Source: Novosphingobium sp.
GTDB lineage: Bacteria > Pseudomonadota > Alphaproteobacteria > Sphingomonadales > Sphingomonadaceae
Length of the DNA: 64,000 nt
Assembly: GCA_024236215.1 (NCBI GenBank)
Contig: JACKKX010000002.1
Location: forward strand, 715,420-779,419
Direction: 5' to 3'
Both the position numbers and the translations under genes were made by a program. Shown here one piece after another: positions 1 to 64,000 of this stretch. Position 1 is the first letter of the stretch. Each line of letters opens with the position of its first letter. A model generated the notes under the pieces. The model was given only the letters and a program-made list of their open reading frames with translations, was not told the origin of the DNA and searched no databases.

Positions 1-1
1 G

Positions 2-895
2 TACAACGGCGGCGGGGCCGGGGTGCCGTTCCTGACCAAACCGCTCGCCCGGCCGATGCTGATGGTCGATCTGCTGCGTCACACCTCGGGGCTGACCTAT
101 TCGTTCCAGAACCGCTCCAACATCGATCTGGCGATGCGCGAGAAGAAGATGGAGAACTGGCACAGCAATCTCGATCTCGATGAATTCGTTGCCGCGCTGG
201 GCAAGCTGCCGCTGGAATTCTCGCCGGGCGAGGCGTGGAACTATTCGGTTTCGACCGACGTGCTCGGTGCGGTGGTGCAGCGCGTTTCGGGCCAGCCGCT
301 ATACGAATTCTTCCATGACCGGATCTTCGTGCCGCTGGGCATGCACGATACCTTCTTTGCCGTGCCCGAGGGCAAGATCGACCGCCTTACCGATTGCTTC
401 ACCATGGCGCCGGGCAAGGGCCGGGTGATCTACGATCGCGGCGCGGAAAGCGCCTGGAGCCGGATGCCGCGCCAGCTTTCGGGCGGGGGCGGGCTGGTTT
501 CGACCGCGCTTGACTATCACCGCTTCTGCACCATGCTGCTGAACGGCGGCGAGCTGGACGGCGCGCGGATCGTTTCGCGCAAGACGATCGAGCTGATGAC
601 GCTCAACCACCTGCCGGATAACGGCGATCTTGCTTCGTGGTCGAAATCTCTGTTCAGCGAGGCGACCAATGCCGGGGTCGGTTTCGGGCTGGGCTTTGCG
701 GTCAACATCGATCCGGCGGCCAACCTGATCCCAGGGTCGGTGGGCGAATATTACTGGGGCGGCCTGTTCTCTACCGCGTTCTTCGTAGATCCGGTGGAGC
801 AGGTGCACATGGTGTTCATGACCCAGCTCAGCCCGTCGAGCACCTGGCCGGTCAGGCGCGAGCTCAAGACCCTGATCTATTCGGCGCTGCTGTGA
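2..895 (+). CDS. Serine hydrolase, beta-lactamase family (5'-partial)
   Basis: C-terminal part of a class C beta-lactamase/esterase-fold serine hydrolase; the frame is open from the first bases, so the gene begins upstream of the window. Visible family signatures are LLRHTSGL, the second-motif tyrosine in WNYSVSTDVLGAVVQRVSG, the GGGGLVSTALDY segment and a C-terminal WGGLFSTAFFVDP stretch that takes the place of the KTG/HxG motif. The SxxK nucleophile motif would lie upstream and cannot be checked. The stop overlaps the next start (ATGA at 893-898), so this is translationally coupled to the thioesterase gene. Substrate is unknown; the neighbours suggest ester or lactone hydrolysis in a catabolic route. 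Confidence 0.85.
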   Translation, partial: YNGGGAGVPFLTKPLARPMLMVDLLRHTSGLTYSFQNRSNIDLAMREKKMENWHSNLDLDEFVAALGKLPLEFSPGEAWNYSVSTDVLGAVVQRVSGQPLYEFFHDRIFVPLGMHDTFFAVPEGKIDRLTDCFTMAPGKGRVIYDRGAESAWSRMPRQLSGGGGLVSTALDYHRFCTMLLNGGELDGARIVSRKTIELMTLNHLPDNGDLASWSKSLFSEATNAGVGFGLGFAVNIDPAANLIPGSVGEYYWGGLFSTAFFVDPVEQVHMVFMTQLSPSSTWPVRRELKTLIYSALL

Positions 896-1314
896 TGAAG
901 GGCGACAATCTTTACGAGACGATGGGGCTGGTGCGCATCGCCGAGATGAGCGCGGACAAGGGCGCGGTGCTCGAATATGAAGCCCGACCCGAGCAGTGCC
1001 ATTCGGGCGGGGTGGTGCAGGGAGGCTTCGTTACCGGTTGGATCGATGCGGCAATGGCCCACGCCGCCATGGCGGTGGCGGGCAAGGATGTTGTGCCGAT
1101 GACGCTGGAGCTCAAGGTCAGCTTCCTTGCCCCGGTCCGCCCTGGACGGGTACTGGCCGAAGGCTGGGCGGTGAGACACGGCCGCAAGACCTGCTTTTAC
1201 GAAGGGGCGCTCAAGGACGGGGCGGGCAACCTGCTCGCCAAGGCCAGCTGCACCATGCTGCTGGCCGATCGCGCCAAGGTTGAAGCGGCCTCGGCCACGG
1301 CGTTGGGGGGATGA
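895..1314 (+). CDS. PaaI-like hotdog thioesterase
   Basis: A 139-residue single-domain hotdog-fold protein of the PaaI thioesterase group, which hydrolyses acyl- or aryl-CoA thioesters. The core motif HSGGVVQGGFVTGWIDAAM starts near residue 36; the histidine, glycine pair and aspartate match the family active-site helix. It is followed by the typical SFLAPVRPGRVLAEG strand and a C-terminal strand. The start ATG at 895 overlaps the upstream stop, and its own stop overlaps the ATG of the epoxide hydrolase (1311), so three genes are tightly coupled. A longer reading of the frame from upstream is excluded because it would run through the hydrolase gene. Confidence 0.85.
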   Translation: MKGDNLYETMGLVRIAEMSADKGAVLEYEARPEQCHSGGVVQGGFVTGWIDAAMAHAAMAVAGKDVVPMTLELKVSFLAPVRPGRVLAEGWAVRHGRKTCFYEGALKDGAGNLLAKASCTMLLADRAKVEAASATALGG

Positions 1315-2441
1315 CCGTGGAAGCGATCCGGCCCTTCACCCTGGCAGTGCCCCAGACGCAGCTTGACGATCTCAAGGCCCGGATTGCCCTGACCCGCTGG
1401 CCGGAGCGGGAGACCGTATCCGATTGGTCGCAGGGCGCGCCGCTGACTGCAGTGCAGGATCTGGTGACCTATTGGGGTGAGGGCTATGACTGGCGCCGGT
1501 GCGAGGCGCGGCTCAACGCGCTGGGCCAGTTCAAGACTGAAATTCAGGGTCTCGAAATCCATTTTCTTCACGTGCGCTCGCCGCGCGCCGATGCGCTGCC
1601 GCTGGTCATCACCCACGGCTGGCCGGGATCGGTGGTTGAATTCCTCGGGGTTATCGATGCTTTGACCAATCCGCCCAAGGGTGAGCTGGCATTCGATGTG
1701 GTCGCGCCCTCACTGCCGGGGTTCGGTTTTTCGGGCAAGCCGGTGGAAACCGGATGGGGTGTGCCCCGAATCGCCTTCGCCTGGGCCGAGCTGATGGGGC
1801 GGCTGGGCTATTCGCGCTGGGTAGCGCAGGGCGGGGACTGGGGCAGCGCGGTCACCACCGCGATCGGTGCGATCAGGCCTGCGGGATGCCAGGGTATCCA
1901 CCTCAACATGCCGATCGGGCGCCCCTTGACCGAAGATCTGGAAAACCCAGCCCCGGACGAGGCGCGGGCGCTCAAGGCGCTGCAATTCTATCAGGATTGG
2001 GATTCGGGCTATTCCAAGCAGCAAAGCACCCGCCCGCAGAGTCTGGGTTATGGGCTGGTCGATAGTCCGGCGGGGCTGGCGGGGTGGATTCTTGAGAAGA
2101 TCCGGGCCTGGACCGACAATTCCGGCTCGCCCTACGATGCGCTCAGCCGCGATGCGGTGCTGGATAACCTGATGCTCTACTGGCTTCCGGGCACCGGGGC
2201 ATCTTCGGCGCGGCTCTATTGGGAAAGCTTCAACAGCTTTGCCCCGGTGGAGATCGATCTGCCCGTGGCGGTCAGCGCCTTTCCGAAGGAGATCCTTCCC
2301 ACCCCGCGCAAATGGGCCGAGCGCAGTTTCCGCAACCTCGTCCACTGGGGTGAGATGGACCGGGGCGGGCACTTCGCAGCCTGGGAGCAGCCCGAAGCCT
2401 TCGTGCGCGAGCTGCGGAGCGCTTTTGCGAAGATGATCTGA
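1311..2441 (+). CDS. Epoxide hydrolase, EHN-type alpha/beta hydrolase
   Basis: A 376-residue juvenile-hormone/microsomal-type epoxide hydrolase: N-terminal EHN lid-like domain (about residues 4-110) followed by an alpha/beta hydrolase core. The oxyanion motif HGWPGS is at 102-107, the nucleophile elbow GGDWG at 174-178 (Asp176), and the catalytic histidine lies in GGHFAAWEQPEAF about 20 residues from the C-terminus. A lid tyrosine occurs in the YWLPGTG segment. This residue set is that of epoxide hydrolases rather than esterases, because the nucleophile is Asp. It ends the coupled hydrolase-thioesterase cluster. Confidence 0.9.
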   Translation: MTVEAIRPFTLAVPQTQLDDLKARIALTRWPERETVSDWSQGAPLTAVQDLVTYWGEGYDWRRCEARLNALGQFKTEIQGLEIHFLHVRSPRADALPLVITHGWPGSVVEFLGVIDALTNPPKGELAFDVVAPSLPGFGFSGKPVETGWGVPRIAFAWAELMGRLGYSRWVAQGGDWGSAVTTAIGAIRPAGCQGIHLNMPIGRPLTEDLENPAPDEARALKALQFYQDWDSGYSKQQSTRPQSLGYGLVDSPAGLAGWILEKIRAWTDNSGSPYDALSRDAVLDNLMLYWLPGTGASSARLYWESFNSFAPVEIDLPVAVSAFPKEILPTPRKWAERSFRNLVHWGEMDRGGHFAAWEQPEAFVRELRSAFAKMI

Positions 2442-2497
2442 CCAACCCCTTGCCCTCCTTTCGCCACCCGCTAAGCCTTGGGGCAAAGGGGAGGGAC

Positions 2498-3883
2498 ATG
2501 AACGACCAGATTCCAGCCGAGGATATCGCTACCGGTGCCTATGGCGCTCCCGCGCTTAGCAAATCGCTGGAGAACCGGCACATCTCGATGATCGCGATAG
2601 GCGGGATTATCGGCGCGGGGTTGTTCGTAGGTTCTTCGACCACGATCAGCCAGGTTGGCCCGGCGGCAGTGGTTTCCTATGGCGTGGCGGGGCTCATCAT
2701 CATGCTGGTGATGCGGATGATCTCGGAAATGGCCGCCGCGCTCAGCGGAGTGCAGGCGTTTCCCGATTTCGCTCGCGCCGGGATCGGCCACTGGGCCGGG
2801 TTCCTTTCGGGCTGGCTCTATTGGTATTTCTGGGTGGTGGTGGTCGCGATCGAGGCGATCGCGGGTGCCAAGATTCTCAGCCATTGGTACCCGCAGTTTG
2901 CCACCTGGGAGATCGGGGTAGGGCTGATGGCGCTTCTCACCGCAGTCAACCTGATGTCGACCCGTTCCTACGGCGAGTTCGAGTTCTGGTTTTCGCTGAC
3001 CAAGGTGGTGGCAATCGTGGTGTTCATCGCGGTGGCGGGCGCCTGGGCCACAGGCATGACCAGCCCGGAGGGATCGACCTTCGGCAACCTTACCGCGCAC
3101 GGCGGCTTTGCGCCCAACGGCTGGGGCGGGGTGATGGCGGCGGTCGCATCGACCATCTTCGCGCTGTGCGGGGCGGAGATTTCGACCATCGCCGCGGCCG
3201 AAAGCGCCGAACCGGCGAGGGCGGTGGCGCGGCTTTCGGTATCGGTGACGGTCCGGATCGTGGTGTTCTACATCCTCTCGCTGCTGATGATCGTGGCCGT
3301 GGTGCCCTGGCAGCAGATCGTCCCGGGCTATTCGCCCTTTGCCACCACTCTGGCGGCGATGCAGGTGCCGGGCGGTGAAACGATCATGAACCTGGTGGTT
3401 CTGGTGGCGGTGCTTTCGTGCCTCAATTCGGGTCTTTATGTGACCAGCCGCACGCTGTTCAACCTCGCAGGTCATGGCGATGCGCCGCAGTGGCTGGTGG
3501 CGGTTAACCGGCGGCAGGTGCCGGCGCGCGCGATCCTGGTTGCCAGCCTGTTTTCATATGGCGCGCTGGCGGCGGAGCGACTCTCGCCCGACAAGGTGTT
3601 CAGCTTCCTGCTCAATTCCTCGGGGGTGACGATGCTGCTGCTCTACCTGATGGTGGCCGCAGCGCAGCTGCGCCTACGGGCGCGTTTTGCGGCCGAGGGA
3701 CGGCAACTGCAGCTCAGGATGTGGTTCCACCCGTTCGGCACGCTGTTTGCCGTTGCGGCGATGCTGTCGGTGATCCTGTTCATGGCCGCGACGCCCGATC
3801 TCGCCAGCCAGTTCTGGATGAGCCTGGCGGTGGCGACGGCATTCCTGCTGGGGTTCGGGGCTATGAAGGCTGCGCGGGGCTGA
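2498..3883 (+). CDS. APC-family amino acid permease
   Basis: A roughly 461-residue integral membrane protein with about twelve hydrophobic segments, of the AAT branch of the amino acid-polyamine-organocation family (GabP/AroP-like). The N-terminal signature IGGIIGAGLFVGSS in the first membrane segment and the ESAEPARAVARL loop are characteristic. The ATG at 2498 is preferred over an upstream in-frame start because GGGGAGGGAC immediately precedes it. It probably imports an amino acid or gamma-aminobutyrate-like substrate; the exact substrate cannot be read from sequence. Same direction as the preceding hydrolases, 56 bases apart. Confidence 0.88.
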   Translation: MNDQIPAEDIATGAYGAPALSKSLENRHISMIAIGGIIGAGLFVGSSTTISQVGPAAVVSYGVAGLIIMLVMRMISEMAAALSGVQAFPDFARAGIGHWAGFLSGWLYWYFWVVVVAIEAIAGAKILSHWYPQFATWEIGVGLMALLTAVNLMSTRSYGEFEFWFSLTKVVAIVVFIAVAGAWATGMTSPEGSTFGNLTAHGGFAPNGWGGVMAAVASTIFALCGAEISTIAAAESAEPARAVARLSVSVTVRIVVFYILSLLMIVAVVPWQQIVPGYSPFATTLAAMQVPGGETIMNLVVLVAVLSCLNSGLYVTSRTLFNLAGHGDAPQWLVAVNRRQVPARAILVASLFSYGALAAERLSPDKVFSFLLNSSGVTMLLLYLMVAAAQLRLRARFAAEGRQLQLRMWFHPFGTLFAVAAMLSVILFMAATPDLASQFWMSLAVATAFLLGFGAMKAARG

Positions 3884-3885
3884 CG

Positions 3886-4482
3886 CTAGTCGAGCGCCCG
3901 ACGTTCTTCCCGGCTGAGGCGATAGGGAGCCACGATCGGCGCAAGCGTATCGTGATCGAACAGCGGGCATCGGCGCCTGTCGCCCGAGAGAGTATCTTTC
4001 GCCGCCCGTTTGAGGAAACCCCAGGTCAGGCCCATGAAGGTCAATTCGTGCAACCCGCCCGTGTCACCCAAGGCTTCGCGCAAAAACAGATGGCCTTTCG
4101 GTGGTCCAAGCACCGCATTTACTTGATCGGGGTTACAGGCGCTGAGATGCGTGGTGACAAAGGGCACGCGCCCATTTGCCCAGGTGTTGAACAGCGGCGA
4201 GCGACAACAGGCCGCGTACCAGCGCATCAGCGGCTTGTCGGTCAGGTGCAGGGTGGCGAGATGGTCCAGGCCGGAGGCGATCCGCAAACGTGCGCAGCGC
4301 GACTGGTAGAGCTCGGTCCCGCCATTTCGGTCGAGTACCCGCTCGGAATGCCCGAGATAGCGGGTCAGGGCGCGGCAGTCGGTGCAATGGCAGACAACAT
4401 GATCGCCGTCTGCCGGGCTGGCTTCATTCACCACGCCGGTCACCGCGCCGCACTGGCAGGAAAAAGGAAGGTCGAACCCCAT
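3886..4482 (-). CDS. GFA/CENP-V-like zinc protein (DUF6151 type)
   Basis: A 198-residue protein with the zinc ligand pattern of the glutathione-dependent formaldehyde-activating (GFA) fold: a CQCGAV motif near residue 9, CHCTDCRAL near residue 31 and a later YAACC pair. The rest resembles the DUF6151 family of proteobacterial proteins. No catalytic role is established for this group; a thiol-dependent role is only inferred from the fold. It is convergent with the permease, whose stop ends two bases away, and tandem with ilvC but separated from it by 47 bases. Confidence 0.75.
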   Translation of the reverse strand: MGFDLPFSCQCGAVTGVVNEASPADGDHVVCHCTDCRALTRYLGHSERVLDRNGGTELYQSRCARLRIASGLDHLATLHLTDKPLMRWYAACCRSPLFNTWANGRVPFVTTHLSACNPDQVNAVLGPPKGHLFLREALGDTGGLHELTFMGLTWGFLKRAAKDTLSGDRRRCPLFDHDTLAPIVAPYRLSREERRALD

Positions 4483-4529
4483 GGCCCGACCTTACCCTTG
4501 TTCTTCGCTTTTGGAACCCTTGGCGGCGC

Positions 4530-5558
<1,029 letters not shown>

Positions 5559-5568
5559 TTACTTCATT

Positions 5569-5662
5569 CGTCATGCTGAACTCGTTTCAGCATCCATTGT
5601 GCCATGATCACCGACCAGTGCCTTGAGGCACGATGGACCCTGAAACAAGATCAGGGCGACGG
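5569..5662. repeat. Inverted pair of REP-like palindromic units
   Basis: Two copies of one ~35-base hairpin unit in opposite orientation between ilvN and ilvC. The first reads CGTCATGCTGAACTCGTTTC.. and ends CATTGTGCC (5569-5603). The second is its relative on the other strand (5627-5662), reading CCGTCGCCCTGATCTTGTTT.. and ending CATCGTGCC. Each folds through CTGAA/TTCAG-type arms. A third relative lies at 12576-12624. The arrangement resembles the BIME pairs formed by REP elements; a role in mRNA processing or termination between ilvN and ilvC is possible. Confidence 0.75.
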
Positions 5663-5681
5663 TGAAAGTGAAAATTCGAAT

Positions 5682-6200
5682 CTATGCCCCTGCAGCTCCG
5701 CGCATCATGCCGACCACCCCGGTGCGGCCCACCTCGACCAGCCCCAGCTCGCGCATCAGCGCGACGAAGCGGTCGATCTTCTCGGGCGCGCCGGTCAGCT
5801 CGAAGATGAAGCTGCTGGTGGTGGTGTCGATCACGCTGGCGCGGAACACATCGGCGAGGCGCAGGGCCTCGACCCGGGCGTCGCCGGTGCCCGCCACCTT
5901 GACCAGCGCCAGCTCCCGCTCGACGTGCGGGCCAGCCTCGGTCAGATCGATCACCCGATGAACCGGCACCAGCCGGTCGAGCTGGGCGTGGATCTGGTCG
6001 ATCACCGCAGGTGGTCCGTGGGTGACGATGGTGATCCGGCTGACCGAATGGTTCTCGGTGATGTCGGCCACGGTCAGGCTGTCGATGTTATAGCCGCGCG
6101 CGGTGAACAGCCCGGCGATCTTGGCCAGAATCCCGGCTTCGTTATCGACCGTGATGGTCAGGACATGGCGTTCTGACGCCTCTTGCTTGATCTTCATCAT
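5682..6200 (-). CDS. ilvN: Acetolactate synthase small subunit
   Basis: Regulatory subunit (172 residues) of acetohydroxyacid synthase; binds valine through an N-terminal ACT domain and activates IlvB. The ACT signature HVLTITVDNEAGILAKIAGL starts near residue 11, and the C-terminal domain includes FIFELTGAPEKIDRFVALM. The start is placed at the double ATG (6198-6200), 11 bases after the ilvB stop; a longer frame reading exists but overlaps ilvB and has no family similarity. Co-transcribed with ilvB. Confidence 0.95.
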   Translation of the reverse strand: MMKIKQEASERHVLTITVDNEAGILAKIAGLFTARGYNIDSLTVADITENHSVSRITIVTHGPPAVIDQIHAQLDRLVPVHRVIDLTEAGPHVERELALVKVAGTGDARVEALRLADVFRASVIDTTTSSFIFELTGAPEKIDRFVALMRELGLVEVGRTGVVGMMRGAAGA

Positions 6201-6211
6201 CACAGGTGTCC

Positions 6212-7954
6212 TCACACCAGCGCCTTGGCGGCATCGTCCATGGTGCCCGCCACCGCATCGCCGTAGAGGATCATCTCGGTATGCGCCGCGCCCGAGGGGA
6301 TCATCGGGAAGCAATTGGCCTCCTTGGCGACCAGGCAATCGACGAAGACCGGGCCGGGATGATCGATCATCGCCTGGATGCCCGCGTCTAGCTGGCTTTC
6401 GTTCTCGATGCGGATGCCCTTCCACCCGTAGGCTTCAGCCAGCTTCACGAAATCGGGCAGACTGTCGGAATAGCTTTCCGAATAGCGGCTTTCATAGGTC
6501 AGTTCCTGCCATTGGCGGACCATGCCCATCCATTCGTTGTTGAGTACGAAAACCTTGACCGGGAGGCGGAACTGGGTGGCAGTACCCATTTCCTGCACGT
6601 TCATCTGGATCGAGGCGTCGCCGGCGATGTCGATCACCAGGCGGCCCGGATTGCCCAGCTGCGCGCCAATCGCGGCGGGCAGGCCATAGCCCATCGTGCC
6701 CAGCCCGCCCGAGGTGAGCCAGCGGTTGGGGGCGAACTGCGGGAAATACTGCGCAGCCCACATCTGGTGCTGGCCGACTTCGGTGGCGATCACCGGGTCC
6801 TTGTCGCGGGTCAGCGCGAACAGACGTTCGATCGCCAGCTGCGGCATGATCGCCTGAGCATTTTTGGGGTAGGCCAGGCTGTTGCGCGCACGCCAGCCGT
6901 CGATCCGGGCCTTCCATTCGCTGAGATCCTGCGGCTTGCGGGTCCCCCAGGCCTCGATCAGCTGTTCCAGCACCTCGGCACAATCACCGATTATCGGCAG
7001 GTCGACCCGCACGGTCTTATTGATCGAGGCGCGGTCGATATCGACGTGGATCTTGGTGGAATGGGGCGAAAAGGCATCAAGCCGCCCGGTCACCCGGTCA
7101 TCGAAGCGCGCGCCCAGGCACAGGATCAAGTCGGCCCGGTTCATCGCCATGTTGGATTCGAAGGTGCCGTGCATGCCCAGCATGCCCAGCCAGTCCGGGT
7201 GATCGGCGGGAAAGGCGCCAAGACCCATCAGGGTCGAAGTGGTCGGCGCGCCGGTCAGTTCCTGGAGTCGGCGCAGCAGCGCGGCGGCATGGGGGCCGGA
7301 ATTGATGACACCGCCGCCAGTATAGAACACAGGGGCTTTGGCATTGGCGAGCAGCTCGATCGCGCGGGCAATGTCGCGGTCGGCCGCGCGGGTCTGCGGA
7401 TTGTAGCGCACCTCGCGCTGCGGAGCGGCTTCGCTCCACGCGGCGGACGCAATCTGCACATCCTTGGGAATGTCGATTACCACCGGGCCGGGGCGGCCGG
7501 TGGTGGCGATGCGAAACGCTTCCTCGACAATCCCCGCCAGTTCGGAAGGGTCCTTCACCAGATAGTTGTGCTTGGTGCAGTGGCGGGTGATGCCGACGGT
7601 ATCGGCTTCCTGAAAGGCATCCGATCCGATCAGCGCAGTGGGAACCTGGCCGGTAATCACCACCAGCGGGATCGAATCCAGAAAGGCATCGGCAATGCCG
7701 GTAACGGCATTGGTGGCGCCCGGTCCCGAGGTGACCAGCACCACGCCGGGCTTGCCGGTGGAGCGGGCATAGCCTTCCGCGGCATGGGCCGCGCCGGCCT
7801 CGTGCCGGACCAGGATGTGGCGGATCCGGGCATCGCCGAACAGGGCGTCATAGATCGGCAGGACCGCTCCGCCGGGATAGCCGAACACGAATTCGACCCC
7901 CTGCTTAACCAGGCTTTCGACCAGGATGCTTGCGCCGCTGCGCTCCTCGCTCAC
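6212..7954 (-). CDS. ilvB: Acetolactate synthase large subunit
   Basis: Catalytic subunit (580 residues) of acetohydroxyacid synthase, a thiamine-diphosphate and FAD enzyme that condenses two pyruvates, or pyruvate with 2-oxobutyrate. [16 protein letters not shown] is followed by the catalytic glutamate in [14 protein letters not shown] (Glu52). The ThDP/Mg motif runs from [15 protein letters not shown] to LNNEWMGMV. The start is a GTG at 7954; an in-frame stop lies just upstream, and GAAAGG sits about nine bases before it. First gene of ilvB-ilvN(-ilvC). A short reading frame overlaps this GTG. Confidence 0.97.
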
Positions 7955-7999
7955 CGAACCAGACCTTTCATTTCATTGCGCGGGCCGCCTGAAAGGACC

Positions 8000-8027
8000 G
8001 ACCCGGCACAGTTGCCTGTGCCGGGTC
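8000..8027 (-). promoter_or_regulatory. Strong hairpin in the ilvB leader (possible attenuator)
   Basis: A perfect 11-base-pair stem (GACCCGGCACA with its complement, six-base loop) in the untranslated region before ilvB. A second smaller hairpin (AACCGC AAGA GCGGTT on the + strand, 8049-8064) lies nearer the promoter. There is no clear U-run after the large stem. Amino-acid biosynthesis leaders often attenuate transcription through such stems, but no ATG-started leader peptide rich in branched-chain codons is visible, so the regulatory role is inferred. Confidence 0.5.
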
Positions 8028-8074
8028 TCCCTCTCCAACTCGCGCAAGAACCGCAAGAGCGGTTGTGAGGTGCG

Positions 8075-8103
8075 CCTCTATTTGACGCAAAATATCATGT
8101 CAA
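8075..8103 (-). promoter_or_regulatory. Putative sigma-70 promoter of ilvB
   Basis: On the minus strand a consensus -35 TTGACA (8098-8103) is followed after 17 bases by TAGAGG (8075-8080). It begins just after the miaA stop and would give an ilvB leader of roughly 115 bases containing the hairpins described separately. Confidence 0.55.
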
Positions 8104-8106
8104 GCA

Positions 8107-9066
8107 TCAATCACGCAATAAAGATACAAATTGACTATCTACGTCGAAAGTTTTGCTCTCGACTCTAGGCCAATCGCGCGGCGGCTGGCGGCGGAACCAG
8201 GTGAATTGCCGCTTGGCATAGTTGCGGGTGGCCTGGGCACCGCGTCCGCGGGCCTGTTCCAGGGTCATCTCACCGCGCAGCATGGCAGCAAGTTCGGGCA
8301 CTCCGATCGCCCGCATGACAGGTAGCGCTGGATCGAGCTTGCGGGCGAGAAGCTGTCGCACCTCGTCGGTTGCGCCGCGTTCGAGCATCTGCGCGAAGCG
8401 CAGGTCGCAGCGCGCATAGAGCCAGTCGCGCGGAGGCAGCAGCACCAGCGGGTGCAGGGCTACTGCAGTGCCGATCCCGCCGGTCAGTTCGGCTTGCCAT
8501 GCCGCCAGCGGCTTGCCGGTGGAACGAACAACCTCGAGCGCGCGGGCGATCCGCGCCGCATCGTTGGGCGCAAGTGCAGCGGCTCGCGCGGGATCTTCGC
8601 GCGAGAGCGCGGAAAAGGCTTCGGCCGCCGGAAGCGCGCGCACTGCCTCGCGCACAGCCGGATCGATTGGCGGAACCGGGGCGATTCCCTCAAGCAAGGT
8701 GCGCAGGTACAGACCGGTGCCGCCAACCAGGATCGGCACTCTGCCCGCGCCGTGCACTTCGGCGATTACGCCGCGCGCGCGCTCGGCCCAGTCGGCTGCG
8801 GAACAGGCCTCGGCCCCGTCCCATTCCCCGAACAGCCGATGCGCCACACCCTGCATTTCATCGGGCGTGGGGCGGGCGGAAAGCACGGCAAGATCGGCAT
8901 AGACCTGCGCGCTGTCGGCATTGATGATCGTGGCCGGGCGTCCCTGCGCGATCAGCGCCAGTGCGAGGCGCACCGCCAGATCGCTCTTGCCGCTGGCGGT
9001 CGGCCCTGCGATGAGCGCCAGCGGCGGCGCCTGGCCGTCCGATTCAGGGGATTGCGACGTGCTCAT
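8107..9066 (-). CDS. miaA: tRNA dimethylallyltransferase
   Basis: About 319 residues; transfers a dimethylallyl group to N6 of A37 in tRNAs reading UNN codons, which aids reading of such codons. The P-loop GPTASGKS is at residues 21-28 from the chosen ATG, followed by [11 protein letters not shown] (substrate site), [15 protein letters not shown], and a C-terminal basic [13 protein letters not shown] segment that contacts tRNA. The start at 9066 gives the normal family length; an upstream start would extend deeper into serB. Its 5' end overlaps the divergent serB start by about eight bases. Confidence 0.94.
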
Positions 9067-9931
9067 TGCCCGGGTGATAGCACAGGCCGAAGCGCTGTCT
9101 GCCAATTGCGATGCAGCTGTCCACGCGCTTGAGACGGCGGGGCTGGCGGTGCGCGTGGCGGAACCGCTGCGCGGCGATGCGGGCGTACTGGAGATCGAGA
9201 CCGGGGCAGGGGATTCTGCGGTGTTACGCGCAGTGATCGATGCACACTTCCATCCGGCGGATCTGCTGGTCAGCGATCACCGTCCCACCGTGCCTTCGGT
9301 TTTCGTTTCGGACATGGATTCGACCATGATCGGGCAGGAATGCATCGACGAGCTGGCCGATTTTGCCGGGATCAAGGACCAGATCGCCGCGATCACCGAA
9401 CGCGCGATGCAGGGTGAGCTGGACTTTGCCGAGGCACTGACCGAACGGGTGCGGCTGCTGGGCGGGCTGGGCGAGGACGCGATTGTGCAATGCCTGGACG
9501 AGCGCATTCGTGACATGCCCGGAGCCGTCACCCTGGTCGCGACGCTGAAGGCACACGGTTGCCGCACCGTGCTGGTAACGGGCGGATTTCACCAGTTTGC
9601 CGATCCCGTGGCCGAGCGGCTGGGTTTCGAGCAGGTGGTGGGCAATCGGCTGGCGACGGCGCATGGTCGGCTGACCGGGGGTCTGGTGGGCGACATCGTT
9701 GACAGTTCGGTCAAGCAGCGGGTGCTGCGCGAGGAAATGGCGCGCCACGGCGGCACCAGTCTGGCTACCGGTGACGGCGCCAACGACATCCCGATGCTGG
9801 TCGCTGCGCATTATGGCCTGGCCTATCACGCCAAGCCCAAGGCACGCCTTGCCGCCAACGGCGCGATCGATCGCGGCGATCTGACCTCGGTGCTGCGCTT
9901 GCTGGGCGTGGCAGAAGGAGAGTGGGCCTAG
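9059..9931 (+). CDS. serB: Phosphoserine phosphatase
   Basis: HAD-family phosphatase (~290 residues) for the last step of serine biosynthesis. The nucleophile motif DMDST is at about residues 85-89, followed by [25 protein letters not shown] and [10 protein letters not shown] (Mg-binding acids). The N-terminal 80 residues form the ACT-like regulatory part typical of proteobacterial SerB. GTG at 9059 is favoured because AGGGG lies eight bases upstream and the length fits; upstream in-frame starts lie inside the antisense miaA. Divergent from miaA and ends overlapping the convergent membrane protein gene by four bases. Confidence 0.92.
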
Positions 9932-10509
9932 GCGCCCTTGCGCCCCCTGACCCAGACCGCGATCCGCAGCCCCAGCGCACCGAGTGAAACCGCCAGCGCC
10001 AACACGGCAAAAGGCATCTCTCGCCCCTGGATGACCCGGCCCAGATAGGAAAAGGTGAAGACGAACCACAACCAGTGGATCCCCAGCGTGTGCAGCCGCT
10101 TCCAGTTGCGGCCTAGCTTGCGCATTGCCGCGTCGTTCGATGTCAGGGCCATCAGATAGAGCAGGACATAGGCACCCCCGCCGCCGATCAGCGTCTGCGC
10201 CGTCAGTGCCTTGCCCGCCATGCTGTTGTAGGTTGCCAGCGCATAGAGGTGGACCGTGTGACTGCCAGCAAAACCCAGACCCCACCAACGCCGGTCGCGC
10301 CACAACGCACGGGTGAGAGGGGAGTGCCAGAGCCTCCCGAGCGAGGATGCGGCATAGGTCAGGATGAATAGCGGGAAGCCGGCCCTTGCGGTCCAGCGCG
10401 CGGCATGGAGCCAGCCATCGATCGGATCGACACCCGATCTGAGCCCCAGCATCAGCGCAGAAAGGCTCAGCACCAAGCCCAGAGCGATCGGCCAGCGACG
10501 TGCGATCAT
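9928..10509 (-). CDS. Ferric reductase-like transmembrane protein (MsrQ/YedZ-like)
   Basis: A 193-residue protein with about five to six membrane segments resembling the heme-binding ferric reductase-like domain of MsrQ/YedZ. Candidate heme-ligand histidines occur in GSHTVHLYALATY and LHTLGIHWLWFVF, spaced as in the family. MsrQ normally passes electrons to the periplasmic methionine sulfoxide reductase MsrP, but no msrP is adjacent here, so the partner is unknown. It is convergent with serB (four-base overlap). Confidence 0.7.
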   Translation of the reverse strand: MIARRWPIALGLVLSLSALMLGLRSGVDPIDGWLHAARWTARAGFPLFILTYAASSLGRLWHSPLTRALWRDRRWWGLGFAGSHTVHLYALATYNSMAGKALTAQTLIGGGGAYVLLYLMALTSNDAAMRKLGRNWKRLHTLGIHWLWFVFTFSYLGRVIQGREMPFAVLALAVSLGALGLRIAVWVRGRKGA

Positions 10510-10583
10510 ATCCCTCTCCCAACTCTCTTATGGGCCAGATGGGTAGGCAATTTGCAACTTGATTGCCATCGGATTCAGCTGTA

Positions 10584-10612
10584 TTGACACTTCTGTAAGT
10601 AAGTCGCAGTAA
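10584..10612 (+). promoter_or_regulatory. Putative promoter of coq4
   Basis: TTGACA at 10584-10589 and CAGTAA at 10607-10612 with a 17-base spacer, ending 12 bases before the coq4 ATG. The -10 is weak, so this is a tentative call based on the perfect -35 and correct spacing. Confidence 0.4.
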
Positions 10613-10623
10613 CAGGTCCTGCC

Positions 10624-11475
10624 ATGAACATGATGACTTCACCGCCCGAAATCCTGCCCTCGCAGCGCCAGACCCATGTCGACTTTGCCGCACCGGACCT
10701 GCCGATGATGCTGCCCGGCCGCCCGGAGATGCGCTATGACCTGCCCAAGGCCTGGCGCAATTTCCGCGAGTTGGTAAAGAACAAGGAAGATACTTCCAAG
10801 GTCACTCCGATTTTCGAAGCCTTGCCCTGGCGTGGGATTTACGACGCGGCACTGAGCTTCCTTAAGACCGAACGCGCGCAGGAAATCCGCCGCAAGGAAC
10901 CCTCGCTGGTGCCGATCCTCGACAACCACGAGGAGCTGCGCAAGATGCCCGCGGGCAGCCTCGCCGAGATTTATTGCGATTTCATGGAGCGCGAAGGGCT
11001 CTCGGCGCACGGCCTGGTCGACGAGCTCGACAAGAACCGCCCGCCCGAGATGTACTGGGACGATCAGGTTACCTGGTACTTCAACCGCATGCGCGACACC
11101 CACGATCTGATGCACATCCTTTCCGGGTTCGGCCGCGATGCGCTGGGCGAACAGTGCGTGCTGGCCTTCACCTACAGCCAGCAGCCGTCGCCTGCGCACC
11201 TGTTCCTGGGATACGCCGGGGCGATCGAAATCGCCAAGCGCGCGACGGTCAAGGTTCCGGTGTTCCGTGCAGTGCGCGAAGGCCAGAAAATGGGCAAGGC
11301 CTGCCCGCGGCTGGTCGAGATGGCGATCACCGAGCTGCTGCCACTGCCGATCGAGGAAGTGCGCCGCCGCCTCAACATCAAGGCGCCGACCTATTACAAC
11401 CAGGCCCATGCGATGTGGCGCGCGGCGGGGATCGATCCCTACGATTTGATGGCACCGGCCCAGGCTGCGGCCTGA
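10624..11475 (+). CDS. coq4: Ubiquinone biosynthesis COQ4-family protein
   Basis: A 283-residue COQ4-like protein, a membrane-associated factor for ubiquinone synthesis; eukaryotic COQ4 binds zinc and takes part in the C1 decarboxylation/hydroxylation step. The conserved zinc-binding motif is visible as DTHDLMHILSGFGRDALGE near residue 158, followed by an AFTYSQQPSPAHLFLGY segment and a C-terminal PTYYNQAHAMWRAAG stretch. It stands alone, with a promoter-like sequence upstream and a convergent nitroreductase four bases downstream. Confidence 0.85.
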   Translation: MNMMTSPPEILPSQRQTHVDFAAPDLPMMLPGRPEMRYDLPKAWRNFRELVKNKEDTSKVTPIFEALPWRGIYDAALSFLKTERAQEIRRKEPSLVPILDNHEELRKMPAGSLAEIYCDFMEREGLSAHGLVDELDKNRPPEMYWDDQVTWYFNRMRDTHDLMHILSGFGRDALGEQCVLAFTYSQQPSPAHLFLGYAGAIEIAKRATVKVPVFRAVREGQKMGKACPRLVEMAITELLPLPIEEVRRRLNIKAPTYYNQAHAMWRAAGIDPYDLMAPAQAAA

Positions 11476-11479
11476 CCGG

Positions 11480-12154
11480 CTAGATCCAGCTGGAGATAGC
11501 GCCGATCGGCTTGCGCTGCACGGCATGGGCCGGAACCGTGGCGTCTGGCGCGGGGTGACCGACCACTACCAGCATCATCGGCTTTTCATCGCTGGGCCGC
11601 TGGCAGATCGCGTTGAGGAATTTCATCGGCGCGGGCGTGTGGGTCAGCGTGGCAAGCCCCGCCTCGTGCAAGGTCGCGAGCAGCAATCCCACTGCTATCC
11701 CGACGCTTTCGGTGACATAATAGTTCTGCCGATTGTCGCCGGGATTGGGGCCGCCCCGGCGCTGCCCGAACACCGCGATCAGCCAGGGTGCGGTCTCGAG
11801 ATAAGGTTTGACATCGTCGGTGCCGAGTGGAGCCAGGGCTTCGAGCCACTCGTCGCTCGCCTTGCCGGCATAGAATTCGCGTTCCTCTTCCTCCGCCAGT
11901 CGGCGTACTTCGCGCTTGGCCTCGAGCGAGGAGATTGCCGCGAAGTGCCACGGCTGATGATTGGCCCCCGATGGCGCAGTGCCCGCCGCAAGGATTGCCT
12001 GCTCAATCACCCGGCGCGGAACCGGGGCATCGGTGAAAAAGCGGCACGTACGCCGGGTGCGCAGGCGCTCATAGCTGGCCCTCGCCCGCGCAAGCCGCTC
12101 CGCATCGGTGAGCACCGGCAGGGCGGGATAGGGCAGCTGGGGATAGTCTCTCAT
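11480..12154 (-). CDS. Nitroreductase family protein
   Basis: A ~224-residue flavin-dependent nitroreductase-fold protein. An FMN-binding pattern is visible: RRTCRFF near the N-terminus, the APSGANHQPWHF motif, and VGIAVGLLLATLHEAGLATLTHTP toward the C-terminus. The start at 12154 overlaps the stop of the upstream DUF3052 gene (ATGA), giving coupled translation. Family members reduce nitro compounds, quinones or dehalogenate substrates; no specific substrate is indicated. A second, more distant nitroreductase lies at 23765-24442. Confidence 0.85.
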   Translation of the reverse strand: MRDYPQLPYPALPVLTDAERLARARASYERLRTRRTCRFFTDAPVPRRVIEQAILAAGTAPSGANHQPWHFAAISSLEAKREVRRLAEEEEREFYAGKASDEWLEALAPLGTDDVKPYLETAPWLIAVFGQRRGGPNPGDNRQNYYVTESVGIAVGLLLATLHEAGLATLTHTPAPMKFLNAICQRPSDEKPMMLVVVGHPAPDATVPAHAVQRKPIGAISSWI

Positions 12155-12567
12155 CGCAGCTCCTTGCGGATCACCAGTTTCAGCCCGGACCAGACATCGT
12201 CCAGCGCGCAGACCTTGGTATCGACCAGGCCGAGCGGCAAGCACAGCTCGCGGATGGTGTCCTCGGTAATGTCGGTCGGCACTTTCGCGGCCTTCTTGGG
12301 CCACGAAACCCAGATCTGCCCATCGGGCGCGATCTGATGGCGCAGCGCCTGAAGGCGGGCTGCTAACGCCCCGCGCTCGGTTACGAAAACATGCGCAGCG
12401 TCGATCCCCTGCGCAGGATCGGCTACGAATGTCAGCTCCAGGGCATATTCGTCGATTTCGTCAGCCACGCTTTCGGGCATGGCATCGAACCACACCCGCA
12501 TCCCGTCGCGCAGCGAGAGCTTCTTGGCGAGCGGAGTACCGGAATAGCCAGTGGTCATGTGAGCCAC
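12151..12567 (-). CDS. DUF3052-family protein
   Basis: A 138-residue soluble protein matching the DUF3052 pattern: N-terminal TTGYSGTPLAKKL, a central AHVFVTERGAL strand, an IWVSWPKKAAK motif and a terminal GLVDTKVCALDDVWSGLKLV segment. Its function is unknown. It heads a two-gene unit with the nitroreductase (four-base overlap). A second ATG four codons in would also be possible. Confidence 0.75.
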   Translation of the reverse strand: MAHMTTGYSGTPLAKKLSLRDGMRVWFDAMPESVADEIDEYALELTFVADPAQGIDAAHVFVTERGALAARLQALRHQIAPDGQIWVSWPKKAAKVPTDITEDTIRELCLPLGLVDTKVCALDDVWSGLKLVIRKELR

Positions 12568-12575
12568 CTAGCTTA

Positions 12576-12624
12576 CCCCCTTATCCTCGTCACCCTGAAC
12601 TTGTTTCAGAGTAACGAGAGGGGG
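12576..12624. repeat. REP-like hairpin (third copy)
   Basis: Extended imperfect hairpin between purL and the DUF3052 gene. Outer arms CCCCCT/AGGGGG, then CTCGT/ACGAG, then a CTGAA/TTCAG core around CTGAACTTGTTTCAG. The core equals the units at 5569-5662. It could end purL transcription, although no U-run follows. Confidence 0.65.
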
Positions 12625-12634
12625 TTGGGAGCTC

Positions 12635-14815
12635 TCAGCTTTCCATCCAGTCGCGGAAAAAGCTGTCGCTGGCTTTGCGCAGGGTGGCGAGGGGGATCGG
12701 CTTGCCGTTCACTTCGAGCACGTTCCCGCCGGTCTTGCCGATCCGCATCAAGGGCAGATCCAATCCTTCGAGTGCGTCGGCATCGGGCAGCGTCACCACA
12801 TAGCGCGATTGCGCTTCGCCGAAGGCGAGGCCCGCGTTCATGCCATCCAGCTCGGCGCCGATGTTTCCGCCCAGCGCCATCTCGGCAATCGCCACCAGCA
12901 GGCCACCGTCGCTGACATCGTGGACCGCGCTGACCGTGCCGTTTGCGACCAGGCTACGCACAGCCTCACCCAGCTTGCGCTCAAGTTCGAGATCGACCAC
13001 TGGCGCGTCGCCGTCTTCGCGGCCATGGATTTCGCGCAGGTAGAGCGATTGGCCAAGCTGGTCGTAATTGTAGCCGATAACCACGATGTCCTCGCCCGCG
13101 GCCTTGAAGGCGATCGTCGCCATTGCCGCATGGTCGTCCATCAGTCCGACGCCGCCGATCGCGGGGGTAGGGAGGATGGCGGAGCCACCGCCGGTCGCTT
13201 TGCTCTCGTTGTAAAGGCTGACATTTCCCGAGACGATCGGATAATCCAGCGCCCGGCAGGCATCGCCCATTCCGCGCAGGCACTCGACGATCTGGGCCAT
13301 GATTTCGGGCCGCTGGGGGTTTGCGAAGTTGAGGCAGTTGGTGATCGCCAGCGGCCGCGCGCCCACCGCCGAGATATTGCGCCAGGTTTCCGCCACCGCC
13401 TGCTTGCCGCCCTCATAGGGATCGGCATAGCAATAGCGCGGTGTGCAATCGGTGCTCATCGCCAGCGCCTTACGGGTGCCGTGAATCCGCACCACCGCCG
13501 CGTCGCCGCCGCTCTTCTGGAGCGTATCGGCACCTACCTGGCTGTCATACTGCTCCCAGATCCAGCGCCGGCTGGCGAGATCGGGGCAGGCCATCAGCTT
13601 GAGCAGATCGGCGGCAAGGTCGGTGCTTTCGGGCACATCGCCCAGCGGCTTGACCCTGGCCCAGGCCTTGTATTCCTCTAGGCTGAGGTGCGGGCGGTCG
13701 TAGAGCGGCGCCTCATCCGCCAGCGGACCCAGCGGAATGTCGCAGACAACATCGCCGCCCCATTCCAGCACCATGTGCCCGGTGTCGGTCACCTCGCCGA
13801 TCACCGCGAAATCGAGTTCCCACTTTCGGAATATCGCCTCGGCCATGGCCTCCTTGCCGGGCTTGAGCACCATGAGCATCCGCTCCTGGCTCTCGCTCAG
13901 CATCATCTCATACGGCGTCATGCCCTCTTCGCGGCAAGGCACCGCGTCCATGTTGAGGCGGATGCCCGCGCCGCCCTTGCTGGCCATTTCAACCGACGAG
14001 CTGGTCAGCCCGGCCGCACCCATGTCCTGGATCGCCACGATCGCATCGGTTGCCATCAGTTCGAGACAGGCCTCGATCAGCAGCTTTTCGGTGAAGGGAT
14101 CGCCGACCTGCACGGTCGGGCGCTTTTCTTCCGAATCTTCGCCGAAATCAGCGCTTGCCATGGTCGCACCGTGGATTCCGTCGCGCCCGGTCTTGGAGCC
14201 GACATAGACGATCGGATTGCCCAGCCCGGTGGCGGCGCAATAGAAGATCTTGTCGGTATCGGCGACGCCCACGGTCATCGCGTTGACCAGGATGTTGCCG
14301 TCATAGGCGGAGTGGAAGTTGGTCTCGCCGCCCACGGTAGGTACGCCCACGCAGTTGCCGTAGCCGCCAATCCCGGCAACCACACCCTTGACCAGGCTCT
14401 TCATCTTGGGATGGTCGGGGCGACCGAACCGCAGCGCGTTCATGTTGGCGACCGGGCGGGCGCCCATAGTGAACACGTCGCGCAGGATCCCGCCCACCCC
14501 GGTTGCCGCGCCCTGGTAGGGTTCGATGTAGCTGGGGTGGTTGTGGCTCTCCATCTTGAAGATCGCCGCCTGGCCATCGCCGATGTCGATCACGCCCGCG
14601 TTCTCGCCCGGACCGCAGATCACCCAGGGGGCCTCGGTCGGGAGCTTCTTGAGGTGGAGGCGGCTCGATTTGTAGCTGCAATGCTCGGACCACATCACCG
14701 AGAAGATGCCCAGCTCGACCAGATTGGGCTCGCGCCCCAGTGCGTGGAGCACATGGGCGTATTCTTCCTCGGAAAGCCCGTGCTGGGCGACGACATCGGG
14801 GGTGATTTCGGCCAT
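12635..14815 (-). CDS. purL: Phosphoribosylformylglycinamidine synthase subunit PurL
   Basis: FGAM synthase II (726 residues), the catalytic subunit of the three-protein PurSQL enzyme that makes formylglycinamidine ribonucleotide in purine synthesis. Signatures include the N-terminal [12 protein letters not shown] histidine motif, [36 protein letters not shown], and the [12 protein letters not shown] and [16 protein letters not shown] segments. Length is normal for the small bacterial form, which needs separate PurS and PurQ; neither is encoded nearby. Confidence 0.97.
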
Positions 14816-14847
14816 GCGCGGCCCTTAGCGTCGCGCCCCGCTTCCCG

Positions 14848-15504
14848 CTAGCCCATTCCGGGCTGGCGGGTCTCGCTTTTCCCCATCCACCACGCCGCGA
14901 GCGTCGCCACGCCATAGGCGAAGAAGGCGAGGTAGCTGGTGCCGGCGGTTACCTCGGGCTCGACCGGTCCGAACCAGTTGATCGCCTGAAGCAGCAACAG
15001 CACCGCCGCGAGCACGATCACGCGGCCGATGGCGGGTCTGCGCATGCGCACATACCACCACAGCGCGCCGAAAGTGATGCCCAGTTCCAGCGGCATTTCG
15101 ATCGCCGGATGGTTCCATAGCCCCAGGCCCAGCTTGGGCGGCGAACCGGCGAGGGTCAGGTCGGGAACATGGACCAGCAGGTCAAGAAACCAGTGGCTCA
15201 GCACCACCGCGCCGCCGATCAGGCCGCCCACCGCATCGCGCAGCACCAGCGAGCGCCCCAGCCAGACCGCTCCGGCAAAGGCCGCCGCGCCCAGCAGGCT
15301 GTGGGTATAGGGCATGAAATAGAGGTCCATCGGGTTCATCGCGCTGATCCCCGGGGTGACGCGCATGTGCTCCACCCCCAGCAGCAGCAGTGCAAAAAAG
15401 GCCCAATCGACCAACTGCGCGCCGATGAACAGCAGCACCAGCGGCGGGGCCTTGCGGCTTGCGGCCGAGGCGGCGAGTGCCGGTGCCCAATGGCCGATGA
15501 ACAT
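14848..15504 (-). CDS. Polytopic membrane protein, YdjM/metal-dependent hydrolase-like
   Basis: A 218-residue protein with about six hydrophobic segments. The pair THSLLGAAAFAGAVWL and VLSHWFLDLLVHVPDL places His and Asp residues as in the YdjM/LexA-induced inner-membrane hydrolase-like family, but similarity is only at motif level. Function is unknown. It is followed three bases later by another small membrane protein gene, suggesting a two-gene operon. Confidence 0.6.
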   Translation of the reverse strand: MFIGHWAPALAASAASRKAPPLVLLFIGAQLVDWAFFALLLLGVEHMRVTPGISAMNPMDLYFMPYTHSLLGAAAFAGAVWLGRSLVLRDAVGGLIGGAVVLSHWFLDLLVHVPDLTLAGSPPKLGLGLWNHPAIEMPLELGITFGALWWYVRMRRPAIGRVIVLAAVLLLLQAINWFGPVEPEVTAGTSYLAFFAYGVATLAAWWMGKSETRQPGMG

Positions 15505-15507
15505 GCC

Positions 15508-15933
15508 TCAGGCTCCGGGAAAACGCAGCGCGGCCAGACTGGCAAGACCGCTGGCCAATGCAGTTGCCGCCGCGCCCCAGGCGATGTCTATGACGGTAAT
15601 CTGCAGATTCCAGACCTTGAGCGTGGCCTGGTTGGTGAGGTCATAGGTGGCATAGGCCAGCGCGCCGAGCAGCGCGCCGCTCAGCACCCCGAGCGGCACT
15701 CCGCCAAGTATCGCGAGCGGATCGGCAGGAGCCAGCGCCGGGCGCACTGCGAACCAGACGATCCCGGCGATATAGATCAGGTAGAACGCGATCGCCGGAA
15801 CCGGGCGAAACGCCGGGGCGAGTACCTCTCCCAATGCCGGGCGATAAAGGCTCGGCGCGGCCCAGCGCAGCCACAGGAAATCGAGCAATCCGAAAGCCGC
15901 CGCGGCGACGGCATAGGCAATAATCCACTTCAA
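15508..15933 (-). CDS. DUF2177-family membrane protein
   Basis: A ~141-residue protein with four predicted membrane segments, matching DUF2177 through the N-terminal LLDFLWLRWAAPSLYRP motif, the TYDLTNQATLKVW motif and a terminal DIAWGAAATALAS helix. Start assigned to TTG at 15933 because GGGGAG lies eight bases upstream and the family begins with this first hydrophobic helix. Function unknown. Upstream partner of the gene at 14848-15504. Confidence 0.7.
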   Translation of the reverse strand: MKWIIAYAVAAAAFGLLDFLWLRWAAPSLYRPALGEVLAPAFRPVPAIAFYLIYIAGIVWFAVRPALAPADPLAILGGVPLGVLSGALLGALAYATYDLTNQATLKVWNLQITVIDIAWGAAATALASGLASLAALRFPGA

Positions 15934-15995
15934 GTGAGGTCTCCCCTTTTGTCGCAGCTTGACCCTTGTGCCGCGCGCGGTCAATGCTTCGGCGT

Positions 15996-16253
15996 ATGGA
16001 AAACGCTTCACCCGATCTTGCCGCGATGAGCTTCGAGGACGCGCTGCGCGCGCTTGAGGACATGGTGCGCAAGCTTGAAAGCGGCGAAGTGCCGCTCGAT
16101 CAGTCGATCATGCTCTACGAACGGGGCGAGGCGCTGCGCAAGCATTGCCAGACCCGGCTCGATGCCGCCTCGGCCCGGATCGAGAAAATCGTCACCGGCA
16201 CCGGGGGCGAAGCCGCTGGAACCCAGCCGTTCGATCCCGAATCCGGGCGCTGA
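15996..16253 (+). CDS. xseB: Exodeoxyribonuclease VII small subunit
   Basis: An 85-residue helical protein: MSFEDALRALEDMVRKLESG, then LDQSIMLYERGEALRKHC, the two-helix pattern of XseB, which binds XseA to form exonuclease VII. ATG at 15996 gives the usual length. It is followed two bases later by ispA, the classic xseB-ispA order; xseA is not in this window. Confidence 0.92.
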   Translation: MENASPDLAAMSFEDALRALEDMVRKLESGEVPLDQSIMLYERGEALRKHCQTRLDAASARIEKIVTGTGGEAAGTQPFDPESGR

Positions 16254-16255
16254 GC

Positions 16256-17146
16256 GTGGGCAACCTGCTCGCTCCGGCGCTGGCACAAATCGCCCGCGAG
16301 GTCGATGCCGGGTTCGATGCCCTGCTTCCCGTGCCTCAAGACGCGCGTGCGAGCCTGGTCGAGGCGATGCGCCATGCCACGGTCGGCGGGGGCAAGCGGC
16401 TGCGCCCGCTGCTGCTGGTCGCCACCGCGCAGCTTTATGGTGCCGATCGTGGGCAAGCCCTTCGCGCCGGGCTGGCGATCGAGGCGGTCCATGCCTATTC
16501 GCTGGTCCACGACGATCTGCCGTGCATGGACGACGATGCCATGCGCCACGGCAAGCCAAGCGTGCACAAGGCCTTTGGCGAGGCGGTTGCCGTGCTGGTC
16601 GGCGATGCCCTGCAGGCGCTTGCTTTCGAGATCGTGACCGATCCGGCAACCAGCGGCGATCCCTTCGTGCGGGCCGAGCTGGCCCATGCCCTGGCAATGG
16701 CGGCGGGCGGCACGGGGATGGTTGGCGGGCAAGCGATGGATATTGCCGCCGTCGATACGGTTTTTGACCTTCCCGCGATCACCCGGCTGCAACAGCTAAA
16801 GACCGGGGCTTTGCTGGGCGCGGCAGTCGAGATGGGTGCAATTCTGGCCCATGTTCCGCACGAAGGCCGCCGCCACCTGCGCGGCTATGCCCACGATATC
16901 GGCCTGGCCTTTCAGATTACCGATGATCTGATCGACCACGAAGGCGACGCCGATCGCGCCGGAAAGGCCGTTGGCAAGGATGCGGCCGCTGGCAAGGCCA
17001 CCTTCGTTTCCCTGCTCGGGCCCGAGCGAGCGCGGGAGCAGGCACGGATGCTGGTGGATCAGGCCATTGCACATCTGGCCTCGCATGGGGCAGAAGCCGA
17101 CCTGTTGCGCGAGGTGGCGCGATTCATCGTCGAGAGGGACCGTTGA
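16256..17146 (+). CDS. ispA: Farnesyl diphosphate synthase
   Basis: Trans-prenyltransferase (~296 residues) condensing IPP with DMAPP/GPP to give farnesyl diphosphate. The first aspartate-rich motif is in LVHDDLPCMDDDAMRHG and the second in TDDLIDHEGD; GGGKRLRPLLL and GGQAMDI are also conserved. GTG at 16256, two bases after the xseB stop, is the chosen start; longer readings run antiparallel to nothing but overlap xseB out of frame. Its product feeds ubiquinone side chains, carotenoids and undecaprenyl lipid. Confidence 0.95.
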   Translation: MGNLLAPALAQIAREVDAGFDALLPVPQDARASLVEAMRHATVGGGKRLRPLLLVATAQLYGADRGQALRAGLAIEAVHAYSLVHDDLPCMDDDAMRHGKPSVHKAFGEAVAVLVGDALQALAFEIVTDPATSGDPFVRAELAHALAMAAGGTGMVGGQAMDIAAVDTVFDLPAITRLQQLKTGALLGAAVEMGAILAHVPHEGRRHLRGYAHDIGLAFQITDDLIDHEGDADRAGKAVGKDAAAGKATFVSLLGPERAREQARMLVDQAIAHLASHGAEADLLREVARFIVERDR

Positions 17147-17659
17147 ATGACCACACGCATCGGCGTCTATCCTGGGACTTTCGATCCGATCACGCTGGGC
17201 CATGCCGATATCATCCGGCGTGGGGCCAAGCTGGTTGACCGGCTGATTATCGGGGTGACCACCAATCCCTCGAAAGATCCGCTGTTCACGCCCGACGAGC
17301 GTATCGCGATGGTCACGCGCGAGGCGGCGGCGCTGGGGCTCGACAATGTCGAGGTCGTGGGGTTCAACGCCCTGCTGATGAAGTTCGCCGAAAAGCAGGG
17401 GGCGACAGTGATTGTGCGTGGGCTGCGCGCGGTGGCCGATTTCGAATACGAGTTCCAGATGGCCGGCATGAACCAGCAGCTCAACGCCGGGATCGAAACC
17501 CTGTTCCTGATGGCGGACGTCTCCTTGCAACCGATCGCCTCCAAGCTGGTCAAGGAAATCGCGCTGTTCGGCGGCGATATCTCCAAATTCGTCAGTCCCG
17601 CCGTGCGCGAGGACGTGATGGCGCGAATTGCCAAGACCGGAACGCTGGGGGACTATTAG
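17147..17659 (+). CDS. coaD: Phosphopantetheine adenylyltransferase
   Basis: A 170-residue nucleotidyltransferase of coenzyme A synthesis (adenylylates 4'-phosphopantetheine). The nucleotide-binding motif GTFDPITLGHADIIRR is at about residues 9-24, and the second site VIVRGLRAVADFEYEFQMAGM is typical of CoaD. The ATG follows the ispA stop directly, so xseB-ispA-coaD form one operon. Confidence 0.97.
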   Translation: MTTRIGVYPGTFDPITLGHADIIRRGAKLVDRLIIGVTTNPSKDPLFTPDERIAMVTREAAALGLDNVEVVGFNALLMKFAEKQGATVIVRGLRAVADFEYEFQMAGMNQQLNAGIETLFLMADVSLQPIASKLVKEIALFGGDISKFVSPAVREDVMARIAKTGTLGDY

Positions 17660-17737
17660 AACCCATTCATTGCCACTTCAGCCAGCGGCGGCTATCCCGC
17701 TGCCCAACCTGACCATTCAGTTTCGAGATTGCCCAGC

Positions 17738-18442
17738 ATGATCCGTCGTTTCCTTGCCCTTTTCGCCATCTTCCTGGGCCTTGCCGCCACCCCCGCGCTG
17801 GCCAAGGACAAGAAGCCGATCACCCCGCCGCCCGTGGCGATGAGCGCCTATGTCGATCCCGATCCGACCCATGACCCTGACAATATTCTGGTGCTTGACC
17901 TGTCAAACGGCGGGCGCGTGCTGATCCGGATGATGCCGAGCTGGGCACCCAACCATGTCGAGCGGGTCAAGACCTTGGCCAAGCAGGGCTTTTACGACGG
18001 GATCATTTTTCACCGCGTGATCGAAGGGTTCATGGCCCAGACCGGCGATCCCACCGGCACCGGCGCGGGCGGATCGCCGCTGCCCGATCTCAAGGCCGAG
18101 TTCAACTATATGCCGCACGTGCGCGGCACGGTTTCGATGGCGCGGACCGATCAGCCCGATACCGCCAACAGCCAGTTCTTCATCGTCTTTTTCCCACGCT
18201 TCTCGCTCGATCACCGTTACACCAATTTTGGCCGGGTGATTTCCGGCATGGAAGCGGTTGACGCGATTGCCCGGGGCGAACCGCCCGCCAACCCGACCCG
18301 TATCCTCCAGGCTTCGATCCTGTCGGACAACCGCCCGCAGCCCGCCGGGCAGGTTCCGATCGCGCCGACCGTGATCACCGCCGACATGCTCAACAATTCG
18401 AGCTCGGATAGTCCGCCGCCATCCGATCCGCCCTCGAATTGA
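17738..18442 (+). CDS. Exported cyclophilin-type peptidyl-prolyl isomerase
   Basis: A ~234-residue secreted cyclophilin. The N-terminus is a signal peptide ending near ATPALA|KDKK; the cyclophilin domain contains FYDGIIFHRVIEGFMAQTGDP, the catalytic arginine in FHRV, GTVSMARTDQPDTANSQFFI and FGRVISGMEAVDAIA. The C-terminal tail is low-complexity Ser/Pro/Asp. It would help fold periplasmic proteins. ATG 17738 is preferred to a TTG nine bases earlier. It precedes queA by 27 bases. Confidence 0.9.
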   Translation: MIRRFLALFAIFLGLAATPALAKDKKPITPPPVAMSAYVDPDPTHDPDNILVLDLSNGGRVLIRMMPSWAPNHVERVKTLAKQGFYDGIIFHRVIEGFMAQTGDPTGTGAGGSPLPDLKAEFNYMPHVRGTVSMARTDQPDTANSQFFIVFFPRFSLDHRYTNFGRVISGMEAVDAIARGEPPANPTRILQASILSDNRPQPAGQVPIAPTVITADMLNNSSSDSPPPSDPPSN

Positions 18443-18469
18443 GGCGCGGATGCGGCTAGGGCCGCGGCG

Positions 18470-19498
18470 ATGAAGGTTGATCTGTTCGATTTCGAGCTTC
18501 CGCCCGAGCGGATCGCGCTGCGCCCGGCCCGGCCGCGCGATGCGGCACGGATGCTCTTCGTGCCGGGGGAAGGGGCGCTCGCCGACCTGACCGTGCGCGA
18601 TCTGCCCGGCCTGCTGCGCCAGGGCGATGTGCTGGTCTTCAACGACACCCGCGTAATTCCCGCCCAGCTTGAAGGGCGCCGCGGCGAGGCGCGGATCGGC
18701 GCCACGCTGCACAAACGGATCGATCTGCGGCGCTGGCAGGCCTTCGTGCGCAATGCCAAGCGATTGCATCCTGGCGATACGATTGATTTCGCCGCAGGGG
18801 TTCAGGCCCAAGCGGAGGAACGCCACAGCGACGGCAGCTGGAGCCTGGCCTTTCTGGGCGAGGAACCGGTCGAGGTCTTGCTCGATCGGGCCGGGCAGAT
18901 GCCGCTGCCCCCTTACATCGCCGGCAAGCGCCCGACCGACGCGGATGACCGCTTGGACTATCAGACGATGTTCGCGGACAAGGACGGCGCCGTTGCCGCG
19001 CCCACGGCCGCGCTGCACTTCACGCCCGCGCTGATGGCCGCGCTGGACACGGCGGGGGTGGGCAAGGAAGTTTTGACGCTCCATGTGGGTGCGGGCACTT
19101 TCCTCCCGGTCAAGGCCGAGGATACAGCCGAACACCGGATGCACGCCGAATGGGGCACGATTTCCGCCGCCAGCGCCCAACGCCTCAACCAGGTGCGCCA
19201 ATCCGGGGGCAGGGTGATCGCGGTTGGCACCACCAGCCTACGTCTGCTGGAGAGCGCGGCGGATGAGCAGGGCACGATCCACCCCTTCGCAGGCGACACC
19301 GCCATCTTTATCACCCCGGGTTACCGCTTCCGCGCGGTCGACGGGCTGATGACCAACTTCCATCTGCCGCGCAGCACGTTGTTCATGCTGGTTTCCGCGC
19401 TGATGGGACTTGAAAAAATGCATGCTGCTTATGCTCACGCGATTGGCGAAGGCTACCGGTTCTACAGTTACGGGGATTCGAGCCTGTTGCTGCCCTAG
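18470..19498 (+). CDS. queA: tRNA preQ1(34) S-adenosylmethionine ribosyltransferase-isomerase
   Basis: QueA (342 residues) transfers and isomerises the ribosyl moiety of SAM onto preQ1 in tRNA, giving epoxyqueuosine. Conserved blocks: [65 protein letters not shown] and [20 protein letters not shown]. tgt, the partner that inserts preQ1, lies 3.1 kb downstream; the intervening genes look like an insertion into a queA-tgt unit. Confidence 0.96.
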
Positions 19499-20052
19499 GC
19501 GCGGAACAAGGTGCCCGCGTCGATCACCCGGTCGATCAGTGCTTCGTCCTTGGGCAGTTGCCCGTCGAGCATTAGCATGGCGAGGCCGTGAACCACGGCC
19601 CAGGCCTGGAGCATGAAGCGCTGGGTGCCGGCCTCGGTTCCGGTGAAGTTTTCGGCATAGGAGCGCAGCATCTGCGCGGCGGCATTGTCACCAAAGACCG
19701 ATTCGCCCACTGTTTCGCACTTGCCGAACACCAGCCGGAACAGCGCCGGGTGGGCCAGAGCCCAGCGGACATAGGCGCGGCCGGTGGCGGCGAAGGCATC
19801 GTCCGCGCCGCTCGCTTCGGCAGCGGCTTTTTGCCAGGCGGCCATCTGCTCGATCCCGGTCTGGGCGAGAGCGGCGAGCAGCGCGTCCTTGTCGGGAAAG
19901 TGGCGATAGACCGCGGTTGGCGATACACCGACCTCACGGGCCAACTTGCGCAGCGAAAGGTCCCCTGCGTCCTGCACTTCGAGCGCGCTCAAGCCCGCTT
20001 CGATCAGGGCTGCGTGAAGATCGCCGTGGTGATAGGATTTCGATGTTGACAC
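19495..20052 (-). CDS. TetR-family transcriptional regulator
   Basis: A ~185-residue TetR regulator: N-terminal HTH at about residues 32-51 ([21 protein letters not shown]) and a helical ligand domain with the [14 protein letters not shown] and [17 protein letters not shown] pattern of the WHG-type C-terminal domain. GTG at 20052 is chosen because GAAGG lies a few bases upstream and the longer frame reading would overlap the divergent gene. It faces the carotenoid oxygenase gene; a perfect palindrome between them is the likely operator. Convergent with queA (four-base overlap). Confidence 0.9.
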
Positions 20053-20073
20053 TGTTACCTTCGCGGTTATGTT
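20046..20073 (+). promoter_or_regulatory. Putative promoter of the carotenoid oxygenase operon
   Basis: Perfect -35 TTGACA (20046-20051), 16-base spacer, -10 TATGTT (20068-20073). The -10 is covered by the adjacent palindrome, so a repressor bound there would block RNA polymerase. Confidence 0.6.
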
Positions 20074-20087
20074 TACGGCATAAACAT
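20069..20087. promoter_or_regulatory. Probable TetR operator
   Basis: Perfect inverted repeat ATGTTTA-CGGCA-TAAACAT between divergent genes, overlapping the -10 of the oxygenase promoter and lying 17 bases upstream of the TetR gene start. Size and position are typical of a TetR operator controlling both genes. Confidence 0.65.
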
Positions 20088-20105
20088 TAGAGGGAGATTC
20101 GCAAC

Positions 20106-21539
20106 ATGGCAAGCGCAGTCGAAAGTGCGATCCGCGGCGTGGTGACCAAGGGGATCGTGGGCGTGGCCAAATTCAACCGGGCGCTGATGAACAAGGACCG
20201 GGCGCACCCGTTCCTGACAGGAATTCACGCGCCGCTTCACGATGAACGCACGATCAGCGATCTCAAGGTAACCGGCACCATCCCGCCCGAACTCAACGGG
20301 CGCTATGTCCGCAACGGACCCAATCCCTTTGCGCCCGATCCGCGCGGGCACCACTGGTTCCTGGGCGACGGCATGGTCCACGGGGTCTGCCTCAAGAACG
20401 GTAAGGCGATGTGGTATCGCAACCGCTATATCCGTACCACCATGCTCGAAGCCCAGGGCGGGCCCAAGGCCGCGCCCGGACCCCGCCGGGGTGAGCGCGA
20501 GGTGATCAACACCAACGTGATCCAGCACGCCGGCAAGACCCTGGCGATCGTCGAGGCCAACGCCTTTCCGCAGGAACTGACCTATGAACTCGACGCGGTC
20601 TCAACCCATGATTTCGAAGGCACCCTCAAGGGACCGTTCAGCGCCCACCCGCATCTCGATCCGCTGACCGGCGAACTCCACGTCGTCACCTATGACGCGA
20701 TGGTGCAGGACACTGTCTGGCACGTGGTGGTCAGCCCCGAGGGCAAGGTAACCCGCGAGGAACCGATCCCGGTGCGCGACGGGCCCTCGATCCACGAATG
20801 CACCATTACCAAGAACTACGTGGTGATCTTCGACCTGCCGGTGACCTTCTCGATGAAGGCGCTGATCGCGGGTGAGCAGTTTCCCTACAAGTGGAACCCG
20901 GAACACCCGGCGCGGGTCGGGCTGATGCCGCGCAAGGGCACCGCCGATGAGATCATCTGGTGCGATGTCGATCCCTGCTACGTGTTCCACGTCGCCAATT
21001 CCTATGAGCGCGAGGACGGGGTGGTGATCATCGACAGCTCTGTGCATGAGACCATGTTTGCCGGCGGGCCGGACGGCCCCAATGGCAAGCAGCTCGGGAT
21101 GGAGCGCTGGGAAGTCGATCCGGTGACGCGCAAGGTCAAGCGGACCACCGTCGATACCGCGCCGCAGGAATTCCATCGCCCCGACGAGCGCTATTTCGGC
21201 CAGCCTTACAGCCTGTCCTGGTCGCTCGGTCTGCCTGGCGATGACAGCGCCTTTGTCGGGTCGGCGCCGATCTATCGCTACGATATGGCTGGTGGTCCCC
21301 GCCAGGCGCACGATTTCGGCCCTGGGCGGGTTCCGGGTGAATTCGTCTTCGTGCCGCGCAGCGCCGATGCGCCCGAGGGCGATGGCTGGGTGATGGGCTA
21401 TGTGATCGATCAGGCTACCGATACCACCGATCTGGTGATCCTCGACGCCTCCGACATGTCCAGGCCTCCGGTCGCCTCGGTGCACATCCCGCACCGCATC
21501 CCGCCCGGCTTCCACGGTAACTGGCTGGCGGACGCATAG
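20106..21539 (+). CDS. Carotenoid/stilbene cleavage oxygenase (RPE65 family)
   Basis: A 477-residue non-heme iron dioxygenase that cleaves a C=C bond of carotenoids, apocarotenoids or stilbenes. Opening block [20 protein letters not shown] and [13 protein letters not shown] are family hallmarks. The four iron-ligand histidines can be placed in [14 protein letters not shown] (near 181), SIHECT (near 231), [10 protein letters not shown] (near 295) and PPGFHGNW (near 470). Sphingomonads use such enzymes as lignostilbene dioxygenases, so a lignin-type stilbene is as likely as a carotenoid. Under apparent control of the divergent TetR gene. Confidence 0.92.
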
Positions 21540-21543
21540 GGCG

Positions 21544-22152
21544 ATGCGCTGCCTGGTTATCGACGGGTACCCGGACAGCGGGCGGCTCGTCACCGCGTTG
21601 CTCGACGGCTATGTCGCGGCCCTGCCAGGGGGGACCGAGATCGATCGCTTTGCGGTGCGCGATCTGGCCTTCGATCCGGTGCTGCACCGCGGCTATGCCG
21701 AAGACCAGCCTCTGGAACCCGACCTGAGGCGGCTCGCCGATGCGGTGCTGGCCTGTGACCATCTGGTTGTGGCCTTTCCGATGTGGTGGGGGGCGGAACC
21801 TGCGCCCCTCAAGGGTCTGCTCGACCGGCTGCTGCTGCCCGGATGGGCCTTTCGCTATCACCGCGACGATCCGATGTGGGACCGGCTGCTGGCGGGGCGT
21901 TCGGCCGATCTGATCGTCACCATGGATACCCCGCCGTGGTATCTGCGTCTGGCCTATGGCGATGCCGTGATCAAACGCTGGAAGCGCCAGGTTCTGGGCT
22001 TCACCGGGTTCAAGCCGGTGCGGGTGTTCCGTTTCGGTCCGACCCGTCAGGGCGGGACGGAAAAGGGGCTGGTACGCTGGAACGCCAGCCTGGCCCGGGC
22101 GGCGGCCAGCGCGGGTGCTCTCAAGCGGGGAATTAAACAGAGCGGGGCTTGA
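21544..22152 (+). CDS. NAD(P)H-quinone oxidoreductase-like flavodoxin-fold protein
   Basis: A 202-residue flavodoxin-fold protein of the NQO/MdaB/KefF group. The N-terminal strand and phosphate loop read CLVIDGYPDSGRLVTALLDG; the conserved FPMWWGAEPAPLKGLLDRLLLPGWAF block is the FMN/quinone-site motif. It starts four bases after the oxygenase stop, so it is co-transcribed and may detoxify quinones or aldehyde-derived products of that reaction (inference). Confidence 0.85.
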   Translation: MRCLVIDGYPDSGRLVTALLDGYVAALPGGTEIDRFAVRDLAFDPVLHRGYAEDQPLEPDLRRLADAVLACDHLVVAFPMWWGAEPAPLKGLLDRLLLPGWAFRYHRDDPMWDRLLAGRSADLIVTMDTPPWYLRLAYGDAVIKRWKRQVLGFTGFKPVRVFRFGPTRQGGTEKGLVRWNASLARAAASAGALKRGIKQSGA

Positions 22153-22210
22153 TATTGCGCAAAGCCCGATGCCATCCTGGCTGCAAGCATAGCCCAAGGG
22201 AGGATGGGGC

Positions 22211-22630
22211 ATGGATGAGGTTCGGCTGCGGCTGATCGAGCAGGGACTGGAGCGCGCGGCCGAAGCGCTGGGCGATATCACCCAACCGGTGATGGCCGAG
22301 TTCTATGCCCGCTACCCCGATGCCCGCGCCAGCTTCGTGCATCATTCTCCGCTCAAGCCCGCCAGCCTTGAGGCCGAGATGGTTGGCAACACGCTTTACT
22401 ACGTGATGAGCTGGTTCGAGAATCCGGTCGAGGCGCGGATCGCCTTTGACAGCTCGGTGCCGCATCACCGCGTCGCGCTCGATGTGCCGCCGGATTGGTA
22501 TCGCGGGATGATCGAGGCGTTCCTGGCGGTGGTCGAACCTGCGGCGATTGCCGACGAAGCCGATCGCGAGGCGTGGCAGGAGCTCCGCGAAGGGCTGGTG
22601 GGGCTGGTCGAACGCAACCGTTTCCTCTAG
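22211..22630 (+). CDS. Globin-like protein
   Basis: A 139-residue, mainly helical protein with globin-like features: [19 protein letters not shown] (a B/C-helix-like stretch), and [24 protein letters not shown], where a histidine followed by a Pro-Trp-Tyr segment fits the proximal region. Heme binding is not proven and the family assignment is tentative. 58 bases after the flavodoxin-fold gene and 10 bases before tgt, in the same direction. The start is supported by AGGGAGGATGGGGC upstream. Confidence 0.5.
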
Positions 22631-22640
22631 CGGGCGGGGG

Positions 22641-23768
22641 ATGACCGCCCCGCGCTTTGCATTCACTCTTCACGCCACCGATGGAAAGGCCCGCACCGGC
22701 ACGATCCGAATGATGCGCGGGGAAATCCGCACACCCGCCTTCATGCCGGTGGGGACGGCGGCCACGGTCAAGGCGATGAAGCCCGAAGGCGTCCGCGCCA
22801 CCGGGGCCGACATCCTGTTGGGAAATACCTACCACCTGATGCTGCGCCCCGGGGCGGAACGGGTGGCGCGGCTGGGCGGGCTGCACAAGTTCATGAACTG
22901 GGATCGCCCGATCCTGACCGACAGCGGCGGCTACCAGGTGATGAGCCTCAGCGATCTGCGCAAGATCACAGAGGAAGGGGTGACCTTTGCCAGCCACCTC
23001 GATGGATCGCGGCATTTGCTCACCCCGGAACGCTCGATGGAGATCCAGCGCCTGCTTGGGTCTGACATCGTCATGGCCTTCGATGAGTGCCCGCGCGCAG
23101 ACGCGCCGCGGGAAGTGATCGCAGCGTCCATGCGGATGAGCATGCGCTGGGCCGCGCGCAGCCGCGCCGGGTTCGATGCCGGCGAGGATCATGCCGCGCG
23201 CGCCGCTTTGTTCGGGATTCAGCAAGGCGCGCTCGATGAAAGCCTGCGCCGCGAAAGCGCCGATGCCCTGCGCGAAATCGGCTTCGACGGCTATGCCATC
23301 GGCGGGCTGGCGGTGGGCGAGGGGCAGGAGGCAATGTTCGCCACGCTTGATTTCGCGCCTGGCATGCTGCCCGAGGACAGGCCTCGCTACCTGATGGGGG
23401 TGGGCAAGCCCGACGATCTGGTCGGCGCGGTTGAGCGCGGGGTCGACATGTTCGATTGCGTTTTGCCGACGCGCTCAGGCCGCAACGGGCAGGCTTTCAC
23501 CTGGAACGGCCCGGTCAATCTGCGCAACGCCCGCCACGCCGAGGATCCTGCGCCGCTTGAGGAGCGCTGTCCCTGCGATGCCTGCACCAAGTATGGCCGC
23601 GCCTATCTGCACCATCTGATCAAAAGCGGCGAAATCCTCGGCGCGATGCTGCTGACCGAGCACAATCTGACCTTCTACCAGCAATTGATGGCCGGAATGC
23701 GCGATGCAATCGCCGGGGGGCGTTTTGCGGCCTTTGCGACGGATTTCCGACGAGGCTATTTGGGTTAG
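22641..23768 (+). CDS. tgt: tRNA-guanine(34) transglycosylase
   Basis: TGT (375 residues) exchanges G34 for preQ1 in tRNAs for Asp, Asn, His and Tyr. The catalytic aspartates are in [12 protein letters not shown] (near 93) and [14 protein letters not shown] (near 271). The zinc site is CPCDAC (near 310) with the histidine in YLHHLI. ATG 22641 follows GGGCGGGGG and gives the standard N-terminus; a longer frame reading overlaps the upstream gene. Partner of queA upstream. Ends overlapping the convergent nitroreductase by four bases. Confidence 0.96.
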
Positions 23769-24442
23769 CCGTCAAACCCGACGAACCGCGCAGCCTCGGC
23801 CACGCTTTTGCGTTCGGAAACCACCGCGTTGGCAGGAAAGCCTTCGTCCGGCCAGCCTAGCGCCACGGCCTTCATAATCACCTGATCCTCGGGAATGCCT
23901 GCGTGTTCGCGCACCACCGGGCTTTGCATGATCCCTTGGCTGTTGATCACGCAGCCAAGCCCGCGCGACCAGGCGGCGTTGACCAGCGCCGTCGTCACCG
24001 CGCCGCAATCGAAGGCGGTATCGTCGCTGTCGGCCAGCTCCCGGTCGTAGCTGACGATCACGCAGACCGGGGCATCGAACTGGCGAAAGCCGCGCAGCAC
24101 CCAGTCGAGCCGGGCCTCCTTGTCGTCGCGGGCGATGCCCATGGCAGCGAACAGCTGCTTGGCAACGCCGATCTGGCGCTCGCGATGCACGCCTTCAAAG
24201 GCATGGCCGGTGCGGAATTCGCGGCTGTGCGGCACGCCCGCCAGGTTGCGCTCGGTGTTGCCGGCACGGATCCGGTCAAGCGGTTCGCCGGTCAGAACGT
24301 GAAAGTGCCAGGGCTGGGTGTTCATCGAACTGGGCGCGCGTATCGCCAGTGCCAGCACTTCTTCGATCAGGGCGCGGGGAACCGGCTTGTCCAGATAGCC
24401 CCGGATCGAGCGGCGACCGAGGACGACTTGATCGTATTCCAT
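23765..24442 (-). CDS. Nitroreductase (NfnB-like)
   Basis: A 225-residue FMN-dependent nitroreductase: [38 protein letters not shown] (phosphate-binding motif) and [20 protein letters not shown]. The start ATG at 24442 is the family-conserved one; a longer frame from a TTG upstream has no support. A palindromic motif (24472-24487) lies 30 bases upstream and may be its operator. Distinct in sequence from the nitroreductase at 11480. Confidence 0.85.
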
Positions 24443-24471
24443 GCATTCCCCCAAAAGCTTTGGCGGGCATG

Positions 24472-24487
24472 TTAACCGCTCGCTTAA
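24472..24487. promoter_or_regulatory. Palindromic motif, copy 1 of 3
   Basis: TTAACCGCTCGCTTAA, an imperfect inverted repeat centred on CGCTCG, upstream of the nitroreductase. Closely related sequences occur at 44343-44362 and 57974-57989, each just upstream of a gene or operon. Confidence 0.45.
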
Positions 24488-24500
24488 GAGGTGCAAACGA

Positions 24501-24528
24501 AAAGGGCGGCCGCTTAGGACCGCCCTTT
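24501..24528 (-). terminator. Rho-independent terminator of rpsD
   Basis: Nine-base-pair GC-rich stem (AAAGGGCGG/CCGCCCTTT) with a 10-base loop, 20 bases beyond the rpsD stop. On the minus strand the stem ends in CCCTTTTCGTTTG, a short U-rich tail. Confidence 0.75.
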
Positions 24529-24548
24529 CGCAATTTCTTGGCGCCGGA

Positions 24549-25163
24549 TCAGCGCGAGTAGAATTCGACCACCAGGTTCGGTTCCATCTTCACCGGATAG
24601 GGCACTTCGTCGAGCGAGGGAACGCGCACGAAGGTAGCCTTGTCGGTGCCGTCGGTGGCGACGTATTCGGGCACTTCACGCTCGGGCAGGCTTTGCGCTT
24701 CGGCGATCAGGGCCATGTCCTTGGCCTTCTTGCCCAGGCTGATCACGTCACCGGGGCGCACGCGGCGGCTGGCGATGTTGCACTTCACGCCGTTGACCCA
24801 GATGTGGCCGTGGCTGACGATCTGGCGGGCCGAGAAGATGGTTGGCGCGAACTTGGCGCGATAGACCACCATGTCGAGCCGCTGCTCGAGCAGGCCGATC
24901 AGGTTCTGACCGGTGTCGCCCTTCATGCGGCTGGCTTCCTGATAGGTACGCTTGAACTGCTTTTCGGTGACGTCGCCGTAATAGCCCTTGAGCTTCTGCT
25001 TGGCGCGCAGCTGGATGCCGTAGTCCGAGAGCTTGCCCTTGCGGCGCTGGCCGTGCTGGCCGGGGCCGTAGGAGCGGCGGTTGACCGAGCTCTTGGGACG
25101 ACCCCAGATGTTCTCGCCCATCCGGCGATCGATCTTGTACTTCGACGAATTGCGCTTCGACAT
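24549..25163 (-). CDS. rpsD: 30S ribosomal protein S4
   Basis: A 204-residue primary 16S rRNA-binding protein. The N-terminus ([18 protein letters not shown], then [10 protein letters not shown]) is of the zinc-free type; the S4 RNA-binding domain runs from [20 protein letters not shown] through [10 protein letters not shown]. It is monocistronic here rather than in the alpha operon, with its own promoter, a structured leader and a terminator. GAAGGA is the ribosome-binding site. Confidence 0.98.
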
Positions 25164-25190
25164 GGCGCGTCTGGTCCTTCAATTTGCGTG

Positions 25191-25275
25191 CCAGGCACTG
25201 TGCCCCGCTTCTGGTCCGGAACCGCACCGCCCGACCTGCTGCCGGACGCGACCAAGGCTTCACCGGAGTGCCTGG
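25191..25275 (-). promoter_or_regulatory. Structured 5' leader of rpsD
   Basis: A nine-base inverted repeat (CCAGGCACT at 25191-25199, AGTGCCTGG at 25267-25275) encloses a second stem (GGTCCGG/CCGGAC with CGACC beyond). Together they fold the rpsD leader RNA into a long stacked hairpin. Because S4 represses its own synthesis in other bacteria by binding mRNA, this is a reasonable autoregulatory candidate. Confidence 0.5.
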
Positions 25276-25292
25276 TCAATTGCGAAGGCGCG

Positions 25293-25321
25293 CCTATTGC
25301 TGCACCGCCGCGAAAAGTCAA
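25293..25321 (-). promoter_or_regulatory. Putative rpsD promoter
   Basis: Minus strand TTGACT (25316-25321), 17-base spacer, AATAGG (25293-25298). It overlaps the stop of the upstream gene and would give a leader of roughly 120 bases. Confidence 0.55.
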
Positions 25322-26049
25322 GGCTTGCGTAGCCCTTTGCCGAGCGAGGACAGCACCCCGCGCATGGTCCGCACCTCAAGGTGGTTCCAGCCGGGCTTGG
25401 TCAGCATGTTGCGCAGGGTGCGGCGGGTGGCGGCGGCGCGGCTGGGGGGGCGGAAATAGCCGGTCGGTTCCAACAGCGCCTCGAACTGGGCAATCATTCC
25501 TTCAAGCTCGTCCTGAGGGGCAGGGGGAAGCAGCTCTTCGATGGTCGGCTGCTCCAGCTCCGCCTGTTTGGACCATTCATAGGCCAGCAGAATAACCGCC
25601 TGGGCGAGGTTGAGCGAACCGAACTCGGGATTGATCGGCACGGTCACAATCGCGCGGGCCAGTGCCACGTCGTCGGTTTCCAGGCCCGAACGCTCTGGGC
25701 CGAAGACGTAGGCCGAGCGGCCCGGCTCGGAATGCACCAGCAACGCCGCCTGCTCGGGCGTCAGCACCGGCTTGGTCACCCCGCGCTTGCGCACGGTGGT
25801 GGCATAGACGTGAGCGCAGTCCGCCACGGCGTCGGCCAGGGTTTCAAACACTTCGGCCTGTTCCAGCACCACATCCGCGCCAGCCGCCGCCGGCCCCGCA
25901 CTGGGATTGGGCCAGCCGTCACGCGGGGAAACCAGCCGCATCTCGGCCAGTCCGAAGTTGAGCATCGCCCGCGCTGCCTTGCCGATATTCTCGCCTAGCT
26001 GAGGACGGACGAGAACGATGACGGGTTTGCGATCAGTTCTTGCCGGCAT
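25318..26049 (-). CDS. trmJ: SPOUT-family RNA 2'-O-methyltransferase (TrmJ-like)
   Basis: A ~243-residue SPOUT methyltransferase resembling TrmJ, which methylates ribose at position 32 of tRNAs using SAM. The knot motifs are visible: [30 protein letters not shown], and [24 protein letters not shown]-terminal helical extension follows. ATG 26049 is chosen because the longer frame lies within nrdR; the two genes overlap by 17 bases. The TrmJ subgroup call rather than another SpoU member is likely but not certain. Confidence 0.85.
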
Positions 26050-26494
26050 CGCGAACCGTACTGGCGAATTCCTCGAAGTCCCTCGCTTCGGTGAAATCGC
26101 GGTAGACGCTGGCGAAGCGTATGTAGGCGACCGAATCAAGCTTGCGCAGCCCTTCCATGACCATTTCGCCGATCGCCTTGGATGCGATTTCGTTTTCGCC
26201 CAGTGTTTCGATCTGGCGCTGTACCCCGGTGACCAGCTGATCGAGCCGCTCTTGCGCCAGGCCGCGCTTGCGGCAGGCGAGCGCGACCGATTGTTCGATC
26301 TTGGCGCGGTCGAATGTCTCGCGCTTGTCGTCGCTCTTGACCACGGTGATCTCGCGCAGCTGCACCCTCTCGAAGGTGGTGAAGCGTGCGCCGCAGCTAT
26401 CGCACTGGCGGCGGCGGCGGATCGCGGTGTTGTCCTCGGTGGGGCGCGAATCCTTTACCTGGCTGTCATCGTGGGCGCAGAACGGGCAACGCAC
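26033..26494 (-). CDS. nrdR: Transcriptional repressor NrdR
   Basis: A 153-residue regulator of ribonucleotide reductase genes: an N-terminal zinc ribbon (CPFC near residue 3 and CDSCGARF near residue 31) followed by an ATP-cone domain ([20 protein letters not shown]). It senses ATP/dATP and binds NrdR boxes. It starts with GTG at 26494, directly against the stop of the small membrane protein gene. No nrd gene is in the window. Confidence 0.96.
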
Positions 26495-26695
26495 TTACGG
26501 GCGCAACCGTTTGTAGAGCGTGAAGCCCGCGCCGATCAGCAAACCCACCGGCCAGGTCACCACCGGAAGCACCGCCCCGGCAACCGCGCCAATCGCCGCG
26601 CCGGTCAGCACCGGGCCGGTCGAGGGATGCTTCATCCCCTGTTTGGCCATTCCAACCACTTCGTCCTTGGCATCGCCGATCAGATCGTCGCTCAT
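26495..26695 (-). CDS. Small membrane protein of unknown function
   Basis: A 66-residue protein: charged N-terminus (SDDLIGDAKDEVVGMAKQG), then one long glycine/alanine-rich hydrophobic stretch that could span the membrane once or twice, and a basic tail YKRLRP. It is sandwiched without gaps between glyA (four-base spacing) and nrdR (adjacent), so it is translated within the glyA-nrdR operon. Not recognised as a named family. Confidence 0.65.
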   Translation of the reverse strand: MSDDLIGDAKDEVVGMAKQGMKHPSTGPVLTGAAIGAVAGAVLPVVTWPVGLLIGAGFTLYKRLRP

Positions 26696-26699
26696 CGCA

Positions 26700-27995
<1,296 letters not shown>

Positions 27996-28009
27996 CGGTG
28001 GGCAGGCCT

Positions 28010-28447
28010 TCAAATGCTGGGGGACGAGAGCTTGTCGACGCGCGGGCCGTGACGACCGCCGCCGAAAGGAGTGGCAAGGAAGGCGTCGAGGCAGGCCTTG
28101 GCCATGTCGACTCCGGTCAGCCGCGCGCCGATTGCGATCACGTTGGCATCGTTATGCTCGCGCGCAAGGGCGGCAGAGAGCGGCTCGGAAACCAGCGCGC
28201 AGCGGCAAGCCGGATTGCGGTTGACCGCGATCGAAATGCCGATTCCCGATCCACACAGCGCCACCCCGCGCTCCGCCGTGCCATCGGCGACGACTGCCGC
28301 AAGCTTGTAGCCATAGTCGGGATAATCGACCCGTTCGGTGGTCTCGGGGCCGAGATCGGCCACCTCATGGCCCAGGCCGATCAGATATTCGCGCAGTTCG
28401 GCCTTGAGCTCGACGGCGGCGTGATCGGAAGCGATGGCGATGCGCAT
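28010..28447 (-). CDS. rpiB: Ribose-5-phosphate isomerase B
   Basis: A 145-residue RpiB/LacAB isomerase of the pentose phosphate pathway: N-terminal [18 protein letters not shown], and the catalytic-cysteine motif [17 protein letters not shown], followed by [14 protein letters not shown]. Located 14 bases upstream of glyA and probably first gene of that operon. Confidence 0.95.
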
Positions 28448-28603
28448 GGGCGGCCCTGAACTGGCTGGGGAATCGGTGCGCCCCCCTTAGTCGCGAGCGG
28501 CTTGCAATTCCAGTGCGCGCTTGGGCGGGTTCCACAAGCCCGGGTTTGACATTGCCCGCGCCCGATCCCAGCCTGCGTTCCTGGGCAAGGGTGGAGAAGC
28601 GGA

Positions 28604-30301
28604 ATGAGGGCTTGGCTGGGACTGGTCGCGGCATTGGTAATGGGCGTCATCCTGGCGATCTTGGCCACCACGCCGCCCGCGCCGCGCGATCCCAAACTGA
28701 CCCAGGGCCTGTTCGATCTGCCCCGCGCCGAAGCCGATCTGCGCCGCATCGCCCGCGCGCCGCATCCTACCGGATCGGCGGAAAGCGCCCTGGTCCGAGG
28801 GTTCCTTGCCGGGGAAATGGCCCGGATCGGCATGGAAGTGAGCACGCGCGAGGGCGTTCTTGACGCGAAATCGACGCAGCGCCTCAACAAGTGGAGTGGA
28901 CGCAGCGATCCTCCGGCGGCGACGGTCAACCTGGTCGGCGTGCTGCCGGGCCGCGATCGCGCGGCGCCTGCGGTGCTGCTGATGGCGCACCACGATTCGG
29001 TCTGGGGCTCACCCGGCGCGAGCGATGACGGGGCAGGGGTAGTCACCGCGCTCGAGGTAGCCCGGCAGGTCGCCGCCAAGGGACCACCGCCGCGGGATCT
29101 AATCGTGCTGCTGACCGATGGTGAGGAGCTGGGCCTGCAAGGTGCAGCGCAGTTCTTTGCCGGTGATCCGCTGCTTGGACATGTCGGCGCGGTGATCAAT
29201 ATGGAGGCACGCGGAGGTGGTGGGCGGACCACCCTATTCCAAACCTCAGCGAACAACGGCGAGGCGGTAGCAGCCTATGCCCGCGCGGTACATCACCCCG
29301 GCGGATCCTCGCTTGCGGCCTACATCTACTCTGTTCTGCCCAACGATACCGACCTGACCCCGGCGCTCAAGGGCGACTGGGCGGCATGGAATTTTGCCTT
29401 CATCGGCCGTCCGGGACTCTACCATTCGCCCAAGGCCACCCCCGAAGCGCTCGATCTGGGCGCGTTGCAGGATATGGGCTGGCAGGTATCCGAATTGACC
29501 CAGGCGCTGCTCGCCGCGCCGGAGCTGCCCGGCAAGGCCCCCGATGTGGTGTTTTTCGACCTGTTCGGAATGCTGCTGCTGTCATGGCCGGCCTGGCTTG
29601 GCTGGGCGATGCTGGGTCTGGCGGCGGGCGGCCTGGTGCTGGCAGCGAACCGCGAAGGCAATCTGCGCGCACTCGGCAGCGGAGCGGGGCGGATGGTGAG
29701 CCTGATCGCGCTGGCGGCGGCAGCGCTCTACACGCTCAATCTGGCTTCGGGCGCGGGCCAGGGGGCTAATTACTACGACCGGCTGGCGGCAATTCCCTTG
29801 CTTGAGGTGATGGTGCTGCTCGCCGCGCTCGGCTGCTTCATGGTGGTTCTGGGCAAGGGCTTCGCCGGAGCGGCCCGCCAGGCCGGAGCCGCGCTGCCTC
29901 TGCTGGTGATTGCCGCAGCGATGCAGGGGATCGCGCCCACCGCAGCCTATGTCGCGGTGGTGCCGGTCATGGTCGGTGCTGTGGCGCTGGTCCTCGGGGA
30001 GGTGCTTGCCAAGCCCGCTGCAACCCTGGCTTGCGCCGCGCTGGCAGGGCCGATCGTGGGCTACCAGCTCGCGCTGGGCCACCAGCTGATGCAGGGGGTG
30101 GGGCCAACATTGCCCTCGGCAGCTGCGCTTCCGCTCGCGCTTGGTGCGTTGGTTATCTTGCCGCTGTGGCCGGGAACCAGCACCCGTACCGCAACCCTCA
30201 CCGGACTGGCGCTGCTTGGTGCCGCGCTGGCGGTTGCCCTTTGGGTGCGGCTCGATCCCATGGCCGATACGGTGGCGATCTATTCGCTCGCCAGCCGGTG
30301 A
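28604..30301 (+). CDS. Membrane-bound M28 family zinc peptidase
   Basis: A 565-residue protein: an N-terminal membrane anchor (residues ~4-23), an M28 aminopeptidase-like domain, then about six C-terminal membrane helices. The zinc ligands and catalytic residues are in MAHHDSVWGSPGASDDGAG, LTDGEELGLQGA, INMEARGGGG and LYHSPKATPE, all in the expected order. The architecture resembles the Fxna/Pfs1-like membrane M28 group. The active domain probably faces the periplasm. No partner gene is nearby. Confidence 0.9.
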   Translation: MRAWLGLVAALVMGVILAILATTPPAPRDPKLTQGLFDLPRAEADLRRIARAPHPTGSAESALVRGFLAGEMARIGMEVSTREGVLDAKSTQRLNKWSGRSDPPAATVNLVGVLPGRDRAAPAVLLMAHHDSVWGSPGASDDGAGVVTALEVARQVAAKGPPPRDLIVLLTDGEELGLQGAAQFFAGDPLLGHVGAVINMEARGGGGRTTLFQTSANNGEAVAAYARAVHHPGGSSLAAYIYSVLPNDTDLTPALKGDWAAWNFAFIGRPGLYHSPKATPEALDLGALQDMGWQVSELTQALLAAPELPGKAPDVVFFDLFGMLLLSWPAWLGWAMLGLAAGGLVLAANREGNLRALGSGAGRMVSLIALAAAALYTLNLASGAGQGANYYDRLAAIPLLEVMVLLAALGCFMVVLGKGFAGAARQAGAALPLLVIAAAMQGIAPTAAYVAVVPVMVGAVALVLGEVLAKPAATLACAALAGPIVGYQLALGHQLMQGVGPTLPSAAALPLALGALVILPLWPGTSTRTATLTGLALLGAALAVALWVRLDPMADTVAIYSLASR

Positions 30302-30308
30302 TATGAAT

Positions 30309-30330
30309 AGGCCCCGCCGAAGCAGGGCCT
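30309..30330. terminator. Hairpin between convergent M28 and rpoD genes
   Basis: AGGCCC/GGGCCT stem around CGCCGAAGCA, located 8 bases after both stops. It lacks a good U-run on either strand but its position between convergent genes favours a bidirectional terminator. Confidence 0.5.
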
Positions 30331-30337
30331 TGCCGAA

Positions 30338-32362
30338 TTACTGATCGAGGAAAGAGCGCATCTTCCTTGACCGGCTCGGGTGCTTGAGCTTCCTCAGCGC
30401 CTTAGCTTCGATCTGGCGGATACGTTCGCGGGTAACCGAGAACTGCTGACCGACTTCTTCGAGCGTGTGATCGGTGTTCATCCCGATCCCGAAGCGCATG
30501 CGCAGCACGCGTTCCTCGCGCGGGGTGAGCGAAGCCAAGACCCGGGTGACAGTCTCCTTGAGGTTGGCCTGAATCGCGGCATCGACCGGGATCACCGCGT
30601 TCTTGTCCTCGATGAAATCGCCCAGGTGGCTGTCCTCCTCATCCCCGATCGGGGTTTCGAGGCTGATCGGCTCCTTGGCGATCTTCATCACCTTGCGGAC
30701 CTTTTCGAGCGGCATCGACAGGCGCTCGGCCATCTCCTCGGGCGTGGGCTCGCGGCCCTGTTCGTGGAGGAACTGGCGACTGGTGCGCACCAGCTTGTTG
30801 ATCGTTTCGATCATGTGCACCGGAATGCGGATCGTGCGCGCCTGATCGGCGATCGAACGGGTAATCGCCTGGCGGATCCACCAGGTGGCATAGGTGCTGA
30901 ACTTGTAGCCGCGGCGGTACTCGAACTTATCGACCGCCTTCATCAGCCCGATGTTGCCTTCCTGAATGAGATCAAGGAATTGCAGGCCGCGGTTGGTGTA
31001 TTTCTTGGCGATCGAGATCACCAGACGCAGGTTGGCCTCAACCATTTCCTTCTTGGCGATGCGCGCCTCGCGCTCGCCCTTCTGGACCATGTTGACGATC
31101 CGGCGGAATTCGCCGAGCGCCATGCCGGTGGCCGAAGCAATGTCCGCGATTTCCGCACGAATCCGCTCTACCGCGTCGGCTTCCTGATCGGCGAAGGCGG
31201 CCCACTTCTTGTCCTTGGCCGATTGCGCTGCCAGCCAGCCATCGTCGAGCTCGTGCCCGACATAGCTGTCAAGGAAGTCCTTGCGGTTGACCTTGTGTCG
31301 CTCGGCCAGACGCAGCATCTGCCCGCCCAGAGCGGTCAGACGGCGGTTGAAGGCATAGAGATTGTCGACCAGGTATTCGATCTTGGTAGCGTGGAACTGC
31401 ACACTCTCAACCTGCGCGGTCAGATCCTCGCGCAGCTGGTGATAGCTCTTCTCCTTGGCGGGCGAAAAGCTGCCGCCCACGCCCATCACGTCGAGCCGCT
31501 CGGCCTGGATCTTCTCGAACTTCTTGAACAGCGAGGTGATCTCGGCGAACTTTTCCAGCGCGCCGGGCTTGAGCGCGGCTTCCATCTGGGCGAGGCTGAG
31601 GGTGTTGTCTTCCTCGTCGTCCTCGGCCGGACGGCGGGCGCGGCGCTCGACGCCGTCCTCATCCTCGTCCTCGTCGGCCGATTCCTCTTCCTCGATGTCT
31701 TCCTCTTCCTTGTAGGAAGGGCCGGCGGTGGCCTCGCTGATTTCCGCCTCGCCGTCTTCCTCGCCGTCCTCGGTCAGGTTTTCGGGTGCGGGTTCCTTGG
31801 AGAGCATCGCATCGAGATCGAGGATCTCGCGCAGCTGCATCTCGCCGGCGTTGAGCGCCTCGGACCACTGGATGATCGCGTGGAAGGTGATCGGGCTTTC
31901 GCACAGCCCCATGATCATGGTGTCGCGTCCGGCCTCGATCCGCTTGGCAATGGCGATTTCGCCCTCGCGGCTGAGCAGCTCGACCGCGCCCATCTCACGC
32001 AGGTACATCCGCACCGGATCGTCCGTGCGCTCGATGGTTTCCTTCTTCTTCTCGACCACCGGGCGATCGCCGATCGGATCGGGCTCGTCGACTTCGTCGA
32101 CCTCCTTTTCCTCGGGATCGATCGCATCCTCGTCGCTTTCGACGATGTTCACGCCCATCTCGCTGATCGCGGACATGATGTCCTCGATCTGGTCGGTGGT
32201 CATCTGATCTTGCGGCAGGGCCTCGTTGAGCTCGTCCATGGTGATCACCCCGCGGCGCTTGGCGCGGGCGATCAGCTTCTTGATCGAGGCTTCGTTGAGA
32301 TCGATCAGCGGCGCATCGCCGCCTTCCTTTTCACCGCCGTTGAGTTCGTCGTCTTCCATCAT
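30338..32362 (-). CDS. rpoD: RNA polymerase primary sigma factor (sigma-70)
   Basis: Housekeeping sigma factor (674 residues). Region 1.1 at the N-terminus ([20 protein letters not shown]); a strongly acidic insert in the non-conserved region (run of Glu/Asp near residue 225); region 2 with [20 protein letters not shown] and [12 protein letters not shown] (promoter -10 recognition); region 4 with [20 protein letters not shown] (-35 recognition HTH). Overlaps dnaG by four bases (ATGA), the usual dnaG-rpoD macromolecular synthesis operon. Confidence 0.98.
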
Positions 32363-34218
32363 TCCGCCGTTGTTGAGGGCGCCGCCCCGGAAGGGCCGCC
32401 GCTACGCGCCGAGGCCATTTGCCGCAAGCGCGCATCGAATTCCAGTTTTCTCTTCAGCAGCCGCTGCTGCTCGGCATAGGCCCCTTCCGAAAGGTCGCGC
32501 TCGAAGCGTGCCGTTGCCTCGGCCAGCGCCGCATCGAGTGCGGGGCGTTCGACCAGCAGACCCACCGCCTGGGCCAGATCGGCACGGGCCTGGTCTTCGG
32601 ACACACCATCGGCCAGAAAGCCGAAACGCAGTGCGGCATATTCTTCGGGACCCGGGGCTGCCAGACCCCGAGCGGCCAATATGGTACCAAGTGCCTCGGT
32701 TTCAAGCACCGCGCCGCCGTCTTGCGCATCGATCAGCACGGAAAAGCGCGGATCGGCAAGCCCGGCGCGGATCAGCGCATCGCCGTGGCGGGCGATTTCC
32801 GAGGGATAACGCAGCAATCCGGCAACAATTGCCGCCGAAAGCGCATCGCGATTACCGGTGCGGCGGCGCAGCCGGGCCAGGTTTGCGGGATTGCCGCGTG
32901 GCGCAGCCAAGCCGCCGCGCCCACCGGGCCGCCATTCGCGCGGCTCGCGGGGCGGAAAGGCGAAAGCCGAGAACCGTTCCATCAGCTCGCGCCGGTAAAG
33001 CGCCTTGATATCGCCATCGGCGATGGTTTCGATGTGCGCCATCAGCCTGGCCTTGAGCCCCGCCTTGTCCTCTGGCGTGGCGAGGGGGAGGGCGTCGCGC
33101 TCATGCTCCCACAGCACCTCGATGAGCGGGCGCGCTGCGCCCAGCAGCGCCTCCATCGCCTGGGCCCCATCGCGTTTGAGCAGATCGTCAGGGTCCATTC
33201 CGGCGGGCAGGCGCACGATTCGCAGCGAATGCGCCGGGCGCAGCATTGGCAGCGCCCGGGCGATAGCGCGCATCGCGGCGCGCTGGCCGGCAGCATCGCC
33301 GTCGAAGCAGAGGATCGGGGTCTCGACCAGCCGCCAGAGCATCTCGAGCTGGCGCTCGGTCAGCGCGGTGCCCATCGGCGCCACCGCATCGGCGATCCCG
33401 GCGGCGGCAAGCGCGACCACATCCATTTGCCCTTCGACCACTACGATCCGCCCGCTCTGGCGCGATGCCGGGCCGGCGCGATGGAGGTTGAACAAGGTAC
33501 GCCCCTTGTCGAACAGCGGGGTATCGGGCGAATTGATATATTTGGGCGCGTCCTTCTTCTCGGGATCGAGAATTCGCGCCGCAAAGCCGATCACCCGCCC
33601 GCGCGCATCGTGGATCGGGATCGTCAGCCGGTCGCGGAAGCGATCGTAGGGTTCCTTGTCATCGACCGCGATGCGCAGCCCGGCCTCGATCAGCATGGCC
33701 TCTGGAAATTTCGCCAGCGCCGATTTGAGCGCCTGCCGAGCGCCCGGCGCATAGCCAAAGCCGAAGCGTTCAAGCGTGTGCGCATCGAACCGGCGCGAGC
33801 CGAGATAGGCGCGCGCCTTTGCGCCTTCGCCCGCATCGAGCTGCGCGCGGTAGAAATCCTGCGCCGCGCTCAGCACATCGTGCAGGCCCGCCTGCTGCTC
33901 GGCCCGCTGCGCCGCGCGCGGATCGGGAGCGGGGACTTCCATCCCGGCCTCGGCAGCCAGTTCCTTGACCGCATCCATGAACGAAAGTCCGCGCTGGTCG
34001 GTCATCCAGCGGATCGCATCGCCGTGCGCCCCGCAGCCGAAGCAATGGTAAAAGCCCTTCTGGTCGTTGACCGTGAAGCTGGGGCTCTTTTCATTGTGGA
34101 ACGGGCAGCAGGCCTTGAACTCATGCCCCGCCTTGGTCAGCCGCGTGGTCCGGCCGATCACGCTGGACAGCGTGATGCGCGCGCGCAGTTCATCAAGCCA
34201 TTGCGGGGAAAGTGCCAC
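32359..34218 (-). CDS. dnaG: DNA primase
   Basis: Replicative primase (~619 residues). N-terminal CHC2 zinc finger ([12 protein letters not shown] and [11 protein letters not shown]), Toprim catalytic core ([26 protein letters not shown]), and a C-terminal helicase-interaction region. Start set at GTG 34218 because the family N-terminus begins at [14 protein letters not shown] and AGAAAGG precedes it; an upstream TTG adds nine unlikely residues. Co-transcribed with rpoD. Confidence 0.96.
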
Positions 34219-34442
34219 GGCCCTTTCTAGCCGCTGCGCAGCCAAGGCTCAACCGGGAGCGGGGCGATATGCGCAGGCTCTGTCTCAGGCCCCGATTCCG
34301 TAGCGTCGAATTATGCTTTGCAATTCGTGAAAAACGGCTAGTTTCCGCTCCGGGTCGCAGGGGGGCGGCCGGGAACACAACACCTGAACCAAGCAACAAC
34401 CTGAAAAACAAAGGCACGCCCCCGTAAGCAGGAGGGAATAAG

Positions 34443-34784
34443 ATGCTGAACAAGGTTAGCTCGCTGGCGCGGGCGCTTTCGGTGCTGGTGGCGGTTGTCG
34501 CCGGTTTCATGCCCGGGCTTGGCTTCGATGCTGCTCTGGTCATTGTCGTGCTCAGTCTGGTTTCAGGCATTTCGATGCCGACCGAGCGGATGACCGGATC
34601 GGGCGTTGCCGCATTGGCGCTGCCGGTGGTCGGCGGCGCGCTGGGCCACCTTCCCGCCGTTGGCGAACAGCTGAACGCGGTGGCCGGAAACCTGGCGCTG
34701 GGCGTGGCGAGCGCGCTGGGTAGCGCGATCGCGATCTACCTTTTCAACATGGTCAAGGACGATCTGATGGGCCTCGGCAAGTAA
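34443..34784 (+). CDS. Small hydrophobic membrane protein
   Basis: A 113-residue very hydrophobic protein with three or four likely membrane segments (ALSVLVAVVAGFMPGLGF, ALVIVVLSLVSGI, VAALALPVVGGALG, a last segment near residue 90) and a short charged tail KDDLMGLGK. Strong ribosome-binding site AGGAGGG seven bases upstream of the ATG, and a strong terminator after the stop, so it is an independent transcription unit that is probably well expressed. No family recognised. Confidence 0.7.
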   Translation: MLNKVSSLARALSVLVAVVAGFMPGLGFDAALVIVVLSLVSGISMPTERMTGSGVAALALPVVGGALGHLPAVGEQLNAVAGNLALGVASALGSAIAIYLFNMVKDDLMGLGK

Positions 34785-34807
34785 GCCGCAGCCGATCGCA
34801 CTGGAAG

Positions 34808-34832
34808 CCCGCCGGGGTAACCCGGCGGGTTT
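34808..34832 (+). terminator. Rho-independent terminator
   Basis: Perfect nine-base-pair stem CCCGCCGGG-GTAA-CCCGGCGGG followed by TTT, 24 bases after the stop of the small membrane protein gene. On the other strand it lies just beyond the yqeY stop and may serve both. Confidence 0.85.
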
Positions 34833-34837
34833 CGCAT

Positions 34838-35290
34838 TCAGGCCAGCGCCGCTTTGACCAAGCCCGATGCCTTGCCCATGTCGAGCTGGCTGCCGTGGCG
34901 CGCCTTGAGCTCGGCGATCACCCGGCCCATGTCCTTCATCGAAGATGCGCCCAGCTCGGCCTTGATCGCCTCGATCGCGGCGCGGGTCTCATCCTCGCCC
35001 ATCTGCTGGGGCATGAAGGCCTCGATCACTGCCAGCTCGGCCTTTTCGACATCGGCCAGTTCCTGACGCCCGCCCTGCTCATAGAGGGCAATCGATTCGC
35101 GGCGCTGCTTGGCCATTTTTTGCAGCACGTCGACCACCACCACATCGTCATCGGGCACGCTCGATGCGGTGCGCAGTTCGATGTCCTTGTCCTTGAGCTT
35201 GGCCAGGATCAGGCGGACGGCGACAAGACGCGGCTTGTCGCCCGCCTTCATCGCCTCGATCTGGGCGGCCTTGATGGTATCGCGAAGCAT
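34838..35290 (-). CDS. GatB/YqeY-domain protein
   Basis: A 150-residue YqeY-like protein: MLRDTIKAAQIEAMKAGDKPRL opening, RRESIALYEQGGRQELADVE, FMPQQMGEDE, and the SMKDMGRVIAELKARHGSQLDMGKAS block shared with the tail domain of GatB. In GatB this domain contacts tRNA; the free-standing protein has no proven role. Divergent from carA and near dnaG-rpoD, a conserved neighbourhood in alphaproteobacteria. Confidence 0.88.
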   Translation of the reverse strand: MLRDTIKAAQIEAMKAGDKPRLVAVRLILAKLKDKDIELRTASSVPDDDVVVVDVLQKMAKQRRESIALYEQGGRQELADVEKAELAVIEAFMPQQMGEDETRAAIEAIKAELGASSMKDMGRVIAELKARHGSQLDMGKASGLVKAALA

Positions 35291-35349
35291 GGTTTCTCTC
35301 TGTATTGGGGATAGAACCCGCCTAGACGGAAATTTCGCCTTTTCAAAGG

Positions 35350-35378
35350 TTGACCTTGCGGGGCGGGGTCTCTAGCGG
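35350..35378 (+). promoter_or_regulatory. Putative carA promoter
   Basis: TTGACC (35350-35355), 17-base spacer, TAGCGG (35373-35378), 48 bases before the carA start. The -10 is weak; tentative. Confidence 0.4.
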
Positions 35379-35426
35379 CGGTGCCTTAGCGACATTGCTG
35401 GAAACCTGCTAAACGGAGCGCCCCAC

Positions 35427-36593
35427 ATGGCCGACGCCGCCCCTTCGCTTGCGCCGCAACCCGCGGGCGCAACCGGAGTCCTCGTGCTTGCCGATGGCCA
35501 TGTGGCCTGGGGCCGCGGCTTTGGCGCGGTGGGCGAAGCGGTGGGCGAGGTCTGCTTCAACACCGCGATGACCGGCTATGAAGAAGTGATGACCGATCCG
35601 AGCTATGCCGCGCAGATCGTCACCTTCACCTTTCCCCATATCGGCAATGTCGGGGTCAACACCGAAGACCTTGAAAGCCATGTCGAAGGTGCGGTTGGCT
35701 GCGTGGTGCGCGAAGAGGTGACCGCGCCGAGCAATTTCCGCGCCGAAGGCGATTTCTCGGAATGGCTGACAAAGCTGGGCAAGATCGGGCTGGCGGGCAT
35801 CGACACCCGCGCGCTGACCCGCCGCATCCGCCTGTCGGGCGCGCCCAACGCGGTAATCGCCCACCATCCCGGAGGCAAGTTCGACATTCCCGCGCTGGTC
35901 AAGCGCGCGCGCGACTGGCCGGGGCTGGAAGGGATGGACCTCGCCAAGGTCGTCACCCGCCGCGAAGTCGAGGAATGGCAGGGCGGCACCTGGACGCTGG
36001 GCACGGGCTATGCCCGCTCGCCCCGCAGCCCCAGGCCGCACGTGGTGGCGATGGATTTCGGCGCCAAGGACAACATCTTCCGCAATCTCGTGCGCGCCGG
36101 CGCACAGGTGACGGTGGTTCCCGGCACCACCCCGCTTGATGGCGTGCTGGCGCTTGAGCCGGACGGCGTGTTCCTTTCCAACGGCCCCGGCGATCCCGCC
36201 GCGACCGGGGACTATGCCGTGCCGGTGATTCAGGGCCTGCTGGAACGCGACATTCCGGTGTTCGGGATCTGCCTCGGCCACCAGATGCTGGCCTTGGCTG
36301 CGGGGGCCAGAACCACCAAGATGCACCAGGGCCACCGCGGCGCGAACCACCCGGTCAAGCGGCTGGGAGACGGCGTGGTGGAGATCACCTCGATGAACCA
36401 CGGCTTCGCGGTCGATAACACCGCGCTGCCCGATAGCGTGGAGGAAACCCACGTTTCGCTGTTCGACGGCTCGAACTGCGGGATTTCGATCAAGGGCAAG
36501 AAGGCCTTCGGGGTGCAGTATCACCCGGAGGCGTCGCCGGGGCCGATGGACAGTTTCTATCTGTTCGAGCGGTTTGTGGGGATGTTGGGGTGA
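35427..36593 (+). CDS. carA: Carbamoyl phosphate synthase small subunit
   Basis: Glutaminase subunit (388 residues) delivering ammonia to CarB for carbamoyl phosphate, used in arginine and pyrimidine synthesis. N-terminal CPSase domain (CFNTAMTGYEEVMTDPSY) and a class I glutamine amidotransferase domain with the nucleophile in FGICLGHQM and the histidine/glutamate in QYHPEASPGP. Its stop overlaps the GTG of a small unknown ORF that precedes carB. Confidence 0.97.
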   Translation: MADAAPSLAPQPAGATGVLVLADGHVAWGRGFGAVGEAVGEVCFNTAMTGYEEVMTDPSYAAQIVTFTFPHIGNVGVNTEDLESHVEGAVGCVVREEVTAPSNFRAEGDFSEWLTKLGKIGLAGIDTRALTRRIRLSGAPNAVIAHHPGGKFDIPALVKRARDWPGLEGMDLAKVVTRREVEEWQGGTWTLGTGYARSPRSPRPHVVAMDFGAKDNIFRNLVRAGAQVTVVPGTTPLDGVLALEPDGVFLSNGPGDPAATGDYAVPVIQGLLERDIPVFGICLGHQMLALAAGARTTKMHQGHRGANHPVKRLGDGVVEITSMNHGFAVDNTALPDSVEETHVSLFDGSNCGISIKGKKAFGVQYHPEASPGPMDSFYLFERFVGMLG

Positions 36594-36856
36594 GCGTACT
36601 CCTCCTTCTGGCTATGGCATCAGATGATGTGTCGGGAACCGGTCCAAGGCCCCCGAAGAACCTTGGTGCGATTGTGGCTGGAGCCGTCAGTGCGTGCCCC
36701 AGCAAACACGACAGCGTGAGTTGGAGACTGATCGACAAGGAAGTTGTCATGCTTGAACCAGGCCACCTAGTCGAGAAGGGCGTGATTCAGTGCATTGTCG
36801 GTCGCCTGAAGCAAGCTGGCGTTCGTTATACATTCGAAGATAACAGAAGAAGATAA
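36590..36856 (+). CDS. Small ORF of unknown function between carA and carB
   Basis: An 88-codon frame from a GTG overlapping the carA stop (GTGA) to a TAA directly before the carB ATG. The predicted product has a short hydrophobic start and a charged remainder, with VVMLEPGHLVEKGVIQCIVGRLK as the most protein-like stretch and an Arg-Arg-Arg end coded by three AGA codons. Base composition is visibly lower in G+C than carA and carB, so it may be an insertion into the carAB operon. An internal ATG at 36614 is an alternative start. No family recognised. Confidence 0.45.
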   Translation: MSVLLLLAMASDDVSGTGPRPPKNLGAIVAGAVSACPSKHDSVSWRLIDKEVVMLEPGHLVEKGVIQCIVGRLKQAGVRYTFEDNRRR

Positions 36857-40183
<3,327 letters not shown>

Positions 40184-40190
40184 ACAATCG

Positions 40191-40271
40191 CGCTCTCCCC
40201 ACATCGCGACTGGCCGGCCCGTTCCCGCAAAGAGGAACGGGACAGCGGACTAGTCCCGCGAGCGGAGAGCG
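40191..40271. promoter_or_regulatory. Multi-hairpin intergenic region before greA
   Basis: Between carB and greA: outer arms CGCTCTCC (40191-40198) and GGAGAGCG (40264-40271) enclose a CCCGTTCC/GGAACGGG hairpin (40218-40241) and a perfect GGACTAGTCC palindrome (40247-40256). There is no U-run, so it is more likely a structured leader or processing site than a simple terminator. Confidence 0.4.
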
Positions 40272-40288
40272 GCAGGAGGGCGAGTGCA

Positions 40289-40765
40289 ATGGCGAGTGTC
40301 GAAAAGCTGCCGATGCTGGCGGAAGGCTACGAGCGTCTGATTTCCGAGCTCAAGGCGCTGCGCGAGGAGCGGCCCCGGATCGTCGATGCGATCGAGGAAG
40401 CGCGCGCGCACGGCGATCTTTCGGAAAACGCTGAATACCACGCCGCCAAGGAGCGCCAGGGCCAGGTCGAGGCGTCGATCGCCGATCTGGAAGACAAGGT
40501 CAGCCGCGCCAGCATCATCGATCCGGCAACGCTTTCGGGCGATCGGATCATCTTCGGCGCGACCGTCACCCTGCTCGACGATGACGACAAGCCGGTGCGC
40601 TATCAGATCGTCGGCCCATATGAGGCCGACGCCAAGGCTGGGCGGATCAGCTACAACTCGCCGCTCGGCAAGGCGCTGATCGGTCGCCATGTGGGCGACG
40701 AGATCGAGGTTACGGTGCCCTCGGGCGACCGTTTTTACGCGGTCGAGAAGATCGAATTCATCTGA
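40289..40765 (+). CDS. greA: Transcription elongation factor GreA
   Basis: A 158-residue factor that enters the RNA polymerase secondary channel and stimulates cleavage of backtracked RNA. The coiled-coil N-domain carries [29 protein letters not shown] with the tip acidic residues, and the C-domain includes [19 protein letters not shown] and [25 protein letters not shown] lies seven to eight bases before the ATG. Confidence 0.97.
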
Positions 40766-40787
40766 TCGACCGTGCGCCCTGCGGGTT

Positions 40788-41015
40788 TCAGCGCTTGAGC
40801 ATGTCCGGCTGGAGCAGGCGGTGCAGGTGCACCACCACATATTTCATCGCCGCATCGTCAACCGTGCGCTGGGCGGCCGAGCGCCACGCTTCCTCGGCGC
40901 TGGCATAGTCGGGAAACACGCCGACGAAATCGACCTTTGACAGATCCTCGAACTCGAGGTGCTGCGGGTCCTTGACCCGTCCGCCGATGACGAGGTGAAG
41001 ATTCTGCGTGCTCAT
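40788..41015 (-). CDS. DUF4170-family small protein
   Basis: A 75-residue soluble protein matching DUF4170: LHLVIGGRVKDPQHLEFEDL, then FVGVFPDYASAEEAWRSAAQRTVDDA and a YVVVHLHRLL end. Such proteins are common in alphaproteobacteria; the function is unknown. It is convergent with greA. Confidence 0.8.
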   Translation of the reverse strand: MSTQNLHLVIGGRVKDPQHLEFEDLSKVDFVGVFPDYASAEEAWRSAAQRTVDDAAMKYVVVHLHRLLQPDMLKR

Positions 41016-41083
41016 GATTGCTCCCGGGGATTGGAAGCGCGCGCCTTAGCAATTCCTGCGCGGCGCGCAAGCTGCTGCTGCGG

Positions 41084-41530
41084 TCATTTCCTCGTCGTGC
41101 GAACCCTGGAGGCGGCGCGAATGGCGCCGCGTGCCAGGCTGGCGGCTGCATTTCGCGTGGCCGTCGCCTTGCGTCCGGCGCTGTCACGCAGCTCGGCAGT
41201 ACTCTCACCCGCCTTGTCGCGCGCCTGGGCGGCGAGCGACAGCCCAAGCTCTCCGGCCATTGCGGCCAGACCCAGGGCCTTGCCGCCCAGTTTGCTCCCG
41301 GCCTTCCTGGGCAGCAACGCACCGGCAAGCAGGCCCAGTCCGGCTCCGGCTGCAAGCACCAGCCAGGGGTATTCGGCGGCGAGCGAGCGATAGTCCTCGG
41401 GCGGATAGGCATCGGGCAGCTGCGCGCGGCGCGGAACCGGCGGCAGGGCGCCGCTTTCCCGGGTCAGGCGTTCTTGCGAGGCGGCGATCTTTTCCTCGAT
41501 CCGTTCGCTGCGCGGGTCGGTCTGGGTCAC
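41084..41530 (-). CDS. Membrane-anchored envelope protein of unknown function
   Basis: A 148-residue protein: polar N-terminus (residues 1-50), a glycine-rich membrane segment (YPWLVLAAGAGLGLLAGALL, about 55-75) and an Ala/Arg-rich amphipathic tail. The architecture resembles DUF883/ElaB-like stress proteins, but no firm family match is visible. Downstream-most gene of a minus-strand cluster of four small membrane proteins (41084-42887). Confidence 0.6.
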   Translation of the reverse strand: MTQTDPRSERIEEKIAASQERLTRESGALPPVPRRAQLPDAYPPEDYRSLAAEYPWLVLAAGAGLGLLAGALLPRKAGSKLGGKALGLAAMAGELGLSLAAQARDKAGESTAELRDSAGRKATATRNAAASLARGAIRAASRVRTTRK

Positions 41531-41567
41531 GTCTGGGAACTCCTTGGGGGCTGCTTGCCCCCATTTG

Positions 41568-41882
41568 TCAATCTTCCTGAACCGGGGCTGGATCGGCGGC
41601 CTTGAATAGGTGGCGGCGCACCATTGTGATTAGCGGCACCCGGAAGAACCACAGGCCGAGCGCGGCGAGCGTGGCGGCGATGATGCCCTTGCTTTCCCGG
41701 GCTACTGCGAGCCCTTCCTTCACCGCACCGCGGACCTCGGCCCCGGCCTGATCGGCAATCCGCCCACCGACCCCGCGCGCGGCCAGGTCGGTCTTGATCT
41801 GCGCGAGGTTGGCATCGAAGGCCCCGCGCGCCTGGTTGCGCCGGGCACGCTCGGCGGCAAGACGATCGCCGGGATCGCTCAT
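41568..41882 (-). CDS. Small single-pass membrane protein
   Basis: A 104-residue protein with a charged helical first half (DRLAAERARRNQARGAFDANL) and one hydrophobic segment near residues 68-85 (IIAATLAALGLWFFRVPLI), then a basic tail. Its start overlaps the stop of the holin-like gene upstream (ATGA), indicating coupled translation. Function unknown. Confidence 0.6.
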   Translation of the reverse strand: MSDPGDRLAAERARRNQARGAFDANLAQIKTDLAARGVGGRIADQAGAEVRGAVKEGLAVARESKGIIAATLAALGLWFFRVPLITMVRRHLFKAADPAPVQED

Positions 41883-42280
41883 GGCACCGCCCCTTCCTTC
41901 GCCTCATCTTCGGCGAGGGCCCGCGATACGCCATCCCAGCGCCGCTTGGCGGCCCAGGCAGAAAGACCGGCCGCAAGCAGCAGACCCAGCACCGTCACCA
42001 AAGTGGCACCAAGCCCCCCGATGAGCGGGGCCAGCACCAGCATCAGCCCCAGCACCAGTGCCATCAGCGCGAAGAACACCAGCGCCAGCGCCAGCGCCAG
42101 CCATCCGGCGATCCCTTTCGCCCCCTGACCGGCCACCACCGCGCGCGATTTCTGATAGGCCAGTTCGGCCTCAAGCAGCACGCGTCCATCGTTGGCAAGC
42201 TGGCGCAGATCATCCACCAGCGAACGGTCGCGCGCGTCCTCACCCTCAGGGGCGATCGGCGGGGGCTGTTCATCATCCAT
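41879..42280 (-). CDS. Phage holin-3_6/DUF1469-like membrane protein
   Basis: A 133-residue protein with a cytoplasmic helical part (LVDDLRQLANDGRVLLEAELAY) and two adjacent membrane helices (about residues 58-85 and 88-108), the pattern of the holin-X/DUF1469 family. These chromosomal relatives are not lytic holins; many occur with DUF883/YqjD-type proteins in stress operons, as here. Confidence 0.7.
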   Translation of the reverse strand: MDDEQPPPIAPEGEDARDRSLVDDLRQLANDGRVLLEAELAYQKSRAVVAGQGAKGIAGWLALALALVFFALMALVLGLMLVLAPLIGGLGATLVTVLGLLLAAGLSAWAAKRRWDGVSRALAEDEAKEGAVP

Positions 42281-42314
42281 TGCCGGTCAGACAAGCCCGC
42301 TGCGCGCGCGCTTG

Positions 42315-42887
42315 TCAATCTTCGGACGATCCACCCTTGAACAAACGCGAGATCAGGAAGCCGAACGCGGCGGCAATACCGATCGCCACACCGGGCTTGC
42401 GGCGCACGAAATCCTTGGCGTCCTCGCCCAGCTCGGTCAGGTCCTTGGCCTCGATCCTGGCGGCGGTTTCCTGCATCGAACGCGCGGCGGTGCGGGCATA
42501 GTCGCCATAGCGAGTGCCCAGCTTCTCGTCGATCGAGGGGGCGCTGTCGGCCACGATCTTGCCCAGGCTGGCGATCGCGTCGCTGGTCTTGGCCTTGCCT
42601 TCGACCGCGAGTTCGCCCGCGCGGTCCTTGGCCTGCCCGGCCAGATCCTTGGCTTCCTCAACCCAGTCGCCGCTCTTGGCCGCCAGTTGCTCCTTATAGG
42701 CGCCGGCCTTGGCTCCGGCTTCGCTGGTCAGCGCCTTGGCCCCGGCGCGCGCTTCCTCGATCGCCTTGGCGAACTTGGCCTTGGCTTCGCCCGTGGCGGG
42801 AGCCGCCGCCTTGGCAGGCGCAGCCTTCTTCGCGGCGGGCTTCTTGGCGGGAGCGGTCTTGGAGGTTGTGGCGGGAGTCTTGGCCAT
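42315..42887 (-). CDS. Ala/Lys-rich DUF883/YqjD-like membrane-anchored protein
   Basis: A ~190-residue protein: an N-terminal histone-H1-like tail of repeated Pro-Ala-Lys-Lys (residues ~8-35), a long Ala/Lys/Glu amphipathic helix region, and a C-terminal membrane anchor (RRKPGVAIGIAAAFGFLISR). This matches the ElaB/YqjD/DUF883 plan, proteins that sit in the inner membrane and can associate with ribosomes or DNA. AGGG six bases before ATG 42887. First gene of the cluster, divergent from eno. Confidence 0.7.
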   Translation of the reverse strand: MAKTPATTSKTAPAKKPAAKKAAPAKAAAPATGEAKAKFAKAIEEARAGAKALTSEAGAKAGAYKEQLAAKSGDWVEEAKDLAGQAKDRAGELAVEGKAKTSDAIASLGKIVADSAPSIDEKLGTRYGDYARTAARSMQETAARIEAKDLTELGEDAKDFVRRKPGVAIGIAAAFGFLISRLFKGGSSED

Positions 42888-42952
42888 GGCTTGCCCTTTC
42901 AACTGCGCCCCGGCGCGGGGCTTGCTTTGGATGTGGTAACGTATTCGCTTGA

Positions 42953-44317
<1,365 letters not shown>

Positions 44318-44342
44318 TCCAGTTGCCAGTTCCTCGACACTC

Positions 44343-44362
44343 GTTTAATCGTTCGCTTAAAC
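44343..44362. promoter_or_regulatory. Palindromic motif, copy 2 of 3
   Basis: GTTTAATCGTTCGCTTAAAC, an imperfect inverted repeat 20 bases before the phosphotransferase ATG. It sits inside a longer imperfect hairpin (CTCGACACT ... AGTGCCGAG) that could also end eno transcription. Related to 24472-24487 and 57974-57989. Confidence 0.45.
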
Positions 44363-44381
44363 AAGTGCCGAGAGGTTCTGG

Positions 44382-45434
44382 ATGAGCGCGTTTCCGACGC
44401 ATCCCGATGCGGTCACGCCCAGTTGGCTGGGCGAAAAGCTTGGCGCCGAAGTCACCGGGCTGCGCTGGGAGCCGATCGGCACCGGGCAGGTCGGGGATTC
44501 CGCGCGCTTTCACCTGAATTACGCGCAAGAAGGAGCCGGTCCGCCAACGGTTGCCGGCAAATTCCCTGCCGCCGACGCCACCAGCCGCGCCACCGCCGCC
44601 GCCTTTGGTCTCTATGCCAAGGAGGTCGGTTTCTATCGCGCGGTCGCGCCGCAATTGGGCGTGAGGACGCCGGGCGTGATCGCGGCTGAGATTGCCGACG
44701 ACGGGGTCGATTTCGTGCTGATCTTCGAGGATCTGGGCCCGGCGCGCGGGGGCAACCAGTTGGCGAGCTGCTCTTCCGGCGATGCCCGCGCCGCGATCCG
44801 CCAGGCCGCCGCGATCCATGCACCAAGCTGGAACAATACCGCGCTGACCGGTCTGGACTGGCTTCAGCCGAGGCCGGGCGTGGCCGATCAGGTCAAGGCG
44901 CTATACGGCAATGCCCAGGCGATCTTTCGCGAGCGATATGCAGATAGCCTCGAGCCGGAATTCATGGCGCTGTGCGAAGAACTCAACGAAGCGCGCGACC
45001 ACTGGTTCAGCCGCGAGGCCGGCCCGCAATGCATCATCCACGGCGATTTCCGGCTCGATAACATGCTGTTCGCTATCAAAGGCGGGGCCGAGCCGATCGC
45101 GGTGCTCGATTGGCAGACCGTTGCGGTGGGCAATGGGCTGACCGACATCGGCTATTTCCTGGGTACCGGGATCGGCGATGCGCTGCGCAGCGCGCACGAG
45201 GGCGAACTGCTCGATCTCTACTGCGCCGAGATGACCGCGCGCGGGGTGCCGCTGAGCCGCGATCGGGTGTGGGACGATTACGTGGTCGGGGCGATCCACG
45301 GCATTTCCACCGCGGTGTTCAGCGCCGCCTATGTCGAGCGCACGCCGCGCGGGGATGAGAATTTCCTGTCGATGGCCCGGGGCGGTTGCGCGCTGGCCTT
45401 GCAGCACGGCAGTCTGAAAAAGCTCACCGCATGA
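44382..45434 (+). CDS. Aminoglycoside phosphotransferase-like (APH/EcKinase) protein
   Basis: A 350-residue small-molecule kinase-fold protein. The Brenner-type catalytic loop is IIHGDFRLDNMLF, followed by the metal-binding VLDWQTVAVG; LIFEDLG marks the hinge. Relatives of this group occur in lipid, steroid and xenobiotic catabolic clusters, some annotated as ecdysteroid-kinase-like. The natural substrate is unknown; antibiotic resistance is not implied. Overlaps the thioesterase by four bases (ATGA). Confidence 0.8.
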   Translation: MSAFPTHPDAVTPSWLGEKLGAEVTGLRWEPIGTGQVGDSARFHLNYAQEGAGPPTVAGKFPAADATSRATAAAFGLYAKEVGFYRAVAPQLGVRTPGVIAAEIADDGVDFVLIFEDLGPARGGNQLASCSSGDARAAIRQAAAIHAPSWNNTALTGLDWLQPRPGVADQVKALYGNAQAIFRERYADSLEPEFMALCEELNEARDHWFSREAGPQCIIHGDFRLDNMLFAIKGGAEPIAVLDWQTVAVGNGLTDIGYFLGTGIGDALRSAHEGELLDLYCAEMTARGVPLSRDRVWDDYVVGAIHGISTAVFSAAYVERTPRGDENFLSMARGGCALALQHGSLKKLTA

Positions 45435-45880
45435 GCAAGGCCGAAATGCCACCTGCCGAGCTCTTGGCCTATGGCCGAAAGGTGCTTGCCGCGCAGCCGT
45501 TCAGCGTGCTGCTCGGCACCGAAATGGCGGCGCTATCGCCCGACATGACAGAACTTCGTCTGGCGCTGCGTCCCGAACTGCTCCAGCAGCACGGCTTCGC
45601 CCATGGCGGGCTGGTGAGCTATCTGGCCGATAATGCCCTGACCATTGCCGGCGGAATCACGCTGAGCGGGCAGATCGTCACCGCCGAGATGAAGATCAAC
45701 TACGTCCGCCCAGCCGTGGGTGAGGCGCTGGTTGCGCGGGCCAGCGTCGTGGCGGCGTGGCGCACCCAGGCGGTGGTGCGGTGCGACGTCTTTGCCATCG
45801 CGGACGGGAGCGAACGGCTCTGCGCCGCAGCGCAGGGAACCATTGCCGCGGTGCCCCCGCGCGAAACGGGCAAGGAGTAG
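45431..45880 (+). CDS. PaaI-like hotdog thioesterase
   Basis: A 149-residue hotdog-fold thioesterase: FAHGGLVSYLADNALTIAGG is the active-site helix motif, followed by EMKINYVRPAVGEALVARA. It starts within the stop of the phosphotransferase gene and ends five bases before the next ATG, so the three genes form one coupled operon. Probable CoA-thioester hydrolase; substrate unknown. Confidence 0.85.
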   Translation: MSKAEMPPAELLAYGRKVLAAQPFSVLLGTEMAALSPDMTELRLALRPELLQQHGFAHGGLVSYLADNALTIAGGITLSGQIVTAEMKINYVRPAVGEALVARASVVAAWRTQAVVRCDVFAIADGSERLCAAAQGTIAAVPPRETGKE

Positions 45881-45885
45881 CAGAA

Positions 45886-46971
45886 ATGGTACTGACCAAA
45901 GGCGATGATTACCCACTGCATCAGACCCCCGAGCCGGTGGCCTATGCCGGGACCGATCGCAATTTCTACGATCGCTATTTCTTCAACGGCTATGCCCCGG
46001 ACGGTTCGGGGTTCTTTGCCGTGGCGTTCGGCATCTATCCGCACCTGAACGTGGCCGACGCGCACTTCTCCGCGATCCGCGACGGGGTGCAATACAATGT
46101 CCACGCCAGCCGCGAGCTGGGAATGGAGCGGATGGACCTGCACTGTGGGCCGATCCGGATCGAGGTGATCGAACCGCTCCACAAGCTGCGCGTGACAGTA
46201 GATGGAGAGGGGATCAGGGCCGATCTGATTTTCACCGGCCGCGCCTTTCCGATCGAGGAACCGCGATTCATCCACCGGATCGGCCCGCGCACCTTAATGG
46301 ACTATACCCGGCTGACCCAGAACGGGCACTATTCCGGGTGGATCGAGATCGACGGGGTTCGGCAGCACTGCGCGCCGGGCACGGCGGGCACGCGCGACCG
46401 CAGCTGGGGTGTGCGCCCGGTGGGCGCGCGCGACGAACAGCCCCATGGGGCCGGGGTGATCCCGGGCTTCTTCTGGCAGTGGACCCCGGTGAACTTCGCG
46501 GATTCGAGCCTGTTCTTCCACGTCAACGCCGATGCCAAGGGCAACAAGTGGAACACCCGTGCGGTGATCGCTCCCGACGGCGCCGATGCCGCAGCACTGT
46601 TTGACAGCGACGGCGAAATGGCCTCGCCGCTTGAGCAGGGTACCCGCTGGCCCGAGCGCGGCACGCTGACGGTCGAAGGGCCCGATGGCCCCGAAACGCT
46701 GACCTTCGAGCCTGTTGGCCGCTTCCAGATGCGCGGGATCGGCTATACCTCGCCCAAATGGGGCCACGGGCTGTATCACGGGGTGCTGGAAGTTGAGCGC
46801 GAGGATTTCGGGCTGGCGCAGTGCAATCCCGGCCAGCTCGACAATTTCCACGTCCAGCTGCCCTGCCGCGTCGTCAGCGACAAACGCGGCGAGGGCTTCG
46901 GCGTGTTCGAGCAGCTGATCCTCGGCCCCTACCGGCCTTACGGCCTCGAAGGGTTCATGGACCTGGGCTAA
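45886..46971 (+). CDS. Conserved hypothetical protein, lipocalin/AttH-like
   Basis: A 361-residue beta-rich protein without signal peptide or membrane segment. It shows SGFFAVAFGIYPHLNVADAHF, HKLRVTVDGEGIRADLIFTG, GTAGTRDRSWGVRPVG and WGHGLYHGVLEVE, patterns seen in DUF7064/7065-type and CrtC/AttH-like lipocalin-fold proteins that accompany acyl-CoA or terpenoid metabolism. AAGGAG six to ten bases upstream. The role is unproven; the operon suggests processing of a hydrophobic substrate. Ends overlapping the convergent transporter gene by four bases. Confidence 0.6.
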   Translation: MVLTKGDDYPLHQTPEPVAYAGTDRNFYDRYFFNGYAPDGSGFFAVAFGIYPHLNVADAHFSAIRDGVQYNVHASRELGMERMDLHCGPIRIEVIEPLHKLRVTVDGEGIRADLIFTGRAFPIEEPRFIHRIGPRTLMDYTRLTQNGHYSGWIEIDGVRQHCAPGTAGTRDRSWGVRPVGARDEQPHGAGVIPGFFWQWTPVNFADSSLFFHVNADAKGNKWNTRAVIAPDGADAAALFDSDGEMASPLEQGTRWPERGTLTVEGPDGPETLTFEPVGRFQMRGIGYTSPKWGHGLYHGVLEVEREDFGLAQCNPGQLDNFHVQLPCRVVSDKRGEGFGVFEQLILGPYRPYGLEGFMDLG

Positions 46972-47798
46972 GGCCGAGTCAGCAGCACAACGGTTCCCGC
47001 CGCGATCGCGCAGGCGCCGAGCATCCGGGCCTTGCCGACCCGTTCCTTGAGCACAAACAGGGCAATCGCCACCCCGAACAGGATCGAGCTTTCACGGATT
47101 GCCGCCAGACGCGGGACATCGCCCAGCCGATAGGCGGCAAGTGCCAGGCCATAGGTTCCGAGCGAAAGGGCACCTGCGATCAATCCCGGTTTCCACTGTT
47201 CGCGCGCGGTAAGCAGAAACACCGGGCCGCGCCACACGGCAAAGAGCAGGCCGATTGTCCCGCCAAGGGTTAGGAAGAACCACACGATGTAATCGAACGC
47301 GGAACCCGCCGCGCGCGATCCCTGCGCGTCGAGCACCGTATAGAGTGCGGTCATCGCTCCGGTCGCCAGCGCCCAGGCGAGCGCCTTGCTGCCGGGCGTG
47401 TTCCACCAGGCCACGGCGAGGGTGCCCGCAGTAACCAGGGAAATCCCGGCCACCACCGTCCACGAGATCGGATCGCCCAGGAACAGCACCGCGACAGCCG
47501 CCGCTAGGGCCGGGGCGCTGCCACGCATTACCGGATAGACCGCGCTCATGTCGGCGGTCTCAAAGGCCTTGATCAGGCAGACCAGGTAGATCACGTGGAC
47601 CAGCATCGATCCCGCCAGCCAGGGTAGCGAGGCCCAGGGGAAGCGCATCCACAGCGCGAAAGGCAGCACGAGCAGCGCGCTCGATCCATCGATCAGCGCG
47701 CGGCTCGACATCTTGTCTCCGCCCGATTTGAGGATGGCGTTGACCACCGCGTGAAGCGCCCCCGATGCCAGCATCAGCAGCGGGGCAATCGGCATCAT
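46968..47798 (-). CDS. DMT/EamA-family transporter
   Basis: A ~276-residue membrane protein with ten hydrophobic helices in two EamA-like halves, typical of drug/metabolite transporters. Motifs such as YPVMRGSAPALAAAVAVLFLGD and AAIRESSILFGVAIALFVLKE are the repeated helix ends of the family. The double ATG at 47793-47798 overlaps the aldo/keto reductase stop, so it is the last gene of the long minus-strand operon. Because that operon makes riboflavin precursors, export or import of a flavin-related compound is possible but unproven. Confidence 0.8.
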   Translation of the reverse strand: MMPIAPLLMLASGALHAVVNAILKSGGDKMSSRALIDGSSALLVLPFALWMRFPWASLPWLAGSMLVHVIYLVCLIKAFETADMSAVYPVMRGSAPALAAAVAVLFLGDPISWTVVAGISLVTAGTLAVAWWNTPGSKALAWALATGAMTALYTVLDAQGSRAAGSAFDYIVWFFLTLGGTIGLLFAVWRGPVFLLTAREQWKPGLIAGALSLGTYGLALAAYRLGDVPRLAAIRESSILFGVAIALFVLKERVGKARMLGACAIAAGTVVLLTRP

Positions 47799-48733
47799 CC
47801 CTGAAGCTTGGCGACGACCGCGTCGAGCCGTTCGATCTGATCGGGCATCAGCTCGATCTCGAGCGCCTCGATCAGTTCGTCGAGCTGGTCCGGGGTGGTG
47901 GCGCTGGCGATCGGCGCGGCGATACCGGGCTGATCGAGCAGCCAGGCCAACGCGACCTGCGCCAGGGTTGCTTCGCATTCGGCGGCGATGCGGTCCATCA
48001 CCGCAAGCAGCGCGGGACCATTGGCCTCATACTTGCGCAGGGTCGCACCGCGCGGATAGCGGTCGAAATCGGCCGGCTTGCGGTACTTTCCGGTCAGGTA
48101 TCCGCTGGCGAGGCCATAGTACGGCAACATGACAATATCGTTGGCGACGCAGAAGTTCTGGAAATCGGGATCGAAGTCCGCACGCTCGAGCAGGTTGTAC
48201 TGGTTCTGGAGCACGCCATAGCCCCTCACCCCGCGCGCCTTGGCTGCGGCGAGGGCGCCGCGCAGGCGTTCCTCGGTGAAGTTCGAGGCACCGGCCTCAC
48301 GGATCAGGCCCTCGGCCATCAGCGCCGCAAAGCCATCGGCAACTTCGTCCTGCGGGGTCTCGGGATCGTCGCGGTGGGCGTAGTAGAGATCGACATAGTC
48401 GGTTTGCAGCCGCTCAAGCGATCCGGCGAGCCGCTCGCGCAGGTTCTCGGGCTTGAGATCGCCCGGCCGCGCCATCACGCCGGTCTTGGTGGCGATGCGC
48501 ATGTCCTTGCGCACCCCGCGGTCCTTCATCCAGGCGCCGATCACGGTCTCGCTTTCGCCGCCCTTGTGGCCCGGAACCCAGGCCGAATAGACTTCGGCCG
48601 TATCGACCATTCGCCCGCCTGCCTCATAGAAGGCGTCGAGCACCTCGAAGCTGGTATCGCGGTCTGCCGTCCAGCCGAAGACATTGCCGCCAAGCACCAG
48701 CTTGAGCCCGGCGAGGGAAGGGTGGCGGCTCAT
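47795..48733 (-). CDS. Aldo/keto reductase
   Basis: A 312-residue TIM-barrel NADPH-dependent oxidoreductase. The catalytic tetrad is visible: Asp and Tyr in [11 protein letters not shown], Lys in IATKTGV and His in YYAHRDDPE; the C-terminal cofactor site includes [13 protein letters not shown]. Overlaps ribH by four bases and the transporter by four bases. It could act on an aldehyde or sugar-derived substrate. Confidence 0.9.
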
Positions 48734-49149
48734 GCGAACTTCTCCTTGAGGGCGAGCAATGCGATCGCGGCCTTGGCAGCCTCACCGCCCTTGTCCTTCT
48801 GTGCCGGATCGGCGCGGATCAGCGCCTGCTCCTCATTCTCCACGGTCAGGATGCCGTTGCCGATCGCCATGCCGTCCATGGTCAGCGCCATGATCCCGCG
48901 CGCGCTTTCTCCCGCGACGATCTCGAAGTGATAGGTTTCGCCCCGGATCACCACGCCGATGCCGACAAAGCCGTCATAGATCTGGGCCTGGTCGGCCAGC
49001 ACGATCGCGCCGGGGATTTCGAGCGCGCCGGGGACGGTGATGACATCGGCCTGATGCCCGGCCGCCTCGATCGCGGCCTTGGCGCCAGCGATCAGCATAT
49101 CGTTGAGGTGATCGTAGAAGCGGGCTTCGACGATAAGAAAACGGGCCAT
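48730..49149 (-). CDS. ribH: 6,7-dimethyl-8-ribityllumazine synthase
   Basis: Lumazine synthase (139 residues) condensing the DHBP made by RibB with the ribitylamino-uracil. Motifs: [52 protein letters not shown] (catalytic histidine region) and [13 protein letters not shown]. It begins five bases after the ribB stop. The adjacency to ribB supports both calls. Confidence 0.95.
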
Positions 49150-49154
49150 GTCTG

Positions 49155-50426
49155 TCAGTCTCCCGGGATGGCTTGTTCGCCAACGATGTTGAGGCCGTAG
49201 CCATCCAGCGCGATGATGTTGCGGTGGGCATTGGTCAACAGGATCATGTCGCCAATGCCCAGATCGGCAAGAATCTGTGCCCCGATCCCATAGGCGCGCA
49301 AATCCATGTCGGCCAGCTTGATCCCGCCAACCTCGGCCGAGAGCTGATCGGAGCTGCTTGGCATCAGCAGCACGATCACACCGCTGCCGTGCTGGCCGAT
49401 CTGCGCCATCGCGCGCTGCAGGATGCGTTTGCGCGGTCCTGGCTGACCCAGCACATCGGAATAGATCGAGATTGCGTGCATCCGCACAAGGGTTGGCTCG
49501 CCGGGCGCGACCGTCCCCTTTTGCAGCACGATATGCACCGCACCGTCGACCTTGTTGCGAAAGGATTTTGCAGTCCAGTCTCCACCATAGTCGGAGGTGA
49601 ACGGGGCTTCGCTGACGCATTCGACCAGATGATCGTGCTTGCGGCGGTATTCGATCAGGTCGCGGATCGTTCCGATCTTGAGGCCGTGGCGGCGGGCAAA
49701 GGGGATCAGATCGTCGAGCCGGGCCATGGACCCGTCCTCGTTCATGATCTCGCAAATCACGCCCGAGGGGTTGAGGCCGGCAAGCCGGGCGATATCGACC
49801 GATGCCTCGGTATGCCCGGCGCGAACCAAAACTCCGCCGTCGCGTGCGATCAGCGGGAAGACATGGCCGGGGGTGACGATGTCCTGGCGGCCCTTGGCGG
49901 CGTCGATCGCTACCGCCACCGTGCGGGCGCGGTCTCCGGCGGAAATTCCCGTGGTCACGCCCTCGCGCGCCTCGATCGAGACGGTGAAGGCGGTTTCGTG
50001 GCGGGTACCGTTGTTGCGGCTCATCAGCTCAAGGCCGAGATGCTCGGTGCGTTCGCGGGTCAGGGTGAGGCAGATCAGCCCGCGCCCATGGGTGGCCATG
50101 AAATTGACCGCGTCGGGGGTGGCCATCTGCGCCGGGATCACCAGATCGCCCTCGTTTTCTCGGTCTTCGTCATCGACCAGGATGAACATCCGCCCGTTGC
50201 GCGCTTCCTCGATGATCTCCTCGATCCCAACCAGCACCGGGGCATCGTCGCTGTCCCACAGGAAGGCTTCGAGCTTGCGCAGGGTTTCGCTGGTGGGGTT
50301 CCAGTCCGGCTCGGTGCAATCGCGCAGGGTGTTGGCGTGAAGCCCGGCCGCGCGGGCCAGGCCGGAGCGAGACATGCCGCCATCGGCAACCAGCCGACGG
50401 ACGCGATCGATGATGTTCGTAGCCAT
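49155..50426 (-). CDS. ribB: 3,4-dihydroxy-2-butanone 4-phosphate synthase with N-terminal HTH and degenerate RibA domain
   Basis: A 423-residue three-part protein. Residues 1-60 form a helix-turn-helix-like domain ([19 protein letters not shown]). Residues ~65-265 are RibB, with the active-site acids in [12 protein letters not shown] and the histidine in [14 protein letters not shown]. Residues ~270-423 align with GTP cyclohydrolase II but lack its zinc cysteines and nucleotide loop ([19 protein letters not shown] in their place), so that half is RibX-like and should not hydrolyse GTP. A perfect palindrome lies nine bases upstream of the ATG. Confidence 0.93.
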
Positions 50427-50434
50427 GATTCGCG

Positions 50435-50477
50435 GGTTATCACATCAGAATGTGATAACCAAACCTTCAAATCACAT
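50435..50477. promoter_or_regulatory. Perfect palindrome plus third half-site upstream of ribB
   Basis: GGTTATCACAT-CAGA-ATGTGATAACC (50435-50460) is a perfect 11-base inverted repeat; a further ATCACAT half-site follows at 50471-50477, 32 bases from the first, about three helical turns. It lies in the 60-base gap between the enoyl-CoA hydratase stop and the ribB start, so it can act as an operator or as an RNA hairpin near the ribosome-binding site. Confidence 0.7.
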
Positions 50478-50486
50478 TCCGAACCA

Positions 50487-51290
50487 TCAATCGCCCTTGA
50501 ATGTCGGAGTGCGCTTTTCGATAAAGGCGTTGACCGCCTCTTCATGGTCGCCGGTCGAATGGGCTACGGCCTGCATCGCCGCAGACATTTCCAGCACCGT
50601 CGCCAGATCCGCCCGACGCGCCTCCCACAGCAGCCGCTTGGTCATGCGCACGGCGAAGGGCGGATTGGCGGCGATCTTGCCGGCCAGCGCGCGGGCCGCG
50701 TCCATCAGATCGGCGTCGGGCACGACCCGAGAGACCAGACCGCAAGCCAGTGCCTCGGCGGCATCGAGCATGTCGCCGGTCAGCGACATTTCCGCAGCCT
50801 TGGAAAACCCCACCACGCGCTGCAACAGCCAGGCACCGCCATCGCCGGGGATGATCCCCAGTTTGACGAAACTCTCGGCGAACTTGGCGCTTTCGCCCGC
50901 GATGCGCAGATCGCACATACAGGCCAGATCGAGCCCGGCACCGATCGCCGGGCCGTTCACCGCCGCGATCACCGGCACTTCCAGCGCGGCGAAGGCCAGC
51001 GGAAGGCGCTGGATGCCGCGCTTGTAGTTGCCCCGGGTGCGCGCCGGAAGCCCGGCGTTAAGCCCGGAGCCCGGCTTCATCGCGTTGATGTTTCCGCCAG
51101 AGGAAAAGCCCTTGCCCGCGCCGGTCAGGATCGCGACGCGGACCGCAGGATCGCCCTCGATCCTCTCGAGCGTGTCCAGCAGCCCTTCGATCACATCGGC
51201 TTCGGAGATCGGATTGCGCAGCTCCGGGCGGTTGAGCGTGATCGTGGCAATGCCCTGGCTGTCCAGCTCATAGAGAACGGCGGCGTCCAT
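50487..51290 (-). CDS. Enoyl-CoA hydratase/isomerase family protein
   Basis: A 267-residue crotonase-fold protein. The oxyanion-hole segments are GKGFSSGGNINAM and NGPAIGAGLDLACMCDLRIA; SFVKLGIIPGDGGAWLLQRVVG carries the position of the catalytic glutamate, here a glycine-aspartate context as in many isomerase-like members. ATG 51290 gives the standard start; the longer frame is out of register with the acyltransferase gene. It follows that gene by 11 bases and probably shares its transcript. Confidence 0.88.
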   Translation of the reverse strand: MDAAVLYELDSQGIATITLNRPELRNPISEADVIEGLLDTLERIEGDPAVRVAILTGAGKGFSSGGNINAMKPGSGLNAGLPARTRGNYKRGIQRLPLAFAALEVPVIAAVNGPAIGAGLDLACMCDLRIAGESAKFAESFVKLGIIPGDGGAWLLQRVVGFSKAAEMSLTGDMLDAAEALACGLVSRVVPDADLMDAARALAGKIAANPPFAVRMTKRLLWEARRADLATVLEMSAAMQAVAHSTGDHEEAVNAFIEKRTPTFKGD

Positions 51291-51301
51291 CGAAGATCTC
51301 C

Positions 51302-52270
51302 TCAAATTGTGGGGCTTGCCATGCTGCGCCGAGGGCGATTTGTCCACCATGCGATTGCTCCCGCGCTCAGCAGTGCGGCGCAAAGCGCGGCCGGCCAAAC
51401 AAAGCCAAGCTCGCGCATGGCCTCGAGTACCGGCAAATGCACCGCGAAGAGGGGAAACGAAGCCACGCCGCCTGCCCGGATCAGAGGGCCGTCATGCCGC
51501 CAATCGAGCGCGCCGATCAGCGCAATGGGGCAGGCCAGCAGAACAAAGGCCAGATCGAAGCCCGCGCCGGTCCATTCGATCACCCGGCTCCCGATTGCGG
51601 CAAAGGGGAGGGCGGCGAGGCCCAGAGCGCCGGGGATCCGCGGCAGGGTCATGCGTGCGGCAAGCATGCCAAGCGTAAAGGCCAGGAAGATGCGCGGGAA
51701 AGCAGGCAGGAACGTCTCCGGCCTGGCTCCGAGATCGAGTGTATCGAAGTCCAGCGCAACCCGCACCGTCGCGGCAAGCAGAGCCGCCGCCAGCAGCGCC
51801 AGCCACATGGTCGGCAGGCGAAACAGTACCAGCGCGAACACCGCATTGGCGACCAGTTCAAAGAACACGTACCAGGCGGGAATATTGAGCGCGAACAGCA
51901 CACCGTCGAACGGGAAGGGCAGCAGCGCCAGGTTGGCGGCGAAGGGCGGCAGGAAGGCGTCAAGACTTCCCGCGCGGCTCCACAGAAACGGTGCCCCGAT
52001 CAGTCCGCCCAGCGCCATTACCCCCCACAACCGGCGATAGCGCGCGGCAAGGAAGGCCAGCGGCGAAAGCCCGGCAGTCAGCTTTGGTCCCGTATGGCGC
52101 ATCATCAGGAAGCCCGAAAGCATCAGGAAGAAATCGACCGCGAGGTAGCCCTTGGAAAACCAGCCCGGCAGCCAGATCCCGAACACCGCCTGAACGTGCA
52201 GCCCCACCACCAGCAGGGCCGCGATCGCGCGCTGGGCTTCAAGCCCGGGCAGGCGCGCCGGTGCGGTCAC
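51302..52270 (-). CDS. Acyltransferase family 3 membrane protein
   Basis: A ~322-residue polytopic protein of the acyltransferase-3 (OafA/NodX-like) family with about ten membrane helices. The first helix begins LPGLEAQRAIAALLVVGLHVQ, with the conserved arginine and histidine, and AVDFFLMLSGFLMM matches the family FFxxSGFL motif; the last helix carries FAVHLPVLEAM. It would transfer acetyl or other acyl groups onto sugars or lipids at the membrane. The GTG start overlaps the HupE stop (GTGA). Confidence 0.85.
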   Translation of the reverse strand: MTAPARLPGLEAQRAIAALLVVGLHVQAVFGIWLPGWFSKGYLAVDFFLMLSGFLMMRHTGPKLTAGLSPLAFLAARYRRLWGVMALGGLIGAPFLWSRAGSLDAFLPPFAANLALLPFPFDGVLFALNIPAWYVFFELVANAVFALVLFRLPTMWLALLAAALLAATVRVALDFDTLDLGARPETFLPAFPRIFLAFTLGMLAARMTLPRIPGALGLAALPFAAIGSRVIEWTGAGFDLAFVLLACPIALIGALDWRHDGPLIRAGGVASFPLFAVHLPVLEAMRELGFVWPAALCAALLSAGAIAWWTNRPRRSMASPTI

Positions 52271-53247
52271 AGCAGCCGCTGCAGGAACCAGAAGCTCGCC
52301 GTGATTCCGATTGCGTAGGTTGCGGCTATGGTCGCGGGGCGCTGGGCGGGTGGAGCGAAGCGCCGCACCAGCGCGATCAGCGCCAGCACGCCCCCGATGA
52401 TAACCAGTTGCCCGAGCTCGACCCCGACATTGAAGGTCAAGAGCGCCATCGGCACGTCGGTTTCGGGCAGACCGATCTCGCGCAGGGCTCCGGCAAAGCC
52501 GAACCCGTGCAGCAACCCGAACAGGAAAGCGACCACCCAGGGGATACGCTCCGACAGGCGCGGCGCACCTTCCTCCTGCTTGACGATCTCCACCGCCAGA
52601 AACACGATCGACAGGGCAATCAGCGCCTCGACCGGAGCCTGAGCAAGCCCGAACAAGCCCAGTGTCGTTCCCGCCAGGGTAATCGAATGGGCCACGGTAA
52701 AGGCGGTCGCCGCACGCACCACCTCCCACGGCCGCCCGAGCAACAGCACCAGAGCGATCACGAACAGCAGGTGATCGTACCCCGTCAGGATGTGCTCGAT
52801 CCCCAGCACCAGATAGGTCCGGGCAACTTCCCAGCGATCGGGAACCGCGGCGACGATCATGCTGGGCTGCTCGGGCGTGATCCGGGCCGCCTGAACCGGA
52901 CGGCCGAGCGGCGCGACCCGCACAAGCGCGTCGGTAAAAGCTGCCTCCATCCCGTCGAGGCCCACCTTCAGGCCATCGAGCGGGCGGGTGCAGGTCGCTT
53001 CGGCGGCAACCACCACCGATCCGCCGGACAGGTCGGACTTGCCTTGGCTGAGGGTGCAGAAACCGGGTAGTAGCGGGTGCGAACGGGTGGCGAGGCCGCC
53101 CAGGATCGGCGCCTTCCACAGCACTTTCCAGTGCGTCGCATCGCGCTGGGTCAGCTCCAGATAGCCCGGACGCAGCTCATCCGCGTGGGCGGGCATGGCA
53201 AACCCGGCCAGCGCGACGAGCAGCAACAGGATCGCGCGGCGGATCAT
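52267..53247 (-). CDS. HupE/UreJ-family membrane protein
   Basis: A 326-residue protein: signal peptide (cleavage near MPAHA|DE), a ~110-residue periplasmic domain containing two cysteines, and a C-terminal six-helix HupE/UreJ_2 domain with GIEHILTGYDHLLFVIALVLL, AFTVAHSITL and FLFGLLHGFGFA. The conserved histidines and aspartate suggest metal (nickel/cobalt type) transport, but neither hydrogenase nor urease genes are nearby. Overlaps the PpiC gene by four bases and the acyltransferase by four. Confidence 0.85.
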   Translation of the reverse strand: MIRRAILLLLVALAGFAMPAHADELRPGYLELTQRDATHWKVLWKAPILGGLATRSHPLLPGFCTLSQGKSDLSGGSVVVAAEATCTRPLDGLKVGLDGMEAAFTDALVRVAPLGRPVQAARITPEQPSMIVAAVPDRWEVARTYLVLGIEHILTGYDHLLFVIALVLLLGRPWEVVRAATAFTVAHSITLAGTTLGLFGLAQAPVEALIALSIVFLAVEIVKQEEGAPRLSERIPWVVAFLFGLLHGFGFAGALREIGLPETDVPMALLTFNVGVELGQLVIIGGVLALIALVRRFAPPAQRPATIAATYAIGITASFWFLQRLL

Positions 53248-54077
53248 TTTCCGGGCAGCTCGATCACCACGTCATAACCCGAAACGATCTTGCGATAGGC
53301 CTCGTCCTCGGCCTTGCGGGTCGCAGCGTTGCGCCAATCGTTGGCGAGTTGCTGGCGGGCCTCGGCCACGCTCGGCGGAGCGGGGGAGTCGAGTGCCTCC
53401 AAGCGGACCAGATGCAACCCCAGGCCCGAAGTCATCACCACCCATTTCCCGCGCGGCTGCCTGGTAATGGCACCCGCAAATTCATCGCCGAAAACCGCCG
53501 CGACATCGCTGCCGGGGGATTTGGCATAGTGATCCTGGATCGGCGCGGGCTGGGTCAGGCGCGAGGCATCCTCTCCCTTGGCCGCCAGGGCCAGCGCTTC
53601 GTTCGCTGCTGCGCGCGCCGCCGGACTGTCGGCACCGAAATAGAGCTGACTGAAGGTGATCTGCGGCTCGCGCGCGTAGCGCCCGGGATCCTTGTCGAGC
53701 AGCTTTTGCAGCTCGGCGTCGCCCGGCTCGGCGGCCTCGGCATCGCTGGTGGCGATCGAGACCATCTTGTTGCGCATCCGGCGCATCACAACTTCATCGT
53801 CCTTGTCGAGTCCGAGCCGCAATGCCTCGCGGTAATAGACCTGATCGTGAACATAATCGCTGATCAGGCCATCAAGCTCGTCGGGAGTGGGAGCGCGGCG
53901 AAAAGTCAATGCGAAGCGGTCCGCGATACGCGAAACGACTTCCTCGTTGACCACGATCCGCCGCTCCCCGATGTCGGGAGCACGGCCCGCAAGCAGGGCA
54001 TAGACCAATGCGCCGGCGATCAGGAAATGCGCCAGTGGTTCGCGCAGCACGGTGGCTGCGCGGCTTCGCCAGGTCAT
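53244..54077 (-). CDS. Membrane-anchored PpiC/parvulin-like peptidyl-prolyl isomerase
   Basis: A 277-residue protein: an N-terminal membrane anchor (LAHFLIAGALVYALLAG), a helical SurA/PrsA-like chaperone region (ELDGLISDYVHDQVYYREALRLGL) and a parvulin-like domain with ITFSQLYFGAD and KWVVMTSGLGLHLVRLE, the expected last strand. It would act in the periplasm on exported proteins. 12 bases separate it from the DUF3604 gene and it overlaps the HupE gene by four, so it is probably dedicated to this operon. Confidence 0.85.
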   Translation of the reverse strand: MTWRSRAATVLREPLAHFLIAGALVYALLAGRAPDIGERRIVVNEEVVSRIADRFALTFRRAPTPDELDGLISDYVHDQVYYREALRLGLDKDDEVVMRRMRNKMVSIATSDAEAAEPGDAELQKLLDKDPGRYAREPQITFSQLYFGADSPAARAAANEALALAAKGEDASRLTQPAPIQDHYAKSPGSDVAAVFGDEFAGAITRQPRGKWVVMTSGLGLHLVRLEALDSPAPPSVAEARQQLANDWRNAATRKAEDEAYRKIVSGYDVVIELPGK

Positions 54078-54089
54078 AAAAGTCTCCCG

Positions 54090-55979
54090 TCAGGCGGCTG
54101 GCGAATACCAGATCGCCGAAGCATAGGCGCGTTCCTGTCCCTTGAGCGGGATTTCCGGCGGCAGGGTCAGCTTGAAACGGACCTTGTCGAAATCGACCCA
54201 GGTCGGGGTGGGGATTTCGAGCACGCGCACATAATAGAACGCGCGCTGGCCCGGATCGAATTCGGGATCGGACCACACTGTCGCCAGTGTGGGCGCACCG
54301 ATGGTGTTCTGATAGGTTGCGGTGTTCACATCGACCGTATCGCCCACGGTAGGCACCTTGCCGCCGCTGACCTTGCGGGTCTCGGGGTTCGACCAGACAA
54401 CGTCGAACACCTTCTCGTGGCTGTTTCCGGCCTTGTCGACCCAGCCCTTGACCACCTGGACCCGGTCAAGATTGGCCCCGATCGGGTCCTTGAGCGCGGA
54501 AATGATGAAGCTGGGCTTGCCTTTGCCGGCCTTCATCTCGCCGCCCATCGGCACCCCGCGAGCGTAACCCGCCTTGACCCAGTCGCCCTTGAGATCGGCG
54601 GCGGTGAAGTCCCAGCCGCCGAACACCCGCACCACCATGCGCGGACCGGTGGTGGCATAGACCTCGCGCCGCATCATCGCATCGAAGATCGCCGCGCGGG
54701 TGTTGCTGGTCGCCCAGACCGCGGCATAACCGCTGGCGAGATAGTTCCAGCCGAAGCGCCCCTGCCGCGAGCCCAGGTTCTGGGCTTCGAGCGCGCGCTG
54801 ATGATTGCTCGGCTCGACCACCGGGAACTTGCCGAAATAGTTGTTTTCATCCGCGGTGGAGAGCGCGGTGTGGCTGTCGGTCGATCCGATCACCCCGAAC
54901 TTGTAGGGGTTGGCGCCGGTGCGCTGTTCGATCTGCATCCCGCGCTTGAGCGCTTCGCGCACGTAGGAACCGGGCTGCATTTCGGGCGTGGTGCGCTCAA
55001 CCATCATCAGATCGCCCAGTTCCCACCCGGCGGTGCCATAACCGGCGAACTCATCGTTGGGGGACATGAAGGGATGGGCTTCGCTGTCACCCTTGATCTG
55101 GGTGATTTCCACCACCGGCTCATGCGCCGCGCGGCGGCGGGCATAGGCCGCGCTCATCGGGCCGCCCGAAGGATCGGTCAGCATGAACATCTTGCCGTTC
55201 GACATGTTGGAATTGTGCGGAATCGCCAGCACCTTGCCCCCGGTGCTCTTCTCATAGGCGTCCATGTAATCCCACAGCTGATCGGGAACGGTGGTTCCAA
55301 ACGACATCAGCGGCAGAACGCTGCGCGCTTTGTCGGGCCCGTCGCGGAACACCACGTTGCGGTGCAGGTTCCTGCCGCCATCCATCAAGGTATATTCAAA
55401 CCCGAAGAAGGCGGTGAACTTGCCTGGCTGGTTATAGTCCTCCACCGCGTCGATGTTCTTTTCCCAGGTCGAGCGCATGCGCTTTTCAGAACCTTCGGGA
55501 TTGACCAATTCGGGCGGCAGGGTGTTGTTGGCCTTGGCATCGATGATTTCGGCAGCGGCCCTGCTGGCGCCTTCCTGGCCCGAATGCATCATGTCGTACC
55601 AGCGCAGCATGTGCGGTTCGGTAATCATGATCCGCGGCGCGTTGTACAGGTCCATCATCGAGCCGAGGCCATCCGAGTGGTCCGAGATCACCAGGAAATC
55701 GAGCGGCCGGTCAAGCTTGGCCTTGACCCCCGAGGAACTGGTCACTTCCTCGCCTCTGGCAAAGCGCAGCGCATCTTCGGGGAGCAGGCGGTTGCCAAAG
55801 GCGAAGGCATCGGGCGAGTTGGCGGTGTGCAGGTGGGTATCGCCCCAGAATACGCGCTCGGGATAGGCGGTGTCCTTTACCTCGGCACCACCGCTCACGG
55901 CTTGTTTGACCTTGTCACAGCCAGAGACCAGCGCGGTGGAGGCCAGCAGGATCGCGGCGGCGATAATCGGCTTGCGCAT
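54090..55979 (-). CDS. DUF3604 lipoprotein (copy A)
   Basis: A 629-residue predicted lipoprotein: signal ending in the lipobox LVSG-C, with Asp after the cysteine. The DUF3604 body has PHP-like metal-site motifs: FWGDTHLHTANS near the start, VISDHSDGLG, KVLAIPHNSN, and GSTDSHTALS. These histidines and aspartates suggest a metal-dependent phosphoesterase-like site, but no substrate is known for the family. The central and C-terminal parts are nearly identical to the neighbouring copy B; the N-terminal third differs much more. Confidence 0.85.
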   Translation of the reverse strand: MRKPIIAAAILLASTALVSGCDKVKQAVSGGAEVKDTAYPERVFWGDTHLHTANSPDAFAFGNRLLPEDALRFARGEEVTSSSGVKAKLDRPLDFLVISDHSDGLGSMMDLYNAPRIMITEPHMLRWYDMMHSGQEGASRAAAEIIDAKANNTLPPELVNPEGSEKRMRSTWEKNIDAVEDYNQPGKFTAFFGFEYTLMDGGRNLHRNVVFRDGPDKARSVLPLMSFGTTVPDQLWDYMDAYEKSTGGKVLAIPHNSNMSNGKMFMLTDPSGGPMSAAYARRRAAHEPVVEITQIKGDSEAHPFMSPNDEFAGYGTAGWELGDLMMVERTTPEMQPGSYVREALKRGMQIEQRTGANPYKFGVIGSTDSHTALSTADENNYFGKFPVVEPSNHQRALEAQNLGSRQGRFGWNYLASGYAAVWATSNTRAAIFDAMMRREVYATTGPRMVVRVFGGWDFTAADLKGDWVKAGYARGVPMGGEMKAGKGKPSFIISALKDPIGANLDRVQVVKGWVDKAGNSHEKVFDVVWSNPETRKVSGGKVPTVGDTVDVNTATYQNTIGAPTLATVWSDPEFDPGQRAFYYVRVLEIPTPTWVDFDKVRFKLTLPPEIPLKGQERAYASAIWYSPAA

Positions 55980-56008
55980 GTTTTCAAATCCTCTCGTTAT
56001 TCTGTCGC

Positions 56009-57904
56009 TTACCCGGCCGGATTGTACCAGATCGCCGAGGTATAGGCCCGCTCCTGGTGCTTGCGCAGGATTTCGGGCGGCAGGGTGAGCTTGTAGCGCA
56101 CCGCGTCATAGCTCACCCAGGTCGGGGTGGGGATTTCGAGCACGCGCACATAATAGAACGCGCGCTGGCCCGGATCGAATTCGGGATCGGACCACACCGT
56201 CGCCAGCGTGGGGGCACCGATCGAGTTCTTGTAGGTCGCGGTGGCAAGATCGACCGTATCGCCCACGGCAGGGACCTTGCCGCCGTTGATCTTGCGGGTT
56301 TCCGGGCTCGACCAGACCACGTCGAACACCTTCTCGTGGGCATTGCCGGCCTTGTCGACCCAGCCCTTGACCACCTGGACCCGGTCAAGATTGGCGCCGA
56401 TCGGATCCTTGAGCGCGGAAATGATGAAGCTGGGCTTGCCCTTGCCGGCCTTCATCTCGCCGCCCATCGGCACCCCTCGTGCGTAACCGGCCTTGACCCA
56501 GTCGCCCTTGAGGTCGGCGGCGGTGAAATCCCAGCCGCCGAACACCCGCACAACCATGCGCGGCCCGGTGGTGGCATAGACCTCGCGCCGCATCATCGCA
56601 TCGAAGATCGCGTGGCGGGTGTTGCTGGTCGCCCAGACCGCAGCATAGCCGCTGGCGAGCGATTGCCAATTCATCCGCCCGACCCGTTCGATCGGCACAC
56701 CGGGCACAAAGGTATCGGTGGCGCGGTGCGGATTGGGCTCGACCCCGGCGTGCTTGCCGAAGAAATTGTTCTCGTCCGCTGTCGAGAGTGCGGTGTGGCT
56801 GTCGGTCGATCCGATTACCCCGAACTTGTAGGGGTTGGCGCCGGTGCGCTGTTCGATCTGCATCCCGCGCTTGAGCGCCTCGCGCACGTAGGAGCCGGGC
56901 AAGTCGCCGGGCTTGGTCGGCTGCGAGCCGAGCAGGTTGTTGGTATCCCACCCGGCGGTGCCGTAACCGGCAAACTCGTCGTTGGGGGACATGAAGGGAT
57001 GGGCTTCGCTGTCGCCCTTGATCTGGGTGATTTCCACCACCGGCTCATGCGCGGCGCGGCGCCGGGCATAGGCCGCGCTCATCGGACCGCCCGAAGGATC
57101 GGTCATCATGAACATCAGGCCGTTGGAAACGTTCGAGTTGTGCGGGATCGCCAGCACCTTGCCCCCGGTGCTCTTCTCATAGGCATCCATGTAATCCCAC
57201 AGCTTGTCGGGCACCACCAGGCTCTCGGGAGAGGCAGGCAGGACGGTCTTCACCTTGTCGCCGCTGTCACGGAAGATGACGTTGCGGTGCAGGTTGTTGC
57301 CGCCGTCCATCAGGGTATATTCGAACCCGAGGAAGGCAGTGAACCGCCCCGGCTCGTTGTAGCTGTCAACCGTCTTGATATGCGCGTTCCAGATCGAGCG
57401 GGTACGCTCTTCGGCCTTGCCATCCTGATTGAGCGAGAGCGGCAGCTTGTTGTGCGCGCGCGCGTCAAGCAGCTCGGCGGTGGCCTGAAGCGATCCCTGC
57501 GGACCCTGGTGCATCAGATCGTGCCAGCGCCGCAGCTGCGGATCGGAAATCATCATTCGCGGCGCATCGTAGAGCGCCTTGGTCGAGCCAAGGCCTTCCG
57601 AGTGATCGGTGATGACCAGGAAATCGAGCGGACGGGCGAGCTTGGCCTTGACCCCGGTGCTCGAGGTGACTTCTTCACCACGCGCAAAGCGCAGGGCATC
57701 CTCGGGCATCAGGCGGTTGCCGAAACCGAAGGCATCGACCGAGTTGGCGGTATGCAGGTGGGTATCGCCCCAGAACACGCGCTCGGGATAGGGGGTGTCC
57801 TTTACCTCTTCGGCGCCGAATACGACCTGCCGCGCATTGTCGCACCCTGTCATCAACGAAGTCCCGGCAAGCAAAGCCGCCGCAAGCACCAATTTGCCCC
57901 GCAT
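56009..57904 (-). CDS. DUF3604 lipoprotein (copy B)
   Basis: A 631-residue tandem paralogue of copy A, 29 bases upstream of it. The signal peptide ends in the lipobox LMTG-C followed by Asp. Motifs FWGDTHLHTANS, VITDHSEGLG, KVLAIPHNSN and GSTDSHTALS are intact, so both copies look functional. It is the first gene of the minus-strand operon; a palindromic motif lies 70 bases upstream. In enterobacteria Asp after the lipid cysteine retains lipoproteins in the inner membrane; whether that rule holds here is uncertain. Confidence 0.85.
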   Translation of the reverse strand: MRGKLVLAAALLAGTSLMTGCDNARQVVFGAEEVKDTPYPERVFWGDTHLHTANSVDAFGFGNRLMPEDALRFARGEEVTSSTGVKAKLARPLDFLVITDHSEGLGSTKALYDAPRMMISDPQLRRWHDLMHQGPQGSLQATAELLDARAHNKLPLSLNQDGKAEERTRSIWNAHIKTVDSYNEPGRFTAFLGFEYTLMDGGNNLHRNVIFRDSGDKVKTVLPASPESLVVPDKLWDYMDAYEKSTGGKVLAIPHNSNVSNGLMFMMTDPSGGPMSAAYARRRAAHEPVVEITQIKGDSEAHPFMSPNDEFAGYGTAGWDTNNLLGSQPTKPGDLPGSYVREALKRGMQIEQRTGANPYKFGVIGSTDSHTALSTADENNFFGKHAGVEPNPHRATDTFVPGVPIERVGRMNWQSLASGYAAVWATSNTRHAIFDAMMRREVYATTGPRMVVRVFGGWDFTAADLKGDWVKAGYARGVPMGGEMKAGKGKPSFIISALKDPIGANLDRVQVVKGWVDKAGNAHEKVFDVVWSSPETRKINGGKVPAVGDTVDLATATYKNSIGAPTLATVWSDPEFDPGQRAFYYVRVLEIPTPTWVSYDAVRYKLTLPPEILRKHQERAYTSAIWYNPAG

Positions 57905-57973
57905 GGTTCCTCCTCGTCCCGAAGTGCATCTCTTTTGTATTTGCCTGCACCATCGCGCGCGTCGCCGCCGCAG

Positions 57974-57989
57974 TCAACCGCTCGGTTAA
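57974..57989. promoter_or_regulatory. Palindromic motif, copy 3 of 3
   Basis: TCAACCGCTCGGTTAA, with a perfect AACCG-CT-CGGTT core, upstream of the DUF3604 operon. Resembles the motifs at 24472-24487 and 44343-44362. Confidence 0.5.
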
Positions 57990-58051
57990 ATTGATCCCGT
58001 CGGCTGCCCGGCAAAGCCCGGGACAGGAATGGCAACGGCAAAGGGGGGAGG

Positions 58052-58133
58052 TGGTGGACGCACTAGGGCTCGAACCTAGGACCCGCTGATTAAGAGCTGA
58101 AATCAGAGGGTCCTTATGCTTCCGCATGCGTCC
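58052..58133 (-). other. tRNA-Lys(CUU)-derived attachment site with a cloverleaf fold
   Basis: The minus-strand 3' part (58052-58096) is a typical tRNA half: anticodon loop CTCTTAA (CUU), a five-base-pair T arm CTAGG-TTCGAGC-CCTAG, acceptor TGCGTCC and encoded ACCA. The 5' part is not a tRNA D arm and its anticodon-stem strand does not match, but it starts with GGACGCA, pairing all seven acceptor bases. It also carries GGACCC and CTGATT that pair with GGGTCC and AATCAG, plus a small ATGC-GGAA-GCAT hairpin. Best read as attL of the integrative element to its right; a non-standard tRNA-like RNA is the alternative. The rest of the 57905-58227 gap holds only motif copy 3 and the integrase upstream region. 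Confidence 0.65.
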
Positions 58134-58204
58134 AAAAACGGCAGAACTCTGCGAATCATCGTCCGTATTGTTCTTGATATGTTCGCCAGTATCCACTACA
58201 AAAA

Positions 58205-58219
58205 GCTACCTAAGGTAGC
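58205..58219. promoter_or_regulatory. Palindrome before the integrase start
   Basis: Perfect inverted repeat GCTACCT-A-AGGTAGC, nine to twenty-three bases upstream of the integrase ATG. It overlaps the ribosome-binding region (GCAGGAAC) and may be an operator or a translational hairpin limiting integrase expression. Confidence 0.5.
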
Positions 58220-58227
58220 AGGAACAT

Positions 58228-59502
58228 ATGGCGAACAAAGTTGGTTTGACAGATGCTCGGATCGCAGGTTTGAAAGCGCCTGCAAGCGGGCAAATTGAGG
58301 TCGCTGATGGCATCGTGACCGGTCTGCGGCTCCGAATGGGAGCGAGTGGCACCAAAACTTACATCTTGCGTAAGCGCGTTCAAGGTAAATGGTTGAACGT
58401 GACTATCGGGCGGCACGGCCCGAATTTCACTCTTGCCCACGCCCGTCGCAAGGCGCGGGATCTACTCGTCGACGTTGAGCAAGGCAAAAGCATCGCCAGA
58501 AAGCCGGGAGCGAAGAGGAAGGGATCGAAGGGTGTCGGCACTGTCGCTGAGCTATACGAGACATATCTGGCTCAACAGATCGTCGGCAAAAAGCGGAGCG
58601 CGAAAGAGTTCGATCGGGTTTTCCGCAAGTACATTGAACCTGAGCTAGGCGACCGCCTTGCCGATTCGATCACCCGAAGCGACGTCAGCCGCTTTGTCGA
58701 AAAGATTGCATTCGAGCGGGGCAAGGAGACCCTCACGATGGCGCGCATCGTTTATCGCCATCTCTCGACTTTCTACACTTGGGCACTCACCAGATTAGAG
58801 CATTTGCCAGCCAATCCGTGCCGGGACGCCTGGCGCCCAAAAAGGAGCGAGCCTCGCGACCGGGTGCTCAGCGATCGAGAGGTCGCTGCACTGTGGCAAG
58901 CCGCCGTCGAGGATGGCTATCCGTTTGGTCATCTTGTGCAGATGTTGATTCTCACAGCCCAGCGCCGGGGAGAGGTGCTCGACGCCACTAGCGACGAGTT
59001 CGACTTCAAGGGGAAAGTTTGGACAGTACCAGGAGACAGGGCGAAAAACGGCAAGGCAAACGTGGTGCCTTTATCCGCACAGTCCCTCGAGGTCGTCACG
59101 GACATCTTCGCGGCCGCCGGGATCGCGCCTGAAGACGCTCACAAGCAATCCCAAATTCTACTGGCATCAAAGGTCACCAGCACAAACAGTGTCAGTGGTC
59201 TGTCAAAGGCCTGGAAGCGGATAAGGGCAAGCGTGGACGAGAAACTCGGCTATGAAGCCGCTCATTTCACCATGCATGACATTCGCCGGACGGTGGCGAC
59301 GGGACTGCAGAGGATTGGAATACCGCTGGTCGTTTCAGAGGCCGTTCTCAATCATCAGTCCGGCTCGGCAATGGCTGGTGTCGCCGGGGTCTATCATCGG
59401 CATCAGTACACGAATGAAAAACGCGAAGCTCTCGCGCTGTGGGGCAGGGAGGTTCTACTGCTCGTCGCTAAATATTCGCCGCAGGACAGTCAGGAAGAAT
59501 GA
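58228..59502 (+). CDS. Tyrosine-type site-specific integrase
   Basis: A 424-residue phage/ICE integrase: N-terminal DUF4102 arm-binding domain (LTDARIAGLKAPASGQIEVAD), SAM-like core-binding domain (about residues 105-200) and C-terminal catalytic domain. The catalytic residues are Arg in LTAQRRGEVL, Lys in KNGKANVVPLS, HxxR in MHDIRRTVATGL, His in LNHQSG and the nucleophile Tyr in GVYHRHQY. It sits about 95 bases from the tRNA-derived site, as tRNA-targeting integrases do. Codon use is less GC-biased than in the chromosomal genes to the left. Confidence 0.95.
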   Translation: MANKVGLTDARIAGLKAPASGQIEVADGIVTGLRLRMGASGTKTYILRKRVQGKWLNVTIGRHGPNFTLAHARRKARDLLVDVEQGKSIARKPGAKRKGSKGVGTVAELYETYLAQQIVGKKRSAKEFDRVFRKYIEPELGDRLADSITRSDVSRFVEKIAFERGKETLTMARIVYRHLSTFYTWALTRLEHLPANPCRDAWRPKRSEPRDRVLSDREVAALWQAAVEDGYPFGHLVQMLILTAQRRGEVLDATSDEFDFKGKVWTVPGDRAKNGKANVVPLSAQSLEVVTDIFAAAGIAPEDAHKQSQILLASKVTSTNSVSGLSKAWKRIRASVDEKLGYEAAHFTMHDIRRTVATGLQRIGIPLVVSEAVLNHQSGSAMAGVAGVYHRHQYTNEKREALALWGREVLLLVAKYSPQDSQEE

Positions 59503-59699
59503 CTCTCCACCCCGAGCCAGTCGGCGCGTATCCGATCCATGCCCGCGACAAGGCCATCAACGGTCACTGTAGATCCGATGAAGTCCTCACCGACATCTTC
59601 TCCTTCGATAATCCAGACATCGTCAGCAACAGTAGTCAGAATCATTCCGCGCCTGCCACGGCTTAATGTCCCCGAGATGCGTATTCGACCCGCGCTCAC
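59490..59699 (-). CDS. DUF5818-like small protein
   Basis: A 69-residue protein with a GTG start: short beta strands around ISGTLSRGRRGMIL, VWIIEGED and FIGSTVTVDGLVAGMDRIRADWLGV. The strand order and the VTVDG...GxD pattern resemble DUF5818 proteins, an OB-like small family common in sphingomonads. Function unknown. Its end overlaps the convergent integrase by 13 bases. Confidence 0.5.
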   Translation of the reverse strand: MSAGRIRISGTLSRGRRGMILTTVADDVWIIEGEDVGEDFIGSTVTVDGLVAGMDRIRADWLGVESHSS

Positions 59700-59711
59700 A
59701 ACGCCCCCCGT

Positions 59712-60371
59712 TCAAAAACGCCAATGGCGCAGCACTTCGCGCACATAGGCCGGCGTCTCGCCATTGCGAGGAATACCGCCGGCGCGCTCGACGGCACCTG
59801 GACCTGCGTTGTAGGCAGCGAGGGCCAGATGAACCACCCCGAACTTGTCCAGCATCTGGCGTAGGTATCGGGCCGCACCCAAGATGTTCGCCTTGGGGTC
59901 GAAGCGATTTGAAACGCCAAGGTCGCGCGCTGTCCCTGGCATCAATTGCCCCAAGCCTGCGGCCCCGGCCTTGCTGATGGCCAAGGGATTATATCGTGAT
60001 TCCGTCCATACAAGAGCGTCGAGAAGGCCGCTTGGTAGCGAGTATTGAGCCTCAGCAGCGTAAACATGAGGAAGGTAGCTGGCCCGACGAAAGCCCGATG
60101 GCGCGCTGCTCGGGGGCTTTGGATATCGGTAGGGCAGATAGTTTCGACCTGCATCGGTAGCCGGCGGCTCGGACGAGCCCGCTGGAGGCATTCTCCAAAT
60201 GCCGTGTTCGACGAGAAGAAAGCCATCGGTCCCTTCTGCGACGCGGAAGCCATCGGTCCTCGACTCCGATGCAACGGTCATCTGAGGGGACTCCAGTTCC
60301 TGCGCTTGAGCGGGGAGGGCGAACCCAAATCCTGCCGTTGCCACTGCGGCAACTGCCCATTTCAGTCTCAT
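59712..60371 (-). CDS. Exported lytic transglycosylase (SLT domain)
   Basis: A ~219-residue protein: a signal peptide ([22 protein letters not shown]), a proline-rich linker, then an SLT domain with the catalytic glutamate in [14 protein letters not shown] and the [15 protein letters not shown] and [15 protein letters not shown] motifs. It cuts peptidoglycan; in mobile elements such enzymes (VirB1/TraL type) open the wall for conjugation pili. Start at 60371 gives the signal peptide directly. GAACATAT direct repeats lie upstream. Confidence 0.88.
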
Positions 60372-60402
60372 TCCCGAATCCTTTGTTGGTCGAATCGAGA
60401 AA

Positions 60403-60421
60403 GAACATATATAGAACATAT
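60403..60421. promoter_or_regulatory. GAACATAT direct repeat before the transglycosylase
   Basis: Two GAACATAT copies 11 bases apart (60403-60410 and 60414-60421) in an AT-rich stretch. The same octamer occurs before the integrase (58222-58229, and inverted at 58177-58184), suggesting a shared element-encoded regulator or promoter motif. Confidence 0.4.
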
Positions 60422-60484
60422 CATGTAGGAAAATGAAACGTCAGCGACGCAGAGCGGAGGCTGCGCGGGTGGAGGCACGTTACG

Positions 60485-61408
60485 ATGGAGATGCCCCCCA
60501 TGAACCAACACCGATCATCCCAATTCCAAGGCATGCAGATGGAAACCCGCGCACGCAAGATAGTCGAGCAGCTGGGCGGCACCTGGTCGCGTTCGCGCGG
60601 GATGTGCTGCTGCCCGGCCCACGACGACCGCACTCCTTCGCTAAGCATCACGCTCGGGAAGCGTGCAATTCTTGTTCATTGCTTTGCCGGCTGCACGAAC
60701 GAGGCGGTGATAGAAGCCATGGCCGGGCTCGGGATACGAATTGCGGACTTGTTCGATGGCACGAGTGGTCCGATCGTGGCCGAACCGCGCGAGGAAGTCG
60801 CCAATCGGAATGCGCTGAGGCTCTGGCGTGAGGCGTCGACCATCGCTGGCAGCCCCGCCGAGAAGTACCTCGTGTCCAGAGGCATCACGATTTCTTCGCC
60901 GGAGCTGCGTTTCCACCCGCGTATGCCGCTTGGGCCAAAGGGTGCTGTCCGGTTTCTACCCGCGATGGTCGCGGCCGTGCGCAGTGATGCCGGGATTCTG
61001 GCGCTGCACCGCTCCTTCCTCAATCTGGAAAAAAGCAGCTTGGCTTCATTTGATCAGCCCAGGCGTGCGTTAGGCAGTCCCGGTTCTGGCGCGGTGCGTT
61101 TCGCATACCCGGATGAGGGACGCCTTGGACTCGCAGAAGGAAACGAAACGGCCCTCTCAACGATGCAAATGTTCAATGTTCCCTGCTGGGCGACGCTGGG
61201 AAACGAACGCTTCGGCCAGGTCACAATCCCGGAATCGGTGCGCGAGCTGTATCTCTTTGTCGACAATGATGCGGGTGGGCGCCTTGCTGAAGAGCGCGCG
61301 CGAAATGCTTACGCTTGCGAAGGGCGGCTGATTGTCACCAGGCGTCCGCAGCAGACCGGCGATGATTGGAATGATGTGCTCATGCGCTCAGTCCGAGCTG
61401 CGGTCTGA
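60485..61408 (+). CDS. CHC2 zinc-finger/Toprim primase-like protein
   Basis: A 307-residue protein with an N-terminal CHC2-type zinc finger (CCCPAHDDRTPSLSI and LVHCFAGC) and a C-terminal Toprim domain (LGLAEGNETALSTM with the catalytic Glu; LYLFVDNDAGGRLAEE with the acidic pair). This is the plasmid/ICE primase-like family (TraC/P4-alpha related) without a helicase. It would prime the transferred strand. GGAGG lies nine bases before ATG 60485; two in-frame ATGs shortly downstream are alternative starts. Confidence 0.85.
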   Translation: MEMPPMNQHRSSQFQGMQMETRARKIVEQLGGTWSRSRGMCCCPAHDDRTPSLSITLGKRAILVHCFAGCTNEAVIEAMAGLGIRIADLFDGTSGPIVAEPREEVANRNALRLWREASTIAGSPAEKYLVSRGITISSPELRFHPRMPLGPKGAVRFLPAMVAAVRSDAGILALHRSFLNLEKSSLASFDQPRRALGSPGSGAVRFAYPDEGRLGLAEGNETALSTMQMFNVPCWATLGNERFGQVTIPESVRELYLFVDNDAGGRLAEERARNAYACEGRLIVTRRPQQTGDDWNDVLMRSVRAAV

Positions 61409-61511
61409 ATGTCGGTGAGAGGAAAGCGGGCTTGGGGCCTTGTGAGGCCCCCGGACGGATCCATCTGAACGGACACCCGGACAAACCCAGGGCCTCTTCA
61501 GGAGGTCTCTC

Positions 61512-63980
61512 ATGTCACATGCAAATACCGCTTTCGCATTCTCCGATCCAGCCGAGCCGCAAGTGTTGGCAGCGGCGAGGGCGCTGGCCGCGCGGCTCGT
61601 TGCAGATCAAGCAATCTCACGGCTCACTGTGAATGCAACAATGGCCGATCACTTCGGCGGTAGCGACGCCGAAGGACGCTGGTCCGTACGCGATGCCCAT
61701 GCCGCACTTGAATTGGCGCAGGTGCTTTTCCTGGCGCAGGCAACTGAATTTTCACCTGCGATGTCATCCAGCTTCGCCGCTGAGGCATTCACGCACCTCG
61801 AACGTCTGGTTCCGACCCAGTCCAACCGGAGCGATGAGCAGATCGAGTGGCAACAATTCGCAACGCCGCCCCGCCTGGCCTGGATGGCTGCAAAGGCATG
61901 CGCGATTTCTGCCGCTGAACTGGTTCTCGAACCGTCCGCCGGGACCGGGATGCTGGGCGTATGGGCAGCGAAGGCAGCTGCGCGTCTTGCTCTCAACGAG
62001 ATTTCGCCGCTTCGCCGCGAATGCTTGGGCGCCGTGTTTCCGGAGGCGACAGTGACGGGATTTGACGGGGAACTGATCGACGAACTTCTCACGCCCGACG
62101 TGGGTCCTAGCGTGGTGCTGATGAACCCGCCCTATTCGCACGGTATCGAGAGGGGCCACGATAGTCGCACTGGCGATCGACACTTGCGTTCTGCCTGGAA
62201 GCGCCTTCTGCCCGGTGGCCGCCTGGTGGCAGTGATGCCCGAATGGTTCGAGCTTCCGAAGTTCCTTGCTGGGATTGCCGGTCCCCTCTCGTTGCGCCTC
62301 AACGCGACGATCGAGCGCGGTTTCGTCAAGCAGGGCACATCAATCTCTACCCGGCTCCTGGTTCTCGACAAGGCTGATGATGGTACCAGCCCGATCATCG
62401 CCCAGCCTGGAAACTTTGCCGAGCTTCATCTGCTGATCGATATGCTGCCTGACCGGGTAAGCCTGCCCGCCGAGCCCAGCATCGGCATCAAGCCAGCCTT
62501 GCCGCTTCGACTGGTGGCGAACAGGACAAAACCGGCTCCACTTAAGGTCCATCCAGCCGCTGCGGCGCCGTCGATACTGCCGCTTGAATTTACTCCGCTC
62601 GAAGCACCTGCGCCGATCGAAAGCCAGGTTGGGCATTATTTGCCTTACCGACCGAGCCGGATCTCAATTGCAAATGCGGTCTCCCACCCGACACCGCTGG
62701 TAGAATCCGTCGCGATGGGTTCGATAACCGCACCCGTGCCCGAAGTGGTGCCTCAGCTTCCCTCGAGTATCATTGCTGAAGGCATCTTATCCGCAGCGCA
62801 AGCCGAGACCCTGATCTATGCCGCAAGCGCCCATGCCCGCGATCTGCCGGGCCGGTTCGAGCCCGACGACAAGGGCTGCGCCCTCAAGGCGAGCGCCGAG
62901 GGGCGCGCCTACCGCATGGGCTACTTTCTTGGGGACGGAACTGGTGCAGGCAAAGGCCGGCAAGTCGCATCTGTCATCCTCGACCGGTGGGTGAGGGGTG
63001 AACGGCGCCACATATGGATTTCCAAGAACGAAGCTTTGCTCGAAGACGCCCGCCGCGACTGGAGCGCGCTCGGTGGCCTTCCCATCGACATCCAGCCGCT
63101 CGGCCAGTGGAAGCTCGGTGTCCCGATCGGGATGCGCGAGGGCATACTCTTCGTTACTTATCCGACACTGCGCTCGGGCCGCAGCGACGCGACCCGGCTC
63201 GAGCAGATCCTCGAATGGGCAGGGGAGGACTTCGACGGGCTCATCGTCTTTGACGAGGCCCATGCGATGGCCAACGCCGCTGGCGGGGAGGGCACACGTG
63301 GCAAGGTCAAGGGATCGGAGCAGGGCATCGCCGGTGTTCGTATCCAGAATCTGCTGCCACGCGCCCGCGTGCTCTACGCATCGGCGACCGGGGCATCCGA
63401 CGTCAATAATCTCGCCTATGCGACCCGTCTTGGCCTGTGGGGTCCCGAGACGGCTTTTGCCAATCGCGAAGCCTTCGTCGCGGACATCCGCGATGGCGGT
63501 ATCGCTGCAATGGAACTGGTCGCCCGTGATCTGAAGTCACTCGGACTGTATGCGGCGAGGGCACTTTCATTCGCCGGAGTCGAGTACGAGATTCTCGAGC
63601 ATTGCCTGACCCCCGACCAGGTAGCGGTTTATGACGCCTATGCAGACGCCTGGGCAATCATTCATTCCAACCTGCGCGAGGCACTCGAGGCAACCCGGAT
63701 CGTCGACACTGACAGTGGCGATACCCTGAATTCAGGCGCCAAATCGGCTGCGCTTTCGGTGTTTGAAGGCACCAAGCAGCGCTTCTTCGCGCAGCTCCTT
63801 CTATCGATGAAGCTGCCGAGCCTGCTGCCTGCGATTGATACGGCACTTGCCGACGGCAACGCTGTTGTAGTTCAACTCGTCTCGACCGCCGAAGCCATGC
63901 TCAACCGCCGCCTCGCTGATCTCTCCGATGCGGAACGTGAAGCACTCGAAATCGATCTCTCCCCCCGCGAATATGTGTAA
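61512..63980 (+). CDS. Strawberry-notch-type methylase/SF2 helicase, C-terminally truncated
   Basis: 822 codons to the stop. N-terminal SAM-dependent methyltransferase with EPSAGTG (about 140-146) and NPPYSHG (about 205), the N6-adenine type; then a P-loop NTPase with GDGTGAGKGRQ (about 475-485) and DEAH (about 581-584), the SNO/strawberry-notch group of element-encoded anti-restriction-like proteins. Full-length relatives continue well beyond the segment LSPREYV, where this frame stops inside a perfect palindrome, so it is probably interrupted at 63978. AGGAGG precedes the ATG. Confidence 0.85.
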   Translation: MSHANTAFAFSDPAEPQVLAAARALAARLVADQAISRLTVNATMADHFGGSDAEGRWSVRDAHAALELAQVLFLAQATEFSPAMSSSFAAEAFTHLERLVPTQSNRSDEQIEWQQFATPPRLAWMAAKACAISAAELVLEPSAGTGMLGVWAAKAAARLALNEISPLRRECLGAVFPEATVTGFDGELIDELLTPDVGPSVVLMNPPYSHGIERGHDSRTGDRHLRSAWKRLLPGGRLVAVMPEWFELPKFLAGIAGPLSLRLNATIERGFVKQGTSISTRLLVLDKADDGTSPIIAQPGNFAELHLLIDMLPDRVSLPAEPSIGIKPALPLRLVANRTKPAPLKVHPAAAAPSILPLEFTPLEAPAPIESQVGHYLPYRPSRISIANAVSHPTPLVESVAMGSITAPVPEVVPQLPSSIIAEGILSAAQAETLIYAASAHARDLPGRFEPDDKGCALKASAEGRAYRMGYFLGDGTGAGKGRQVASVILDRWVRGERRHIWISKNEALLEDARRDWSALGGLPIDIQPLGQWKLGVPIGMREGILFVTYPTLRSGRSDATRLEQILEWAGEDFDGLIVFDEAHAMANAAGGEGTRGKVKGSEQGIAGVRIQNLLPRARVLYASATGASDVNNLAYATRLGLWGPETAFANREAFVADIRDGGIAAMELVARDLKSLGLYAARALSFAGVEYEILEHCLTPDQVAVYDAYADAWAIIHSNLREALEATRIVDTDSGDTLNSGAKSAALSVFEGTKQRFFAQLLLSMKLPSLLPAIDTALADGNAVVVQLVSTAEAMLNRRLADLSDAEREALEIDLSPREYV

Positions 63981-63997
63981 TGTTGAGCTCAACATTA
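63978..63997. repeat. Perfect 20-bp palindrome at the truncation point
   Basis: TAATGTTGAG/CTCAACATTA, perfectly self-complementary, supplies the stop of the methylase/helicase gene. The position suggests the edge of an inserted sequence, but the window ends three bases later. Confidence 0.6.
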
Positions 63998-64000
63998 GAT

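Follow-up and report, generated by a model that had tools for sequence, protein, structure and literature searches.

The 82-nt stretch read from 58133 to 58052 on the minus strand of the window (the whole 64,000-nt stretch of Novosphingobium DNA analyzed here) was best explained as the attL-type end of an element integrated in a tRNA-Lys(CUU) gene, equipped with arm-type repeats and a core-type-like inverted arm, resembling a tRNA by chance and giving rise to no tRNA-like RNA. We estimate the probability of this reading at about 0.72. Ordinary att-site architecture accounts for most of the fold, and the arm mirroring the target is a real variant of it.

Scoring of the 82 nt confirmed all the pairings named in the original prediction. 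The acceptor formed 7 of 7 pairs (GGACGCA with TGCGTCC) and the mini-arm ATGC/GCAT formed 4 of 4, of which three remain if both helices form, as its first A also belongs to acceptor pair 7. The extended anticodon arm, GGACCCTCTGATT with AATCAGCGGGTCC, formed 12 of 13 pairs with one T-C mismatch and a nine-base loop, and the T arm formed 5 of 5, its first C being shared with the extended arm.

On the minus strand, 37 nt of foreign DNA was followed, from tRNA position 32 onward, by a tRNA-Lys(CUU) 3' half that includes the CCA. ARAGORN detected an intact tRNA-Lys(CUU) with the acceptor strand GGACGCA elsewhere in the genome (G000:C5:298144-298219), located after a gene of the FtsW/RodA family, and the one further genomic copy of the 45-nt half lay within this gene. 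The two copies form a direct repeat of 45 nt with 100% identity between contig C2, which holds the window, and contig C5, as in a tRNA island. The presence of the intact gene with an identical repeat elsewhere in the genome therefore identified the locus as the displaced, attL-type end of an element. The intact tRNA is on another contig because that of the window stops at window base 64000, and the element most likely bridges C2 and C5. The tyrosine integrase gene started 95 bp beyond the att site, placing such an enzyme at the element end. These results agreed with the earlier description of the site as a tRNA-derived att site, and the second copy of the 3' half, for which a search had been proposed, was thus located. 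The features are listed in Table 1.

Table 1. Positions of the features at the element end (window coordinates)
Feature	Position	Strand	Comment
Displaced tRNA-Lys(CUU) 3' half, tRNA positions 32 to CCA, 45 nt	58052..58096	-	100% identical to G000:C5:298175-298219
Right arm AATCAGCGGGTCC	58079..58091	-	anticodon loop end, 3' anticodon stem, variable loop, T stem start
Probable 7-bp crossover region	58090..58096	-	coincides with the anticodon loop (tRNA positions 32-38)
Att-site DNA on the element side (foreign 5' half)	58097..58133	-	same 37-mer found, in different contexts, next to tRNA halves of two T-stem types
Left arm GGACCCTCTGATT	58101..58113	-	inverted copy of the tRNA half-site, 12/13 pairs
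10-bp repeat 3 (GGACCCTCTG)	58104..58113	-	also forms the inverted repeat's outer end
10-bp repeat 2 (GGAAGCATAA)	58114..58123	-	GGA, not GGA[CT]; mini-arm spans repeats 1 and 2
10-bp repeat 1 (GGACGCATGC)	58124..58133	-	acceptor strand of the original prediction; from lag-10 analysis; putative arm-type role
Candidate distal block, four 10-bp units GGATACTGGC GAACATATCA AGAACAATAC GGACGATGAT	58155..58194	-	middle two degenerate
Palindrome GCTACCTAAGGTAGC	58205..58219	.	just ahead of the integrase start; varied copies in many relatives
Tyrosine integrase, 424 aa	58228..59502	+	Arm-DNA-bind_3 (PF13356) and Phage_integrase (PF00589)

The analysis of element DNA covered approximately 6 kb at the window end and 8 kb past the intact gene on C5. 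Beside the integrase, window positions 59712-63980 encoded Transglycosylase SLT, DUF7146/Toprim and AAA_34 proteins, and the genes past the intact C5 tRNA included those of Peptidase_S24 and IS110 types. The element is probably integrative-conjugative, a guess based on how genes like its neighbours usually behave. In L125, from a different genome of the genus, the tRNA was followed by the same sequence for at least 70 nt, with 146 of 146 nt identical when the tRNA was included. Past the intact tRNA on C5, a tandem TAGGTAGC-TTTC-TAGGTAGC was found (L003:10287-10306), beginning 66 nt past the CCA of the tRNA. The TAGGTAGC motif occurred at an equal distance in seven of the eight loci examined, the exception being L142; L003 and L125 carry the same element end. 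The same half-site also builds the palindrome preceding the integrase gene, and from their sequence these motifs may be directionality-factor sites; the palindrome itself is possibly an operator or a directionality-factor site. It was also the only candidate, on the minus strand, in a terminator scan of 57900-58400 (one found against 0.5 expected), and a terminator built by the inverted arm was accordingly rejected.

The placement of the intact tRNA and the displaced half was compared in seven further genomes. With both copies on one contig and one strand, the displaced, integrase-adjacent half lay 66.5 kb downstream of the intact tRNA in G033, 92.7 kb in G036 and 137.5 kb in G507, and the distance between the two was 315.6 kb in G293. 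Displaced halves were found 10.6 and 34.3 kb from the intact tRNA in G122, and the copies were spread over several contigs in G361 and G660. Since extra copies lie nearby in some genomes, each pair of intact tRNA and displaced half can only be presumed to bound one element. Probable tandem elements with several displaced 3' halves were noted at the tRNA-Lys site on G361:C9 and G033:C1. Judging from the genomes of the genus, the tRNA-Lys(CUU) that follows the FtsW/RodA-family gene seems to be a hot spot for integration; several of these genomes carry the tRNA-Lys(CUU) gene itself in close tandem copies. No exact empty site was seen in the 20 loci L120-L139, a set including one locus that is this genome and one without the tRNA pattern, as the DUF3604 gene was absent from the fetched flank.

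The integrase was searched in 397 genomes of the family and 396 of the order, two overlapping sets, together with one scan across genome contigs, yielding at least the loci L005-L118, some of which are one genome counted twice. A tRNA-Lys 3' half was recognized ahead of the integrase in at least 93 of these loci, 79 of them distinct by context. The window belonged to clade A, with 55 contexts that were sorted by the inverted arm and hence all carry it. The plasmids yielded two distant integrase relatives. In the viral collection one relative (35%) was found, and neither arm pattern had an exact match.

The site of crossover was narrowed by these comparisons. The host triplet TGA at positions 29-31 was found in none of the 55 clade-A attL contexts, which would place the crossover to the right of 31, and in five cases an identical element 37-mer adjoined two T-stem forms of the tRNA half, which would place it to the left of about 51. 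The shared block began at C32 in diverse relatives, including those free of the palindrome, and among the matches listed, the partial 3' halves left in the genus by any element mostly began no more than 4 bases from C32. These positions point to the anticodon loop, which usually serves as the 7-bp overlap according to the excerpted text of PMC8371274. The attB was symmetric about the anticodon loop at 8 of 14 matches. The centre of the palindrome was at position 32 in clades A and B, and half a base further in L016, a locus targeting a different tRNA-Lys. It was thus offset by 3 bp from the probable crossover centre (32 vs 35), and five clade-A rows showed only 0-2 of 14 matches when centred on the anticodon loop. 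Should the anticodon loop be the overlap, as seems to be the case, the palindrome is not a core-type inverted pair centred on it, and the arm is therefore not a textbook core-type site.

The offset would vanish if the overlap were tRNA positions 29-35 and the palindrome an ordinary core-type pair, with the integrase tolerating one to three mismatches. There is precedent for such tolerance in CTnDOT and NBU1 (excerpt of PMC10865867), and L020, L022 and L023 carry 15-bp arms around exactly 7 bp. We nevertheless consider this arrangement unlikely, as it predicts segregants: TGG occupied positions 29-31 in 30 clade-A contexts and the host TGA never did, even though a tRNA with G31 could still wobble-pair, and the reciprocal tRNA pattern was found in none of the 397 genomes. 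The start of the shared block at C32 even in palindrome-free relatives also argues against it. Reaction bias or selection on the tRNA could, on the other hand, mask segregants.

Three integrase lineages, namely clade A, clade B (integrase identity of 47-50%) and L016 (60%), genuinely share a stretch that copies the tRNA half-site in inverted orientation. When 200,000 random 45-mers with 60% G+C were generated, an arm of at least 12/13 pairs appeared in five, GGACGCA in 780 and both in none, indicating that the arm is far beyond chance and the acceptor strand alone much less so; a chance origin of the inverted arm was rejected on this basis. Ten of 12 arm pairs were invariant over 30 clade-A rows, and the arm positions matched were 11 of 14 in clade A, 12-13 in clade B and 13 in L016. 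The left arm GGACCC-CTGAT was near-invariant in clade A, where the unpaired base inside it was T (once A); this base was G, and paired, in clade B. The innermost left-arm base varied in clade A and was paired in 11 of the 30 rows. L016 targets tRNA-Lys(UUU), and its arm was changed to match that tRNA, with three pairs altered on both sides and one mismatch. This is one of 12 chosen palindrome-bearing rows, and the pattern was present in one of 397 genomes; L089 has an identical att sequence and may come from the L016 genome as well. The UUU-targeting neighbours of L016, L015 and L087, were without an inverted arm.

As 17 of 28 representatives lacked the inverted arm, the integrase family does not need it. 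On an integrase tree of 43 rows, the distribution of the arm required three or more gains or losses, possibly a single gain with two losses. The arm remained unaltered beside differing host halves, including that of L115, which differs within the paired stretch, demonstrating that the arm is a fixed sequence of the element and is not remade at each insertion. In L115, a clade-A element end adjoins a 3' half from a lysine-type tRNA that is clearly distinct. In L021, L042 and L044, a sister group of clade B, another motif, e.g. GAACC..GGTTC, replaced the inverted arm just before the crossover. Among 20 relatives with another or no recognized target, a tRNA-like stretch was found in 15, including a wrong one taken for L098 and L100, and the best inverted match reached 7-8 of 12 when searched freely, without shuffle controls. 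The earlier suggestion that the element end is an inverted mimic of its target was retained for the extended anticodon arm and dropped for the rest.

It is improbable, in our view, that the inverted arm is itself recognized as a hairpin or cruciform of DNA or RNA, for instance in a single-stranded attP folded after conjugative transfer. Such recognition would fit the pairing retained despite the shifted spacing (the loop has 9 nt in the two clades and 8 nt in L016), the changes on both sides in L016, the displacement of the palindrome centre from the probable crossover centre and, in the L020 fold, a stem of 15 uninterrupted pairs. An equal pattern would, however, result from a single protein site present twice in double-stranded DNA, and the near-invariance of the clade-A arm sequence is needless under a constraint on structure only. 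Many relatives, moreover, enter the same tRNA without the arm.

The 5' half could be read in ten-base steps, GGACGCATGC, GGAAGCATAA and GGACCCTCTG. Over 27 representatives, GGA[CT] recurred at lag 10 in 23 pairs against 0.29 expected, with three or fewer in any of 300 shuffle sets, and was in further excess at lags 20, 30-31 and 41-42. Such a pair was present in 11 of the 27, with none in the clade-B rows and several others, and 15 of the 23 pairs came from seven loci outside the window's clade. The looser GGA gave 29 pairs at lag 10 against 1.19 expected over all 27 representatives, and the window's own site counts at this lag only with GGA and not with GGA[CT]. L025, L028 and L041, also outside clade A, had two blocks of three repeats. 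Short direct repeats thus lie outside the core at helical spacing, as do the arm-type sites of an attP, and judging from sequence the GGA-type 10-bp repeats are probably arm-type integrase sites. This assignment is natural because the integrase has an arm-binding domain and ICEMlSymR7A has 10-bp arm motifs, as given in the excerpt of PMC11963761. Since the tRNA acceptor itself begins with GGAC, a GGAC repeat at the acceptor place yields four pairs for free.

The single-strand fold (87 nt) had z = -4.81, and none of 200 shuffles was equally stable. The minimum-energy fold kept the acceptor and the extended arm, and lost the mini-arm and the T arm. ARAGORN called no tRNA in the window, Rfam gave no family at the gathering score, and no promoter-like site was found in 57900-58400; the stretch had neither a tRNA call nor a conserved acceptor and D arm. 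The 5' strand in the 55 clade-A contexts was GGACACA in 23, GGACGCA in 15, GGACCCA in 14, GGACCCG in two and GGACACG in one, so that 40 of the 55 had a different, non-pairing base at acceptor pair 5. This pair (5-74) was unpaired in 24 of 30 distinct complete clade-A rows, with no double change in the acceptor helix. The other acceptor pairs were nearly invariant in clade A; 88% of the acceptor cells and 90% of those of the three inner mini-arm pairs were paired over the 30 rows, and two mini-arm pairs each showed one double change. Because of this conservation, a chance resemblance is unproven within clade A. Outside it, 1 to 6 of 7 acceptor pairs were found in the equal register with no consistent strand, and neither the mini-arm nor the acceptor had a consistent counterpart. 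The cloverleaf was the minimum-energy fold in none of eight relatives, those bearing the palindrome folding about the long arm. The covariation score for the entire structure exceeded all 500 shuffles, but 14 of the 16 double-changed cells were the host's own T-stem variant. With pair 5 lost, no consistent counterpart outside clade A and the acceptor and mini-arm within the 10-bp repeats, the complete cloverleaf found no support as a biological unit, and a tRNA-like RNA made by the element received little support, as neither a tRNA or Rfam match nor a site resembling a promoter turned up. A decayed or specialized tRNA-like gene on the element, transcribed and re-forming the acceptor, D-like and anticodon arms with its 5' half, would agree with the strong fold in the window, the clade-A pairing and a 5' strand identical to the intact gene's as far as U8, but was judged most improbable from the uncompensated loss of pair 5, the want of a consistent counterpart beyond clade A, the folds of the relatives, and the lack of an ARAGORN or Rfam call.

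In the favoured reading, an attL-type end, the element would have entered the tRNA-Lys(CUU) gene, most likely via the anticodon loop, and the 10-bp repeats would be bound by the N-terminal arm domain of the integrase. The inverted arm, presumably kept by selection, may be a second integrase-binding site of core-type-like character; it would be present in attP and attL and not in attB or attR, and could aid the integrase in holding or distinguishing its sites. The acceptor strand and mini-arm would be repeat DNA, tRNA-like by chance in the window's sub-lineage, and no tRNA-like RNA would be made from the locus. A broader idea, put forward tentatively and with considerable doubt, is that this integrase family more than once placed an inverted target half-site in attP, off the crossover register, as a structural or decoy site that is confined to attP and attL and sets recombination direction or target identity. 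The striking fold was accounted for without a new RNA. One integrase family with and without the target-mirroring arm, acting on two tRNA-Lys targets, provides a natural series, which lets one test how tRNA-targeting integrases define core sites and shift to new targets.

The tRNA-targeted genomic islands of Islander (PMC4383910) likewise have a regenerated target at one end and a displaced fragment at the other, and include an anticodon-loop crossover class, as here; an inverted target half-site on the element side, present in this element, had no mention in the excerpt of that source. The titles and abstract openings searched described no target-mirroring attP arm, which is not a claim of its absence from print. 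According to an excerpt of PMC10865867, the phages of tRNA-dependent lysogeny resemble this element in their tRNA-Lys target and in putative arm-type sites next to the common core; they carry a real tRNA gene, whereas this element end was not called as a tRNA. In attL/intS of the KplE1 prophage, arm-type and core-type sites beside the tRNA 3' end similarly overlap the integrase promoter region, the tRNA being argW, unlike the tRNA-Lys here (PMC2951348, in part). The available portion of PMC11963761 on ICEMlSymR7A and IntS gives a different arm motif (TGKTGGTATC) and does not mention a target-mirroring arm. The likeness to ICEMlSymR7A in that portion lies in an attP with five 10-bp P/arm-type motifs, in intS located beside attL, and in the directionality factor RdfS, which binds upstream of intS.
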